Source of the DNA: Mycetocola sp.
GTDB lineage: Bacteria; Actinomycetota; Actinomycetes; Actinomycetales; Microbacteriaceae
Length of the DNA stretch: 55,997 bases
Direction of reading: 5' to 3'
Assembly (NCBI RefSeq): GCF_025464835.1
Contig: NZ_JAODMP010000006.1
Coordinates: 1-55,997, forward strand
A program made the position numbers and the translations under genes. Of the stretch, positions 1-55,997 are shown one piece after another. Below the pieces are notes generated by a model, which saw only the letters and a program-made list of their open reading frames with translations, was not told where the DNA came from and did not search any database. Positions within the stretch are counted from its first letter, which is position 1, and each line of letters starts with the position of its first letter.

Positions 1-1132
1 TGTCGTTGAACAGCTCGTTGTCCTCGACGTTGATGTCGGTGTTTCCGGAGTCCTCCACTGAGTTGTCGGTGTTGCCGACGTTGATGTCGTCGACCGTTGT
101 GTTGCCCGAGTCGTCGACCGAGTTGTCGGAGTTGTCGGAGTTGTCCGAGTTGTCCGAGTTGTCCGAGTTGTCGTTCAACGAGTCGTTCACCGAGTTGTCG
201 GAGTTGTCCGAGTTGTCGGAGTTGTCCTGGAACGAGTCGTCGATGTCGACGTCCACATCGAGAGAGTTGTCGGTGTTGCCGGAGTCGTTCACCGAGTTGT
301 CGGAGTTGTCGGAGTTGTCCGAGTGGTCCGAGTGATCCGAGTGATCCGAGTGATCTGAGTGGTCCGAGTTGTCGTTGAGGGAGTCCTCGATGTCGACGTC
401 AAGGGAGTTGTCCGAGTTGTCGGAGTTGTCCGAGTTGTCGTTGAGGGAGTCCTCGATGTCGACGTCAAGGGAGTTGTCCGAGTTGTCAGAGTTGTCTGAG
501 TTGTCCGAGTTGTCCGAGTTGTCATTGAACGAGTCGTCCACGTCGACATCGGTGTTGCCGACATTGAAGTCATCGCCGACCGTGATGTTTGTCGAGTGGT
601 CTTCTGACTGGTCGACCATGGCGTCATCAGCGGCAGCGATAGCGCCGGCGCCGGAGGCGATGACGGCGTCATTGTCGAACATCTGGGTGACGTCGCCGTC
701 CGCCCAGATGTTCTGGTTGACCGACATGTCGGTGATTGTGTCGTTGTACGAATAGTTGTTCACGACGTGCATGAGCTGCTGAACTGCGTGGCCGTGGTCG
801 TCGTCGTCCTGGTGGTGGCCGTCGTTATGGGCGCCGGCAGCGGTGCCGGTGCTCGCTGGCGCGCTGTTGCTGGCGGGAGTGCCGCCACCGTCGTTGCTGC
901 CGTCGTTCCCACCCCCGCTGGTGTGGTTGTCACCGGCGGTGTACTCGCGGTCGCCGATGACCGGCGCCCAGTCGAGCACGACAGGCATGCACGCGTCGAC
1001 GTCATCGGTTGTGACGTTGCTCAGTCCGGCGCTCTCGAGAGCAGCCTCGGGGTCTGCGCGGAACTCCGCAGCGGCCGCAGGGTCTCTGAGTAGTCCGAGC
1101 AGGAACTCCAGGAGGATGGTGGTGATAGGCAT
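1..1132 (-). CDS. IniB N-terminal domain protein with Asp-Asn-Ser repeats (partial, runs off left edge)
   Basis: At least 377 codons are open and the C-terminus lies outside the window. Residues about 1-50 (FLLGLLRDPAAAAEFRADP, then AGLSNVTTDDV and MPVV) match the IniB N-terminal domain, known from the isoniazid-inducible iniBAC operon of mycobacteria. A Gly/Asn/His/Asp-rich linker follows. From about residue 200 to the edge there are roughly thirty DNS or DHS triplets, broken by LDVDIEDSLN-type spacers. The result is a very acidic, low-complexity tail with no visible signal peptide or membrane segment. ATG at 1132 was chosen because the domain begins there; the frame stays open further upstream and no strong ribosome site is seen. 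It follows the LuxR-type regulator after a 206-bp gap, so it may have its own promoter. Function unknown; a cell-envelope role is inferred from IniB. Confidence 0.8.
   Translation of the reverse strand, partial: MPITTILLEFLLGLLRDPAAAAEFRADPEAALESAGLSNVTTDDVDACMPVVLDWAPVIGDREYTAGDNHTSGGGNDGSNDGGGTPASNSAPASTGTAAGAHNDGHHQDDDDHGHAVQQLMHVVNNYSYNDTITDMSVNQNIWADGDVTQMFDNDAVIASGAGAIAAADDAMVDQSEDHSTNITVGDDFNVGNTDVDVDDSFNDNSDNSDNSDNSDNSDNSLDVDIEDSLNDNSDNSDNSDNSLDVDIEDSLNDNSDHSDHSDHSDHSDHSDNSDNSDNSVNDSGNTDNSLDVDVDIDDSFQDNSDNSDNSDNSVNDSLNDNSDNSDNSDNSDNSDNSVDDSGNTTVDDINVGNTDNSVEDSGNTDINVEDNELFND
4..535 (-). repeat. Trinucleotide-codon DNS/DHS repeat tract
   Basis: Nine-base units encoding Asp-Asn-Ser, with a run of five Asp-His-Ser units near 310-360, are repeated inside the IniB-like gene. 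Two 30-base spacers encoding LDVDIEDSLN are near-identical copies at about 375-405 and 430-470. Such a tract is expected to vary in length by slippage or recombination. Confidence 0.85.
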
Positions 1133-1338
1133 GAGGTTGTTCTCGCAATCGTTTTCGTCGTTGTGGCAATCGGTGCACCCAGGCGGATGCTCGATGTAGT
1201 GCCACGCTAAAACGGGGCCTGTATCGCCGCATCGGTGATCGTTCCCCTATCGAGAAGCGCAGGATGGGAGGTTCAGGAGCTCACCGCGTTAGGGAGGCAG
1301 GGGGCTCTCACCAGCGTCACGTCGGGAGCGGCTCTTCG
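1133..1338. other. Intergenic region between the LuxR-type regulator and the IniB-like gene
   Basis: The 206 bases should carry the IniB-like gene's own promoter if it is regulated separately. I see no convincing -35/-10 pair and no clear hairpin. Confidence 0.4.
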
Positions 1339-3864
1339 TTACTCGGCAGAACCTTCCGGCCCGTCCAGGGCAACGCGCAGCCGGGTGAGCAGTTCTGATC
1401 GATTCGAGGCGCCCAGTCGGGATCTGATGCGCGCGATGTGATGCTCGGCTGTTCGCGGCGAGATGAAGATCGCCTCGCCGATCTCGCGGTAGGTCTTGCC
1501 TTCGAGCACCAGCCGGGCGATTTCACGTTCACGGGCGCTCATCCCTGACTCGTCACGACCGCTTCCCACCAGGGCGCGGGCCGGTTCGAATTCGCCGGTC
1601 CGCTGTGCCGCAGTGGGGGGACCTGTCGCGATGGCCGAGCCGGGGTGGAGGTCCCGGGCGCAAGCGAGGAGCCGGGCCATGTCCTTTCGTTCCTCTGAGC
1701 GACCTGCAGCATGGCCGGCCAGCCGGGATCCATCCCAGGTCAGTCCGACCGAAGCCAACCCGCGCGCCGCGGACTCGACAGACGGCACGTCGAAGGCTCC
1801 AGCCAGCACCGAGAGCCATGTTCGTCCCGCCGCAGCGAGCACGAGCGCAAGGTGATTGTGCCTGGATGCGCGCACCAGCGCGGCGGCGTGTGGGGCGAGG
1901 TCTGAGGGGCGCTCGGTCAGTATGGCGGCCTGCACCCCTGACCAGTGAAGTCGGATCGACCAGAGCGGTGGATCGCCGAGCTGTCTGAGCAACTCCCATG
2001 CCTGTGTGAGGTGTGATTGCAGACGGCCGGCTTCGCGCAGGCGGGCGGCAGCAACCACCAGCTCTTCGAGCGGCATCAGGCTATACAGGTCGACGCTCGC
2101 GTGAAGAACGCATTCCCGCGCCCGTTGCCAGGCCAGCACCAATCCGGGCGCGTCGTCTGCGCGACGCGCCAGCCCGACCTCGATGGCCCTTCGCAGAAGC
2201 TCGTCACGCTGCACCAGATCGGTGCGGATCGTTGTGGCTTCTTCGATCGCGGCCCACGCCCGATCGGGCCGGTCTGCCTGCATGGAAGCCCATGCCCGCA
2301 GAAGAAGCAGCCTGGGCCGTGCAGTCTGGCCGCCTTGGCCGTGTTCGAGTGCTGAGTCCAGGATCGAATCGGCGACGCCGAGTTCCCCGCTGTGAAGGGC
2401 CACGATGGCTGCGAGGGCTGCCGGGTAATCCGGTGAAGGGACCACGGCACCAGACGCGGACATGAGGTCTGAGGCACGGATGAGCAGAGGCAGAGCATCG
2501 TCAGCGAGCTCACCGATCGATTGCCGGATGCCTTGCCCGGCCAGTCTCGCCGCGACGGCCGACAGGGTCGCCGATCCTTCGGGCGCGCCTCCCCTCAACA
2601 TGGCGTCGGCACCGTCCAGGTCACCTGCCCCGATCAGCGCTACCGCGGCGAGTGGGGCTGAGGGACCGACTCGGTCGGGACCGAGCCAGCGATAGATGTC
2701 GGCGCCGCGTGCGAGCATCCCTCGCTGTGCCCACACGCTGACTGCCACGTCTGCCGCTCGCGTGAGATCGGGCGGGTTTCGGTGGGCGAAGAGCTTGTCA
2801 AGCGTCCGGTTACTTTTGTCGAGCTCTCCCATGGCAGAGAAAGCCTGCGCGCGTCTGGCCGCGAGACTGATGCTGTCAGCGCCCGCTTCGAGGGCTTCCT
2901 CGTAGAGCGCCGATGCGAGCCTCGGCTCGGTGCACAGCGCGTCGTCCCCCGCCCTCGCGAGGCCTTGCGCTACTCGAGCGTCTTGCAGCCCGCTGCGTGC
3001 CAGCGCCCGAGCGGTTTCGATGAACCCGCTCCCCCGTTCGTCGACGTTGTCCAGAAGCGACCGCTGAAGGGTGCGGATGTGGTGAACCGGAGTCGTGTGC
3101 AGCAGCGTCCGCTCGATCAGAGGGATCAGCCGCCCGTCTGGCCGTATCAGGCCGGCGGCACGCGCCTCGGCGACGAGGTCGTCGATTTTCGCCCCTCCCC
3201 GTTCGAGCGTGTCTGGGACGCGTCCGGACAGGTCGAAACCGACCGTAAGGGCGAGCAGCAGCTCTCGCACCTCAGGATTCATCATGTCCAGCTCGCAGCC
3301 GAGCCGGTGCATCACGATATCCACATCGAGAGTGTGGGTCCGGTCCGCCATTGTGCCGGCGACCCGGCGCACCAGCCACGGCATGCCCGCAGTCATCTGC
3401 AGCACCTGATCGACGAACGCTGGGGGCGCGGGCTCCCCCAGGGCGGCTGCCAATTCCGCCGAGACGGCTTCGCGATGAAACGGGCCGAGCACGACGGAAG
3501 GATGATGGCGCTCGAGGACGCCCGCGAGTCGCACGAGGGCGGGTGGTTGCGGCCACGAACGGTAGGCGACCACGAGGTTGAGCTCGCGTTGCCCGACGAG
3601 GGAGTGAATGTCATTGAGGGCAGAGTCGTCGAGTTCGTGGGCATCGTCTACCAGCACGACTCCTCGCCCCCTGATGGCGTGAGATCCCAGTTCACGGTGC
3701 CCGCGTCGCACCTCGACACCGGCTGCGCGATAGTAGCCGTCCAACTCGTCGAGCAGGGTGCTCTTTCCTACCCCGCCGACGCCGAAGACTCCTACGCGGA
3801 GTCGTGCGCCAGGTTCTGATTTCACCTCGTCGAGCAGCGATATCGCGCTCGATGACCCCCACAC
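1339..3864 (-). CDS. Large P-loop ATPase / LuxR-family transcriptional regulator (LAL/IniR-like)
   Basis: 841 residues. A P-loop GVGGVGKST is at about 28-36 and a Walker B-like VVLVDDAH at about 69-76. A long all-helical TPR-like middle follows, and a LuxR-type helix-turn-helix closes the protein at about 770-830 (MSAREREIARLVLEG, SPRTAEHHIARIRSRLG). This is the architecture of LAL-type signal-sensing regulators and of mycobacterial IniR, which controls iniBAC. It starts with GTG at 3864, only 4 bases after the Hsp70 stop, so the two are co-transcribed and probably translationally coupled. Its place directly upstream of an IniB-domain gene makes it the likely regulator of that gene; the link is inference. 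Confidence 0.85.
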   Translation of the reverse strand: MWGSSSAISLLDEVKSEPGARLRVGVFGVGGVGKSTLLDELDGYYRAAGVEVRRGHRELGSHAIRGRGVVLVDDAHELDDSALNDIHSLVGQRELNLVVAYRSWPQPPALVRLAGVLERHHPSVVLGPFHREAVSAELAAALGEPAPPAFVDQVLQMTAGMPWLVRRVAGTMADRTHTLDVDIVMHRLGCELDMMNPEVRELLLALTVGFDLSGRVPDTLERGGAKIDDLVAEARAAGLIRPDGRLIPLIERTLLHTTPVHHIRTLQRSLLDNVDERGSGFIETARALARSGLQDARVAQGLARAGDDALCTEPRLASALYEEALEAGADSISLAARRAQAFSAMGELDKSNRTLDKLFAHRNPPDLTRAADVAVSVWAQRGMLARGADIYRWLGPDRVGPSAPLAAVALIGAGDLDGADAMLRGGAPEGSATLSAVAARLAGQGIRQSIGELADDALPLLIRASDLMSASGAVVPSPDYPAALAAIVALHSGELGVADSILDSALEHGQGGQTARPRLLLLRAWASMQADRPDRAWAAIEEATTIRTDLVQRDELLRRAIEVGLARRADDAPGLVLAWQRARECVLHASVDLYSLMPLEELVVAAARLREAGRLQSHLTQAWELLRQLGDPPLWSIRLHWSGVQAAILTERPSDLAPHAAALVRASRHNHLALVLAAAGRTWLSVLAGAFDVPSVESAARGLASVGLTWDGSRLAGHAAGRSEERKDMARLLACARDLHPGSAIATGPPTAAQRTGEFEPARALVGSGRDESGMSAREREIARLVLEGKTYREIGEAIFISPRTAEHHIARIRSRLGASNRSELLTRLRVALDGPEGSAE

Positions 3865-3868
3865 GGTC

Positions 3869-5752
3869 TCACACCACCATGGTGCCGTGCGAAGGAGGGG
3901 AGGGCGCCCGGGCCGGCGTGACCGGGGCCGGTGTGACCGGGGCCGGTGTGACCGGAAGCTGGTCGGGCGCCGGCTCAGTCGTCGGCTCGGGCTGAGGCTG
4001 CGGCTCTGCTCCTGGTTCCGGCTGCGTCCCTGGGTCTCGGGGCGGGTCCGTAGCCGGGGTGGGAGTCGGAGTCGGAGTCGGAGTCGGAGTCGGAGTCGGG
4101 GTCGGGGTCGGGGTCGGCATCGGCGTCGCCACCGGCTCGTCGGTCGGAACGGGCGTGGGCTGCGGGGCTGGAACCGGTGTCTGGCCTGGCGCGGTGTCCG
4201 CCGACGTGTCGGCGGGTTTCTCCGGCGAGGTGTCCGATCCGGGGGCGGGCGCCGTCGATCCGGCGGGCGGGGATGCCGGGGTCCTCTCCGTCGACTTCGC
4301 GGGGGGCCTCAGCGGACCTCTGGTGTTCGGCTGGATCGGCGGCGCCAGGAACGGACTCGGCGCCGAGCTCGGCGGCGCGGGAGCCGGTGCATTCTTCCCC
4401 GCATTCTCCTCGACTCCCGCAACACTGTTCGAGGCCGATGCTTCATCCGCCGTCAGGTCAGGCGACGTGGGCGTCGAGCCGGCGACAGCGATCAGCACCC
4501 CTACCGCAGCAGCCATGCCGATCACCCGCACCGCCTGTAAGCCCCTGGCGCGGATCGCCGAGAGCGACATGGCAGCCGCCCGGGTGCGTCCGATCCGCGC
4601 AGGGTGCGACTCGGTCGGCAACTCGCCGACACCGGCGGCGAGCTGCTTGGAGCCCGCTCTACCCGCCGGTTGCAACGCAGACGCCGCAGCGAAAGCGGCC
4701 CCGAGCGAGATGGATGCTTTCGGATCGGCGTCGATGGCAAGCGGGCGTTTCAACTCCTCCGACAGCAGTTGCGCGACGAGCGGCACACGGGATGACCCGC
4801 CGATCAGGAGGACCGCGGCGAGGTCACCCGGTTCGATGCCCGCAGTGGTGAGAGCGTGTCGCAAACTTGCGACGGTCTGGCGCACCGGATCTTCAATCAT
4901 GCTTTCGAACTCGGAGCGTACGATGCGGATCTGGCTTTGCGCGCCAGGAAGCAGCACGGGGATCGAAGCCTCGGAATCGAACGACAGGGCCTCCTTCGCC
5001 TCTGTGCACTCCCGGCGAAGACGCGACAGCGCGATCAGTACTCCCTGGTCGGTCGGCTCGAGGCCTGCGAGCACGTCCGAGGCGTGAATGAAGACGTGCT
5101 CGAACACGGCATCGTCGAAATCGGCGCCTCCGAGCCGTTCGATGCCTTCTGGCCGGCCAACCGGCTGGAAGGTCTGGGGGCCCGTCTTCCTCAGGATCGC
5201 GACGTCGAAGGTACCGGCACCGAGGTCGTAGACAGCGATCGTGGCGCCGGTGTCGACTCGTGCTTGTGAGGCGTAGTGCAGTGCAGCCGCTTCTGGTTCG
5301 CTCATCAATGTGACGTCTGCCAGGCCGACACCGGCAAGGGCGTTCCGCACCAGCCCCACCTTGTGTTCCCTCCAGCTTGCCGGGTGAGTGACGGTGACGG
5401 CATCCGGTGGAGCGCCCTCGCGTTCCTCCACCCGGTCGAGGACCCAGCGTGCCATGGTCGCGAAGAGGTCTTCCGGCGCGACGTGGACGTCGCCAGCGAC
5501 GATCGGCACCGTGTCGCCGATGCGTCTCTTGAACTCACGGATGAGGCGATCGGGCTGGTCTCTTCCTCGCCGCTCAGCCGATTCCCCGACCAGGACCTGG
5601 CCGTCATCGCCGAGGAAAATCACCGACGGAACAGGTCCTCCGCGAACCCCCAGGCTCAACGGCTGCGACGCCGGCGGATCATCTGAGCCAAGATACGAGA
5701 TCGCTGCAGCCGTGAAGCTTGTTCCGACGTCAATTCCAATGGCGTATGGCAT
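3869..5752 (-). CDS. Hsp70-family actin-like ATPase with membrane anchor and Pro/Thr-rich tail
   Basis: 627 residues. The ATPase domain (1-360) shows the Hsp70 phosphate and adenosine motifs: IDVGTSFT (7-14), DLGAGTFD (176-183) and LIGGSSRVP (316-324). The usual substrate-binding domain is missing. In its place are a single hydrophobic segment (about 405-426) and a roughly 200-residue tail rich in Pro, Thr, Ser and Ala with a (PT)n run, probably outside the membrane. The start ATG follows GAGGAT at good spacing. It is probably a membrane-tethered partner of the Ini-like module rather than a general chaperone. It is first in the operon with the LuxR-type regulator. Confidence 0.85.
   Translation of the reverse strand: MPYAIGIDVGTSFTAAAISYLGSDDPPASQPLSLGVRGGPVPSVIFLGDDGQVLVGESAERRGRDQPDRLIREFKRRIGDTVPIVAGDVHVAPEDLFATMARWVLDRVEEREGAPPDAVTVTHPASWREHKVGLVRNALAGVGLADVTLMSEPEAAALHYASQARVDTGATIAVYDLGAGTFDVAILRKTGPQTFQPVGRPEGIERLGGADFDDAVFEHVFIHASDVLAGLEPTDQGVLIALSRLRRECTEAKEALSFDSEASIPVLLPGAQSQIRIVRSEFESMIEDPVRQTVASLRHALTTAGIEPGDLAAVLLIGGSSRVPLVAQLLSEELKRPLAIDADPKASISLGAAFAAASALQPAGRAGSKQLAAGVGELPTESHPARIGRTRAAAMSLSAIRARGLQAVRVIGMAAAVGVLIAVAGSTPTSPDLTADEASASNSVAGVEENAGKNAPAPAPPSSAPSPFLAPPIQPNTRGPLRPPAKSTERTPASPPAGSTAPAPGSDTSPEKPADTSADTAPGQTPVPAPQPTPVPTDEPVATPMPTPTPTPTPTPTPTPTPTPTPATDPPRDPGTQPEPGAEPQPQPEPTTEPAPDQLPVTPAPVTPAPVTPARAPSPPSHGTMVV
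4060..4122 (-). repeat. Pro-Thr dipeptide-coding simple repeat
   Basis: Six-base units (GTCGGA or GTCGGG on the plus strand) run for about 60 bases inside the Hsp70-like gene. They encode alternating Pro-Thr in the proposed extracytoplasmic tail. Confidence 0.85.
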
Positions 5753-5821
5753 CGCGGGATCCTCAAAGCAGAGCGGTTTATCTTCGAACCGTCATCCAGG
5801 CTCGGGACCCTTCCAGCGTAG

Positions 5822-5836
5822 GTGAGGTACCCTCAC
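5822..5836. promoter_or_regulatory. Hyphenated palindrome upstream of the Hsp70-like gene (possible operator)
   Basis: GTGAGG-TAC-CCTCAC has perfect 6-base arms and lies 70-84 bases before the Hsp70 start codon. The extended sequence weakly resembles a DtxR/IdeR iron box, but too many positions differ to assign it. The regulator is unknown. Confidence 0.35.
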
Positions 5837-5842
5837 GATACA

Positions 5843-5858
5843 GCCCCCGAACGGGGGC
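5843..5858 (-). terminator. GC-rich hairpin after the phosphodiesterase gene
   Basis: GCCCCC and GGGGGC pair around a GAAC loop, about 50 bases past the phosphodiesterase stop and before the Hsp70 operon. There is no U tract, as is common in high-GC actinobacteria. Confidence 0.45.
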
Positions 5859-5908
5859 CGTGACGACGCGCCACCTCCGGCCGGGTGATGCGGCCCCGGT
5901 TCGCATCC

Positions 5909-6805
5909 TCAACGCTTGCGTGAAAATGCCTCCACCCGCTCTTCGGGAGTCAGCGCCTCCATTTCGGCGATGAAAGCGTCCGTGAAGAAGTCAGACGTGT
6001 CGAAATCCCCGATGGGCACCACAGAATGCGTGATCCGGTCATCGTAGACATGCAGAAGATTGAACGACTGGCCTCCGTTCATCCCGTTCGTCGACCGGGG
6101 TGGGTTGGCGAGATTCATCGTGTAACACGTGGCAGCCGCGACGGACACCGGGATTCCGGCGAACATCGATGTCATGGCGTAGTGCAGGTGCCCGGCGAGG
6201 ATCGCCCTGACATCCGTGCCCGTGAGCACCGATTCCAGTCGCGACTGGTCGCGCAATTCCAGGAGGTCGAACAGGGGCTGGGGTGCTGGAGCCGGCGGAT
6301 GGTGCAGGCCGATGATCGTGCCGGACTCGGCAGGGGTCTCAAGCTCGGCGGCGAGCCAGGCCAGCTGGGAATCGTCGAGTTCGCCGTGGTGGAAGCCGGG
6401 CACACTCGAGTCCAGTCCGATGAACCGCAGGCCGCCGAGGTTCCAGACCCGGTCGATCGGCGCGTCCGACTCGCCCTGCCTCAGGAGTTCCCGACGCATC
6501 GGTCCCCGTTCGTCGTGGTTGCCCATCAACCAGATCAGTTCTGCACCCAGCCGTGCCGCCACTGGTTCGACCCGGTCGCGGAGCCTCGCGTATGCATCCG
6601 TTTCACCCCGATCGGTCAAGTCGCCGGTGAAGATCAGGGCGGAGGGGCGGATGCCCGTCGCCTCGACCTGGGCGAGCGCGCGTTCCAGGTTCGATTCTGT
6701 GGTCAAGGCGCCGTGAAGGAGCGCACCTCCTGCGAGGAAGTGGGTGTCGCTCAGGTGCACAAGAACCTGACGGGCGGGCGGATACTGGCCAAGCTGGATC
6801 GGCAT
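5909..6805 (-). CDS. Metallophosphoesterase, CpdA-like class III cyclic nucleotide phosphodiesterase
   Basis: 298 residues with the full set of two-metal phosphoesterase motifs in order: SDTHF (about 19-23), GDLTD (about 61-65), GNHDE (about 95-99), LHHPP and GHLHY. The spacing and length match the CpdA family, which hydrolyses 3',5'-cAMP. Members vary in substrate, so activity on cAMP is a family-level expectation. There is no signal peptide, so it is cytoplasmic. It sits 32 bases downstream of the AzgA-type permease on the same strand and could share its transcript. Confidence 0.85.
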   Translation of the reverse strand: MPIQLGQYPPARQVLVHLSDTHFLAGGALLHGALTTESNLERALAQVEATGIRPSALIFTGDLTDRGETDAYARLRDRVEPVAARLGAELIWLMGNHDERGPMRRELLRQGESDAPIDRVWNLGGLRFIGLDSSVPGFHHGELDDSQLAWLAAELETPAESGTIIGLHHPPAPAPQPLFDLLELRDQSRLESVLTGTDVRAILAGHLHYAMTSMFAGIPVSVAAATCYTMNLANPPRSTNGMNGGQSFNLLHVYDDRITHSVVPIGDFDTSDFFTDAFIAEMEALTPEERVEAFSRKR

Positions 6806-6837
6806 GCGGCCAGCCTAGTCAGCACCGCCGCCGCAGA

Positions 6838-8274
6838 TCAGGCGAGGAGCGCCTCGATCGGCCCGCGCGCGAAGTAGACCAGGAACCCGATGGCGACGAT
6901 CCAGAGCAGCGGGCTGATCTCGCGTGCCTTGCCGCTGAGCGAGCGAAGTACTACCCAGGCGATGAAGCCGGCGCCGATTCCGTTCGCGATGGAGTAGGTG
7001 AGCGGCATGATGACCACGGTCAGGAACAGGGGCAGGGTCGAAGAGAACTCGGCCCACTCGACGTCGCGGATCTGTGCCATCATCATCGCGCCGACGAGAA
7101 CGAGCGCAGCGGATGCCACTTCGCTCGGCACGATGCTCGTCAGCGGGGTGACGAACATGGCGAGCATGAAAAGAACACCGGTGACGATGTTGGCGAGTCC
7201 GGTTCGTGCCCCTTCGCCGATGCCAGCGCCAGACTCGATGAAGACGGTGTTGGACGAGCTCGATGTTGCGCCACCGGCGACCGCGCCGATGCCCTCGACG
7301 ATCAGCGCCGACTTGAGGCGCGGGAAGTTGCCCTTGGCGTCAGCGAGACCCGCCTCGTTGCTGAGGCCGGTCATCGTTCCCATCGCGTCGAAGAAGTTCG
7401 TGAACACGAGGGTGAAAACGAGCATGAGGGCGGCGAGAATGCCGATCCGCTCGAAGCTTCCGAAGTTGAAGGCGCCGATGAGGCTCAGATCAGGAACGCT
7501 GAAGATTTGGCTGGGGAGGGCGGGCACCGTGAGTCCCCATCCCCCGGGGTTTTCGCCGCCGTTCGAGGGTCCGACGGGGAACAGTGTTTCAGCGAGGAGG
7601 GCGAGGATCGTGCCGACGAGGATACCGATGAGCAGTGCGCCGCGGACCTTGCGGGCGACGAGCACGCCGCTGACCAGGAGGGTGAGGACGAAGATCACGG
7701 TGGGCAGCGTCGCGATGGACCCGCCAGTGCCGAGGCCGACGGGCGGCGAGGCCTGACCGGTCGAGGTGACGAAACCGGCGTTGACCAGGCCGATGAACGC
7801 GATGAACAGGCCGATGCCTACGGTGATCGCGATCTTCAGCTGGAACGGGACCGCTTCGAAGATCAGGCGGCGCAGGCCGGTTGCTGCGAGCAGCACGATG
7901 AAGAGCCCGTTGATGACCACGAGGCCCATCGCCTCTGCCCACGTGACCTGGCCGACGACGCTGAACGCGAGGAACGAGTTGATGCCGAGCCCGGCGGCGA
8001 ACGCGAAGGGCAGGCGTGCGATCAGACCGAAGAGGATCGTCATCACACCGGCGGTCAGCGCGGTGACCGCCGAGAGCTGCGCGAAGCCGAGGGTGTTGCC
8101 GTCGATGTCCACACCGCTCGACAGGATGATCGGGTTGAGGATGACGATGTACGCCATCGCGACGAAGGTGACGAGTCCCCCACGCAGTTCGGCGCTGAAC
8201 GTCGAGCCTCGTTTGGTGATTTCGAAGAATCCGTCGATGCGGTTCTTGATTGTCGGAGCAGTTGTCGTTGCCAC
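6838..8274 (-). CDS. NCS2 family permease, AzgA-type (adenine/guanine/hypoxanthine)
   Basis: 478 residues, nearly all hydrophobic, with about a dozen membrane segments. The N-terminal region (RGGLVTFVAMAYIVILNPII) and SSSNTVFIESGAGIGEGART are typical of the AzgA branch of NCS2 transporters, which bring purine bases in with protons. It is divergent from the UraA-type permease at 8438, so purine and pyrimidine base uptake genes share one 163-bp intergenic region. I see no purine riboswitch in that region. Confidence 0.9.
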   Translation of the reverse strand: MATTTAPTIKNRIDGFFEITKRGSTFSAELRGGLVTFVAMAYIVILNPIILSSGVDIDGNTLGFAQLSAVTALTAGVMTILFGLIARLPFAFAAGLGINSFLAFSVVGQVTWAEAMGLVVINGLFIVLLAATGLRRLIFEAVPFQLKIAITVGIGLFIAFIGLVNAGFVTSTGQASPPVGLGTGGSIATLPTVIFVLTLLVSGVLVARKVRGALLIGILVGTILALLAETLFPVGPSNGGENPGGWGLTVPALPSQIFSVPDLSLIGAFNFGSFERIGILAALMLVFTLVFTNFFDAMGTMTGLSNEAGLADAKGNFPRLKSALIVEGIGAVAGGATSSSSNTVFIESGAGIGEGARTGLANIVTGVLFMLAMFVTPLTSIVPSEVASAALVLVGAMMMAQIRDVEWAEFSSTLPLFLTVVIMPLTYSIANGIGAGFIAWVVLRSLSGKAREISPLLWIVAIGFLVYFARGPIEALLA

Positions 8275-8437
8275 GCAGGGGCCCTTCCAAGAAAAGATGA
8301 GATGAGGTACACCAGCGGATGCTCACGCGGTGCGCAGAATGACAGCTTATTGCCAGCTGGGTGCTCGTCTGCGCATGCCTCGTATTGCGCGGTACGGTAT
8401 CGGAGGACTCCCCCTCCCCCTCATGGAAGAAGAACGC

Positions 8438-9715
8438 ATGGCGCTGCCCTGGAAACTGCACGGTGACGGAAAGAACGTCGGCGCCCTCGAGGTGGTCGGC
8501 CCGGCCGAACGACTGACCTGGCCGCGGATGATCGGCCTCGGCGCCCAGCACGTCGTCGCCATGTTCGGTGCGACATTCCTGGTTCCCATCCTCACCGGCT
8601 TCCCGCCGTCGACGACGTTGCTGTTCTCCGGGCTTGGCACGCTGCTCTTCCTGCTGATCACGAAGAACCGGCTCCCCAGCTACCTGGGCTCCTCGTTCGC
8701 CTTCATCGCACCGATCACCGTGGCAACCACGGCCGAAGGCATGGGAAGCGCGCTGTTCGGCATCGTCATTGTCGGCATCCTTCTGGCGATCGTCGGCTTG
8801 CTCGTGCAGGTCACCGGCATCGGCTGGATCAACGCGCTCATGCCTCCTGTGGTCGCCGGCGCCATCGTCGCCCTGATCGGATTCAACCTCGGCCCTGCTG
8901 CCTGGAACAACTTTCAGACGGCGCCGCTCACCGCGACGATCACCCTCGGAGCCGTTGTCCTGGCATCCGTCCTGTTCCGCGGGATCCTGGGGAGGATGTC
9001 TATTCTCGTCGGCGTCGTCGTCGGTTATGTCGCCGCCGTGCTGCTCGGCGAAGTGAACTTCGACACCGTCGAGGCAGCGGCCTGGATCGGCTTGCCTGAG
9101 TTCAACAGCCCTGCGAACCCGTTCACGAACCCGGCGCTGTGGGCCGTGCTGCCCGCCTTCCTCCCGGTCGTCCTTGTGCTCATCGCCGAGAACGTGGGCC
9201 ACATCCGCGGAGTCGCCCAGATGGTCGACGACCAGTCGATCAACAAACTCACCGGCCGTGGGCTTTTCGCCGACGGCCTCGCCACCGTGATCGCCGGTTT
9301 TGGCGGCGGATCGGCGACGACCACGTACGGCGAGAACATCGGCGTGATGGCCGCCACCCGGGTGTACTCGACGGCTGCCTACTGGGTGGCGGGCATCGTC
9401 GCCATCCTTCTCGGCCTCTCCCCCAAGGTCGGTGCGGTGATCAACACCATCCCGGCCGGCGTCCTCGGCGGTGTCACCACGGCGCTGTACGGGCTGATCG
9501 GAATCATCGGCGTGAAGATCTGGCTCGACAACAAGGTCGATTTCTCCAAGCCGAAGAACCAGTTCACGGCGGCGACGGCACTCATCATCGGTATCGCGAA
9601 CTACACCGTGCAGTTCGGCGACGTGATCTTCAACGGCATCGCGCTCGGCACGATCGCGGCGATCGTCATCTACCACCTGATGAATGTGCTCGGGAGGGTT
9701 CGCGGCACCGATTGA
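8438..9715 (+). CDS. Uracil-xanthine permease family transporter (UraA-like, NCS2)
   Basis: 425 residues with about 12-14 membrane segments. LGAQHVVAMFGATFLVPIL near the N-terminus and ENVGHIRGVAQM in the middle are hallmarks of the UraA/RutG/PbuX branch. Uracil is the most probable substrate. ATG at 8438 was chosen because GGAAGAAG stands at proper spacing before it; an in-frame ATG at 8423 lacks a well-placed ribosome site. It is transcribed divergently from the AzgA-type permease and converges on the small membrane protein at 10011, across a duplicated spacer. Confidence 0.9.
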   Translation: MALPWKLHGDGKNVGALEVVGPAERLTWPRMIGLGAQHVVAMFGATFLVPILTGFPPSTTLLFSGLGTLLFLLITKNRLPSYLGSSFAFIAPITVATTAEGMGSALFGIVIVGILLAIVGLLVQVTGIGWINALMPPVVAGAIVALIGFNLGPAAWNNFQTAPLTATITLGAVVLASVLFRGILGRMSILVGVVVGYVAAVLLGEVNFDTVEAAAWIGLPEFNSPANPFTNPALWAVLPAFLPVVLVLIAENVGHIRGVAQMVDDQSINKLTGRGLFADGLATVIAGFGGGSATTTYGENIGVMAATRVYSTAAYWVAGIVAILLGLSPKVGAVINTIPAGVLGGVTTALYGLIGIIGVKIWLDNKVDFSKPKNQFTAATALIIGIANYTVQFGDVIFNGIALGTIAAIVIYHLMNVLGRVRGTD

Positions 9716-9727
9716 TCGCTCCTGCCG

Positions 9728-10008
9728 CCTGATCATCCGTTCCGGACGAGGGCACGCGGCGTTCCGGATGCTTCCGACCGGAACCGGTGAAACGGTGCGG
9801 AGTGGGTGGTCCGGGCCGGAGCCCGTGCATGCGCCACGAGCCGGCCGGGTACGGCGCAGTGCCACCCCGGTAGCGCGCCACTCGCTGGCGCCTGATCATC
9901 CGTTCCGGACGAGGGCCACCCGGCGTACCGGATGCTTCCGACCGGAACCGGTGAAATGGTGCGAGTGGGTGGTCAGCCTGAGCCGGTGCACGCGCCAGGG
10001 TCGGGTCG
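9728..10008. repeat. Imperfect tandem duplication (162-bp period) between convergent genes
   Basis: A block beginning GCCTGATCATCCGTTCCGG at 9728 recurs at 9890. About 115 bases of each copy align with few changes, including the inner palindrome ACCGG-AA-CCGGT, followed by a divergent filler in copy one. The stretch fills almost all of the 295 bases between the uraA-like and phosphate-transporter genes. I find no gene in it; it may also serve as a bidirectional terminator. Confidence 0.8.
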
Positions 10009-10010
10009 GC

Positions 10011-10349
10011 TCAGCCGCCGCCATGCAGGGCCGGGACGATGAGGTAGATCCCAAAGAGGATCGCAAGCCCGCAGATCGTGAAGCAGGAATAGGCGGCGAC
10101 CAGAGCGATACGCTTCTGAACCGGTGTGAGCGGGTTCTTGCGCCCGGCCTTCGCGGCCTTCTTCGCCGCCGACTTGATCTCTGCTGCGGTGAGCACCGTG
10201 ATGGCATCCGTGAACGTGGCAGGGATCACGACGGGCACTCGCCCTGCACGAACAAGCATCTTCAGGCCGAGGGAGTAGAACCCGACGACCACGACGGTGC
10301 CGGTGAGCGCCGCAACCAGGACGATGACGAAGCCCATCCAGTCGATCAC
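10011..10349 (-). CDS. Small membrane protein associated with the PiT transporter
   Basis: 112 residues. A hydrophobic segment spans about 7-30 and another about 83-107, with a Lys/Ala-rich cytoplasmic stretch (AAEIKSAAKKAAKAGRK) between them. Its start overlaps the stop of the phosphate transporter by 4 bases (ATGA), so translation is coupled. I do not recognise a named family. The context suggests an accessory subunit of the phosphate transporter, but nothing in the sequence proves it. Confidence 0.75.
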   Translation of the reverse strand: MIDWMGFVIVLVAALTGTVVVVGFYSLGLKMLVRAGRVPVVIPATFTDAITVLTAAEIKSAAKKAAKAGRKNPLTPVQKRIALVAAYSCFTICGLAILFGIYLIVPALHGGG

Positions 10350-11527
10350 TTGGCTACCTTCTTCGATTCGGGTTCCGGGGCGATGACGACCGCTTCACCG
10401 GACGCTGCCACGTCACTGACAACGTTGTGGTGCCCGACCTTGTCGCGGCGAGACCACAGGAAGATGAAAACGATCGTTCCGACGCCGACGACCGCATCGA
10501 GGATGACTCCCCACAGACCGAGGTGTGCGACGAGCGCCGCGATAGCCCCGACGACGCCCGCCGCCGGAAGGGTCAACAGCCAGCCGATGGCGATCCGGCC
10601 TGCCGTCTTCCAGCGCACGGTTGAGCCGCGGCGGCCGATACCGGAACCGATGACAGACCCGGACGCGACCTGCGTCGTGGAGAGGGCGAAACCGAGGTGG
10701 CTCGAGGCGAGGATGGTCGCGGCCGTGCTCGTCTCTGCAGCGAATCCCTGGGCAGGCTTCACGTCGGTGAGCCCTGTACCGAGGGTCCTGATGATGCGCC
10801 AGCCGCCCATGTATGTGCCGAGAGCGATGGCGACGGCACACACCACGATGACCCAGAACTGGACACCCTCGTCCGGTGATTGCAGATTCACCGAGATCAA
10901 CGCGAGGGTGATGACACCCATCGTCTTCTGCGCGTCGTTGGTTCCGTGCGCCAGGGCGACGAGAGACGACGAGAAAATCTGGCCGTAGCGGAAGCCGGAG
11001 CGGCCATCTGGCTTGCCGTCGTAACGCCGGGTGACCCTGTACGCGAGCTTCGTGGCGACGTAGGCGATCAGACCGGCCGTGAGCGGCGCGAGCACGGCGG
11101 GCAGGAGGACCTTGGACATCAGCACGCCGAGGTCGATAGCGCCGGTTCCGAAACCGACAAGCGCGGCCCCGATGAGCCCGCCGAAGAGGGCATGTGACGA
11201 GCTGGATGGCAGACCGAACAACCAGGTCAGCATGTTCCAGACGATGGCGCCGATCAGTCCGGCGAAGATCAGCTCCGGGGTGATCAACACCCCGCCGTCA
11301 CCCTCCCTGATGATCCCGCCTGAGATTGTCTTGGCGACTTCGGTCGACAGGAAAGCGCCGATGAGGTTCAGGATCGCTGCGAGACCCACGGCGACCTTGG
11401 GTTTGAGTGCGCCCGTCGCGATGGGGGTAGCCATCGCGTTCGCCGTGTCGTGGAATCCGTTGGTGAAGTCGAAGAAAAGAGCTAGTGCGATGACCAGCAC
11501 GATAATAAGGGTGATGTCCACCGGCAT
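10346..11527 (-). CDS. pit: Inorganic phosphate transporter, PiT family
   Basis: 393 residues, multi-pass. The N-terminal FDFTNGFHDTANAMATPIAT is the PiT signature, and the second half repeats it as SLVALAHGTNDAQKTMGVI, the inverted-repeat architecture of the family. Members import phosphate as a neutral metal-phosphate with protons. The C-terminus has a polar tail after the last helix. The gene leads a two-gene operon with the small membrane protein. A pair of 11-bp units resembling an actinobacterial PHO box lies 48-69 bases upstream. Confidence 0.92.
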   Translation of the reverse strand: MPVDITLIIVLVIALALFFDFTNGFHDTANAMATPIATGALKPKVAVGLAAILNLIGAFLSTEVAKTISGGIIREGDGGVLITPELIFAGLIGAIVWNMLTWLFGLPSSSSHALFGGLIGAALVGFGTGAIDLGVLMSKVLLPAVLAPLTAGLIAYVATKLAYRVTRRYDGKPDGRSGFRYGQIFSSSLVALAHGTNDAQKTMGVITLALISVNLQSPDEGVQFWVIVVCAVAIALGTYMGGWRIIRTLGTGLTDVKPAQGFAAETSTAATILASSHLGFALSTTQVASGSVIGSGIGRRGSTVRWKTAGRIAIGWLLTLPAAGVVGAIAALVAHLGLWGVILDAVVGVGTIVFIFLWSRRDKVGHHNVVSDVAASGEAVVIAPEPESKKVAK

Positions 11528-11574
11528 AGTTCTCTGAGTAGGGACTCCCCCGAGCGCACGCGCTCCCGGCGAAA

Positions 11575-11596
11575 ATTCACCGTGAGTTCATGAAAA
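11575..11596 (+). promoter_or_regulatory. Putative PHO box upstream of pit
   Basis: Two adjacent 11-base direct units, ATTCACCGTGA and GTTCATGAAAA, approximate the Streptomyces PhoP unit GTTCACCnnnn. The first unit matches closely and the second less well. The boxes read on the opposite strand to pit and start 48 bases from its ATG. Assigned from position and similarity only. Confidence 0.4.
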
Positions 11597-11649
11597 CGAG
11601 ATTGCCAGTTGCGTCGGCCGTAATGATGATTACACCCCTCGGTGCACGC

Positions 11650-12810
11650 GTCAACTTGAGAGAGTGCCTGAGGCCACGCCAGCGTCCCCCTCCGCCTCCG
11701 CCACCGCCACCACCACCACCGGAGAAGCCGCCTGGTCCTCGACAGGGGCCCGCTCAGCATCGGCCGGCCTCTGCAGCATCGCGATGCGATCCGCCTCGGC
11801 AAGCGCCAGGTACTCCCGCAGCCCGAGAAGATGATCCGGACCTCCGCACCCGCCGGAGGGAGTGCCTTCCGCGGGGTGACAGCGAGGAAGGTGCCGATCG
11901 CCGCGACCAGCGCGACGACGAAGAAGAGCGCCACCCAAGCATTGACGCCGTACAGGGTCGCTGCGGCGATGACCTCTCCGAGGAGGGCAACAAGCACGGC
12001 GATGGCGGCAGCGATCAACCAGCCGGCTGCAGGGACCCTTTCTTCACCCGGTAGCCCGCGTGGACGGATGCCAGCGGCGCGGCTGCCACGAGCACCTGCA
12101 CGTTCTTCGCCGGCGTGGTGTCCGTCGCGCTCAGGTTCTTCAGCACGGCCGGCCGCCTGTGCTGCCCGAACAGCGCGTCGAGCACCTCGAGGTCCGCCTC
12201 GGACGCACCGGCATCGGTCAGGAACCGGAGCCGGTCGAGCCATTTTCGGCACCGTGTATTCGGAACGACGATTCCGCGTCCCAGTGCGTGGCGGGTGTGC
12301 CGCCTGCGTGCGCCAAGCGCGGCGGGCAACGACAGGATGCCTGCCCCGGCCAATGCGCCGGGAACGCGGTGAACACCGGCCAGGTGGACGGAATCTCCGA
12401 GGTGACGAAAATTCGCTTCGCGATCGCGATGGCGACCGAGAAGGTCTCGCCTGCTTTCGGCCGGGTCACAGGTGCTCCGAACTCGGTGGCGCCGCCGACC
12501 GGCGTCTGGTGCAGCTCGCACTGCGTGGTCGATCCCTGCGGTCCGGCGTAATAGAGGCGGATTCGCCGGTGAGGGCACCGGGCAGCTCCTCGGGAACGAC
12601 GACGCGTATCTGTGCCTCGGCGAACGGTTGCTCCCCGCCCGTTCCAGGGGCGTCTCAGTAGAACTCGTCTGCGACGGTGTCGGCGAAGGCGCGAACCGCA
12701 TCCCTCTGCGTGTACTCGATCACGTAGGTCTGGATGCCTCGGACGTCGTCGTCCGAGCCGAGGACGAGCTGGAGGAAACCGTTTCCCGTCTCCGAGTCGT
12801 CAAAAAGGCC
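11650..12810 (-). pseudogene. Decayed DUF2207 domain membrane-protein gene
   Basis: Fragments of one DUF2207 protein follow each other in the right order but in different frames. The visible pieces are IQTYVIEYTQRDAV then ADTVADEFY; a TGA where the family has Trp (FYWD); YYAGPQGSTTQCELHQTPVG and KAGETFSVAIAI in a shifted frame; WLDRLRFLTDAG; the helices AAGWLIAAAIAVLVALLG; LREYLALAEADRIAMLQ in another frame; and the GFSGGGGGGG tail. The N-terminal signal and first domain are missing, cut at the aldo/keto reductase stop. A large part before the Gly-rich tail is deleted. At least one nonsense change, about four frameshifts and two deletions make function impossible. No intact gene lies in this interval. 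Confidence 0.88.
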
Positions 12811-12818
12811 TAGGAGCA

Positions 12819-13658
12819 CTACATTTCTTCGTGCGTCTCCGGGTTTCCGCCGAAGAGCCGGCCATCGGCGTGGCCGAGCGCCGTGATCGCGGCTATTTCC
12901 GCGGCCTCGAGTTCAACCGGCGGGATCTCGAAGTTCGAGCGCTGACGCTCGGGATCTGCTGACTTCGGGATCGGCACCACACCGCGCATCTGATGCCAGC
13001 GCAGCACGACCTGGCTGGCGCTGATCCCGTGCGCCGCCGCGATGTCACCGACAACGGGTTCCTGATAGGGGGCGGCCCGCTTGCCGAGCGGGCTCCACGC
13101 CTCCGTGATGATCCCGCGCTCCGCATGGAACGCAACGAGGGCCTCCTGCGGGAAGTACGGATGCAACTCCACCTGGTTCACGGCGGGCAGGACTCCCGTC
13201 TCTGCGTCGAGCCGTTCGATGAACTCAGGTGTGAAGTTGGATACCCCGATGGAACGCACCCTGGAGTCCTTCTGAAGCTGCACCATGGCTTTCCAGCTCT
13301 CGGTGTAACGGCCGACGCGGGGGTTGGGCCAGTGGATCAGGTAGAGGTCGATCACGTCGACCCCGAGGGCCGCGCATGATGCGTCGAACGAACGCAGCGT
13401 TTCGTCATAACCGTGGTCCCTGCCCGGCAGCTTCGTTGCCAGCGTGATCTCGCTGCGCGGGACATCGCTTCCGGCGATGGCGCGGCCGACGGCTTCCTCG
13501 TTCCGGTAGTTCACCGCCGTGTCGATCAGCCGGTAGCCGATGTCGAGGGCGTTGGCGACGGCATCCGTCGCTTCCTGTCCTTTCATCGGGTAGGTGCCGA
13601 AGCCGATCGCGGGGATCGACTGGCCGTCGTTGAGGGGGTAGGCGTGCGAAATGCTCAT
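12819..13658 (-). CDS. Aldo/keto reductase (2,5-diketo-D-gluconate reductase-like)
   Basis: 279 residues, the usual size for the AKR5-type branch, forming a TIM barrel. The catalytic tetrad is visible as Asp46, Tyr51 (LIDTAVNYRNE), Lys76 (ATKLPG) and His109 (LYLIHWP). IGVSNFTPEF and the C-terminal IPKS/R region that binds the NADPH phosphate are present. The physiological carbonyl substrate cannot be told from sequence. It is divergent from protease II with only 30 bases between the two start codons, so their promoters must overlap. Confidence 0.9.
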   Translation of the reverse strand: MSISHAYPLNDGQSIPAIGFGTYPMKGQEATDAVANALDIGYRLIDTAVNYRNEEAVGRAIAGSDVPRSEITLATKLPGRDHGYDETLRSFDASCAALGVDVIDLYLIHWPNPRVGRYTESWKAMVQLQKDSRVRSIGVSNFTPEFIERLDAETGVLPAVNQVELHPYFPQEALVAFHAERGIITEAWSPLGKRAAPYQEPVVGDIAAAHGISASQVVLRWHQMRGVVPIPKSADPERQRSNFEIPPVELEAAEIAAITALGHADGRLFGGNPETHEEM

Positions 13659-13688
13659 GGGTCGACCCTACGCCGGTAGCGTTGAAGC

Positions 13689-15806
13689 ATGTCTTCACTT
13701 CTTCCGCCGCGCGCGGCGACGCACCCGACCGAGCGCACCCACCACGGCGACCTGGTCATCGACAACTACGAGTGGTTGCGTGACAAGGAGAACGCCGCGG
13801 TAGTAGCGCATCTCCAGGCGGAGAACGCCTATACCGAGCAGCAGAACGCGCATCTGGCCGACCTCCGGGAGACGATCTTCGGCGAGATCAAGGGCAGAAC
13901 CCTCGAGACGGACCTCAGCGTGCCTGTCAGGGAGGGGAACTGGTGGTACTACGGCCGCAGCGTTGAGGGCAAGGAGTACGGCATCCATTGCCGCGCCCCG
14001 ATCACCGGCGAGGACGACTGGACTCCCCCGGTACTCGAACCCGGCGTCGATGTGCCCGGCGAACAGGTCATCCTCGACGGCAACGTCGAGGCTGACGGGC
14101 ACGACTTCTTCTCGCTCGGTTCGTTCGACGTCTCGCAGGACGGAGAACTCCTCGCCTGGGCTCTCGACACCGAGGGGGATGAACGGTTCACGCTGCGCGT
14201 CCGGAACCTGGTGACCGGCGAAGACCTCCCAGACGAAATCCAGAACACCTCACACGGAGCCGCGTTCTCCCCTGACGGTCGATTCGTGTTCTACACGACC
14301 GTGGATGAGTCCTGGCGACCGGACACACTCTGGCGGCACGAGGTCGGCACGCCGACGCGTTTCGACGTCGTTGTGCTCTCTGAACCCGACGAACGGTTCT
14401 GGGTCGGGGTCGGCGTGACCCGCAGCCGACGGTATATCCAGGTGGTCGTCTCGTCGAGCGTCACGAGCGAATGGCTGCTCATCGACGGGCACGACGCAAC
14501 GACCCAACCGCGCGTCGTGTGGCCGCGACGGGACGGGGTCGAATATTCCGTCGAGCACGCGGTGATCGACGGCGCAGACACGCTCCTGGTCCTGCACAAC
14601 GCCGACGCGCCCAATTTCGAGCTTGTGGCCGTATCCCCGGATGCCGTCGGCGACGGCCCAGCGGACGCCACCGTCGTGCGCGCCCACAGCGACGACGTGC
14701 GGCTGGAGGATGTGGAGGCTTTCGCCGGGCATCTGGTCTTCAGCTACCGACGCGAAGGGCTGTGCCGCCTCGGCATCGCCACACTCGAGGGCGTCTCGTC
14801 GCCGGCGGCGATCGATGTTCGTGAGGTCCGCTTCGAGGAACCCCTCTACACCGTCGGCGCATCGGCGAACCCGGAGTGGGCCCAGCCGACCGTCCGGCTG
14901 TCGTACGGTTCCCTCGTCACTCCGGCCACCGTGTACGACCTCGACGTGGCCAGCGGCGAACTCACCCAGCTCAAACAGCAGCCGGTTCTCGGCGGGTACT
15001 CGCCCGACGACTACGAGCAGGCCCGGGAATGGGCTACCGCGGATGACGGCACCCGAGTGCCCATTTCACTCGTCTGGAAACGAGGGGCCGAGCGGCCGGC
15101 ACCCCTCCTGCTGTACGGCTACGGTTCCTACGAGGCGAGCATGGACCCGGCCATGTCGATCGCCCGCCTCAGCGTGCTCGACCGCGGGGTCACGTTCGCG
15201 ATCGCGCACGTGCGCGGCGGCGGTGAACTGGGACGGGCGTGGTATGAGAACGGCAAGTCGCTCACCAAGAAGAACACGTTCACCGACTTCGTCGCGTGCG
15301 CGAGGCACCTTATCGACGCCGGCTACACGACGACGGATGCCCTCGTCGCCGAGGGCGGTAGCGCCGGCGGTCTGCTGATGGGAGCGGTCGCGAACCTCGC
15401 TCCCGAACTGTTCGCCGGGATCCTCGCCGAGGTTCCCTTCGTCGACCCCCTTACGAGCATCCTCGACCCGGACCTCCCGCTGACCGTGATCGAGTGGGAC
15501 GAGTGGGGCAACCCGCTCGAGAACGCCGCCGTCTACGAGTACATGAAGTCGTACTCCCCATACGAGAACGTGCGGGAAAACGTCAGGTACCCGCGCATCC
15601 TCGCCGTGACGAGCATCAACGACACCCGCGTGCTCTACGTCGAGCCCGCGAAATGGACGGCCAGGCTGCGCGAGGTCGGCGCCCCTGTCCAACTCAAGGT
15701 CGAGATGAACGCGGGGCACGGCGGCGTGAGCGGGCGGTACAACGCCTGGCGAGAGCGCGCATACGAGCTGGCGTGGGTGCTGGACGCGCTGAGACTGGCG
15801 ACGTAG
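13689..15806 (+). CDS. ptrB: Prolyl oligopeptidase family serine peptidase (oligopeptidase B, protease II)
   Basis: 705 residues. An N-terminal seven-bladed propeller (to about 410) restricts entry to peptides. The C-terminal alpha/beta-hydrolase domain holds the catalytic Ser in GGSAGG (about 560), Asp in SINDTRV (about 643) and His in AGHGG (about 677). IAHVRGGGELGRAWYENGK is typical of oligopeptidase B, which cuts peptides after Arg or Lys. There is no signal peptide, so it is cytoplasmic. The gene stands alone and converges on pfkA across a short repeat-bearing spacer. Confidence 0.93.
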   Translation: MSSLLPPRAATHPTERTHHGDLVIDNYEWLRDKENAAVVAHLQAENAYTEQQNAHLADLRETIFGEIKGRTLETDLSVPVREGNWWYYGRSVEGKEYGIHCRAPITGEDDWTPPVLEPGVDVPGEQVILDGNVEADGHDFFSLGSFDVSQDGELLAWALDTEGDERFTLRVRNLVTGEDLPDEIQNTSHGAAFSPDGRFVFYTTVDESWRPDTLWRHEVGTPTRFDVVVLSEPDERFWVGVGVTRSRRYIQVVVSSSVTSEWLLIDGHDATTQPRVVWPRRDGVEYSVEHAVIDGADTLLVLHNADAPNFELVAVSPDAVGDGPADATVVRAHSDDVRLEDVEAFAGHLVFSYRREGLCRLGIATLEGVSSPAAIDVREVRFEEPLYTVGASANPEWAQPTVRLSYGSLVTPATVYDLDVASGELTQLKQQPVLGGYSPDDYEQAREWATADDGTRVPISLVWKRGAERPAPLLLYGYGSYEASMDPAMSIARLSVLDRGVTFAIAHVRGGGELGRAWYENGKSLTKKNTFTDFVACARHLIDAGYTTTDALVAEGGSAGGLLMGAVANLAPELFAGILAEVPFVDPLTSILDPDLPLTVIEWDEWGNPLENAAVYEYMKSYSPYENVRENVRYPRILAVTSINDTRVLYVEPAKWTARLREVGAPVQLKVEMNAGHGGVSGRYNAWRERAYELAWVLDALRLAT

Positions 15807-15855
15807 ACCGCGCCGGACGGATGCGTCGCCGGGGGCGAGCCGACGCATCCGTTCG

Positions 15856-15972
15856 ACCGCGGGACCCTGCCCACGCAACCGTTCATCCGGCGCACATGAC
15901 GGGTTCCGCGCACCAAAATCCGCATCCGCGACGGACGAACCGCGGGACCCTACCCACGCAACCGTTCATCCG
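15856..15972. repeat. Two 34-bp direct repeats, 83-bp period, downstream of ptrB
   Basis: Copies at 15856-15889 and 15939-15972 differ at one base (CTGCCC versus CTACCC). The sequence starts ACCGCGGGACCC and ends GTTCATCCG. They lie in the 219-bp spacer between the convergent ptrB and pfkA genes, which holds no gene. Function unknown. Confidence 0.85.
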
Positions 15973-16025
15973 TCGAACATGCCGACCGAACGGCCCGGGA
16001 ACGGCCTCCGCTCACCACGTTTGCG

Positions 16026-17054
16026 TCAACCGAAGAGGATCGCGGCCTCGTCGTAGCGTTCCTGCGGAACGGTCTTCAGCCCGCCGAGGGCGTCCTCGAA
16101 CGGCACGTTGACGATGTCGGTTCCGCGCAGGGCGACCATGGTGCCCCACTCCTTCTTCATGACGGAGTCGATCGCTGCCATGCCGAGGCGGGTTGCGAGC
16201 ACGCGGTCGTATGCGCTTGGCACGCCTCCGCGCTGGAGGTGGCCGAGCACGGTGGCCCGGGATTCGATCCCGGTGCGCTCCTCGATGATCGGCGCGAGCA
16301 CGTCGGCGATGCCGCCGAGCCGTGGACGGTTGAACGCGTCAAGGCCCTTCTCGGAGTGTGCGCTCTCCATCGTGTCGAGGGTGAAGCCTTCAGAGACGAC
16401 GAGAACCGGTGCGCGACCACGGTCGCCGACGCTCTTCGCCCAGGCGCAGATCTGGTCGATCGACTGCGGCTGCTCGGGAATGAGGATCGCGTGGGCGCCG
16501 GCGGCCATGCCGGCGTGCAGGGCGATCCAGCCGACGTGGCGGCCCATCACCTCGACCACCATGCAGCGTCGATGAGACTCACCGGTGGTGCGCAGCCGGT
16601 CGATGGCTTCGGTAGCGATCTCGACAGCGGTGTCGAAGCCGAACGAGTAGTCCGTGGCATCGAGGTCGTTGTCGATGGTCTTCGGCACTCCGACGATCTT
16701 GAGGCCGGCATCCGTGAGCCGCTTCGCCGCGGCGAGCGTCCCCTCGCCACCGATGGCGATGAGTGCATTCAGGCCGAGCCGGTCCATCGTGGCCTGGATG
16801 TTGTCCGGCCCGCCGTGCGGTCCCTCGAACGGATTCGTGCGGCTCGTGCCGAGGACGGTCCCGCCCTGCTTGCCGAGGCCGCGCACGCTGTGCCGGTCAA
16901 GCGGCATCGTCAGTCCTTCGACGAGACCCTTCCAGCCGTCGCGGATACCCACGAACTCCTGGTTGTGGATCCGGGTGCCCTTGAGCACCGCACCACGGAT
17001 GACGGCATTGAGGCCGGGGCAGTCGCCGCCGCTGGTGAGCACACCAATTCTCAT
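16026..17054 (-). CDS. pfkA: 6-phosphofructokinase
   Basis: 342 residues, the usual size of actinobacterial group III PFKs. GVLTSGGDCPGLNAVIRG is at the N-terminus, GGEGT at about 101-105 and PKTIDND at about 121-127. The Gly at the position of E. coli Gly104 favours ATP as donor. The Lys in PKTIDND (Gly in E. coli) is the residue seen in pyrophosphate enzymes, a mix known from actinobacterial ATP enzymes. The start at 17054 (MRIGVLTSGGD) has GAGGAA just before it, and a longer frame upstream shows no family similarity. It catalyses the committed step of glycolysis in the cytoplasm. Confidence 0.93.
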   Translation of the reverse strand: MRIGVLTSGGDCPGLNAVIRGAVLKGTRIHNQEFVGIRDGWKGLVEGLTMPLDRHSVRGLGKQGGTVLGTSRTNPFEGPHGGPDNIQATMDRLGLNALIAIGGEGTLAAAKRLTDAGLKIVGVPKTIDNDLDATDYSFGFDTAVEIATEAIDRLRTTGESHRRCMVVEVMGRHVGWIALHAGMAAGAHAILIPEQPQSIDQICAWAKSVGDRGRAPVLVVSEGFTLDTMESAHSEKGLDAFNRPRLGGIADVLAPIIEERTGIESRATVLGHLQRGGVPSAYDRVLATRLGMAAIDSVMKKEWGTMVALRGTDIVNVPFEDALGGLKTVPQERYDEAAILFG

Positions 17055-17193
17055 AGGTTGATTCCTCGTACTGGAGCTGGGGGAATGAAAAGGGCAGCGA
17101 CGTTGCTGCATTGAGGATAGCGTGAGACGACACCCGTTCGCTGTGCGGCGGTTCCCACGCCCTGTCTCATCTCGACGAAAAGGTTCTTCCCCC

Positions 17194-17451
17194 ATGGATT
17201 TCATCCCCGCCGACGGCACGATCACGATGTTCTCGACCACCTGGTGCGGCTACTGCAGCCGCCTGAAGTCGCAACTCGACAAAGCGGGCATCGGGTACAC
17301 CGAGATCAACATCGAGGATGTCCCAGGTACGGCCGAGTACGTCGCCAGCGTCAACGGCGGCAACCAGACGGTGCCGACAGTCGTCTACCCCGACGGCACG
17401 ACGGCGACGAACCCGTCGCTGATCGCCGTGAAGGCCGCGCTCGGCGCCTGA
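17194..17451 (+). CDS. Mycoredoxin (glutaredoxin-like)
   Basis: 85 residues with a thioredoxin fold. The active site CGYC is at Cys18-Cys21 (STTWCGYCSRLK), and the cis-Pro loop QTVPTVVYPDG is at about 56-66. The size and C-terminal ATNPSLIAVKAAL fit Mrx1, which reduces mycothiol-mixed disulfides with mycothiol in actinobacteria. ATG at 17194 was chosen because the fold begins right after it. It is divergent from pfkA. Confidence 0.9.
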   Translation: MDFIPADGTITMFSTTWCGYCSRLKSQLDKAGIGYTEINIEDVPGTAEYVASVNGGNQTVPTVVYPDGTTATNPSLIAVKAALGA

Positions 17452-17511
17452 ACCGGATCGCTCCGGGGTGTGAGGGTGGAGTTCGGTGCCGCGTGAGCGT
17501 AGCCTCGGACC

Positions 17512-17739
17512 ATGACACACGACACGAATGCCAACGATCCCCTCAGCGACTTCTCCGTGCCGCAGGACGCCGACGTCGTCGCCGACGACCCGGCCGCTGA
17601 CCCTGCGGAGGGCCAGTCAGACAGCGACACCGTGACCGAAGTGCCGAGCGGGCAGGCAGGCCGTGTCGCCGATGATCCTTCGGTGAAGGCGGACACCCCG
17701 GCCGAAGCAGAGGAACTCGCCGGCGAGCAAGGCGCTTAG
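17512..17739 (+). CDS. Small acidic hypothetical protein
   Basis: 75 residues, strongly acidic and rich in Asp, Ala and Pro, with no hydrophobic core, Cys or repeat domain. It is probably disordered. It begins 60 bases after the mycoredoxin stop on the same strand. No family recognised. Base composition and an in-frame start support it as a real gene, but homology would be needed to be sure. Confidence 0.5.
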   Translation: MTHDTNANDPLSDFSVPQDADVVADDPAADPAEGQSDSDTVTEVPSGQAGRVADDPSVKADTPAEAEELAGEQGA

Positions 17740-17755
17740 CGGCCTGGCACCGCGG

Positions 17756-18112
17756 TCAGCGTGGCCGCGGCTCGTTTTCCGCCCTCGGCACGGTGATCAT
17801 CACGCCTGCCGCCACGAAGAAGATCGGGGCGATCAGTTGCGCCGACATCCAGCCCGTTCCGCTCTGCCCGAGAGGGAACACCGGGTTCCACAGCACGATG
17901 ATCGGCAGCAGAACGATCAACCACCACCATTTCTGGCCCTGGATGGCGAACCACGCCACGATCACCGCCAGGATCGCGACGACGAAGCGCACGGCGATGA
18001 ACCAGCTGCTGTCGATCAGCGCGACACCAACGAAAAGCACGATCGCCGCGAGGATGCCTGGAGCGAGGGCCGGTCGCGTGAAGTCCGGTAACGCCGGCTT
18101 GGCGGCCGCCAC
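17756..18112 (-). CDS. Small integral membrane protein (possibly DUF6804-like)
   Basis: 118 residues with four predicted membrane helices (about 18-35, 38-58, 62-80 and 89-106), the motif LWNPVFPL between the third and fourth, and a charged C-terminus. It starts 2 bases after the SNF2 helicase stop, so it belongs to that operon. The fold resembles small four-helix proteins annotated as DUF6804, a tentative match from memory. Function unknown. Confidence 0.75.
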   Translation of the reverse strand: MAAAKPALPDFTRPALAPGILAAIVLFVGVALIDSSWFIAVRFVVAILAVIVAWFAIQGQKWWWLIVLLPIIVLWNPVFPLGQSGTGWMSAQLIAPIFFVAAGVMITVPRAENEPRPR

Positions 18113-18114
18113 CC

Positions 18115-20301
18115 CTACGCCTCCAGCGCGTCGCGCAGCAGGGCGACGAGCGCGTTGAGCTGAACCGAATCGCTCGACGTGACGTCCTGGTCGCTGCCGT
18201 CGAGTGCGCGCGCGGCGAGCCCATGCTTGCTGTCGATGAGTTCAGCGATCTTTGCGTCGATGGTGTGGGCTGCGATGATCCGCCACGCCGTGACCGGCTC
18301 TTCCTGGCCGATCCGGTGCACACGGTCGATCGCCTGAGTCTGCTCGGCGGCGGTCCAGCTGAGCTCCGCCAAAACGACGTTCGACGCCGCCTGCAGGTTC
18401 AGGCCGACGCCTGCCGCGGTGAGCGAGCAGACGGCAACAGCGACCGATGGGTCGGTGTTGAAGGCGTCAATCGCCTGCTGGCGGGCAGGAGTCGACTGGT
18501 CGCCCCGAATAGACACCGTGCGCAGGCCGCGGGCGGCGAACACCTGCTCTGCGGTGTCCATGACATCGATGTGCTTCGCGAAGAAGACGACTTTGCCGAC
18601 GGAGTGTGCCAGTTGTGCGGTGTAATCGGATGCCAGCACCGCCTTCGCCTGGCCGATCTTGCGAACCATGGTGAAAACGTTCTCGGCTCCGCCTGAGGCT
18701 TTCGCTTCGTCGAGTTCACCCTGGGCGACGAGGCGCATGATGTCGGTGTCCGGGCCGCCGGCGAATGATGCACGTTCCCCGCGGGCGTCGAGGATCCGGC
18801 GGTACTTGGCGAGGAGCCGAGCGCCGAGTTCACGCTCAGCGTCGCGGATCGACCGGCCGAGGTCGTCGTCGAGTTCGACAGGCATGTCAGCGATCATCTT
18901 GGACGGCAGATCCTTCGCGACGTCGACCTTGCGGCGACGGACGATACCCATGTCGATGACGGCGCTGCGCGCCTCAGGGTAGAACTCCCGATCGGCCGGG
19001 GTAAGACCGGTCTCTTCGAGTTTCTCCATCAGCGCTGACGCCGGCTTGTCTCCCTGCGTCCAGCCGAGCAACTGCCAGATGGCGTTGAAATCTTCGACGT
19101 CGTTGATCAGCGGGGTGCCGGTGAGCGCCATCAGGAGCGGATTGCCGCCCGGCGTCTGCTTACGGATGCGCTGGGACAGCGACAGGACATGCTGCGATCG
19201 CTGCGAATGCAGGTTCTTGATGAAGTGCGCCTCATCGACGACCATGCCCTTGAAACCGAGGGTTCCGAGCCACGCGAGGTGCCGGTCGAGGACTTCGTAG
19301 TTGACGATGACGACGTCGGCGAACGCATCGAGATCGCGGCCGTCGCCATGGACGACTGTTGCGCGGCGGTTCGGTGTCCACCGTTCGACCTCGCGCGCCC
19401 AGTTCATCTTGACGACGTTCGGCACGACGGCCAGGAGCGGATACGCGTTCGCCACCGATGCTGCGAGCACCGACTGCGCGGTCTTGCCAAGGCCTGGTTC
19501 GTCGGCGAGCAGGAACGTGCGGTGACCCTCACGGACGGCTTCGACGAAACGAGCCTGGTGCCGCATGATCTCCAGGTTCTTCGGCGACAGCCGGTCGATC
19601 TTCGGGGCTTCTGGCAGGTCCATGCTCGCTGCGCGGCCGCCTGAGCCCTGTTCGAAAGCTTTGTAGAGCGGGCCCATGAGTTCCCAGTTGCCGAGGCGCC
19701 CCCGTACGGGCGGAGGCGGCGCGGGCTGGTCGAGGTCTGGGGCGAGGAAGGGGTTGGCCAGCAGGCGTGACTTGACCGACTGCGGGATGACCTGCTTTTC
19801 GGCGAGCTCGGCCGGGACGACTGCCTCCACAGCGGGTTTGTTCGTCGTGATGATGAGTTCGTCCGGGCTGAGTTCTGCGCCGGACTCGATCAGCCAGTCC
19901 CTGCGGAGTTTCTGCGCGACGGGTGTTGTCGCAGCATCCGCTTCGAGAAGCGTGATGAGAGACGTGTCGCGTGCGGCGGTCTTGGCGAGGATGGTGGCCA
20001 CACCGTCGAGGCGTTTGAGGAGTTCGACCCGTGAGGCGTCGCTGAGTTCCTTGTCGGCTTTGACTTTCGCGCGTTCCTCACGCACGAGGAACGCGATCAC
20101 CTGGAATTTGGTCCGGTTGGTCGGACCGACCTTGCCCTTCTGGGCCTTCGCCTCGACCTCGCGGACCTTGCGGGCGAGGATCGGGATGATGGGCGCTTCA
20201 TCGTCGTGTCTCGACGCGGATCGCGGCTGCGAACCGCGCCCTGACGATGAGCCGCGGTTGGCCTGTCGGCCGGATGAACGTCGTGTACCGGTGTGCGGCA
20301 T
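18115..20301 (-). CDS. SNF2-family DEAD/DEAH-box helicase
   Basis: 728 residues. A basic, Ser/Gly/Arg-rich N-terminal tail (1-35) precedes a helical region. The SNF2 motor follows: motif I DEPGLGKTAQS (about 265), motif II DEAH (about 354), SLTAAGVGLNLQAA, and motif VI QAIDRVHRIGQ near 680. It has the two RecA-like lobes of double-strand DNA translocases. No nuclease domain is fused and no methylase is nearby, so a restriction or phage-defence role is not indicated. The partner and target are unknown. The gene is followed in the same operon by a small membrane protein. Confidence 0.88.
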   Translation of the reverse strand: MPHTGTRRSSGRQANRGSSSGRGSQPRSASRHDDEAPIIPILARKVREVEAKAQKGKVGPTNRTKFQVIAFLVREERAKVKADKELSDASRVELLKRLDGVATILAKTAARDTSLITLLEADAATTPVAQKLRRDWLIESGAELSPDELIITTNKPAVEAVVPAELAEKQVIPQSVKSRLLANPFLAPDLDQPAPPPPVRGRLGNWELMGPLYKAFEQGSGGRAASMDLPEAPKIDRLSPKNLEIMRHQARFVEAVREGHRTFLLADEPGLGKTAQSVLAASVANAYPLLAVVPNVVKMNWAREVERWTPNRRATVVHGDGRDLDAFADVVIVNYEVLDRHLAWLGTLGFKGMVVDEAHFIKNLHSQRSQHVLSLSQRIRKQTPGGNPLLMALTGTPLINDVEDFNAIWQLLGWTQGDKPASALMEKLEETGLTPADREFYPEARSAVIDMGIVRRRKVDVAKDLPSKMIADMPVELDDDLGRSIRDAERELGARLLAKYRRILDARGERASFAGGPDTDIMRLVAQGELDEAKASGGAENVFTMVRKIGQAKAVLASDYTAQLAHSVGKVVFFAKHIDVMDTAEQVFAARGLRTVSIRGDQSTPARQQAIDAFNTDPSVAVAVCSLTAAGVGLNLQAASNVVLAELSWTAAEQTQAIDRVHRIGQEEPVTAWRIIAAHTIDAKIAELIDSKHGLAARALDGSDQDVTSSDSVQLNALVALLRDALEA

Positions 20302-20488
20302 GCTCCTCCTGAGCAGTCGAATGACCAGGCGGATGCCACTGGCCGAGACATGCGGGCGCTGGTTCGATGGCCGATCAACGCGAACTCTTCATGCGGATCG
20401 ACGCACCGGAAAAAGCGGGCGCAGTGCAATTGTATGGCATGCACGCCCGGGAAACCGCTGGAATTCGCCGTCGGCGTGGTGCGCCGTG

Positions 20489-22720
20489 TCAGCTGCCCGG
20501 ACGGTACCGGCGCAACCGCAGGCTGTTCAGCACGACGAAGACGCTCGAGAAAGCCATAGCGGCTCCGGCGACCATCGGGTTGAGCAACCCGAAAGCGGCA
20601 AGCGGGAGGGCGGCGACGTTGTACGCGAACGCCCAGAACAGGTTGCCGTGGATGGTGCCGAGTGTCCGCCTGGACAGTGCTACGGCGTCAGCGACGGCGC
20701 CGAGTTCCGCCCGGACGAGGGTGATGTCCGCAGCCGACATGGCGGCATCCGTTCCCGTTCCCATGGCGAGGCCGAGATCTGCCGTTGCGAGGGCCGCGGC
20801 GTCGTTGACGCCGTCACCGACCATCGCGACGCGGTGCCCTGCCGCCTGGAGCCTGCGCACCTCTTCCACTTTCTGTTCGGGCAGCACACCGGCGATCACC
20901 CGGTCGATGCCGACCTCGGCCGCGACGCGGTGCGCTGCGCGTTCGTTGTCGCCGGTGAGCAGGACCGGGGTGAGGCCCTGCCGCCTGAACCGGTCGACGG
21001 CGGCTCGCGCGCCCGGCTGAACCCGGTCGGACACGGCGAAGACGCCGCGGACCTCGCCGTCCCAGCCGACGACGACGGCGGTAGCCCCGGACGTCTCTGC
21101 GGTCGCGACCGCATCGGCGAGTGCGGCGGGCATGGTGCACCCGTGTTCGGCGGCGAACTCGGGGCGCCCGACGACAACCGGCACACCGTCGACCCGTCCG
21201 GTCACGCCGAGCCCTGACGCCGAAACGAACCCGGCGACCGGCAGAAGCAGGTCCGGCCCTGCCCCGGCGACGATGGCACGAGCGATCGGATGCTCCGAAA
21301 ACGCTTCGAGGGACCCTGCGCGGCGAAGTGCCGCATCGTCCGTCGCGGTGACGTCGGTGAGCGTCATGACGCCGGTGGTCACCGTGCCGGTCTTGTCGAG
21401 CACCAGAACGTCGATACCGCGAGCACGCTCAAGGGCCTCTGGCCCGGTGATGAGGATGCCGGACTGCGCACCGCGGCTCGTGCCCACGAGCAGGGCAACC
21501 GGCGTGGCGAGCCCGAGCGCGCACGGGCAGGCGATGATCAGCACGGCCACAGCCGCGGTGAAGCCTGCGGACACCGGGTTTCCGGTGAGCACCCACGCGG
21601 CGAGCACGAGAACGGCGAGTGCGATCACCGCCGGTACGAAGACCGCCGAGATGCGGTCGGCGAGCCGTTGCACACGTCCCTTGCCGAGTTGAGCGTCTTC
21701 GACAAGCCTCGCCATCTGCGCGAGTTTGGTGTCGCTGCCGACCCGGGTGGCCCGCACCACGAGCCGGCCGCCTCCGGCGATCGTCGCTCCGGTGACGCTG
21801 TCGCCTGCGCGGACGTCGACCGGGAGGGACTCGCCGGTCAGCATGCTTTCGTCGACGGCCGCCGTCCCGGACTCGATGATGCCGTCTGTCGCGATCGTCT
21901 CCCCCGGCCGGACGACGAACAGGTCGCCGACGACGAGGTCGTCGATGGGGATCGTGGTCTCGCGGGGCGCTGCTTCGGATGTCTCGGCGCGGAGCACGGT
22001 GACATCCCTCGCCCCGAGTTCGAGGAGAGCCCGCAGCGCCTGGCCTGCCGTGCGCTTCGACCTCTGCTCGAGATACCGGCCGAGCAGGAGGAACACGGTG
22101 ACGCCGGCAGCGACCTCGAGATAGATGGCGGATGTCGCGTCGACATCTGGCGTGAACAACCGGAATTCATGAGTCATCCCCGGCATCCCGGCTGACCCGA
22201 AGAACAACGCCCAGAGCGACCACACGAACGCGGCACCGGTGCCCATGGTGATGAGGGTGTCCATCGTCAGCGCACCGTGGCGAAGGTTCACCCAGGTCGC
22301 CCGGTGGAACGGATACCCGCCCCAGACGACGACCGGTGCGGCAAGGGCGAGGGACAGCCACTGCCAGTTCGCGAACTGCCATGCAGGGACCATCGCGAGG
22401 ACGATGACCGGCAGGCTGAGCAGCGCGCTGATCAGAAGACGGGTGCGCAACGGGTCCGGCTCGGGGGCCGGAACCTCCGCCGGGGCGGAGGTCTGCCTGC
22501 GCTTCTCCGGTGCGAGCGTCGCCGAATAGCCCGCTGCTTCGACAGCGGCGACGAGTTCGTCGATCGAGACGGCGTCCGGGAAACGGACGCGCGCCTTCTC
22601 CGTCGCCAGGTTGACCTCAGCGACGACGCCGTCCAGACGGGTCAGGCGCTTTTCGACGCGCGCCACACAACTCGCACAGGTCATGCCGGAGATGTCGAGC
22701 GTCGCGGTGTTCTCGGTCAT
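20489..22720 (-). CDS. copA: Copper-translocating P-type ATPase
   Basis: 743 residues. An N-terminal HMA domain carries GMTCASC (12-18). The membrane CPC motif ([12 protein letters not shown], about 397) and the phosphorylation site DKTGTVTTG (about 440) place it in the P1B-1 class that exports Cu(I). HP (EHPIARAI), [12 protein letters not shown] and six to eight helices complete the fold. The start ATG is well placed for the HMA domain. A symmetrical C/G-rich box 40 bases upstream looks like a CsoR operator, suggesting copper-induced expression. No separate copZ or csoR lies in the window. Confidence 0.93.
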
Positions 22721-22760
22721 TGGTGTCCTCTCAGCGCGGAAGCGCGCTCAGAATCCACCA

Positions 22761-22775
22761 TACCCCCCGGGGGTA
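22761..22775. promoter_or_regulatory. CsoR-type copper operator upstream of copA
   Basis: TACCCCCCGGGGGTA has 7-base arms around one central base and ends 40 bases before the copA start. It matches the TACCC-GGGTA pattern of actinobacterial CsoR sites. The match is by form; csoR itself is not in the window. Confidence 0.7.
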
Positions 22776-22792
22776 CTCGGTTGGGCCAGCAC

Positions 22793-23683
22793 TCAGGTTC
22801 CCGGGGCCGTTTCCGCGAGCCATTTGTCCAGACGAGAGGGCTTGTCCGTGATGATCCCGTCGACGCCCAGTTCGCGGGCCTCGGCCCAGGTGTCGGTCGA
22901 GTTGAGTGTGTAAACCATGACGCCGAGCCCGGCTGCGTGCATGTCGTCCACAACCTCAGGGCGCTCTCGGATGGCGGACGCCCGTGTGACGACGCCGATC
23001 ACACGGAAAGACCGGGCGAAACCGACGGTGTCCTCGGGGAGCGAGCGGACGATGGCGACGCGCGGAGTGCCAGGCGCCAGGTCGGCGGCACTCGAGAGCG
23101 AGCCGAGGTTGAAGCTCATGAAGATGACACGTCCGCTGAGATCGAATCGGTCGAGCAGGCGGGTGACGGCGGCGAGGTCGTCGGTGGACCAGTATCCCTT
23201 CAGCTCGAGCAGGGTCTTTTTGGCTGTCGGCGCGAGCGCGACGAGGAACTCCTCCAATGTCGGGATCCGCTCCCCCGCGAACTCGGCCGAGTACCAGGAT
23301 CCGGCGTCGAGCTGCTTGAGTTCGGCAAGGGTCTTGTCAGCGATCGGACCGCTGCCGTCGGTGGTCCGCCCGAGCGTCCGATCATGGAAGAGGACGGGAA
23401 CGCCGTCGCGTGAGCGGGTGACATCCGTCTCAACGAACTCCTGGGGCGATGTGATGGCCCTCGTGAGCGCCGCCATCGTATTCTCGGGCGCCGTCGACCG
23501 GTCACCGCGGTGACCGGCAACGAACGACGACTCCCCCGGCTTGCGCAGTTCGCCGAACATGTCCGTCGCGTGCACCGGGGTGCTGGCCGGGTTGAGGATG
23601 AGCAGCACCACGATGGCAATGGCTGCGCAAAAGCTCGCGCCGAGCGGGAAAGCGCCGCCCGCGCGGGGGCCTGGTGTCGTCAT
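22793..23683 (-). CDS. Glycerophosphodiester phosphodiesterase, membrane-anchored or secreted
   Basis: 296 residues. A hydrophobic stretch at about 14-31 serves as signal or anchor. The GDPD barrel then shows its catalytic set: HRG (His58, Arg59), APENT (Glu67), E-x-D (Glu85, Asp87) and FHD (His100). Such enzymes release glycerol 3-phosphate from deacylated phospholipids or teichoic acids outside the membrane. The promoter region carries two GTTAC repeats at 11-bp period and a TAGAGT -10 element, similar to the repeats in front of the peptide genes, so it may belong to the same SARP regulon. Confidence 0.88.
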   Translation of the reverse strand: MTTPGPRAGGAFPLGASFCAAIAIVVLLILNPASTPVHATDMFGELRKPGESSFVAGHRGDRSTAPENTMAALTRAITSPQEFVETDVTRSRDGVPVLFHDRTLGRTTDGSGPIADKTLAELKQLDAGSWYSAEFAGERIPTLEEFLVALAPTAKKTLLELKGYWSTDDLAAVTRLLDRFDLSGRVIFMSFNLGSLSSAADLAPGTPRVAIVRSLPEDTVGFARSFRVIGVVTRASAIRERPEVVDDMHAAGLGVMVYTLNSTDTWAEARELGVDGIITDKPSRLDKWLAETAPGT

Positions 23684-23724
23684 CGACCACCTGTTCCTTC
23701 TCGGGAAGAAGTCCTGGTGGCCTT

Positions 23725-23755
23725 ACTCTAGGGGCTGCCGTTACCGTTTCGTTAC
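23725..23755 (-). promoter_or_regulatory. Putative SARP-type promoter of the glycerophosphodiesterase gene
   Basis: Read on the minus strand, GTAACG occurs twice exactly 11 bases apart (plus-strand CGTTAC at 23739-23744 and 23750-23755). The second heptamer is followed after 6 bases by TAGAGT (23725-23730). SARP activators bind direct heptamers at 11-bp period just upstream of the -10 box. The outer repeat overlaps the stop codon of the upstream gene. Confidence 0.45.
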
Positions 23756-26241
23756 TTTTGCGGACGCACCGGTGCCCCAATACGGGGGCTGCGCGGCGAG
23801 GAGGACAGCGCGGTCGCCACGTTCGTGACGACAGCATCCGTTCGTCGCACCGAGCCGGCGCGTTCATCGTCGAGGCCGGAGGCGACTGCTGCGCCCGCTT
23901 CGAGCCACGCGTTCCTGGTACGGCTCTTGAGCGAATCGAAACGGAGAGCGCCGTCATGCAGCGCAGCGTCGAACGGGACGATGATGACCGATCGCGCGAT
24001 TGCGGCGAAACCATCGGCGATGCGCCGCGCCTGTGATGGCGTGCTTGCCCGCTCAGAACGCAGGACGACGACGACCGCATTGCTGGCCAATCTCGCCGAC
24101 CGATCATCACGGTCCCTCAATGCCTCGAGGAGGAGGGCCGCAGATTCGGCCGATTCCGGTTGCGTCGTGGTGGGAATCACCAGCTGGTCGGTGACATCGA
24201 TCATGCGCAGCCATCGCGGAGCCGACTCGTCATTGCCCGAATCGAAGAGAACCATCCTGTAGTACTTGGTGGCGACTCGATGAAGGGCATCGAACACGTC
24301 GCTGGTGATGCGCTGTTCATTGGCCAGCAGTTCGGGGTTCGAGCGCAGCACATCGTATTTGTCGGCCGATTGGTGGTGAACGAATCGCGCCAGGTCCGAC
24401 ACCTGTGCGGCTGGTGACAACAGCCACTCAGCGGCCGGCACAAGGTCCTTGAGGGACGCATCGTGCCAGTCCTGCTCAGTTCTCCAGCCGAGGGTTCCTC
24501 GGGTGTCATTGTTGTCCCACGCCAGGACGCCGATGCCGCCGTAACGCCCGAACACCGCCGCCAACATGGCCGTTGTCACCGTCTTTCCGACGCCGCCTTT
24601 GCCATTGACGACCGAGGTGGTGCGCGGGCCCACCCAATGGCGGCTGACCATCTGCGCCAGGAGCCGTCGGTTATGTTCGGCGCGGGAGGGCGGAACAGAG
24701 AGATCTGTCGCCCTGGCGAGTGCGCCGCGCCATCCGTCGGCAGCCGGCGGTTCGGAACGTTCCTTGACGAGGAATGACGTCCGCGCCTCTCGTGAGACCA
24801 GCGGTGCAGGTTCCCGCGGCGGGAGTTCCGCCGGTTCGTTGACCTTCGTCTCAGGTGGAGCGGCCTTCGCCGGCTCTGGAAGCGGCCTGAATGCGTTCAC
24901 GGCTGTGTTCCTCTCTCGTCGGCGTCCAGGTTCGGTCCGATCGCTTTTGCCACGCCAGGCGACGATCCGGAGGTTGACGAACTGCATGAGAGAGAGAACC
25001 AGCTGGGTCAGGATGACCGCGAGGCCAGCCAAGGGGAGAACCAGCAGAAAGATCGACAGTGCTGCGAGGACGAATTCGGGTGGTTGCCCCGCCGCCCAGG
25101 CGGACGTGATCGTTTGCGCATGCACCCGGATGGCGGCGACCGTTTGTTCGATGATGATCGGAAGGCTCCAGACAGTCCATGCCAGCACAAAGATCAGCAG
25201 CGGGATGACGATCACCACCCAACTTGTGACGATGCGTCGCGCGGCCGGTCGCAGTTCCGCCACCCGTGGATCAGGCGCCCTGCCGGGTATAAGGCTTCGC
25301 ACCACAGGTCCCACCCGCGAGAACAGGTCGGGAACGCCGGCGAGATCGGCGAGGATGAAGTACCCGTCGAGACGGATCGTGGGAGGCAGCTGCTGGAGCA
25401 TCTGGATCTGCATCACGATCACCAGCAGAAGAAGGATGGCGTTGCCGGTGAGCAGGTAGCCGACCCCGGCAGCCAGAACACACCACACGTTGAAATACAG
25501 GCCTCCGAGATCGGTCCGGATGCGACTCACCCGGCTGAGACGGTAGGAGTCGGTGACATCGGTGAAGAACGCAGGGAAGACGATGTAGATGCCGAATCCG
25601 ATGGCTCCTGGCTTTCCCCCGCCGTACGAGCAGGCGGCCGCATGCCCCAGCTCATGGATCAAAGCGCCTGTCGTGAGCAGGGCAAACAGAGCGAGCAGGA
25701 ACCCGGGTGATACCAGCACCTGCTGAAGAGCGGACATAGCGTCGCCGGTGAGGAAGAGGGCGACATCGATCAGCACAAGGCCCGTCACCGCCGCAACGAC
25801 GACCGGGGGAAAGAAGAGCGGTGCCAGCCATCCGGCTATCCGCCGGGCCACAGGAGCCGGAAGGATCGTGGAGCGCAATCGGAGGGCGAGAAGCGGATTC
25901 GCTTTCGGCAGTCGGATCGCAGCAGTTGATTCAGCGGCCGCGTCTTCGACCAGCCCGAGCGGCACGAGCTTGGAGTCGATCAGGTGGTTGAGCCCATCAA
26001 CACTCAATTCGTTGCCGTACGCCTCGCTGATCGTCCGCGCCCATGCTTGGAGGGATTGGTTGGGCTCTGCAGAGGCGAGGACGATGTTGAGCAATTCCGA
26101 GATCTGAATCACCTGGCCGTCGCGGCGTTGCACCAGGCAGGTGACGTGCACGAGTCCCGAATCGGAGACGGGGCCGAGCATTTCCACACCGGAGGCACGG
26201 CGCCACCGTGGCTGGCGGGTCGGCAACGTTGTGGCTGTCAT
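23752..26241 (-). CDS. Fusion of PqqD-like domain, M50 membrane metalloprotease and MinD/ParA-like ATPase
   Basis: 829 residues. Residues about 25-100 resemble the PqqD-like winged helix found in front of peptide-cluster M50 proteases (DGQVIQISELLN, KLVPLGLVED). Residues about 138-430 form a multi-helix membrane protease core with zinc motif HELGH (196-200) and second-site RLDGYFILADL (290-300). A Pro-rich charged linker (about 430-540) follows, then a MinD/ParA ATPase with deviant Walker A GKGGVGKT (547-554) and VLFDSGND (664-671). ATG at 26241 was chosen for GGAGGT seven bases ahead; a frame 15 codons longer has no ribosome site. It directly follows two short peptide genes, its probable substrates. 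Confidence 0.85.
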   Translation of the reverse strand: MTATTLPTRQPRWRRASGVEMLGPVSDSGLVHVTCLVQRRDGQVIQISELLNIVLASAEPNQSLQAWARTISEAYGNELSVDGLNHLIDSKLVPLGLVEDAAAESTAAIRLPKANPLLALRLRSTILPAPVARRIAGWLAPLFFPPVVVAAVTGLVLIDVALFLTGDAMSALQQVLVSPGFLLALFALLTTGALIHELGHAAACSYGGGKPGAIGFGIYIVFPAFFTDVTDSYRLSRVSRIRTDLGGLYFNVWCVLAAGVGYLLTGNAILLLLVIVMQIQMLQQLPPTIRLDGYFILADLAGVPDLFSRVGPVVRSLIPGRAPDPRVAELRPAARRIVTSWVVIVIPLLIFVLAWTVWSLPIIIEQTVAAIRVHAQTITSAWAAGQPPEFVLAALSIFLLVLPLAGLAVILTQLVLSLMQFVNLRIVAWRGKSDRTEPGRRRERNTAVNAFRPLPEPAKAAPPETKVNEPAELPPREPAPLVSREARTSFLVKERSEPPAADGWRGALARATDLSVPPSRAEHNRRLLAQMVSRHWVGPRTTSVVNGKGGVGKTVTTAMLAAVFGRYGGIGVLAWDNNDTRGTLGWRTEQDWHDASLKDLVPAAEWLLSPAAQVSDLARFVHHQSADKYDVLRSNPELLANEQRITSDVFDALHRVATKYYRMVLFDSGNDESAPRWLRMIDVTDQLVIPTTTQPESAESAALLLEALRDRDDRSARLASNAVVVVLRSERASTPSQARRIADGFAAIARSVIIVPFDAALHDGALRFDSLKSRTRNAWLEAGAAVASGLDDERAGSVRRTDAVVTNVATALSSSPRSPRIGAPVRPQK

Positions 26242-26323
26242 AGGGGTTGACCTCCGCGTCAGGGATGGGACGGTGACGGTGGGCATGCCCTGCTCAAAGC
26301 GGGGCTATGCCCACCGCCTCGAC

Positions 26324-26527
26324 TCAGAACTGCACCGAAGCGAGGTCTTGCCACGCTCCCGCGTTCGCCACGGATCCGATCGTCGCGGCATTGATCGCCA
26401 TGGCGATGTTGATACCGATAACCGGCGAGACATTGATGTCGAAATCCAGGTAGAGGGTTTCGCGCCGAGGCAGAAGTTCCGCCGTCTCGGCATCCAGCAT
26501 CTCGGGGGTGAGGTCGATCTTGTTCAT
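26324..26527 (-). CDS. Short precursor-like peptide, second of a pair
   Basis: 67 residues. The N-terminal half is acidic and polar (LDAETAELLPRRETL). The C-terminal half is Ala/Asn/Ile/Val-rich with no Cys or Lys (AMAINAATIGSVANAGA). It aligns with its neighbour over about 57 residues, sharing LDA, ELLPxxETL and NAAT-S-AN. The start ATG has AAGGAAAG at good spacing. This leader-plus-core look is typical of ribosomally made peptides, and it lies 82 bases before the protease fusion. No known peptide family recognised; the mature product and any modification are unknown. Confidence 0.75.
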   Translation of the reverse strand: MNKIDLTPEMLDAETAELLPRRETLYLDFDINVSPVIGINIAMAINAATIGSVANAGAWQDLASVQF

Positions 26528-26546
26528 GAACCCTTTCCTTCCTCTC

Positions 26547-26579
26547 CGTCTGACGCCTGAAGCTCAGGCGCCAGACGGA
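26547..26579 (-). terminator. Strong stem-loop between the two peptide genes
   Basis: CCGTCTG and CAGACGG pair, then CGCCTGA and TCAGGCG pair after one mismatch, around a 3-base AGC loop. It begins 8 bases past the first peptide's stop and has no U tract. It probably acts as a partial terminator or mRNA stabiliser, allowing more of the first peptide than of the second peptide and protease. Confidence 0.6.
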
Positions 26580-26586
26580 AATGGTG

Positions 26587-26772
26587 CTAACCCTGGTACA
26601 CGTTGACGCTCTGCAGAGCGGTGCTGTTGGCCGAGGACAGGAGCGTCGCGGCGTTCACCGCGAGCGACGAGTTCGAGGCGTAGACCGCAGCCCAGTTGGT
26701 GTCGAAGAACAGCGTCTCCTTGCTCGGCAGCAATTCCACGGACTGCGCGTCGAGTTCAGCGATTGTCAGCAT
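26587..26772 (-). CDS. Short precursor-like peptide, first of a pair
   Basis: 61 residues, paralogous to the next peptide: LDAQSVELLPSKETL in the N-terminal half, then FFDTNWAAVYASN and LAVNAATLLSSANSTALQ. The C-terminal half is rich in Ala, Ser, Asn and Val and lacks Cys. ATG at 26772 was chosen for GGAGG about eleven bases ahead; an upstream frame has no ribosome site. It is first behind the repeat-bearing promoter region, followed by a hairpin, so it is probably the most strongly expressed product of the cluster. Confidence 0.75.
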   Translation of the reverse strand: MLTIAELDAQSVELLPSKETLFFDTNWAAVYASNSSLAVNAATLLSSANSTALQSVNVYQG

Positions 26773-26841
26773 TGTGTTCACCCCCTCCCCTGCTTCGTTC
26801 GATCGGCGAGTCGGTCGATGGAGGCAAGTCAACCGCGCGAG

Positions 26842-26869
26842 CGTTATCGTGCCGTTATCGGTCCGTTAC
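26842..26869 (-). promoter_or_regulatory. Three direct repeats at 11-bp period (putative SARP operator) upstream of the peptide genes
   Basis: Plus-strand CGTTAT, CGTTAT and CGTTAC start at 26842, 26853 and 26864, that is TAACG heptamers every 11 bases on the coding strand. A TTGACT lies just downstream (26827-26832), but no good -10 is seen at 16-18 bases, as expected for an activator-dependent promoter. The SARP gene is the next gene upstream. Confidence 0.6.
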
Positions 26870-26916
26870 GCGGCTGCAGGTCAGGATGGCCGCGCAGCTG
26901 GTGCCGTTGTGTGACA

Positions 26917-27732
26917 TCAGTTCTCCACCGACTTCCGGAGGTCGACGGACCTCCTGGCCGCCGATGGGACCGATCGCCCGGAGCCTTCGTATTGAGGGCT
27001 GCCTGGTGGGTGTCTCAGGTCATGGGTCTCGCTCGGGATGCCGAGCAGTTCGGCGAAGCGCGGCGAAGGAGTAATACCGAGTTCACGGTGGATGAGCCCG
27101 CGGAAATACTGGTAGCACTTGAGGGCGGACGCGCGGTCGTCCGCCGCGAGATAGCTGCGCACCAGCAGCAGCTGTGATCGCTCCCGGAGTGGTTCGATTC
27201 CCGAGGCGATGGTCGCCAACGCAATCGCTTCGGCGCTGTGGCCTGCGATCAGTGCCCGGCGGCACAGATTGTCGAGGGCGGAAAGGCGCTGCTGGTTCAG
27301 TCGCTCCTGCTCGAAAAGCACCCAGTCCTCGTACCAGCCCGGCAACAGGTCGGCTGTGCGCAGGAGTTCCCCTGCCTCCTGAGGGAGTTCTTCCGCCGGC
27401 CGCTCGATCGCGCTGATCAGCTCGCGGACACGGTACACGTCCACCCGGGCGCTCTCCTCGAGAGCCAGCAGGTCGCCGAATGTGCCGATCAGATGAGGAA
27501 GCTCATGCGAAACCCGGTACAGGCTCGCCCGGAGGTTGCCTGAGGCTTGCAGTTCGGAGCTCTCCGGCCATAACAAGCTCGCGAGTGAGCGCCGTGTCTG
27601 AGGGCCGCGCACGACGAGCGCGGCGATGATTCGCTGCTGTCGGGTGCTGACCACGACCGGATGACCATCTCGGCTGAGATGCCAGAACCCGAACAGGCGG
27701 ACCGTCCAGTCGGTGTGGTCATCTGATCCCAT
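26917..27732 (-). CDS. SARP-family transcriptional activator (OmpR-like DNA-binding plus BTAD domain)
   Basis: 271 residues, the size of short SARPs such as DnrI. Residues about 9-100 form the winged-helix DNA-binding domain (RLFGFWHLSRDG, RQQRIIAALVVRGP, LASLLWPESS, LRASLYRVSHELP). From about 105 to 240 is the helical BTAD domain (GWYEDWVLFEQERLNQQRLSAL, HRELGITPSP). There is no NB-ARC or TPR extension. ATG at 27732 is preferred over the adjacent GTG because GGGGGT is then six bases away. A TTGACA promoter lies 80-110 bases upstream. It probably activates the peptide-protease operon through the 11-bp repeats. Confidence 0.88.
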   Translation of the reverse strand: MGSDDHTDWTVRLFGFWHLSRDGHPVVVSTRQQRIIAALVVRGPQTRRSLASLLWPESSELQASGNLRASLYRVSHELPHLIGTFGDLLALEESARVDVYRVRELISAIERPAEELPQEAGELLRTADLLPGWYEDWVLFEQERLNQQRLSALDNLCRRALIAGHSAEAIALATIASGIEPLRERSQLLLVRSYLAADDRASALKCYQYFRGLIHRELGITPSPRFAELLGIPSETHDLRHPPGSPQYEGSGRSVPSAARRSVDLRKSVEN

Positions 27733-27810
27733 CACGGCACCCCCTTTGGGAGGAACGGGAGGAAAGCAGCGGGTCTGGGCTACTGCGCCTCAGCACTTTC
27801 AACAGGATTC

Positions 27811-27840
27811 AGGATGGCTGGGCAATCGATGAGATGTCAA
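27811..27840 (-). promoter_or_regulatory. Putative sigma-70 promoter of the SARP gene
   Basis: TTGACA (27835-27840), an 18-base spacer and CATCCT (27811-27816) precede the SARP start codon with a leader of about 70 bases. The -35 is perfect and the -10 is weak. Confidence 0.4.
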
Positions 27841-27902
27841 CGGAGTCGCGCGCACGGACCCGGGCTTGACGCACGGCGCAGGTTGTGGAAAAAGAGCGGA
27901 GT

Positions 27903-28169
27903 CTACAATTCCTGGTCGTCTCGCGGTGGCGACTGCGGGGAGCCTTCCTCCGCCTGAATAGTCGCCAGCCAGTCACGTACAGCGACGATGACATCCTCCG
28001 GCGTACTCGTGATCAACGTGGAGCCGGCGTCCCCCGGCTCGCTCGGTACGATGAGCCTGGCTCGGAATCGGCGTTCGTGCCCGGTTTCCATCCAGGCGCG
28101 AATCACCAGCGTCTGAAAAGCTCCCGTGCTTTCGGCGCCATCCGTACTCACCGAGTCGCTGTCTGACAT
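27903..28169 (-). CDS. Hypothetical 88-residue protein of the SARP/peptide cluster
   Basis: 88 residues. Acidic flexible ends surround a compact strand-rich core (FQTLVIRAWMETG, RFRARLIVPS) and a final amphipathic helix (PEDVIVAVRDWLATIQ). There is no membrane segment or Cys. The start has AAGGGAA nine bases upstream. It is on the same strand as the SARP gene with a 170-bp gap. I do not recognise a family. It may be a small accessory or binding protein of the cluster, judged from position only. Confidence 0.65.
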   Translation of the reverse strand: MSDSDSVSTDGAESTGAFQTLVIRAWMETGHERRFRARLIVPSEPGDAGSTLITSTPEDVIVAVRDWLATIQAEEGSPQSPPRDDQEL

Positions 28170-28220
28170 CCCTGTCGATTCCCTTGCATTCCGCCGCTGG
28201 GCGGTCCGGTCGGACCTGTC

Positions 28221-28248
28221 AGTTTACGTCGGATTCTGTCACTGTCAC
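28221..28248 (-). promoter_or_regulatory. Weak candidate promoter of the 88-residue protein gene
   Basis: GTGACA (28243-28248), 16 bases, then TAAACT (28221-28226), about 52 bases before the start codon. It is a partial match to the consensus. Confidence 0.25.
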
Positions 28249-28318
28249 CTTCTCACGAGCTGCCAGTTTCGGACCCGCTGCGCGCTTGCCCCAGTTCGGA
28301 GGGCACGGGGTCCGCCCA

Positions 28319-29074
28319 TCAGCGCTCGAGCCAGGTCAGCCAGCTCCCGTGCGGGTCAGCGAGGGCAACGGGCGATCCGTCGACGGTGATCGCGAACGCC
28401 TCGGGCGGAGCATCCGGGATGCGCTGCGTTCCTGTGACGATTCCGAGTCGTTCGTTCGCGATCCAGGTCGCCGGTGAGGATGCCATGAGATCGGCGAACT
28501 CCGTGCGCGCGTCTTCGGGCAGGTACGCGAGAACTGCTGAATGAAACACCACCACACTCTCGGCGGAGCGGGACGCCTCCTCGAGGAGCCGCGCCGTCTC
28601 GGTGAGCAGGTCGCCTCGGTCGATGCGGGCAGGGTCGGATCGGGCGATGTCCGCTGCCGCAGGGAGACGCTTTCGTCGTCCGGCGTCCTCTTCCCCGTTG
28701 ACAACGGGCCAGATGAGCGTCTCCAGCCAGCGAAGGTCGTCTTCGTCGGACACGTCGCGCGGATCGAGGTCGATCCCGGCGCGCCAGACCACCTCAGGCA
28801 CTGCGTTCGGCACTGGCGTCGCGGCGTTCGCACGTGTCGAAAGCAGTGGAGCGCCCGGGTCGCCGACGGTGCGCCCATGCCCGAAGTCGTAGCGCCACCG
28901 GTCCGGGTGCAGACAGAGCCCGGCCGACGCTCCCACTTCGATCGGCGCGACCGGTTGCCGGAGAGCCCACTCCGCAGAGAGCGGCGAGCGCGGGTCGGCC
29001 TCGACGCGGGCGAACTGCTCGGAGCGGGAACGGATGTCGGTGGCTACCGTCTCGTCTTCCACGCGCGACAGCAT
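28319..29074 (-). CDS. DUF2332 protein with an internal deletion
   Basis: 251 residues from ATG at 29074. The C-terminal 200 residues are typical DUF2332 (PIEVGASAGLCLHPDRW, VVVFHSAVLAYLP, ITVDGSPVALADPHG). The N-terminal RSRSEQFARVEADPRSP resembles the true start of the family. About 75-80 residues that normally lie between these parts are missing, and the junction (SAEWALRQPVAPIEVG) is in frame. Full-length members have about 330 residues. The protein may be non-functional, or a shortened variant. The start codon is uncertain, with a GTG four codons downstream. Confidence 0.7.
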   Translation of the reverse strand: MLSRVEDETVATDIRSRSEQFARVEADPRSPLSAEWALRQPVAPIEVGASAGLCLHPDRWRYDFGHGRTVGDPGAPLLSTRANAATPVPNAVPEVVWRAGIDLDPRDVSDEDDLRWLETLIWPVVNGEEDAGRRKRLPAAADIARSDPARIDRGDLLTETARLLEEASRSAESVVVFHSAVLAYLPEDARTEFADLMASSPATWIANERLGIVTGTQRIPDAPPEAFAITVDGSPVALADPHGSWLTWLER

Positions 29075-29171
29075 CCCACACGGCTGCCGGTCACGAAAGG
29101 CCACGCCGGAGCTTCGCGCCTGGGAGGCGGAGCAACAGTTTCCCGCGGAGGATGTGTGATCGCCTGTGGGA

Positions 29172-29226
29172 CTGAGGGCATTTTGCGGGGTGTCGAGTTC
29201 TGAGCTGAGGAGCACATTGCCCTCAG
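29172..29226 (-). terminator. Inverted repeat after the aldehyde dehydrogenase operon
   Basis: CTGAGGGCA (29172-29180) and TGCCCTCAG (29218-29226) are perfect 9-base arms separated by 37 bases, starting 17 bases past the operon's last stop. It is probably a terminator, though the loop is long. The rest of 29075-29242 shows no gene. Confidence 0.4.
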
Positions 29227-29242
29227 CCCCACCCCTCAAAAC

Positions 29243-30103
29243 TTAGATCAGGCTCTTCGTGTGCCAGACCGTCTTCGTCTCCGTCAACGCCGTGATCCGG
29301 TCGAGACTCGGCGCAGCCGGGTCGGTCCCGCCCTCTGGCCGCAACACGCGCTTGAGCGTTTCCGCTGCGGCGATCTCCAGGTCGACCCAGTTCAGTGCAC
29401 CGGCGCCGGTGAGGTCGAGGGCGTTGACATCCGCGTGTGACGCGAGCCATGGGGCGACTTCAGCGGCCGACCCGGTGAGGATGTTCACGACACCGCCGGG
29501 CACATCGCTCGTCGCGAGCACCTCGGAGAGGGTGATCGCCGACAGCGGCAGCCGTTCGGACGCGAGCACCACGACGGTGTTCCCGGCGACCAGTGCCGGG
29601 GCCACCACGCTCACGAACCCGACGAGCGAGGAATTCTGCGGGGCGACGATGGCGACGACACCGGTCGGCTCAGGCACCGACAGGTTGAAGTACGGCCCCG
29701 AGACGGGGTTCGCGTTACCGGTGACCTGCACGTACTTGTCGGCCCAGCCGGCGTACCAGACCCAGCGGTCGATGGCCTCGTCGACCTGTTGGGTGGCGGC
29801 CGACGTCGACACGCCCTCCGACTGCACGATCTCGTCGATGAACTGGGCGCGACGGCCCTCGAGGAGTTCGGCGATCCGGTACAGCACCTGGCCTCTGTTG
29901 TACGCGGTGGCATTCGCCCAGCCGGGAACCGCCGAACGCGCAGCGACGACCGCGTCGCGAGCATCCTTGCGGGATGCCTTCGCTGCGTTCGCGAGGAACG
30001 CCCCGTTCGTCGTCACGACTTCGTATGTGCGCCCGGACTCCGACCGGGGGAACTTTCCACCGATGTAGAGCTTGTAGGTCTTGGGTACGGCGAGGCGGCT
30101 CAT
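29243..30103 (-). CDS. Half-length aldehyde dehydrogenase-like protein lacking the catalytic domain
   Basis: 286 residues. It aligns with the N-terminal NAD-binding part of aldehyde dehydrogenases (YKLYIGGKFPRSESGR, PTGVVAIVAPQNSSLVGF, GNTVVVLASERLPLSAI, GGVVNILTG) and then stops with its own tail. The segment carrying the catalytic Cys is absent, so it cannot be an active dehydrogenase alone. Its start overlaps the stop of the full-length dehydrogenase by 4 bases. A partner or scaffold role for that enzyme is likely. The reading frame is clean, with no sign of decay. Confidence 0.8.
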   Translation of the reverse strand: MSRLAVPKTYKLYIGGKFPRSESGRTYEVVTTNGAFLANAAKASRKDARDAVVAARSAVPGWANATAYNRGQVLYRIAELLEGRRAQFIDEIVQSEGVSTSAATQQVDEAIDRWVWYAGWADKYVQVTGNANPVSGPYFNLSVPEPTGVVAIVAPQNSSLVGFVSVVAPALVAGNTVVVLASERLPLSAITLSEVLATSDVPGGVVNILTGSAAEVAPWLASHADVNALDLTGAGALNWVDLEIAAAETLKRVLRPEGGTDPAAPSLDRITALTETKTVWHTKSLI

Positions 30104-31617
30104 TTGGCGGCTTCCTTTGTCGTCGTGATGGCTGAGTCGGTCGCATCGGCTGCCGGTGAGGCGGTGACTGAACGGAGAGAACCGGCCGGTTTGAGGTACC
30201 CGGCGAGTCCGTGCCTGCCGCCCTCACGGCCGTAACCGGACTCCTTGTATCCGCCGAACGGGCTGGCCGGGTCGAACCGGTTGAAGGTGTTGGCCCAGAT
30301 CACACCGGCGCGGAGCTTGTCGGCGACGGCGAGGATGCGGCTGCCCTTGTCGCTCCAGATGCCTGCGGACAGCCCGTATGGCGTGTTGTTGGCCTTGGCG
30401 ATTGCCTCGGCCGGGGTGCGGAAGGTGAGCACGGAAAGCACGGGGCCGAAAACCTCGTCGCGGGCGATCCGGTGGCTCGTCGACACGTTCGTGAAGATCG
30501 TCGGCGGGAACCAGAAACCCTCGGAGGGAAGAACGCAGTCAGCACTCCACCGGTCTGCGCCTTCGCTCTCGCCGATGTCGCTGAGCGTCTTGATCCGCTC
30601 AAGCTGGGCTGCCGAGTTGACAGCGCCGATGTCGGTGTTCTTGTCGAGCGGGTCACCGAGGCGGAGGGTCGAGAGGCGCTCCTTGAGACGGTCGACGACC
30701 TCGTCGTGGATGCTCTCCTGCACGAGCAACCGCGACCCGGCGCAGCAGACATGACCCTGGTTGAAGAAGATGCCGTTGACGATTCCCTCGATGGCCTGAT
30801 CGATCGGTGCGTCGTCGAAGACGATGTTCGCCGCCTTGCCGCCGAGCTCGAGGGTGACCCTCTTGTCGGTGCCGGCGATCGCCTTGGCGATCCCCCGCCC
30901 GACGTTGGTCGAGCCGGTGAACGCGATCTTGTCCACGCCCGGGTGGTTCACGAGAGCGGAACCCGTCGCGCCGGCCCCGGTGACGATGTTGACGACGCCG
31001 GCCGGCAGATCCGCCTGCTGCAGGATCTCGGCGAACAGCAGCGCGGTGAGCGGGGTGGTTTCGGCGGGCTTCAACACAACGGTGTTGCCCGCGGCCAGCG
31101 CGGGGGCGATCTTCCAGGCGAGCATGAGCAGCGGGAAATTCCAGGGGATGATCTGGCCGGCGACGCCGAGCGCCGCAGGGTTGGCGCCTGCGCCGGCATA
31201 GTCCAGCTTGTCTGCCCACCCTGCGTAGTAGAAGAACCAGGCGGCGACGAGGGGCACGTCGACGTCACGGCTCTCCTTGATCGGCTTGCCGTTGTCGAGG
31301 CTCTCTGCCACGGCGAGTTCGCGGGCCCGTTCCTGCACGAGGCGTGCGATGCGGAACAGGTATTTGCCGCGGTCAGAACCGGACATCCGCGACCAGGTCT
31401 TGTCGTAAGCCCTGCGAGCGGCGGCGACGGCACGGTCCACGTCCTCGTCGTTGGCCGAGGCGATCGTGGCGATCGTCTTCTCGGTGGCCGGCGAGATGGT
31501 TGAGAAGGGAGTGCCGTGTCCGTCGACGAATTCTCCGTCGATGAACAGTCCGTAGTCGCTTCGCAGGGTGAGGATCGCCGTCGACTCGGGGGCCGGTGCA
31601 TAGTCCAGAAAGCTCAT
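30100..31617 (-). CDS. Aldehyde dehydrogenase, full length
   Basis: 505 residues. All key features of the NAD(P)-dependent superfamily are present: IIPWNFPLLMLAWKIAPALA, the GSTNVGRGIA cofactor loop, catalytic Glu in LELGGKAANIVF and catalytic Cys in NQGHVCCAGSRL. It lies between deoC (8 bases upstream) and the half-length homologue (4-base overlap). The probable role is oxidation of acetaldehyde released from deoxyribose 5-phosphate by DeoC; the substrate is inferred from context. Confidence 0.92.
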   Translation of the reverse strand: MSFLDYAPAPESTAILTLRSDYGLFIDGEFVDGHGTPFSTISPATEKTIATIASANDEDVDRAVAAARRAYDKTWSRMSGSDRGKYLFRIARLVQERARELAVAESLDNGKPIKESRDVDVPLVAAWFFYYAGWADKLDYAGAGANPAALGVAGQIIPWNFPLLMLAWKIAPALAAGNTVVLKPAETTPLTALLFAEILQQADLPAGVVNIVTGAGATGSALVNHPGVDKIAFTGSTNVGRGIAKAIAGTDKRVTLELGGKAANIVFDDAPIDQAIEGIVNGIFFNQGHVCCAGSRLLVQESIHDEVVDRLKERLSTLRLGDPLDKNTDIGAVNSAAQLERIKTLSDIGESEGADRWSADCVLPSEGFWFPPTIFTNVSTSHRIARDEVFGPVLSVLTFRTPAEAIAKANNTPYGLSAGIWSDKGSRILAVADKLRAGVIWANTFNRFDPASPFGGYKESGYGREGGRHGLAGYLKPAGSLRSVTASPAADATDSAITTTKEAAK

Positions 31618-31625
31618 GATTTTCC

Positions 31626-32636
31626 TTAATCGATCGTGACGTAGTCGGCGCCGGAGTAGTGCCCGGTCGTCATCTTCTGCCGCTGGAGCAGGACGTCGTT
31701 CAGCAGGCTCGACGCGCCGAAGCGGAACAGGTCCGGCTGCAGCCAGTCCTCGCCTACCGTCTCGGCGACGGTGACGAGGTACTTGATGGCATCCTTCGAG
31801 GTGCGGATGCCACCGGCCGGCTTCACGCCGATCTTCTCGCCGGTGAGGCGGTGCCAGTCGCGCACCACTTCGAGCATGAGCAGGGTCACCGGAAGGGTCG
31901 CGGCAGGCGCGACCTTTCCTGTCGAGGTCTTGATGAAGTCACCGCCGGCGACGATGGCGAGCCAGGAGGCCCTGCGGATGTTGTCGTACGTGTTGAGTTC
32001 GCCGGTTTCGAGGATCACCTTGAGGTGAGCGTAGCTGCCATCCGAGCGGCGGCACGCCTCCTTCACGGCGACGATCTCGTCGAACACCTGACCGTACCTC
32101 CCGGAGAGGAACGCCCCTCGGTCGATGACCATGTCGATCTCGTCGGCGCCCGCGTCCACGGCATCCGCCGTGTCGCTGAGCTTGACCGCGAGTGACGCAC
32201 GACCGGATGGGAACGCTGTGGCAACGGCTGCGACCTGGATGCCCGAGTCAGTGCCCCTGGCATGGTGCACACCGAGGGCTTCGACGGCGTACGGCACCAT
32301 GTCGCCGTACACGCAGACGGCGGCGACGCGTGGGGTGGACTGGTCGGAAGCGTCAGGGGTGATGGCCTTGGCGACGAGCGATCGTACCTTTCCTGGGGTA
32401 TCCGCGCCTTCCAGGGTGGTGAGGTCGATGAGCGAAATGATCGTGTCAAGCGCACGCTTCTTGGAGGTGGTCTTGATCGACCTGGTGCCGAGGCCGGCGG
32501 CGCGCTGCTCGAGCCCGACCGCGTCGACGCCTGGGATTCCTTCGAGGTAGCGGCGCAGGCTCGCGTCGGTGACCGGCCCGTCGAAGAATTCGAGGGCGGT
32601 CGGCCGAGGCACAAGTACCTTCTGGGTTTCTGTCAT
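31626..32636 (-). CDS. deoC: Deoxyribose-phosphate aldolase
   Basis: 336 residues, of the longer DeoC type found in actinobacteria and animals. The Schiff-base Lys sits in GGDFIKTSTGK and the second active-site Lys in VKPAGGIRTSKDAI. EIDMVIDRGAFLSGRY is also characteristic. It splits 2-deoxyribose 5-phosphate into glyceraldehyde 3-phosphate and acetaldehyde. It lies 24 bases after the SorC/DeoR-type regulator and 8 bases before aldehyde dehydrogenase, giving a complete deoxynucleoside salvage branch. Confidence 0.95.
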   Translation of the reverse strand: MTETQKVLVPRPTALEFFDGPVTDASLRRYLEGIPGVDAVGLEQRAAGLGTRSIKTTSKKRALDTIISLIDLTTLEGADTPGKVRSLVAKAITPDASDQSTPRVAAVCVYGDMVPYAVEALGVHHARGTDSGIQVAAVATAFPSGRASLAVKLSDTADAVDAGADEIDMVIDRGAFLSGRYGQVFDEIVAVKEACRRSDGSYAHLKVILETGELNTYDNIRRASWLAIVAGGDFIKTSTGKVAPAATLPVTLLMLEVVRDWHRLTGEKIGVKPAGGIRTSKDAIKYLVTVAETVGEDWLQPDLFRFGASSLLNDVLLQRQKMTTGHYSGADYVTID

Positions 32637-32660
32637 GGGTTCCTCCTGGATGCGGCCTGA

Positions 32661-33623
32661 TTAGGCCGGAAAATCGGGGTTGAGCAAGTCGAGAGCTGTA
32701 CCTTCGTCGGTGACGAGCACGGTGCAGAGGCCGCTGGTCACGACCGCCCTGGCGACCGCGTGCTTGCCCTCCCCCGCGATCACGGCGATGCTCGTCGCGG
32801 CACTGCGGAGTGCGTCGAGGCTCATGCCAACGGTGCGTTCGTCGAGGGACGGGTCGACGATCATCCCGGCGGCGTCGATGTACCTGCCAACCACGTCGCC
32901 GACGGCGCCGCGGCGGACCAGTTCGTCGACATCCGCCCCGGTCAGATAACCGCTCTCGACCAGTGCCGAATCGGAGCCGGCAACACCGGCGCTGTAGAGG
33001 TAGGCAGAAGCGCTCGCCGCCAGGTTGAGCACCCCGGCGACTGTTCTGTCTGCCTCGATGCTGAGCTTGGTTTCCCGGCGCTCGAGAATTGCGGGGCTGG
33101 GCAGCAGGGTGGCCTGGCCTGCCGCTTTCCGCGCGATCTCGAAAGCGGTGGCTGCAGCGGTTCCTGCGCGCTGGTTGACGCTGACACCGCCGTTGATCTG
33201 CACGACGTTGACGCCGGTCGCCCAGCCTTCAGTGAGGCGCTCGGCCACATCGTGGAGTGTACGGCCCCAGCTGATGCCGAGTGTACGCGGGACGGGGCGG
33301 AGGCTGGCCAGATAGTCGGCGGCACCCTGCGCTGCGCGGGCGCGGAGATCGTCTGCACCGTGCGTTCCCGCTGTTGGCACGACGATGGCGTCCGACAGCG
33401 CGAAACGTTCCGTGAGACTGCGTTCGAGAATGAGGCGCCGAGCCCGTGGATGAACGATCTCGATCCGGATGAAGCCTTTCTCCTTTGCAGAGGCGAGGAG
33501 ACGACCCACCTTCCAGCGGGTGAGCTTGAGGATGGCTCCGACCTCATCCTGAGTCTTGTTCTCGTCGTAGTAGAGCTCCGCAGCGCGGATGGACAGCAAC
33601 TCGTCGTTGTCGATGACTTCCAC
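32661..33623 (-). CDS. Sugar-binding transcriptional regulator, SorC/DeoR type
   Basis: 320 residues. An N-terminal helix-turn-helix (AAELYYDENKTQDEVGAILKLTRWKVGRLL, about 13-42) is followed by the sugar-phosphate binding domain of SorC-type regulators (LGISWGRTLHDVAERL, VVQINGGVS, GDVVGRYIDAAG). B. subtilis DeoR has this architecture and responds to deoxyribose 5-phosphate. It is the first gene of the deoC-aldehyde dehydrogenase operon. A perfect 16-bp palindrome stands 72-87 bases upstream of its start, so autoregulation of the whole operon is likely. Confidence 0.9.
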   Translation of the reverse strand: MEVIDNDELLSIRAAELYYDENKTQDEVGAILKLTRWKVGRLLASAKEKGFIRIEIVHPRARRLILERSLTERFALSDAIVVPTAGTHGADDLRARAAQGAADYLASLRPVPRTLGISWGRTLHDVAERLTEGWATGVNVVQINGGVSVNQRAGTAAATAFEIARKAAGQATLLPSPAILERRETKLSIEADRTVAGVLNLAASASAYLYSAGVAGSDSALVESGYLTGADVDELVRRGAVGDVVGRYIDAAGMIVDPSLDERTVGMSLDALRSAATSIAVIAGEGKHAVARAVVTSGLCTVLVTDEGTALDLLNPDFPA

Positions 33624-33694
33624 TGCGCTCCCTCCTCGTCGTCCCGCTCAAGCGTATGTGGCCGCTCTGCTCTTTTCAACAGTCGTAGCCCTTT

Positions 33695-33710
33695 CTGCTC
33701 ATATGAGCAG
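33695..33710. promoter_or_regulatory. Perfect palindromic operator upstream of the deo operon
   Basis: CTGCTCATATGAGCAG is a perfect 16-base palindrome in the 119-bp gap between the MFS gene and the SorC/DeoR-type regulator. Its length and place fit the operator of that regulator. Binding is inferred. Confidence 0.65.
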
Positions 33711-33742
33711 CGGGGCGGGGTCGGGCACCACGAATGTGGCGT

Positions 33743-34951
33743 TCAGGCGCCGTCTTCCAGCATCCGCCCGCGCGCTACGACGGCACCGGCGCCGATGCCG
33801 CCGAGGGCGAGGACGATCATCAGGATCAGCGAAGCGGTCCAGCCGCCGGTGATGGCGTACAGGATTCCGAATGCGAGCGGTCCGGCAGCGCCGAAGAAGT
33901 AACCCATGCTCTGAACGAAGCCACTCAGAGCGATCGCCGAAGCATGGGTACGCGTGCGGAGGTTGATCAGGACCAGGGCAAGCGGGAAAAGGATCGGACC
34001 CAGCCCGACAAGGCCCACCCACAGACCGGGCAGGGCAGCAGGGGCGAGAAGCAGGCCCAGGTAGCCGGCGATGAACAGGGCGACGGCCAGGTAGACCAGG
34101 AGGGCGACGTTTCTCATCCGGCCGGCGATCAGAGGGATGAGCAGCCCGGCCGGGAAGCCCATGAATGCGAACACCGCGAGGAGGGAGCCTGCGGTCGCGT
34201 CACTCACGCCAGTGAGCTCCTCCAGCAGCACGGGAAGCCAGGCGAACATGGCGTACGCGTTGAGCGACGAGAGCCCGAAGACGACCGCAAGCGCCCAGGC
34301 CAGTGGCGACCTCCACAGGCTGCGGGCAACGTCCGCGCGCACGTCCTCGACACCTGCTCCCGGATTCTGGGAGGACCCGCGGAGAAGGATGCCGGCCCAC
34401 GGCATCAACGCGAGCACGCCGACGACGGCCCACATCGCGAGAGAGAGACGCCAGCCGGCGGCATCCGCGACCGGAACGGCGACGAGCGGCGGTACGAACG
34501 TACTGACCGACATGGTTGTGACGTACAGGGCAGTGAGAAGCCCGACCCGATCCGGGAAGTATTTCTTCACGAGCGGGGGCAGCAGGACATTGCCGACACC
34601 GATCCCTGCGAACGTCAGGACGCTTCCGAGAACGAGGATTCCGACAGAGCCGGCGAACCCGCGCAGGAGATGGCCGAGCACGATGGCGACAAGGCATCCG
34701 ATGAGCACTATCTCGAGCCGCGACCGTCGGACAAGCATCGGGGTGAAGATGCCGAAGACGGCGAAGCAGATCGGGGGCAGTGCGCCGAGCAGGCCGATGA
34801 CCACCGCACTGAGCGGGATCTCGGCCGAGACTCGACCGACAATGGGTGACAGTGCGGCCACCGCTGTGCGGAGGTTCGCGGCGACGAGGACGATACCGAC
34901 AAAAGCGAGGACTCGGCCGGCCAGCAGGGCGCGATTCGCTGGGGCTGTCAC
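33743..34951 (-). CDS. MFS transporter, CynX/NimT family
   Basis: 402 residues with twelve predicted helices. The N-terminal ANLRTAVAALSPIVGRVSAEI, the second-helix GLLGALPPICFAVFG and GIGVGNVLLPPLVKKYFPD identify the cyanate/nitroimidazole (CynX/NimT) branch. The substrate is unknown; the family name does not prove cyanate transport. It is on the same strand as the deo operon, but the operator in between suggests a separate unit. It is divergent from the MDMPI-type gene with 53 bases between starts. Confidence 0.88.
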   Translation of the reverse strand: MTAPANRALLAGRVLAFVGIVLVAANLRTAVAALSPIVGRVSAEIPLSAVVIGLLGALPPICFAVFGIFTPMLVRRSRLEIVLIGCLVAIVLGHLLRGFAGSVGILVLGSVLTFAGIGVGNVLLPPLVKKYFPDRVGLLTALYVTTMSVSTFVPPLVAVPVADAAGWRLSLAMWAVVGVLALMPWAGILLRGSSQNPGAGVEDVRADVARSLWRSPLAWALAVVFGLSSLNAYAMFAWLPVLLEELTGVSDATAGSLLAVFAFMGFPAGLLIPLIAGRMRNVALLVYLAVALFIAGYLGLLLAPAALPGLWVGLVGLGPILFPLALVLINLRTRTHASAIALSGFVQSMGYFFGAAGPLAFGILYAITGGWTASLILMIVLALGGIGAGAVVARGRMLEDGA

Positions 34952-35004
34952 TGCTCCAGCTTAGGCGGCTCGACCACGGCCAGGGGCGGGCTTAGGGTTG
35001 GGCT

Positions 35005-35676
35005 ATGTCCGACTCCGGTTCCCGTTCCCGTTCCTCCGTCCGCGGCGCGCGGATCTCCGATGCTCTCGAGATCGTCTGCGACGGGCTGGACTCGCTGACA
35101 GCGTCGCAATGGGCCGCACCGAGCCTGTGCGACGGCTGGAGCGTGAAGGACACCGTCTCACACCTGGTCTGGCGGGTGGGAACGGGGTCCGTGAGTCTCG
35201 CGAGCGACGTCGTCAGGGCATCCGTCACCGGCCGGCACCTGAACCCGATGCGCACGCTTGACGACATAGCCAGAGGCATCGCCGACAGCGGCGGATCAGA
35301 TGAGCTGCGGCGACAGTTGCGCGCCATCGCCGGCGAAAAAGCGGCCGGCCGCGGCCGGACCACTATCGGTGAGCTGGCTGAGGTCGTCGTCCACGGGTAC
35401 GACGCTTTGCATCCGCTCGAGGTTCGGCTGCCGTTCAGTGCAGAGACCACCCACCGCGTCGCCACGGTCAGCGCACTCACGGCCTCCCGTCGGACGCGCG
35501 CGCTGTTGCGGCATCGGACACTCGTCGCGGCAGACGCGGGATGGCGGATCGGGTCAGGGTCCGAGATCGTGGCCGATGCCGCCAGCATCGTCCTCTTCCT
35601 CAACGGTCGGAAGGCGATGCAGCCCCCTTCTCGCGAGACGATCTTCGCACCGGCCCCGACCCCGGGTCTCGCCTGA
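35005..35676 (+). CDS. Maleylpyruvate isomerase family, mycothiol-dependent-type protein
   Basis: 223 residues. The DinB-like four-helix domain shows LCDGWSVKDTVSHLVWRVG (about 41-59) and a second conserved stretch, ELAEVVVHGYDALHPL (about 122-137), which holds the third metal-ligand-type His. This family includes mycothiol-dependent maleylpyruvate isomerase and many uncharacterised transferases. The start codon gives a Ser/Arg-rich leader before the fold. It stands alone, convergent with ribF 7 bases away. Confidence 0.85.
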   Translation: MSDSGSRSRSSVRGARISDALEIVCDGLDSLTASQWAAPSLCDGWSVKDTVSHLVWRVGTGSVSLASDVVRASVTGRHLNPMRTLDDIARGIADSGGSDELRRQLRAIAGEKAAGRGRTTIGELAEVVVHGYDALHPLEVRLPFSAETTHRVATVSALTASRRTRALLRHRTLVAADAGWRIGSGSEIVADAASIVLFLNGRKAMQPPSRETIFAPAPTPGLA

Positions 35677-35683
35677 CGGGTGC

Positions 35684-36613
35684 TCAGGAGAGAAGCTGGC
35701 GTACCCGTTCGACGTCGTCGCCCATCTGCACGATCAGCGGTTCGATGCCGGTGAAGGCGACCATCCCGCGGATGCGTTCAACGAACTCGACCTCGACGAT
35801 CTGGTCGTAGAGATCGATCTCCTCATCGAGGACGTACGCCTCGACCTGTTTCTGCGCGACTCCGTCGAATGTGGGGTTGTTGCCGACCGAGATCGCAGCG
35901 GGGAAGCGGGTGTCCCCGACCTTGAGCCATCCGGCGTACACACCATCGGCGGGGATCAGGCCATGGGATTCAGGAGACAGGTTTGCCGTCGGATAACCGA
36001 GTTCCCGACCGCGTTTCGCTCCGTGCACGACCATCCCGCGGACGGATGGCGCGTGACCGAGCAGCACGGCGGCGTCGGAGACACTGCCCTGGGAGAGAAG
36101 TTCCCGGATCCAGGTGGAGGACACCCTCCTGCCGTCTTTCGGGGTGACGTCGGCGATGACCTCCACACTGAAACCGTACTTTTCGCCGAGCTCGACCAGG
36201 AGGCGGACGTCGCCTGCTCCTCTGTGGCCGAACCGGAAGTCGTGGCCGACGAGGACCAGGCGCGCGGAGAGAGCGTCGACCAGGATGCTCGTGACGAAGT
36301 CCTCGGGCGATTGGAGCGACAGCTCCCGGTCGAAGGTCAGCAGGAGCGTCGCGTCTACGCCTGTTCCGGCCAGCAGATCGAGCTTCTGGTCGGCGCCGAC
36401 CAGCGCGTCCGGGCACTTCTCGGGTGAGAGAAGAGCGAGAGGATGCCGGTCGAAGGTCACGACGACCGAGCGGAGGTTTTCCTGGGCGGCAGCGGCACGG
36501 AGCCGGGTGATCACGGCGCGGTGGCCGGCGTGGACGCCGTCGAACTTGCCGATCGTGACCGCCGAAGGGCGGAAGCCCTCCGGGATGTCGGAAAGTGTTG
36601 AGAACGTGATCAT
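35684..36613 (-). CDS. ribF: Bifunctional riboflavin kinase / FAD synthetase
   Basis: 309 residues. The N-terminal FAD synthetase domain shows IGKFDGVHAGHRAVI, VGHDFRFGHRGAGD and SSTWIRELLSQG. The C-terminal riboflavin kinase domain shows RGRELGYPTANLSP, GVYAGWL and GNNPTF. It converts riboflavin to FMN and then FAD. The start at 36613 overlaps the stop of the upstream membrane protein (ATGA). No FMN riboswitch is seen upstream. It is downstream of truB, a common actinobacterial neighbourhood. Confidence 0.95.
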   Translation of the reverse strand: MITFSTLSDIPEGFRPSAVTIGKFDGVHAGHRAVITRLRAAAAQENLRSVVVTFDRHPLALLSPEKCPDALVGADQKLDLLAGTGVDATLLLTFDRELSLQSPEDFVTSILVDALSARLVLVGHDFRFGHRGAGDVRLLVELGEKYGFSVEVIADVTPKDGRRVSSTWIRELLSQGSVSDAAVLLGHAPSVRGMVVHGAKRGRELGYPTANLSPESHGLIPADGVYAGWLKVGDTRFPAAISVGNNPTFDGVAQKQVEAYVLDEEIDLYDQIVEVEFVERIRGMVAFTGIEPLIVQMGDDVERVRQLLS

Positions 36614-37062
36614 GCGATGGCGCCGCGGGTCGGTCGGTGCCTGGCCAGCCACCACAGGCCGAGGATCGGCAACACGAGCGGAATGAACAGGTAGCCGCGG
36701 CCGAAGTACGACCACACGGTGTCATCCGGGAACAGTTGCGGGTCGAGGATGCTGAGCAGACCGACGACGAGGACGCCGGCCATTTCGAAACTGATCGCGA
36801 TCCAGGCGAGACGGTACCACCCGCTCCCACTCCGGATGAGAGCGACGGTCGCGACGATGTACACCACGGCGGCGAGGGCCGAGAGCGAGTATGCGACGGG
36901 AGCCTCGGAGAACCGGCCGACGATCTGAACGAACGACCGACCGGTGGCTGCGAGTGCCAGTACGCCATAGACGGCGACGAGGATCCGGCCGATGCCGGAG
37001 ATGCGAGCCGGGCGCTCCCGCGAAGCCTCGGTCGCTCTGGCCGCCCCTGTGTTCTTGATCAT
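36610..37062 (-). CDS. Conserved integral membrane protein between truB and ribF
   Basis: 150 residues with four predicted helices (about 26-44, 57-77, 83-107 and 122-142) after a charged N-terminus. SYFGRGYLFIPLVLPILGLWWLARHR closes the protein. It overlaps the ribF start by 4 bases, so it is co-translated. No named domain recognised and function unknown. Length and context suggest a lineage-typical membrane protein. Confidence 0.75.
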   Translation of the reverse strand: MIKNTGAARATEASRERPARISGIGRILVAVYGVLALAATGRSFVQIVGRFSEAPVAYSLSALAAVVYIVATVALIRSGSGWYRLAWIAISFEMAGVLVVGLLSILDPQLFPDDTVWSYFGRGYLFIPLVLPILGLWWLARHRPTRGAIA

Positions 37063-37109
37063 GTCTTTCCCAGTGTATTAGCCAACGGACTTCTTCCCGC
37101 CCCGCTCGC

Positions 37110-37478
37110 TCACCCGACGGGTGTGGTCCAGATCTCCTGCATCCGGTACACCATGACGGCGATTGCGAGGGCGGCAGTGCCGATGACCATGGTGCTCCAC
37201 TTGCTGCGGTCGACGAGCGCCCAGAAGGCCGCAGCGAGGGGCACGATCAACGCCGAGACCAGATATGTGTAGAACTCGAGCATGTTCCCCACCGGTTCGT
37301 TCCCGGTCGCCGGCGCCACGATCGCGACGACGAGCTGGACGACCAGGAGCAGTTCGACGAGAGCAAGGGCGCCGAGGCTGAGATCGCTCGGCTTGCGGCC
37401 GGCGAGACCGAGGGCGACGCAGAGCAGCCCGGCGACGACGGCGACAGCGACCTGGGCCGTCGTGAACCAGACGATCAT
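37110..37478 (-). CDS. Small integral membrane protein downstream of truB
   Basis: 122 residues with four predicted helices and short loops (MIVWFTTAQVAVAVVAGLL, LALVELLLVVQLVVAIVAP, LVSALIVPLAAAFWALV, MVIGTAALAIAVMVYRMQEI). It starts 4 bases inside the truB stop. Like the next gene (36610) it is a conserved-looking four-helix protein of unknown function, and the two may act together. Confidence 0.75.
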   Translation of the reverse strand: MIVWFTTAQVAVAVVAGLLCVALGLAGRKPSDLSLGALALVELLLVVQLVVAIVAPATGNEPVGNMLEFYTYLVSALIVPLAAAFWALVDRSKWSTMVIGTAALAIAVMVYRMQEIWTTPVG

Positions 37479-38410
37479 GCCCCTGCCCTCCGCCCAGGTA
37501 CGTCCGCCTCATCCGGCGGGAAATTCACGGCGCTCTTCGCGACGCCGTCGGTGATGCGCAGCAGGCCGATGAGCCGGGAGTCCGGCGCCACCGCCGCGTA
37601 CAGGCCGCCCTGCCCTGGTTCCCCGAGATCCCCGAACCCTGCGGCGTCGATTCGTTTCCCGTGGCCGAGGTCGACGGCCTGAGTTTCGGTCAGCGAGATC
37701 GCGGGGAAAAGGGCGGATGCCGCGGCAGCGGGCGAGAGCAGGCTTGCCGCAACGTCGAGCTCGTCGAGCCGCGATGCGTCCGCGATGTGGAACGGCCCGA
37801 TACGGCTGCGCCGCAGGGCGGTGAGGTGCCCGCCGACGCCGAGGGCGGATCCGAGATCGCGTGCCAGGGCGCGGATGTATGTGCCTGAGGAGCACACGAC
37901 GCGCACATCCAGGTCGATCGTGCCAGCGGCGTCGCGCCGGTCGAGGATGTCGAAGGCCGAGACGGTGACCGGTCGTGACGCGAGTTCGACGTTCCCTCCA
38001 GCGCGGACGAGCGCGTATGCCCGCTTTCCGTCGACCTTGATCGCGCTGACGCTCGAGGGCACCTGACTGATCGCCCCGGTGAGCGTGCGGATGCCTGCGG
38101 CGATCGCGTCTTCGCGAACGGCGGCGACGACATCCGGCTCTGCGGTCGCGACGACGTCCCCTTCGGCATCGTCGGTCGTGGTTGACGAGCCCAGGCGGAT
38201 CGTCGCGAGGTATTCCTTGTCGAGACCGACGACATAGGTGAGCAATCGGGTGGAGGCGTTGACGCCGAGGATCAGCAGGCCGGTTGCCATCGGGTCGAGG
38301 GTGCCGGCATGGCCGACCCTGCGGGTTCCGGCGAGACGCCGGGTGCGGGAGACAACGTCATGGCTCGTGATCCCCTGAGGTTTGTCCACGAGCAGGATTC
38401 CGGAATTCAC
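37475..38410 (-). CDS. truB: tRNA pseudouridine(55) synthase
   Basis: 311 residues from GTG at 38410, which has GGGAG four bases ahead; a longer frame upstream lacks family similarity. The N-terminal GILLVDKPQGITSHDVV and the catalytic Asp motif RVGHAGTLDPMATGLL are diagnostic, and CSSGTYIRALARDLG follows. It makes pseudouridine 55 in the T-loop of tRNA. It is divergent from panE with 85 bases between starts and leads a run of four coupled genes ending in ribF. Confidence 0.94.
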   Translation of the reverse strand: MNSGILLVDKPQGITSHDVVSRTRRLAGTRRVGHAGTLDPMATGLLILGVNASTRLLTYVVGLDKEYLATIRLGSSTTTDDAEGDVVATAEPDVVAAVREDAIAAGIRTLTGAISQVPSSVSAIKVDGKRAYALVRAGGNVELASRPVTVSAFDILDRRDAAGTIDLDVRVVCSSGTYIRALARDLGSALGVGGHLTALRRSRIGPFHIADASRLDELDVAASLLSPAAAASALFPAISLTETQAVDLGHGKRIDAAGFGDLGEPGQGGLYAAVAPDSRLIGLLRITDGVAKSAVNFPPDEADVPGRRAGA

Positions 38411-38495
38411 TGCACTCCCTGTTAGCTTTCGACGAACCATCTTCCCACAGGCGGATAGCGCGCCAACGCGACCGCGGAGATCGTAGGCTGGCGGG

Positions 38496-39494
38496 ATGCG
38501 AATCGCTGTGATCGGGGCAGGGGCGCTCGGCTGCACCTTCGCGGCCCTTCTGGACAAGGCGGGGCACGAGGTGTTGCTCGTTGCCAGGGCTGCGCAGCTC
38601 GAAGCGGTTTCGGCATCGGGCGTGCAATTGTCCGGCGGCTTCGGGGGCTGGCGTACGACCCGCCTTGTCGCCGTCCCGACGCTCGAGGAACCGGTGGACC
38701 TTGCCCTGCTGACGGTGAAGGCACAGGATGCTTCTGCCGCACTGTCCGAGCATGGCGCGTCGCTGGCCGGAACCCCGGTGCTGGTCGTGCAGAACGGGCT
38801 CGACGGGGTGAGGACGGCGGACGAGGCTCTGCCCGACTCCCCCTGTTTCGGTGCGCTCTCCATTATCGCTGCCTCGTATCTGGAACCAGGATCGGTGACG
38901 GTGACGACGCCGGCGACCACCTACCTCGGCCGAGGCACCGGGGAGCCGGACGACGAGGTCCTCCGGTTCGCCGCGGTCCTTGGCGAGGCGTTCCCGGTTC
39001 GCGCGATCGGCAATTTCGTCGGGGCTCAGTGGACCAAACTGGTTGTGAACCAGTTGAACGCCCTTCCCGCGGTCACCGGGCTCAGCGTGCAGGCGGTCAT
39101 TGCGAACCGGCGGTTGAGGCTGGTGATGGTGAGAAGCATGAGAGAGGCCGTCCGCGCCGGCATCGCCAGAGGCATCCGGTTCGGAGCCCTTCAGGGACTC
39201 AGTGACCGCAACCTGCGGTTGTTCGCACGGCTACCCGTTGTCGTCGGCCAAGTGCTTCCGCTCCTGTTCGCCGCCCGGATGGGGTCCGTGCCGAACCCCG
39301 GGTCGACGCTGCAGTCCATCAAACGCGGCCAGCGCACCGAAATCGATCACCTCAACGGCGCTGTCGTGCGTGAAGCGCGGGTTGCCGGGTTCTCCGCTCC
39401 CGTCAACGCCGCCCTGACGGCACTCGTGCACGAGGTCGAGGAGTCCGGCGAGTTCCTGGCACCTGCAGAGGTTCTCGCGCGTCTTCGCCGTTGA
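38496..39494 (+). CDS. panE: 2-dehydropantoate 2-reductase (ketopantoate reductase)
   Basis: 332 residues. The Rossmann fold begins IAVIGAGALGCTFAALLDKAG (2-22). The catalytic Lys is in AQWTKLVVNQLNALPAVTG, and the C-terminal substrate region NPGSTLQSIKRGQRTEIDHLNGAVV is present. It reduces ketopantoate with NADPH in the pantothenate/CoA pathway. The gene stands alone, followed by a long inverted repeat. Confidence 0.9.
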   Translation: MRIAVIGAGALGCTFAALLDKAGHEVLLVARAAQLEAVSASGVQLSGGFGGWRTTRLVAVPTLEEPVDLALLTVKAQDASAALSEHGASLAGTPVLVVQNGLDGVRTADEALPDSPCFGALSIIAASYLEPGSVTVTTPATTYLGRGTGEPDDEVLRFAAVLGEAFPVRAIGNFVGAQWTKLVVNQLNALPAVTGLSVQAVIANRRLRLVMVRSMREAVRAGIARGIRFGALQGLSDRNLRLFARLPVVVGQVLPLLFAARMGSVPNPGSTLQSIKRGQRTEIDHLNGAVVREARVAGFSAPVNAALTALVHEVEESGEFLAPAEVLARLRR

Positions 39495-39554
39495 CACGTT
39501 CTTCACGTCGGCAGACGGCGCCAGCATCCGGGCTACGCCGGATTCCGACGACCC

Positions 39555-39632
39555 CACATTCAGCAGATCTCGTGCGACACGCCGTGCCAGAAGCCCCCGG
39601 TACGGCGTGTCGGCTCATTTCTGCTGAATGTG
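39555..39632. repeat. Long imperfect inverted repeat between panE and the kinase-like gene
   Basis: 31-base arms at 39555-39585 and 39602-39632 match at 25 positions. The outer 13 bases (CACATTCAGCAGA) and inner 11 (CGACACGCCGT) are perfect; the mismatches cluster in the middle. The 16-base loop is C/G-rich. Lying between convergent genes, it could be a bidirectional terminator or a small mobile repeat (REPIN/MITE-like). No gene lies in 39495-39687. Confidence 0.75.
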
Positions 39633-39687
39633 AGGGCCGTTCCTGAAATCCGAGGTGGGCGAAGGTGTGGGAGAGAGCGGATGCCGG

Positions 39688-40362
39688 TCAGCAGCTGTCG
39701 AGGAACGACCGCGTCGGGTGCGCCTCGTCGGCGTTGTCGATGACGACCGAGGCCTGGCCGCGAGGGGCGGCGTCGAGCGTGTACAGCGTCTGGCCTCCGA
39801 CGTAACGGGCGTTGGACGGGGCGTCCGCGCGCGGGTCAGCGCCGATCCACTCGTGCAGGCGCCGATAGGCCTCGTCGAGAGGGACGTCGAGCCAGATCGA
39901 ATAGTGCCAGAGTCCGCGCAACTCGGGGCGGTGCAGGAACACCCCGTCCACGACGAGGAAGGCATCCTTGGGACCCGTCGCCCAGCGCGCCCCCTCCCCC
40001 ACGTTCCGTTCCTCGTCGAAGCCGACGAGCTGGAAGCCTGTGCTGCCCGCCATTCGGAACGGTTCGATGAGCGCCCGGCGGAACAGCGAGTAGTCGAACG
40101 AATCCGAGTAGTACCCCTGGGCCGCTTCGCGGCCCCGTGCGTACCGTTCCTCCCGCGGCCGGTGGAAGTCGTCGATGGAGGCCCGAAAGACCGTGCGGTC
40201 CTCCTCCCTCAGCACCTCGGCGAGGTCGTCGGCGAATCGAGCGGTGCCTGAACCGCTGATGCCGTCGACGGCCACGAGAACGCGGCCGACGCGGTAGTTG
40301 TGCAGGATTTCGGCCCGCAGCTCCCGCAACAGGTCCACCCGCGGAGTCGTGACCAGTCTCAT
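39688..40362 (-). CDS. Uridine kinase-like P-loop protein with altered Walker A
   Basis: 224 residues with the fold and order of uridine/phosphoribulokinase-like proteins: P-loop region VDGISGSGTARFADDLAEV (32-50), SIDDFHRPREERY, GYYSDSFDYSLF, FLVVDGVFLHRPELRGLW and VPLDEAYRRL. The invariant P-loop Lys is absent: the sequence reads GSG-Thr-Ala where GSG-Lys-Thr is expected. The rest of the frame is clean, so this is not random decay. It may have lost phosphoryl transfer, or use another residue. The substrate is unknown. Confidence 0.75.
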   Translation of the reverse strand: MRLVTTPRVDLLRELRAEILHNYRVGRVLVAVDGISGSGTARFADDLAEVLREEDRTVFRASIDDFHRPREERYARGREAAQGYYSDSFDYSLFRRALIEPFRMAGSTGFQLVGFDEERNVGEGARWATGPKDAFLVVDGVFLHRPELRGLWHYSIWLDVPLDEAYRRLHEWIGADPRADAPSNARYVGGQTLYTLDAAPRGQASVVIDNADEAHPTRSFLDSC

Positions 40363-40428
40363 GATCCGAGCCTACCCCCGCAGAATCGGCCGGAGAAGGA
40401 GGACGCCCGGTCGCTTACGCTGGATGTG

Positions 40429-41304
40429 ATGCGCACAACCTCCGCCCTCCCCGCCCGGATCATCGACTGGTTCGCCGTCTCAGGGCGGGCTCTGCCCTGG
40501 CGGGAGCCTGGTTTCCCCGCCTGGGGCACCCTCGTCTCCGAATTCATGCTCCAGCAGACCCCGGTCGCCCGCGTGATCCCCCGTCTCGCGGAGTGGCTGG
40601 AGCGCTGGCCGACCCCGGCAGACCTTGCCGCTGCGCCCCCCGGTGAAGCGGTGCGGGCGTGGGCGAACCTCGGGTATCCGAGGCGTGCACTGTGGTTGCA
40701 CCGGGCGGCCGTCGAGATCACCGAGCGCCACGGCGGAGTCGTCCCGTACGACGTCGAGGCTCTGCTGTCGCTGCCCGGCGTCGGCGACTACACGGCGAGA
40801 GCGGTTGCCGTGTTCGCGTACGGTTCCCGGCATCCGGTCGTCGACACGAACACCCGGCGCGTGCTCGCCCGAGCGGTGGACGGTGACGGCGAGCCTGGAC
40901 CTCCCTCTTCTCGACGCGACCTCGCAGCACTCGAAGCGGTGCTCCCGGATGATCTGGCCGAGGCACACGCCTTCAACGCCGGGATCATGGAGCTCGGGGC
41001 TATCGTCTGCACGGCGAGGAACCCCCGGTGCGACGCCTGCCCGATAGCGGATGCCTGCGCATGGCGCCTGGCCGGCTATCCGCCGTTCGACGGCAAACGC
41101 AAGGCGGCCCAGAAAAGGTATGCGGGCAGCGACCGCCAGGTGCGCGGTTTGATCATGGCCGAATTGCGTGCGGCGCACATCCCCGTGTCCAGAGGCGAGA
41201 TCGACTCGCTCTGGCCGGATGCCGATCAGAGCGAGCGGGCGCTGGCCGGCCTTCTCGCTGACGGACTGGCCGTGGAACGAGAACAGGGCTACGTGCTGCC
41301 CTGA
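40429..41304 (+). CDS. mutY: A/G-specific adenine glycosylase (short form)
   Basis: 291 residues. The helix-hairpin-helix glycosylase core includes EFMLQQTPVARVIPR, LPGVGDYTARAVAVFAYG with the catalytic Asp in PVVDTNTRRVLAR, and the iron-sulfur cysteines CTARNPRCDACPIADAC. The NUDIX-like domain that recognises 8-oxoG in longer MutY proteins is absent, as in many actinobacteria. It removes adenine mispaired with 8-oxoguanine. ATG at 40429 was chosen over an upstream frame without similarity. Confidence 0.92.
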   Translation: MRTTSALPARIIDWFAVSGRALPWREPGFPAWGTLVSEFMLQQTPVARVIPRLAEWLERWPTPADLAAAPPGEAVRAWANLGYPRRALWLHRAAVEITERHGGVVPYDVEALLSLPGVGDYTARAVAVFAYGSRHPVVDTNTRRVLARAVDGDGEPGPPSSRRDLAALEAVLPDDLAEAHAFNAGIMELGAIVCTARNPRCDACPIADACAWRLAGYPPFDGKRKAAQKRYAGSDRQVRGLIMAELRAAHIPVSRGEIDSLWPDADQSERALAGLLADGLAVEREQGYVLP

Positions 41305-41334
41305 GGCGGCTCGCAGCCCTGTCGACGTACGGCT

Positions 41335-41775
41335 CTAGTCTTCGTCGTCCGCGATCACGCGCGGCTTGACATAGGGGTCTTCGTCTCCGGCGTATGTGGC
41401 CGTCGACTTGAGTGCTTCGATCGACTCGTCCCGTTCACGAGCCTGGGCAAGCAGCTCGTCGAGGTGCTTGGCGTTCTCAGGGAGCGCGTCGTGGATGAAC
41501 TCGAGGCTCGGGGTCAGCCGGGCGGTGATGTTCTTGCCCACCTCGCTGCGGAACATCCCCTTGGCGGCTTCGAGCGCCGCGGCGGTGTCTGCACGTTCCT
41601 CGTCTGAGCCGTACACCGTGTAGAAGATGCTGGCGTGCTGCAGGTCCCCGGTGACTCGGACGTCGGTGATGGTGACGAACCCGAGGCGGGGGTCACGCAT
41701 ACCGCGCTCGATGCGCTTGGCGATCACTTCCTGGATGCGGTCGGCCAGTTTGCGTGCTCGTGGGTTCTCGCCCAT
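41335..41775 (-). CDS. rbfA: 30S ribosome-binding factor A
   Basis: 146 residues with the single KH-like RbfA fold: [20 protein letters not shown] at the N-terminus, [29 protein letters not shown], and an acidic C-terminal tail. It assists maturation of the 16S rRNA 5' end and cold adaptation. The ATG follows AAGGAGA. It closes the nusA-infB block, 118 bases after infB, behind a large hairpin. Confidence 0.94.
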
Positions 41776-41812
41776 GATTTTCTCCTTAAGCCATTACTGC
41801 GGTTGCGGTACC

Positions 41813-41884
41813 GGCGGCAGCAGCCTCCGATGCGCCAGCCGGAATCCTGGAGGGTCCCGGCGGTGCACGGAGGCTGCCGCCGCC
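41813..41884 (-). other. Long-stem hairpin between infB and rbfA
   Basis: 17-base arms at 41813-41829 and 41868-41884 pair at 16 positions (GGCGGC-GCAGCCTCCG type) around a 38-base loop, starting 10 bases past the infB stop. There is no U tract. It may attenuate, stabilise or be processed in the nusA-infB-rbfA mRNA. Confidence 0.55.
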
Positions 41885-41893
41885 GACGTCGAC

Positions 41894-44722
41894 TTAGACG
41901 CGCGGCTTCTCTTTCATCTCAGTGGTCTCGATCTCATCACCGATCTGGATGTCGTTGAACTTGCCGAGGCCGATACCAGCCTCGAAGTCCGTCCGAACCT
42001 CGGTGACGTCGTCCTTGAAACGACGCAGCGATTCGATGGCCAGGTTGTCGCCGACCACGACGCCGTCGCGGATGACCCGCGCCCGAGCGTTCCGGGTGAT
42101 CGTTCCTGAGCGGACGATGACACCGGCGATGTTGCCGAACTTCGAGGAACGGAACACCTCGCGGATCTCGGCGACACCGGACTGGACTTCTTCGTACTCG
42201 GGCTTGAGCATGCCGGTGAGGCTTGCTTCCACATCGTCGATGGCGTTGTAGATGACCGAGTAGAACCGGATGTCGACGCCTTCGCGAGCGGCACGTTCCC
42301 GGGCCTTCGGGTCGGGGCGAACGTTGAAGCCGATGATGATCGCGTTGTCGATGGTCGCCAGGTTGACGTCCGACTCCGTGATCGCACCGACACCGCGGTG
42401 GATGATCCGCAGTTGGACGCTCTCGTCGATCTCGATCTTGAGCAGCGATTCCTCGAGCGCCTCAACGGCACCGGAGACGTCACCCTTGATGATGAGGTTG
42501 AGCGATTCGACCTTGCCCTCTTCGAGTGCACGGGTGAAGTCCTCAAGGCTGATGCGCTTGCGGGACTTGGCCAGCTGGGCGTTGCGCTCCGCGGCTTCAC
42601 GCTTCTCAGCGATCTGGCGTGCGGTGCGGTCATCGTCCGTGACGAGGAAGGTGTCACCGGCGCGAGGCACCGAGGAGAGGCCCTGAACCTGGACCGGACG
42701 CGAAGGCGTCGCGAATTCGACCGCGTCGCCGTTCTCGTCGGCCATCGCACGGACGCGGCCGTAGGCCGTTCCTGCGACGATCGGGTCCCCGACCTTCAAC
42801 GTTCCCGACTGGATGAGCACGGTGGCAACAGCACCGCGACCCTTGTCGAGCTTCGCTTCGATCGCGACACCGCGTGCGTCCTTGTTCGGGTTCGCGCGCA
42901 TGTCGAGGCCGGCGTCTGCTGTCAACAGCACAGCGTCAAGGAGTTCCTTGATGTTGATGTTGTTGCGAGCCGACACGTCGACGAACATGACGTCTCCGCC
43001 GTACTCTTCGGCGACAAGGCCGTATTCGGTGAGCTGCTGGCGCACCTTCTGCGGGTTCGCTGATTCCTTGTCGATCTTGTTCACTGCGACCACGATCGGC
43101 ACGTTCGCCGCCTGGGCGTGGTTGAGTGCTTCGATCGTCTGGGGCATGATGCCGTCGTCCGCCGCGACCACGAGGATCGCGATGTCGGTGACCTGCGCAC
43201 CACGGGCGCGCATGGCGGTGAATGCCTCGTGCCCAGGTGTGTCGATGAAGGTGATGGGGCGCTGGATGCCTTCGTGCTCGGCAACGACCTGGTACGCGCC
43301 GATGTGCTGGGTGATGCCACCGGCCTCACCTGCGACAACGTTTGCGTTACGGATGGCGTCGAGCAGCCGGGTCTTACCGTGGTCGACGTGACCCATGACC
43401 GTGACGACAGGAGGACGGACCTCGAGGTCTTCGTCCGTTTCGTCTTCGAGCTCCTGGTCGAGGTCGATGGAGAAGCCCTCGAGAAGCTCGCGGTCCTCCT
43501 CCTCCGGGGAGACGATGAGGATCCGGTAACCGAGTTCTTCACCGAGGATGCCGAAGGTCGCCTCGTCGAGGGACTCAGTCGCTGTCGCCATTTCACCGAG
43601 GTGGAACAGCACGGTGACGAGGTTGCCTGGGCTGGCGTCGATCTTGTCGGCGAAGTCCGAGATGGATGCTCCGCGACGCAACCGCACGATGGTGGTTCCG
43701 TCACCGCGGGGAACGCTCACGCCGCCAAGCGACGGGGCTTCCCTGAGTTCGAATTCCTGCCTCTTGGCCCGCTTCGACTTGCGTGACTTGCTCTTGCCGC
43801 CACCACGACCGAACGCACCGGCTGTTCCGCCGCCTGGGCCGCGGCCACGACCGCCGCCGCCCGCGGGGCGGTTGGGGCCGAAGTTGGAGCCTGGGGTTCC
43901 CGGGGCGCCGCCTGGACGCTGGAAACCACCTGCTGCCGGGGCACCCGGGCGCTGGAATCCGCCGGCGCCGGCTGGGCGGCCGGGGCCGCCTGGACGCTGG
44001 AATCCGCCCGCGCCGCCTGGGCGCGGAGCACCGGGGCGAGGCGCGCCTGGGCGCGGTGAACCCGGCCGAGGCGCCTGCGGGCGAGGGATGTTGCTTGGGC
44101 TGGGGGCTGCTGCCGGGCGCTGGCCCATCCCCTGCGCGCTGGCGAACGGGTTGTTGCCGGGGCGCGGGGTTCCGCTCGCCCGGTGCCCCATTCCCTGTGC
44201 GCTGGCGAACGGGTTGTTGCCGGGGCGCGGAGCACCGGGGCGGGGTCCGCCAGCGCTGGCCGGCTTCTCGCCCGATCCGGCGTCTGCAGCCGGGGCGGCA
44301 GGAGCAGCCGGGGCGGCAGGCGTTGACGGGGCAGGAGCTTCAGCGGCGGGTGCGGCCGGAGCTTCAGGCGCGGGAGCCGGTGTGGCCTTCGCGGCGGGTG
44401 CCGGGGTCGGTGCGGGTGCCGGAGCCGGTGCGGGTGCCGGAGCCGGTGCGGGAGCCGGTGTCGGCCCAGGTCGCGATCCGGGCTTCGCCGGCGACTTCGA
44501 CGCCGTTGCCGCCGGGGCGTCAGCGGACGGCTTGGCACCGTCTGCCTGGAGGGCAGCGCGGAGCTTCCGCGCCACCGGAGGTTCAATCGTCGAAGAGGGC
44601 GATTTGACGAACTCGCCCAGTTCCTTCAGTTTTGCAAGGGCTACCTTGCTGTCGACACCGAGCTCGGAAGCGATCTCGTGTACGCGTGGTTTTCCAGCCA
44701 CTATTCTCCTGTCTGGGTCCAC
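41894..44722 (-). CDS. infB: Translation initiation factor IF-2
   Basis: 942 residues. A short N-terminal IF2-N domain ([23 protein letters not shown]) is followed by a long Ala/Pro then Gly/Pro/Arg low-complexity region to about residue 330. The GTPase then has GHVDHGKT (about 442), DTPGHEAF and NKID, and the beta-barrel domains follow. IF-2 brings initiator tRNA to the 30S subunit and joins subunits. It starts 62 bases after ylxR. The low-complexity region includes an (AP)n run and a 21-residue tandem duplication. Confidence 0.96.
44124..44230 (-). repeat. 63-bp tandem duplication in the infB linker
   Basis: Two 44-base near-identical blocks (44124-44167 and 44187-44230) lie 63 bases apart and encode [12 protein letters not shown] twice. 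The period is 21 codons, so the frame is kept. Confidence 0.85.
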
Positions 44723-44784
44723 CCAGACAGGGCGGACCGTTAATTACGGACGGGTCTCATTTCGAGCCGCTCATTAGTTGTCCA

Positions 44785-45045
44785 TTAGCCGTTCAGCCTG
44801 TTCTCTCGTACTGAATTTTCTAGTGCTGCCGTGTCGAGCTTCCCGTCGGTGCGTAAGGCACGCCCGAAGGCCCGCCGCTTCACTGCGAGTTGGTAACACT
44901 GGATTTGCGGATGCAGCCACGCACCTCGACCGGGGAGAACCGCGGCGGTATCCACCACGAGTTCGAAATCCCGGACCACAATCCTCATCAAGGAGGACCT
45001 GTCGGCGCGAGCGCGGCATCCGACGCACGTTCTAACAGGTCCCAT
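44785..45045 (-). CDS. ylxR: YlxR family RNA-binding protein (DUF448)
   Basis: 86 residues with the family signature RTCVGCRARADRSSLMRIV at the N-terminus and PGRGAWLHPQIQCYQLAVKRRAFGRAL in the second half. YlxR (RnpM) binds RNA and has been linked to RNase P regulation in B. subtilis. It lies between nusA (33 bases upstream) and infB, the usual place. Confidence 0.92.
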   Translation of the reverse strand: MGPVRTCVGCRARADRSSLMRIVVRDFELVVDTAAVLPGRGAWLHPQIQCYQLAVKRRAFGRALRTDGKLDTAALENSVRENRLNG

Positions 45046-45078
45046 CCTAGCATCCCCTCAATTGTGTTCGGGTTGGTG

Positions 45079-46068
45079 TCAGTCGTCCTCGAGGATGCTG
45101 TCTGGCTGGATGTCGATCTTTGCCCCGGTGAGCTTCGCGGCCAGGCGGGCGTTCTGGCCTTCCTTGCCGATCGCGAGCGAGAGCTGGTAGTCGGGGACGA
45201 GCGCGCGCACGGCTTTGGTGGATTCGTCGAGGATGAACGAGCTCGTGACCTTCGCGGGCGACAGAGCGTTCGCGACGAAGGTGGCCAGGTTCGGTGAGTA
45301 GTCGACGATGTCGATCTTTTCGGAGCCGAGTTCTTCGGTCACGGCGCGGACGCGGCGTCCGAGCTCACCGATGCAGGCGCCCTTGGCGTTGACGCTCGGG
45401 TCGGTGGCACGGACGGCGATCTTGGTACGGTGGCCGGCTTCACGGGCCAGGGACACGATTTCGACGACGCCCGACGCGATCTCGGGGACCTCGAGTGCGA
45501 ACAGCTTGCGGACGAGCGACGGGTGGGTGCGCGACAGCGTGATCTGCGGCCCCTTCATTCCCTTGGACACGCTCGTGACGTAGACGCGGATGCGAGCACC
45601 GTGACGGTACTCCTCGCCCGGGACCTGCTCCTCCGGGGGCATGATGCCTTCGATGGTTCCGAGGTCGATGTGCACCATCCGCGGGTTCGGACCCTGCTGC
45701 ACGACCCCGGCAACGATGTCGCCTTCGCGACCCTTGAACTCACCGAGGATCGCATCGTCGGCGATGTCGCGGAGGCGCTGGTTGATGACCTGCTTCGCGG
45801 CGAAGGCGGCGATCCGGCCGAAGTCCTCCGGGGTGGACTCGGCTTCGCCGATGACGACGCCCTCTGCGTCGAGTTCGGGCACCAGGACCGCGACATGCCC
45901 TGTCTTGCGGTTCAGTTCGACACGCACTTCGGGCTCGGCTTCGCCTGGCTCGGTCTGGCTCTTCACATACGCGGTGCGAATGGCCTGTTCGATGATCTGA
46001 ACGAGCTCATCGAATGGGATCTCTTTCTCCCGCTCCATCATCTTCAGTACGTTGAGATCGATGTCCAC
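45079..46068 (-). CDS. nusA: Transcription termination/antitermination protein NusA
   Basis: 329 residues: N-terminal RNA polymerase-binding domain (MDIDLNVLKMMEREKEIPFD), S1 domain (GDIVAGVVQQG), then KH domains (GACIGELGRRVRAVTEELG and AIGKEGQNARLAAKLTG). It lacks the C-terminal acidic repeats of E. coli NusA, as is normal in actinobacteria. The GTG start follows GAGGGG. rimP, which usually stands immediately upstream, is not present here. Confidence 0.95.
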   Translation of the reverse strand: MDIDLNVLKMMEREKEIPFDELVQIIEQAIRTAYVKSQTEPGEAEPEVRVELNRKTGHVAVLVPELDAEGVVIGEAESTPEDFGRIAAFAAKQVINQRLRDIADDAILGEFKGREGDIVAGVVQQGPNPRMVHIDLGTIEGIMPPEEQVPGEEYRHGARIRVYVTSVSKGMKGPQITLSRTHPSLVRKLFALEVPEIASGVVEIVSLAREAGHRTKIAVRATDPSVNAKGACIGELGRRVRAVTEELGSEKIDIVDYSPNLATFVANALSPAKVTSSFILDESTKAVRALVPDYQLSLAIGKEGQNARLAAKLTGAKIDIQPDSILEDD

Positions 46069-46213
46069 CGGGGTACCCCTCTATTCAGCTGCCACCGCCA
46101 CTCATACACTGGCGGATCGATCTTCTAACTTACCCGACGTTGCCGGTTTCCGTCACCACTGTGCGCAGCAGGGGGCGCGGTCAAGCGGTTCGGAGCCCTG
46201 CTGCGCCGAAAAG

Positions 46214-46240
46214 GGCTGGGCTTCGCGAGGAAGTCCAGCC
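46214..46240 (-). terminator. Rho-independent-type terminator after proS
   Basis: GGCTGG and CCAGCC form the stem, with TTC/GAA pairing inside, followed by CTTTTC in the transcript, 35 bases past the proS stop. It separates proS from nusA. Confidence 0.65.
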
Positions 46241-46274
46241 GTTTTCGACAACGCAGGGCGGATGCCTGCCAGGA

Positions 46275-48041
46275 TCAGCCCTTGAGGCGGGCGGCAGCCT
46301 CAGCGATCGGCACCGGGGTGCGCTCGCCCGTCCTGCGGTCCCACAGTTCGACGAGGCCGTCGGCAACGCCGCGGCCGGCGATGACGATTTTGGGAATTCC
46401 GAGGAGTTCAGCGTCGCCGAACTTGACCCCGGGGGAGACCTTCGGCCGGTCGTCGAAGAGCACATCGAACCCGGATGCCTCCAGGTCGGCGACCACGGAC
46501 TCTGCCGCTTCGAACACGGCTGCGTCACGGCCGGTGGCGACCACGTGCACGTCGAACGGGGCGACCGTCTCTGGCCAGATCAGGCCGTTCTCGTCGTTGT
46601 TGAGTTCGGCGATGATGGCGAGGATGCGGGTGATCCCGATTCCGTATGAGCCCATCGTGACGGTGACGAGCTTGCCGTTCTCGTCCAGCACCTTGAGTCC
46701 CAGTGCTTCTGCGTACTTGCGTCCGAGCTGGAACACGTGCCCGATCTCCATGCCACGGGCGAGTTCGACCGGGCCTGACCCGTCAGGGGCCGGGTCGCCT
46801 GCGCGGACGTCAGCCACCTCGGCGATGCCGTCGCCGACGAAGTCGCGGCCGGCGACGAGTCCGAAGACGTGACTGCCGTCGGTGTTGGCACCGGTGATCC
46901 AGCTGGTGCCATCGACGATGCGGGGGTCAAGCAGGTAGCGGATGCCTGTGGCCGATTTCTCGCCCAGGACGGCACCGTCCTCGCTCCACGGCCCGATGTA
47001 TCCCTTGATCAGTCCCGGGTGCCTGGCGAAGTCGGCGTCTGTCGCCGCTTCGATCTCGGCGGGCGCGAACGCGACTTCGGCGCGTTTGAGGTCGACGTCG
47101 CGGTCGCCGGGAACGCCGACGATGACGAGCTCGCGGGTTCCGTCGAGCGCACGCAGCGCCAGGACCACGTTCTTCAAGGTGTCCGCAGCCGTCCAGGCGA
47201 CGCCGTCTGCACGCGGGTGTTCCGCGTTGGCGAGCTCGACGAGTGTCTGGATGGTGGGGGTGTCAGGGGTGTCGTGAACCACCGGCTCCGCCTGGCCGTC
47301 GATCGGGAGAGCGGGCGGCCTCATGGTCGTCCACGCTTCGACGTTTGCGGCGTATCCGCCGGCCGAGCGCACGAAGGTGTCTTCACCGACAGCTGTCGGG
47401 TGCAGGAACTCTTCGCTCTTGGAGCCGCCCATCGCCCCGGCGTCTGCCGCGACGATGACGTACTCGAGACCGAGCCTGGTGAAGATCCGCTCGTATGCGT
47501 CGCGTTGCTTCTGGTAGCTGACCTCGAGGCCGGCATCCGTGTGGTCGAAGGAGTATGCGTCCTTCATGGTGAACTCACGGCCGCGCAGCAGGCCGGCCCT
47601 CGGGCGTGCCTCGTCGCGGTACTTGTCCTGGATCTGGTAGATCGACAGTGGCAGTTCTTTGTACGAGGAGTACAGGTCCTTCACCAGGAGGGCGAACGCC
47701 TCCTCGTGGGTAGGAGCGAGGAGCATGTCGCTGCCTTTGCGGTCCTTGAGCCGGAACAGCCCGTCACCGTACTCGTCCCACCGGCCGGTTATCTCATACG
47801 GTTCGCGAGGCAGCAGCGCCGGGAAGTGCACCTCGTGCGCACCGGCGTTCGTCATCTCCTCGTGGACGATGCGCTCGATCTTGCCCTTGACGCGGAGGCC
47901 GAGCGGCAGCCAGGCGAAGATGCCGGGCGCCTGCCGACGGATGTACCCGGCTCGGACGAGGAGGCGATGACTGACCACCTCGGCGTCGGCGGGGTCTTCA
48001 CGGAGAGTTTTCAGGAAAAAGTTGGTGAGGCGCGTAACCAT
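46275..48041 (-). CDS. proS: Proline--tRNA ligase
   Basis: 588 residues, bacterial type with an editing insertion (about 220-400) within the class II catalytic core. Motif 1 ([16 protein letters not shown]), motif 2 ([25 protein letters not shown]) and motif 3 ([14 protein letters not shown]) are visible. The C-terminal anticodon-binding domain begins around FDVHVVATG. Its terminator separates it from nusA. Confidence 0.96.
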
Positions 48042-48096
48042 TCGTCAATGCTATCGCCGAGCGGAGGCGCGCCCCGTCGCTCCGGTTCCCGCAGGG

Positions 48097-48864
48097 TCAC
48101 CACGGCTTCTCGACGTAGTCCCTGCTGCCGTCCTGCCCGCGCTGGGTGGAATCCTGGTTCTGCTTCTCCTTCTCGGCTTCGTCGCTTCGCTCTTTGAGTT
48201 CGTCGACCTTGCCCTTTGCCCCGTCGTTCGCCTCCCCCGGTTGGCCGGCATCCGCCTCCGGCTGCGCAGGAGCCTCCTGCTGCTCGCTCTGCCGGAGCTT
48301 CTCGGCGACCCGCTCGTCGGCCTGTTGGAGCCTCTCCGCTGTCTCGTCCGGCTCCCGGGGCGAAGGCTGCTGTTCGTTCCGTCCCTCAGACGGTTGCTGT
48401 TCGAAGCATCCTTCGTCCGCCCCGGCGTCGAGCACCGCCTTGGCGGTCTCGTAGAGTTTGATCGCTCCGGTGAAGTACCCCGCCTGGAAGTAGGAGTCGC
48501 CCTGCAGCTCCCAGGCGAGGGCGAGGTTCACCCGGACGTCGCAGCGGCGCTCCTGGGGTGCCCTCTCCAGTGCTTTCGCGAGGTCATCTGTCGCATCCGA
48601 GTACGCCTGCCCGGCTGCGTGGGCGGTCCCGCGGTTGAAGTAGGGGATCCAGGTTTCGGCGACGTTGAGGAACATCAGCGAATCGGATGCCTCAACGCTC
48701 GATTCGAAGCGCCCCTGATCGTATGCGTCGATTCCCCGCTGCGCGAGTAGCGGCATGCTCAACAGCTTCCAGGCGACGAAAAGCGCAAGGAGCACGACGG
48801 GGAGGGAGAACAGGATCAGTCTCCGCCTGGTCCGTTTCGCGGAAGCGTTCGACTTAAGCAGCAC
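48097..48864 (-). CDS. TPR membrane protein closing the MoxR operon (BatC-like position)
   Basis: 255 residues from GTG at 48864, preceded by GGGAGGGGGAGA; it overlaps the VWA stop by 11 bases. One membrane helix (about 13-33, LILFSLPVVLLALFVAWKLL) is followed by TPR-like helices (FNRGTAHAAGQAYSDATDDLAKAL, NLALAWELQGDSYFQAGYFTGAIKLY) and a Gln/Glu/Lys-rich, charged, probably coiled or disordered C-terminal 90 residues. It occupies the place of BatC/BatE-type TPR proteins in aerotolerance-like operons. Confidence 0.8.
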   Translation of the reverse strand: MLLKSNASAKRTRRRLILFSLPVVLLALFVAWKLLSMPLLAQRGIDAYDQGRFESSVEASDSLMFLNVAETWIPYFNRGTAHAAGQAYSDATDDLAKALERAPQERRCDVRVNLALAWELQGDSYFQAGYFTGAIKLYETAKAVLDAGADEGCFEQQPSEGRNEQQPSPREPDETAERLQQADERVAEKLRQSEQQEAPAQPEADAGQPGEANDGAKGKVDELKERSDEAEKEKQNQDSTQRGQDGSRDYVEKPW

Positions 48865-49873
48865 TGTCTCCCCCTCCCAGCCGGCGAAGGTCACGGAGAG
48901 CGACGGCGAGCGCGCCTGCTTCCGTGAGCGCCAGCATCCCGAACCCGATCGCGAAGATCCAATAGAACTCAGGGGTGTCGACGACGGGTTCCCTTCTCGC
49001 GTCGACGTTCCCGACGGTGATGCCAGCCAGGGCCGGGTCGATGGGTTCCGCCACGTCACGGTGCTGGTAATCAACACCGAGCTGCGTCGCTATCGACTGC
49101 AACGCCACCTCGTCGATTTTGGACACGGCGTCCTGCACACCCGCGTCGCTGAACCAGGTGATGTATGGCCGGGTGGCGTCGTTGTCGTCGTATCCGTTGA
49201 ACTGACGCATGCGGCCACCGGTCTGGGTTCCGTAGCCGAGCACGGCGCCCTCATCGATGAAGGTCCTGACCGGCTCGAAGGACTCGGGCGCCCGGGATGA
49301 GGTCTGTTCGCCGTCGCCGAGGTAGAACAGGACGCGAGTGCGGTCAGGGTATTGTTCGGCGTCCCCCGCCAATCGCTCGGCGAGGTAGCCGGCGGGGGCC
49401 GAGATGCTGCTGCCCGCCGAGTAGATGGTCACTTCCTGGTTCAGTGCCTCCGTGCCAGACACCAGGGCAGACGTGTCCGTGGTGAGAGGCAGCCGCTGCA
49501 CCGTCTCGGCGTCGAAAGTGATCAGTGAGAACCGGGCGCCTGCGAGCTTCGAAGCGATTTCCGCGATGTCGGCGCGCACCCCGACGAGCCGTGGCTCGCC
49601 GGCTGGACCGTAGTCCTCGGCCGCCATGCTGCTCGTTGTATCGACAACGAAGTAAACGTCGACATCGCCTGACGCAGTCGGGGGCTGGAGGTTCGAGGGC
49701 AGCGCCGGGCGCATGGCCAGCCCGAAGAGCAGGAGCACCATGCCCAGACGGATCAGCCAGTGCCAGGAGCCGTGGCGTCTCGGCGCCCTGGCGTATTGCA
49801 CCATCGCGAACAGGGCGAGCGCGCCGAGGACGACCACGAGCATCCCGACCGGGAGGAGCGGAGAGAACGTCAT
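48854..49873 (-). CDS. VWA domain membrane protein (second of two)
   Basis: 339 residues. Two N-terminal helices (about 8-26 and 38-56) precede a von Willebrand A domain whose metal site begins DTTSS (about 77-82; the canonical form is DxSxS, so the first Ser is Thr). A C-terminal helix (about 305-328) follows. It resembles BatB-type proteins with an extracytoplasmic or membrane-bound VWA. It overlaps its neighbours at both ends, so it is translated together with them. Confidence 0.85.
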   Translation of the reverse strand: MTFSPLLPVGMLVVVLGALALFAMVQYARAPRRHGSWHWLIRLGMVLLLFGLAMRPALPSNLQPPTASGDVDVYFVVDTTSSMAAEDYGPAGEPRLVGVRADIAEIASKLAGARFSLITFDAETVQRLPLTTDTSALVSGTEALNQEVTIYSAGSSISAPAGYLAERLAGDAEQYPDRTRVLFYLGDGEQTSSRAPESFEPVRTFIDEGAVLGYGTQTGGRMRQFNGYDDNDATRPYITWFSDAGVQDAVSKIDEVALQSIATQLGVDYQHRDVAEPIDPALAGITVGNVDARREPVVDTPEFYWIFAIGFGMLALTEAGALAVALRDLRRLGGGDSAA

Positions 49874-50865
49874 CGCTTGAGCCTCCAGCCGAAATACATG
49901 ATCAGCGCTGTGCCGAGCACGCTCAGGAGGAACGGCCAGGTCGGCTCGTCCGTGCGCACGAGAAGCGGCTCCCCCGTCAACCGCTCGGTCTGCTGCGCCT
50001 CTATCCCATCGACGATCGACGGGATCGCGGATGGGTCGGCGAGGGCGAAGTAGCCTCCGTCGGTGGCGAGGACGACTCGTTCCATCTCGCGGGCGAACTC
50101 GGCGATGTAGTCCTTGCTCGTGACGTCTCCCGGGTTGATCCCGTACACCCGCACCTTCCGCTCGGCCGCGAAAGCCCCGGCCTCCGGCAGCGTGAGGATC
50201 TGTTCGCCTGCGACATAGTTGTCGGTGGCAAGCACGATCGAGCGGGACCGTTCCCTGTCGACATCGTCGAAGCGCATGACACAGGAGCCCAGTCCATCGC
50301 CGATGAGGGATGAACCTTCGCCGAGCAGGGTTCCGTTGATGAACGCGTAGTCGGAGAGCGGCGACGACAGGTCGTTCTCGAGACGCGTGAGCTGCTCGCG
50401 GACGAAGCGGTAGTCGGTGGTGAGGGGAAAATGGGTGACCGCTGACGCGTTGAACAGCACGAGCCCGATCCGTTCACCGTCGAATTCGTCGACGAGGTCA
50501 CGGAACGTGCGCACGATCGCCGCGTCGTAGTCAATCATCGATCCGGAGACATCCAGGCAGAGCACGATGTCACGGTTGCGCATTTCCGGTTGGTAACTGC
50601 TGATGCTGACCAGCCGGGAGCTCATCAGCACCGCGGCGACGAGCACGAGCGATACGACGACGACGGCACCGTACAGGGCGGCGCGGTACCTGACCAGCGC
50701 TGCACGGTAAGCGGGCAGCTGGGTGAGCCGGTCGGAATGGGCAACCGGGACGGCAGTCGCGAGCGCCCTGGCCCTGCGTCTCGCGCGCAGCCACAGCGCC
50801 AGGGCAACGACCCCTGCCGTAGTGGCGAGCCAGAGGACCGGCATCCACCAGTACATCAGCTCCAC
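49870..50865 (-). CDS. VWA domain membrane protein (first of two)
   Basis: 331 residues. Helices at about 6-26 and 66-85 are followed by a VWA domain with a perfect metal site DVSGSM (about 109-114), later T and D ligands, and a C-terminal helix with WRLKR end. It is BatA-like. It overlaps the downstream VWA gene by 4 bases and the upstream gene by 10. In related operons the two VWA proteins act with MoxR and DUF58 in envelope stress or complex assembly. Confidence 0.87.
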   Translation of the reverse strand: MELMYWWMPVLWLATTAGVVALALWLRARRRARALATAVPVAHSDRLTQLPAYRAALVRYRAALYGAVVVVSLVLVAAVLMSSRLVSISSYQPEMRNRDIVLCLDVSGSMIDYDAAIVRTFRDLVDEFDGERIGLVLFNASAVTHFPLTTDYRFVREQLTRLENDLSSPLSDYAFINGTLLGEGSSLIGDGLGSCVMRFDDVDRERSRSIVLATDNYVAGEQILTLPEAGAFAAERKVRVYGINPGDVTSKDYIAEFAREMERVVLATDGGYFALADPSAIPSIVDGIEAQQTERLTGEPLLVRTDEPTWPFLLSVLGTALIMYFGWRLKR

Positions 50866-51329
50866 GTGCCAACCACCTCCCGCGCCACGTCAGCGGAGTA
50901 CCGCACGTCGCCCTGTTCAACGGCGGCGAACTCGGCCGGGTAGTAATGTTCGACGGCGTCGGCGACCGATCGGAGGTTGGCCTGGTTGAGGTCCTCAAGC
51001 GTCATGACCTGTGCCTTGCGGCCGCTGGATTCGAAGACGAAGAACCGCACAAGAGTGCCGAGTTTCTGGTGAGCTGCCCGCGTGCTCAGTTCCTCTGCGC
51101 GCCAGGCTTCCTCCACCTCCTCGATCAGGGAGTAATACTTGCTCCTCAACCGCGCCGCCTCGACGAGCGGGTCGGCCGCCGGAGGCGGTTGCGGCATCCG
51201 GTGTTTGCGGTTGAGCCACCACCAGACGAACACGTACCAGGCCACGATCAGCACGAGGAGGATCACGCCGAGGATCGCCCAGATCGGCGCATACATGGTT
51301 GGCGGGTAGAAACCTTCACCGCCTGGCAT
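50856..51329 (-). CDS. Small single-helix membrane protein in the DUF4381 position
   Basis: 157 residues from ATG at 51329, chosen for GGAGGT nine bases ahead. A single helix (about 13-36, ILGVILLVLIVAWYVFVWWW) precedes a basic Pro-rich linker and a soluble helical domain. It occupies the place of DUF4381 proteins between DUF58 and VWA genes of other MoxR operons; size and topology agree but I see no decisive sequence match. It overlaps DUF58 by 14 bases. Confidence 0.75.
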   Translation of the reverse strand: MPGGEGFYPPTMYAPIWAILGVILLVLIVAWYVFVWWWLNRKHRMPQPPPAADPLVEAARLRSKYYSLIEEVEEAWRAEELSTRAAHQKLGTLVRFFVFESSGRKAQVMTLEDLNQANLRSVADAVEHYYPAEFAAVEQGDVRYSADVAREVVGTWS

Positions 51330-52212
51330 GGTTGTGCACCTCCAGGAGACGGAAGAGCCCAGGCACGACCTCATCGTCGCTCGACATGCGGCGGCTGGAG
51401 ATCCCGATCCGATCGAGCAACTCGGCGGATGCCGCTGTGCGGCTCGCGACCGCGGTGGCGAATTCTGCGCGAAGAGCGCTGTTGCTGCGCAGGAACGGCG
51501 GAAGCTCCCGCCCGTCTGCGACGTCGATCATGTCCCGGTCGGCGTACTCGTCGCGGGTGGGATCGGCGTCGCCGATGGTGATCCAGAGGATCTCGTGCTG
51601 GGCGTGCAGCCGTCGCACGAGCTGCAGTTCACCGGCCCGGTCGGCGGCGATGGCTCCGTCGTCGGCGAGCACGATCAGCAGCATCCGGCGGCGGAACGTG
51701 CGCCGGACGTAGTCGAGCTGGGCGAGAAGGGAGCTGGGGGCCGCGCTGAGGCTTGTGCGCTTGTGTATCACGCGGAGCAGGCGTTCGAGGTGCGACTCGG
51801 TGCCGCGAAGTGGCACGTATTCAGTGCTGTCTGCATCGCCGGCGACGAGTCCGACGTGATCGCCGTGACGAACGGCGAGGTAGCCGAGCACCCCGGCGGC
51901 CAGGATCGCGACATCACGCTTGAGCATTCCGCTTTCCGAGAGGGCGGCAAAGTCCCTGCCAGTGTCGACGACGAGGAGCACGGCGTGTTTCTTCGTGGCG
52001 ATGTATCTCTTCGTGAGCGGAGAGCCCACGCGCGCTGTGGCTTTCCAGTCGATGTCTTTGACGTCATCGCCGGGTATGTACGCGCGCAGGTCGTCGAAGT
52101 CGAGACTTTTGCCGTGGAAGAGTGACACATACTCGCCGTCGAGCAGTCCGCGTACCTTGCGGTGGGCGCGGATCGCCAGTCGCGTTCTCACTCGGTGGAG
52201 CAGCTCGTCCAC
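51316..52212 (-). CDS. DUF58 domain-containing protein
   Basis: 298 residues. The family signature appears in the first 75 residues (GEYVSLFHGKSLDFDDLRAYIPGDDVKDIDWKATARVG), followed by a VWA-like fold (LLVVDTGRDF, LIVLADDGAI). DUF58 proteins regularly accompany MoxR ATPases. Unlike many, this one has no N-terminal membrane helices and seems cytoplasmic. It lies 8 bases after moxR. Confidence 0.9.
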   Translation of the reverse strand: MDELLHRVRTRLAIRAHRKVRGLLDGEYVSLFHGKSLDFDDLRAYIPGDDVKDIDWKATARVGSPLTKRYIATKKHAVLLVVDTGRDFAALSESGMLKRDVAILAAGVLGYLAVRHGDHVGLVAGDADSTEYVPLRGTESHLERLLRVIHKRTSLSAAPSSLLAQLDYVRRTFRRRMLLIVLADDGAIAADRAGELQLVRRLHAQHEILWITIGDADPTRDEYADRDMIDVADGRELPPFLRSNSALRAEFATAVASRTAASAELLDRIGISSRRMSSDDEVVPGLFRLLEVHNHARR

Positions 52213-52220
52213 GGTGCGCC

Positions 52221-53231
52221 CTAGGGGACGGAGATCGCCGCGAAGATCGCGTCGATGATCGTCTCGGGTTCGACGTCGTCGGCGGCCGCCTCGAAGCCCA
52301 GGATCAGGCGGTGTCTGAGCACCTGGTGCCGGAAGAATTTGACGTCCTCCGGGATGACATGCTCCCGTCCGTTCAGCAGAGCGAGGGCACGCGCGACGGC
52401 GCTGAAAGCGATCGAGGCTCGCGGGCTTGCGCCGTACTGGATGTAACCGGCGAGGTCAGGGGCAAGGTACTGGTCGGCGTTCCGGGAGACGAAAACAGCC
52501 TGGACGATGTAGTTGAGGATCGATGGGTCCAGGTAGACCCGTCGGACAAGCGACTGAAGGAACAGCACGTCGTCGATCGACGCGGAGGCAAGCACAGGCG
52601 CCGATTCGTCGTAGATGCCGGCATTGACCCGGCGAACGATCTCCGCCTCCTCGGTCAGGCTCGGATAGTCCAGATTCTCCTTGATCAGGAACCTGTCCAG
52701 TTGCGCCTCGGGCAGGTGATAGGTGCCTTCCTGCTCGATCGGGTTCTGCGTCGCCAGAACCAGGAACGGCTGCGGAAGGCGATAGTTGACTCCGCCGATC
52801 GAGGTCTGGCGCTCCTGCATCGCTTCGAGCATGGCCGACTGGGTTTTCGCGCTTGACCGGTTGATCTCGTCGAGCAGCACGAAGTTCGCGTGGACGGGGC
52901 CGAGCTGCGTGTCGAAACGTCCTGTCGCCGGATCGTAAATCTGGGTTCCGATGATGTCGGATGGCAGCAGATCCGGCGTGCACTGGATTCGCTTGAATCG
53001 CGCCTGGACGGCTTCGGCGATCGACTCGGCTGCCGTCGTCTTGGCGAGGCCTGGCACACTCTCGAGCAGAACGTGCCCGCCGGTCATCAGCGCGACGAGA
53101 AGGCTGGTGCGAAGACTGGACTGCCCGACGACCTTCGCACCGTAGGCCCGAACGATCGTTGTGAGGATGTCATGGGCACGCGCGAGCTCGGCCGGCTGTA
53201 CCGGCGTGCTGGGTTCTGCGGTCAGGGTCAC
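52221..53231 (-). CDS. MoxR-family AAA ATPase
   Basis: 336 residues from GTG at 53231, which has GGGAGAA seven bases upstream; a GTG at 53279 has no ribosome site. Walker A is altered but typical for MoxR (VLLESVPGLAKTTAAE), with Walker B LLDEINRSS, the sensor TQNPIEQEGTYHLPEAQLDRF and the lid domain. MoxR proteins act as chaperone-like ATPases with VWA-domain partners, here encoded downstream. It is the first gene of the six-gene operon. Confidence 0.92.
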   Translation of the reverse strand: MTLTAEPSTPVQPAELARAHDILTTIVRAYGAKVVGQSSLRTSLLVALMTGGHVLLESVPGLAKTTAAESIAEAVQARFKRIQCTPDLLPSDIIGTQIYDPATGRFDTQLGPVHANFVLLDEINRSSAKTQSAMLEAMQERQTSIGGVNYRLPQPFLVLATQNPIEQEGTYHLPEAQLDRFLIKENLDYPSLTEEAEIVRRVNAGIYDESAPVLASASIDDVLFLQSLVRRVYLDPSILNYIVQAVFVSRNADQYLAPDLAGYIQYGASPRASIAFSAVARALALLNGREHVIPEDVKFFRHQVLRHRLILGFEAAADDVEPETIIDAIFAAISVP

Positions 53232-53286
53232 GGCAGGCTTCTCCCGGGAAGTCGCGCGGGGAGCACCGTTGCCGCCCACGATCCGG

Positions 53287-53766
53287 TCAGTCTAATCGAC
53301 GGGATACGCCAGCCCGCTGGGAATTTGCCGCTCTGATACGTTCGCGCGTTCCTGCCTCGCCCGGCGTGCCGCGGGGCCGGTCACGCGAGAAACGGCACCA
53401 CGTCGAACCCGCGGCGGGCGGAGGAGACAACAGGGACGCCAGGTCCGCCACAGGTCCTGGGCCGGCGGACTCCCAATCGATGAGCACGGTTCCCCGTCCG
53501 TCGAGAACACGTTCACGCCGACTGCGTCGTGATGGCACAGCGTGTGCGGCAGCGATTCGAGGATCTTGCGGATCCGATGCTGCGAAACGACGAGCCGCTC
53601 GATCCGGCCGAGCCGTGACGAGCACGGCAACCGCAATCAGGTTCCCGAGATCGTGTCCCTGTGCCTGCATCGCCCAGTTCTCGGTTCCCTGCTGGTACGG
53701 CCACGGCGCCAGAAGGCCGAGCAGACGGGCGATGACCACGAGGGCAGGAATGACCACGGATGCCAT
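53287..53766 (-). pseudogene. Remnants of a phosphotransferase gene and of a membrane-protein gene
   Basis: Two unrelated relics lie in tandem. At 53590-53766 is a short membrane-protein N-terminus (PALVVIARLLGLLAPWPYQQG, then QGHDLGNLIAVAVLV). After it come pieces of an APH-type phosphotransferase in two frames: LESLPHTLCHHDAVGVNVFS around 53510-53570, and RGTVLIDWESAGPGPVADLASLL around 53430-53495. These hold the HxD-like catalytic loop and the metal-binding Asp motif, split by a frameshift. The rest of both genes is missing, so no functional product is expected. The remainder of 53232-53835 shows nothing else. Confidence 0.7.
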
Positions 53767-53835
53767 GAGACGCGACGTTCTCCGCGGTCGCCGGCGCAGG
53801 CCGGACGTGGCACGACGGCCAGCGGGAGCGCCGGG

Positions 53836-54249
53836 TCACTCCGAGATCTCGGCGACCGTCTCACCCACGTCGGTGGGGTTGAGCGACAGAGCGACATCCG
53901 CCTGGGAAAGCATCCCTACCAGGGTGTGCCCGTCAATGACAGGGAGACGGCGGACCTGGTGTTTCTCCATCGTGCGGAGTGCCTCGGCGGCATCGTCATC
54001 AGCGCCGATCGTGACGGGTTTGCCTTGGGCGAATGACCCTGCCGTCGCCGACGACGGGTCACCGGACGCGGCGATGCATTTCACGACGATGTCTCGGTCG
54101 GTCAGCATGCCGTGCAACCGGCCGTCCTCACCACAAATAGGCAACGCCCCCACATCCAGGTCGCGCATCTTCTGTGCGGCCGTCACGAGGTTGTCGTTCT
54201 CCCCGATGCACTCGGCGCCCGGCGTCATGATCTCGCGTGCGGTAACCAT
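53836..54249 (-). CDS. CBS domain-containing protein
   Basis: 137 residues consisting of two CBS motifs: about 1-60 (REIMTPGAECIGEND, LDVGALPICGEDGRLHGMLTDRDIV) and about 75-130 (PVTIGADDDAAEALRTMEKHQVRRLPVIDG). It is a stand-alone Bateman module of the size of mycobacterial Hrp1. Such proteins sense adenine nucleotides or stress; the ligand is unknown here. There is no membrane part. Confidence 0.9.
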   Translation of the reverse strand: MVTAREIMTPGAECIGENDNLVTAAQKMRDLDVGALPICGEDGRLHGMLTDRDIVVKCIAASGDPSSATAGSFAQGKPVTIGADDDAAEALRTMEKHQVRRLPVIDGHTLVGMLSQADVALSLNPTDVGETVAEISE

Positions 54250-54535
54250 GATCTGTGATTCCTTTCCGTTCGTCTGGCCCGCAACGTTACGCCTCAGGGG
54301 CGACTCCGGTGAGTCCTTGACATCTCCAGATCACGGACTCTTCCACCCCGGCTCGGCGCGCGCACGTCGCGGGCTGGAAGCCTCTGCCACACAAAGGCGT
54401 CCGCTCCCTCTCGACAGGTCCCTCGGGGGCCGCATACCGTAGGAAGCGCTACGGATTGTGCTCGCGCGGTGACCGGCTGTCCCAGATTCGGTTCTTCTCG
54501 ACGAGCCGGATCCGAGCCGGATAGAGAGGATGACG
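54250..54535. other. Intergenic region between the CBS gene and the small acidic protein
   Basis: The starts on either side are divergent, so both promoters must be here. I see no gene, no clear operator and no strong hairpin in these 286 bases. Confidence 0.4.
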
Positions 54536-54727
54536 ATGACTCCAAACGCGGGTAAGGCCGATTTCGGAGGGCCGAAGGAACGTGAAGGGATGAAGGGCAA
54601 CTCACCCGATGACCTGCCCCTCCGTGACGGGCACAACGAGGAGCCGGATGTGCCGAGCGCCCAGGAGGCGATGGAGGAGGCCGGTCTGCTCGACGGCCAG
54701 GACAGCGACACGGACCGGGCGCCGTAG
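54536..54727 (+). CDS. Small acidic hypothetical protein
   Basis: 63 residues, hydrophilic and acidic, rich in Gly, Asp, Glu and Pro (PREGMKG-like start, then AQEAMEEAGLLDGQ). It has no hydrophobic core and is probably disordered. AGAGAGG stands six bases before ATG 54536, which decides the start over an ATG two codons earlier. It converges on ispG with a small hairpin between. No family recognised. Confidence 0.55.
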   Translation: MTPNAGKADFGGPKEREGMKGNSPDDLPLRDGHNEEPDVPSAQEAMEEAGLLDGQDSDTDRAP

Positions 54728-54741
54728 CGCGGCGACAGACT

Positions 54742-54757
54742 CGTCAGCCCGCTGACG
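54742..54757. terminator. Small hairpin between convergent genes
   Basis: CGTCAG and CTGACG pair around a CCCG loop in the 44-bp gap between the small acidic gene and ispG. There is no U tract; it may serve both directions. Confidence 0.4.
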
Positions 54758-54771
54758 GACTCGTCAACAAG

Positions 54772-55926
54772 CTAACTGACGCTGACGACGGGAGCGCCGA
54801 GCGATGTGTCGCTCGGCGGCATTTCGGCGGCGAGTCGGTTGGCCTCCTCGATGAGCGTTGCGACGATCTCGGACTCGGGAACGGTCTTGATGACCTCTCC
54901 TTTGACGAAGATCTGACCCTTGCCGTTGCCGGACGCGACACCGAGGTCCGCTTCGCGGGCTTCGCCCGGACCGTTCACGACGCATCCCATCACGGCGACG
55001 CGGAGGGGAACGGTCATGCCTTCGAGGCCGGCAGTGACGTCGTCAGCGAGCTTGTACACGTCGACCTGGGCCCGTCCGCAGCTCGGGCATGACACGATCT
55101 CGAGCTTGCGTTCACGCAGGTTCAGCGACTGCAGGATCTGCAGGCCCACCTTGATCTCCTCGGCGGGCGGGGCGCTGAGCGAGACGCGGATGGTGTCGCC
55201 GATGCCCTCGGACAGCAGAATGCCGAACGCCGTCGCGCTCTTGATGGTGCCCTGGAATGCCGGGCCGGCCTCGGTTACCCCGAGGTGGAGGGGCCAGTCG
55301 CCACGCTCGGCGAGCAGCCGGTAGGCCTTCACCATGACGATCGGGTCGTTGTGCTTGACCGAGATCTTGAAGTCGTGGAAGTCGTGCTCTTCGAACAGAC
55401 TTGCCTCCCAGACGGCGCTCTCAACGAGCGCCTCAGGGGTTGCCTTGCCGTACTTCTGCAGCAGGCGGGGATCGAGTGAGCCTGCATTCACGCCGATCCG
55501 GATCGAGACGTCAGCGGCTTTCGCGCGGCGGGCGATCTCGGCGATCTGGTCGTCGAACTTGCGGATGTTCCCTGGGTTGACCCGCACGGCGGCGCAACCG
55601 GCGTCGATGGCCGCGTATACATAGTTCGGCTGGAAGTGGATGTCTGCGATGACCGGGATCTGGCTCTTCTTCGCGATGATCGGAAGCGCTTCGGCGTCGT
55701 CACGGCTGGGCACGGCGACACGGACGATGTCACAGCCGGATGCCGTCAACTCGGCGATCTGCTGGAGCGTCGCGTTGATGTTCGGCGTCGGTGTCGTCGT
55801 CATCGACTGGACGCTGACAGGAGCGTCGCCTCCGACGAGAACCTTGCCGACCTTGATCTGGCGGGTTTTCCGACGGGGAGCGAGGGTTTCGGGGACCTTG
55901 GGCATTCCCAAATTAACTGCTGGCAC
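54772..55926 (-). CDS. ispG: 4-hydroxy-3-methylbut-2-enyl diphosphate synthase (flavodoxin)
   Basis: 384 residues, normal for the two-domain bacterial GcpE. The N-terminal TIM barrel ([34 protein letters not shown]) is followed by the C-terminal domain with the [4Fe-4S] cysteines in [10 protein letters not shown] and [17 protein letters not shown]. It catalyses the sixth step of the MEP isoprenoid pathway. The 71 bases upstream to the right edge hold no gene start that can be judged. Confidence 0.95.
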
Positions 55927-55997
55927 GGTGCCATCCTACGCCGGGCGCCCTGAGCGCTTGCCGACCGCTCATCCCGTGATCAGAGCGACCAGCGCCC

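Follow-up and report, generated by a model that had tools for sequence, protein, structure and literature searches.

In daptide gene clusters (MpaA, MpaP), as set out in the accessible portions of two reports (PMC10036551, PMC12338566), an RRE lies N-terminal to a site-2 protease that is encoded with several short precursors, and the same arrangement is found in the locus described here. Two further groups of peptides resemble it in how they are matured. Epipeptides (YydH/EpeP) are processed by an M50 protease that is thought to export them too, as far as the available text of the report goes (PMC10885120), and in the TMcins (TmcA/TmcP), again according to the accessible part of the source, the leader is removed by TmcP, an intramembrane S2P-clan protease that matures a pore-forming antimicrobial (PMC13252029). 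From these two accounts, EpeP and TmcP indicate that S2P-type proteases can mature membrane-active peptides. On the regulatory side, small SARP-controlled clusters combine a BTAD SARP with three repeats spaced 11 bp apart, as does our locus; in the portion of the report available (PMC10972967), several SARP operators have three repeats, 11-bp units are termed classical, and the targets are polyketide, peptide synthetase or similar pathways, whereas the target here would be a peptide-protease operon.

The locus lies in the window, that is, the whole stretch of 55,997 nucleotides from Mycetocola sp. that was analyzed, and we regard it as virtually certain that it is a genuine and conserved twin-peptide system. 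An earlier note had named an 88-aa protein, a SARP, peptides of 61 and 67 aa and a fusion protein as its parts; all are present on the minus strand, transcribed in the order P88, SARP, peptide B, peptide A and RRE-M50-MinD fusion. The span it had given, 22793-28169, does contain the cluster genes, but the GDPD gene inside it (22793-23683) is flank only: it belongs to the genus-level surroundings, being present in 5/6 genomes of the genus, and was ruled out as a member. The G+C content of the cluster is 63.6%, against 67.1 and 66.6% in the flanks. The features are as follows.

27903-28169, minus strand: P88, an 88-aa protein whose gene adjoins that of the SARP
26917-27735, minus strand: small SARP activator (BTAD) of 272 aa, Pfam BTAD E 6.4e-15
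26836-26868, minus strand: TAACG repeated three times in 11-bp steps, the putative site at which the SARP controls the peptide operon
26587-26772, minus strand: peptide B, 61 aa, leader ending in ELDAQSVELLPSKETL, core NWAAVYASNSSLAVNAATLLSSANSTALQSVNVYQG
26324-26527, minus strand: peptide A, 67 aa, leader ending in LDAETAELLPRRETL, core INVSPVIGINIAMAINAATIGSVANAGAWQDLASVQF
23752-26241, minus strand: RRE-site-2 protease-MinD fusion, 829 aa (844 aa if the start is at 26286)
25903-26211, minus strand: RRE/PqqD-like domain, N-terminal in the fusion, from an AlphaFold2 model and PqqD matches in relatives
25642-25656, minus strand: HELGH zinc motif of the site-2 protease, with residues invariant in the alignment
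23842-24621, minus strand: MinD/ParA-like ATPase domain; its KGGVGKT motif is intact, and Pfam AAA_31 and CbiA score above cut-off

For the fusion, the start at 26241 is likelier than that at 26286, since a GGAGGT ribosome site precedes it.

We compared the peptides across 16 twin-peptide loci (the window, L012-L020 and L070-L075), each of which has a single type-A peptide and between one and three of type B. The precursors consist of two conserved blocks, a leader reading EL..Q..ELLPxRETL and a core. One defining trait of a RiPP, a ribosomal precursor with leader and core accompanied by a dedicated RRE, is found here, the binding of the leader by the RRE being predicted; for the other, chemical modification on top of leader removal, no candidate enzyme was seen among the window neighbours scanned. 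As the earlier note had supposed, the peptides form an unnamed family, with no match in Pfam, NCBIfam, PHROGs or PADLOC, and titles and abstract openings of the open-access literature yielded no description of it, subscription papers lying mostly outside reach. The peptide-protease family of actinobacteria is broad and apparently undescribed. A phage origin was rejected, as no PHROG matched the peptides and a scan of viral contigs with the protease alignment confirmed no relative, and so was a defence system, as PADLOC matched none of the five cluster proteins.

Conservation along the core alternates from column to column with a period of two in two separate sets, 37 twin-type and 27 distant peptides, from which ORFs of at least 200 aa and multi-repeat matches had been left out. 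The autocorrelation at lag 2 is 0.73 in the first set and 0.53 in the second, odd lags are negative, and none of 5000 permutations was as high; set against lags 1 and 3, lag 2 gives a contrast of 1.29 and 1.21, while 689 control windows from protease, MinD and RRE reached at most 0.49. This two-residue rhythm is what a strand-turn-strand unit would yield, and it suggests that the cores are probably beta strands. In the first strand of peptide A the variable face has a mean hydropathy of 3.13 versus −0.18 for the conserved face, and in peptide B the two are nearly alike (0.58 and −0.14); the count covers 15/16 A and 19/21 B peptides, and distant peptides, which the pattern did not fit, were left out. 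The AlphaFold2 model of peptide A is helical, which counts against the beta reading, but at a low-confidence pLDDT of 55 we rejected it as evidence on structure.

Curli-type functional amyloids consist of strand-turn-strand units with conserved Asn/Gln, vary in repeat number, have two cooperating subunits and are secreted through Sec and an outer-membrane pore; functional amyloid in general denotes beta-sheet fibres that bind amyloid dyes. The present peptides are like curli in their predicted strand-turn-strand units, conserved Asn/Gln, two subunits and repeat number, which runs from 1 to 6. They differ in having a cytoplasmic leader and an S2P protease, and they show no sequence match in Pfam or PDB; among the features of functional amyloid, period-two conservation alone points to beta strands here.

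Site-2 (M50) proteases carry HExxH and a distal Asp-Gly motif in membrane helices, and the membrane part of the fusion is one by its residues: H196, E197 and H200, together with the later D292, are invariant in 10/10 aligned proteases, as are the residues of HELGH and RLDGY, and the model is helical. Pfam M50 is not among the matches of the window fusion. In the medium-confidence AlphaFold2 model (pLDDT 63.7, pTM 0.39) the N-terminus shows strands followed by three helices, the order by which the RRE is defined in the accessible part of PMC12710340. Pfam PqqD is not called in the window fusion itself and weakly matches 6/35 family members (best E 5.2e-4); the PqqD match of the fusion in PDB is also weak (E 0.19), and no RRE is among the best 50 of 831 fold-search matches. 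The PqqD domain of the earlier note thus stands as an RRE-like N-terminus, but as a divergent one that Pfam calls only weakly and in those 6/35 relatives. Recognition of the ELLPxxETL leader by this domain is plausible, as leader and protease are both conserved and found together, and cleavage is likely to be RRE-guided. In the protease tree, forms without MinD adjoin the window protease (L014, 65% identical). Two Streptomyces plasmids, NZ_CP107797.1 (L205) and NZ_CP102333.1 (L206), encode proteins related to the protease over its full length (38-39% identity) and annotated as hypothetical.

Membership in the nearest known systems was judged from models, leaders and neighbours. The nearest NCBIfam model is the daptide metalloprotease NF041824, with 111.9 bits, far under its cut-off of 300, and the second-best is the epipeptide model NF058609, with 54.3 bits (cut-off 225). 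Daptides have the leader ELExMEAP and an invariant C-terminal Thr, in the accessible text of PMC10036551, versus ELLPxRETL and 0/38 Thr-ended twin-type peptides here. No modifying enzyme was found among ten selected neighbouring proteins of the window (18118-38920): neither the daptide oxidative decarboxylase pair, aminotransferase or methyltransferase at E≤1e-20, nor a radical SAM enzyme, which sets the cluster apart from epipeptides. As three defining tests failed (model score, leader and C-terminus, modifying enzymes nearby), the cluster is not a daptide system. TMcins differ in other respects, as far as the available part of PMC13252029 describes them: TmcP is a PF11667 protein with four membrane helices, unlike the window protease, and TMcins consist of a single transmembrane helix that carries a disulfide and are accompanied by an ABC exporter and an escort protein. 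We regard the system as a probable new form of leader-guided S2P maturation.

The 272-aa SARP carries its BTAD at residues 99-230, in line with the build of small SARPs, in which an N-terminal DNA-binding part precedes the BTAD; a SARP is encoded in 15/16 twin loci, and the sixteenth, L013, begins at a contig end. Upstream of peptide B, on the minus strand from 26868 downward, the repeats read TAACGGACCGA TAACGGCACGA TAACG, units repeated directly every 11 bp, as expected of a promoter under SARP control. A scan of both strands found no second T[AC]ACG triplet at this spacing in the window. We extended the test to 17 upstream regions from 15 loci (L072 left out, L013 partial), whose self-similarity peaks at lags 11, 22 and 33 when all lags from 5 to 40 are compared. 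With a box pattern set post hoc, after the upstream sequences had been read, runs of two to four T[AGC]ACG boxes at 11 bp occur in 11/17 regions, at most 2 of 300 shuffles of each reaching them, and 6/17 have no such run; at some other loci TCACG is used instead. The recurrence of the 11-bp-spaced boxes in relatives bears out the proposal that the SARP controls the peptides, and we consider it highly probable that it acts on the peptide operon through this predicted operator. P88 is encoded less regularly, with relatives in five other twin loci (L012, L014, L015, L070, L075), hence in 6/16 with the window counted, and in a remnant locus of the genus (G002, L215).

The C-terminal domain has the deviant Walker A motif KGGxGKT and the ParA/MinD fold, Pfam AAA_31 and CbiA (CobQ/MinD-type) scoring above cut-off and ParA and MinD being its best fold and sequence matches in PDB; none of the fold-search matches listed reached E≤0.001. 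MinD is present in 9/16 twin-peptide proteases, with L112 treated as the partner of L072, and absent from 7/16. In a tree of 56 MinD domains, the window and L012 group with stand-alone proteins and the seven other fusions form another clade, a single origin of the fusion appearing in 0/200 bootstrap trees. Long branches meet at this deep split, and the identity values agree with it: the window domain is up to 58% identical to a stand-alone protein and 27-30% to the other fusions. Together with the MinD-less proteases beside that of the window, the clades and identities are most simply explained if MinD joined the protease at least twice. The earlier note had the ATPase power or position the process; a role as its needed motor does not hold as a general rule given the seven proteases without it and the two origins. 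What the twin loci share is the peptides and the RRE(PqqD)-like site-2 protease, and MinD is optional; we suggest only tentatively that it positions the protease. Ten stand-alone MinD proteins (L189-L198) are 52-58% identical to the window domain. A link to secretion loci through these relatives was rejected, as only MinD itself was common to at least four of their ten contexts.

To follow the distribution, we used the fusion protein to query 84,980 species, each represented by a single genome, and recovered nine loci, L012-L020, in Lacisediminihabitans, Arthrobacter, Specibacter, Paenarthrobacter, Intrasporangium, Georgenia and Nocardioides; the scan looks for short exact patterns and is not a census. 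Peptides lie beside the protease in 9/9 of them. In two samples drawn alike, the peptide profile matched 9/396 genomes of the order (seven at full length; G092 and G120 by the leader only) and 12/396 of the phylum, and the protease was found at E≤1e-30 in 20/396 and 25/396. With the seed genome counted, 9/9 and 11/12 of the peptide-bearing genomes also have the protease, the exception being G405, whose peptides are encoded at one end of a contig of 5.6 kb. The earlier note would have given up its reading if the peptides were widespread without the fusion, or if the cluster order were unique to one genome. The first applies by half: they do occur with proteases that lack MinD, but the peptide-bearing genomes, apart from G405, also have the protease; as to the second, peptides, protease and SARP are also found grouped in other genera.

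The protease family is far wider than the MinD fusion and includes repeat substrates and a second copy in the same genome that the earlier note did not foresee. Of the 5758 ORFs in 60 fetched loci, 94 were identified as substrates by an iterated profile, and those on protease-bearing stretches all lie within 3 kb of the protease. A leader-bearing substrate occurs within 3 kb in 50/57 fetched protease loci, a count that covers the near neighbourhood only, the loci being cut stretches, and that includes weak calls at L087, L103 and L120 (E 5e-4 to 1e-3) and L115 (1e-5). As some loci were fetched by the peptide, the 34/41 obtained for protease-fetched loci (L012-L022, L099-L128) is the fairer figure. 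The profile found no substrate in seven protease loci: L114 and L123 have leader-like short ORFs by eye, the genome of L112 encodes its peptides on a separate contig (L072), and no substrate is near the protease in L117, L126, L127 and L128, the genome of the last carrying peptides on another contig (L082).

Three forms of the family can be told apart. The first is the twin peptides with a SARP. The second, in other classes of the phylum (L077-L086), has two to four peptides at each locus, where tblastn matched neither SARP nor MinD; 12/29 of these distant peptides end in Thr, and no daptide enzymes were found among ten neighbours of two such loci. The third comprises 19 proteins of 218-353 aa, each encoded singly, that combine a similar leader (e.g., LS.EELAAQGITALPDKE) with five or six core-like repeats. 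The window genome itself has a second system of the family (G000:C23, L021:7336-10560), in which a 303-aa ORF with a leader and six core-like repeats lies beside an RRE-M50 protein with a CxxC-module tail, and similar pairs of repeat substrate and protease are found in other actinobacteria (L022, L099-L111). CxxC-at-turn modules, a pattern chosen post hoc that includes chance matches on wrong strands (e.g., L101, L013), occur in the protease tail or in a neighbouring or overlapping ORF in all seven of the second MinD group, in L071 and in others, and none is present in the window. A small basic protein (53-96 aa) with an NAA..VNA core-like stretch (family F4) adjoins the peptide arrays in five distant loci:

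L077:8828-9055, L081:3830-3991, L084:1804-2064, L085:7607-7897 and L086:7712-7876: NAA..VNA basic protein

The reading we prefer is that of a SARP-switched, leader-guided peptide-release system, to which, as a whole explanation, we give a probability of about 0.5; we observed the conserved genes, the pairing of A with B, the operator-like repeats, the catalytic motifs, the rhythm of the cores and two fusions to MinD, and from these we infer the steps of binding, cleavage site, export, assembly and role. The small SARP would bind the TAACG triplet and activate the genes for peptides B and A together with the protease gene downstream of them. The precursor leader, EL..Q..ELLPxRETL, would be bound by the RRE-like domain of the protease in the membrane, and the site-2 protease domain would cut near the border of leader and core, freeing a core of about 35-40 residues. 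As no exporter recurs at a fixed place near the protease loci, the protease may perform export as well; ABC ATPase genes lie 0.8-8.7 kb from the protease in 4/9 of L012-L020, so that a separate exporter may take part. The A and B cores would be complementary strand-turn-strand subunits that assemble together outside the cell or in the membrane, a step for which we see the chances as evenly balanced, and MinD, where present, would gather the protease into clusters or set its position.

The strongest competitor, which we consider unlikely, is a two-peptide bacteriocin-like antimicrobial, in which freed A and B would insert in a competitor membrane as helices or beta hairpins. Two-peptide bacteriocins consist of complementary peptides that kill jointly, with an immunity gene and an exporter. 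The strict pairing of A and B fits such a role, as do the one strongly hydrophobic strand face of peptide A (3.13 vs −0.18), its helical AlphaFold2 model, the accessory nature of a cluster found in 1/6 genomes of the genus, and the precedent of TmcP, as described in the available text of PMC13252029. However, no immunity or exporter candidate recurs in L012-L020 and the window besides SARP, peptides, protease, P88 and scattered ABC ATPases, period-two conservation is unlike that of helices, and the multi-repeat relatives do not resemble bacteriocins. A RiPP pathway in which genes away from the cluster supply enzymes that modify the cores of the peptides, while the protease does no more than strip the leader, is quite improbable: an RRE-S2P protein with several precursors is the daptide layout (PMC10036551, accessible part) and Thr, the residue modified in daptides, ends 12/29 distant relatives, but it ends 0/38 twin-type peptides, no daptide modifying enzyme is among the ten window neighbours scanned, and none recurs in L012-L020 and the window. 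That the peptides are signals, freed cores or leaders feeding back on the SARP or P88 in a quorum or stress circuit, is very improbable, for although site-2 proteases often act in signalling and the adjacent SARP and P88 were kept together in G002 after peptides and protease were lost, no receptor or anti-factor recurs among the loci compared and P88 is in just 6/16 twin loci, window counted.

If SARP-switched, leader-guided release is correct, the peptides are a family of substrates unnamed in the libraries searched, an RRE-protease fusion can be an entire maturation machine, and RiPP-style leader recognition is tied to beta-assembling surface or pore polymers. Repeated recruitment of MinD by an intramembrane protease would also raise the testable question of whether a ParA/MinD switch positions peptide release. 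A bolder and rather doubtful generalization is that of a phylum-wide actinobacterial class of leader-guided beta polypeptides that intramembrane proteases fitted with an RRE would free with the help of neither modifying enzymes nor an exporter of their own. The class would range from twin single-unit peptides to proteins of five or six units forming functional amyloid or beta-barrel pores by self-assembly, and MinD would have been taken up on at least two occasions to localize the protease in the cell.

Finally, we compared the insertion site within the genus, where the cluster is found in 1/6 genomes. In G001, which lacks it, the GDPD and DUF2332 genes are 323 bp apart. G002 has kept the SARP (74% identical) and P88 (52%), with peptides and protease gone; this remnant occupies L215 7431-8645, and the aligned flanks are some 130 bp apart. 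In G004, ABC-transporter-like genes stand at the cluster site (by eye). The site is variable and the system accessory. On the flank, the DUF2332 gene of the window (28319-29239) matches profile positions 126-334 of 334, its first part being unrecognised. Beyond it, at 29243-30103, a half-length aldehyde dehydrogenase of 286 aa lies beside a full-length one, and a copy of this 286-aa gene is also found in G002, G003 and G004.
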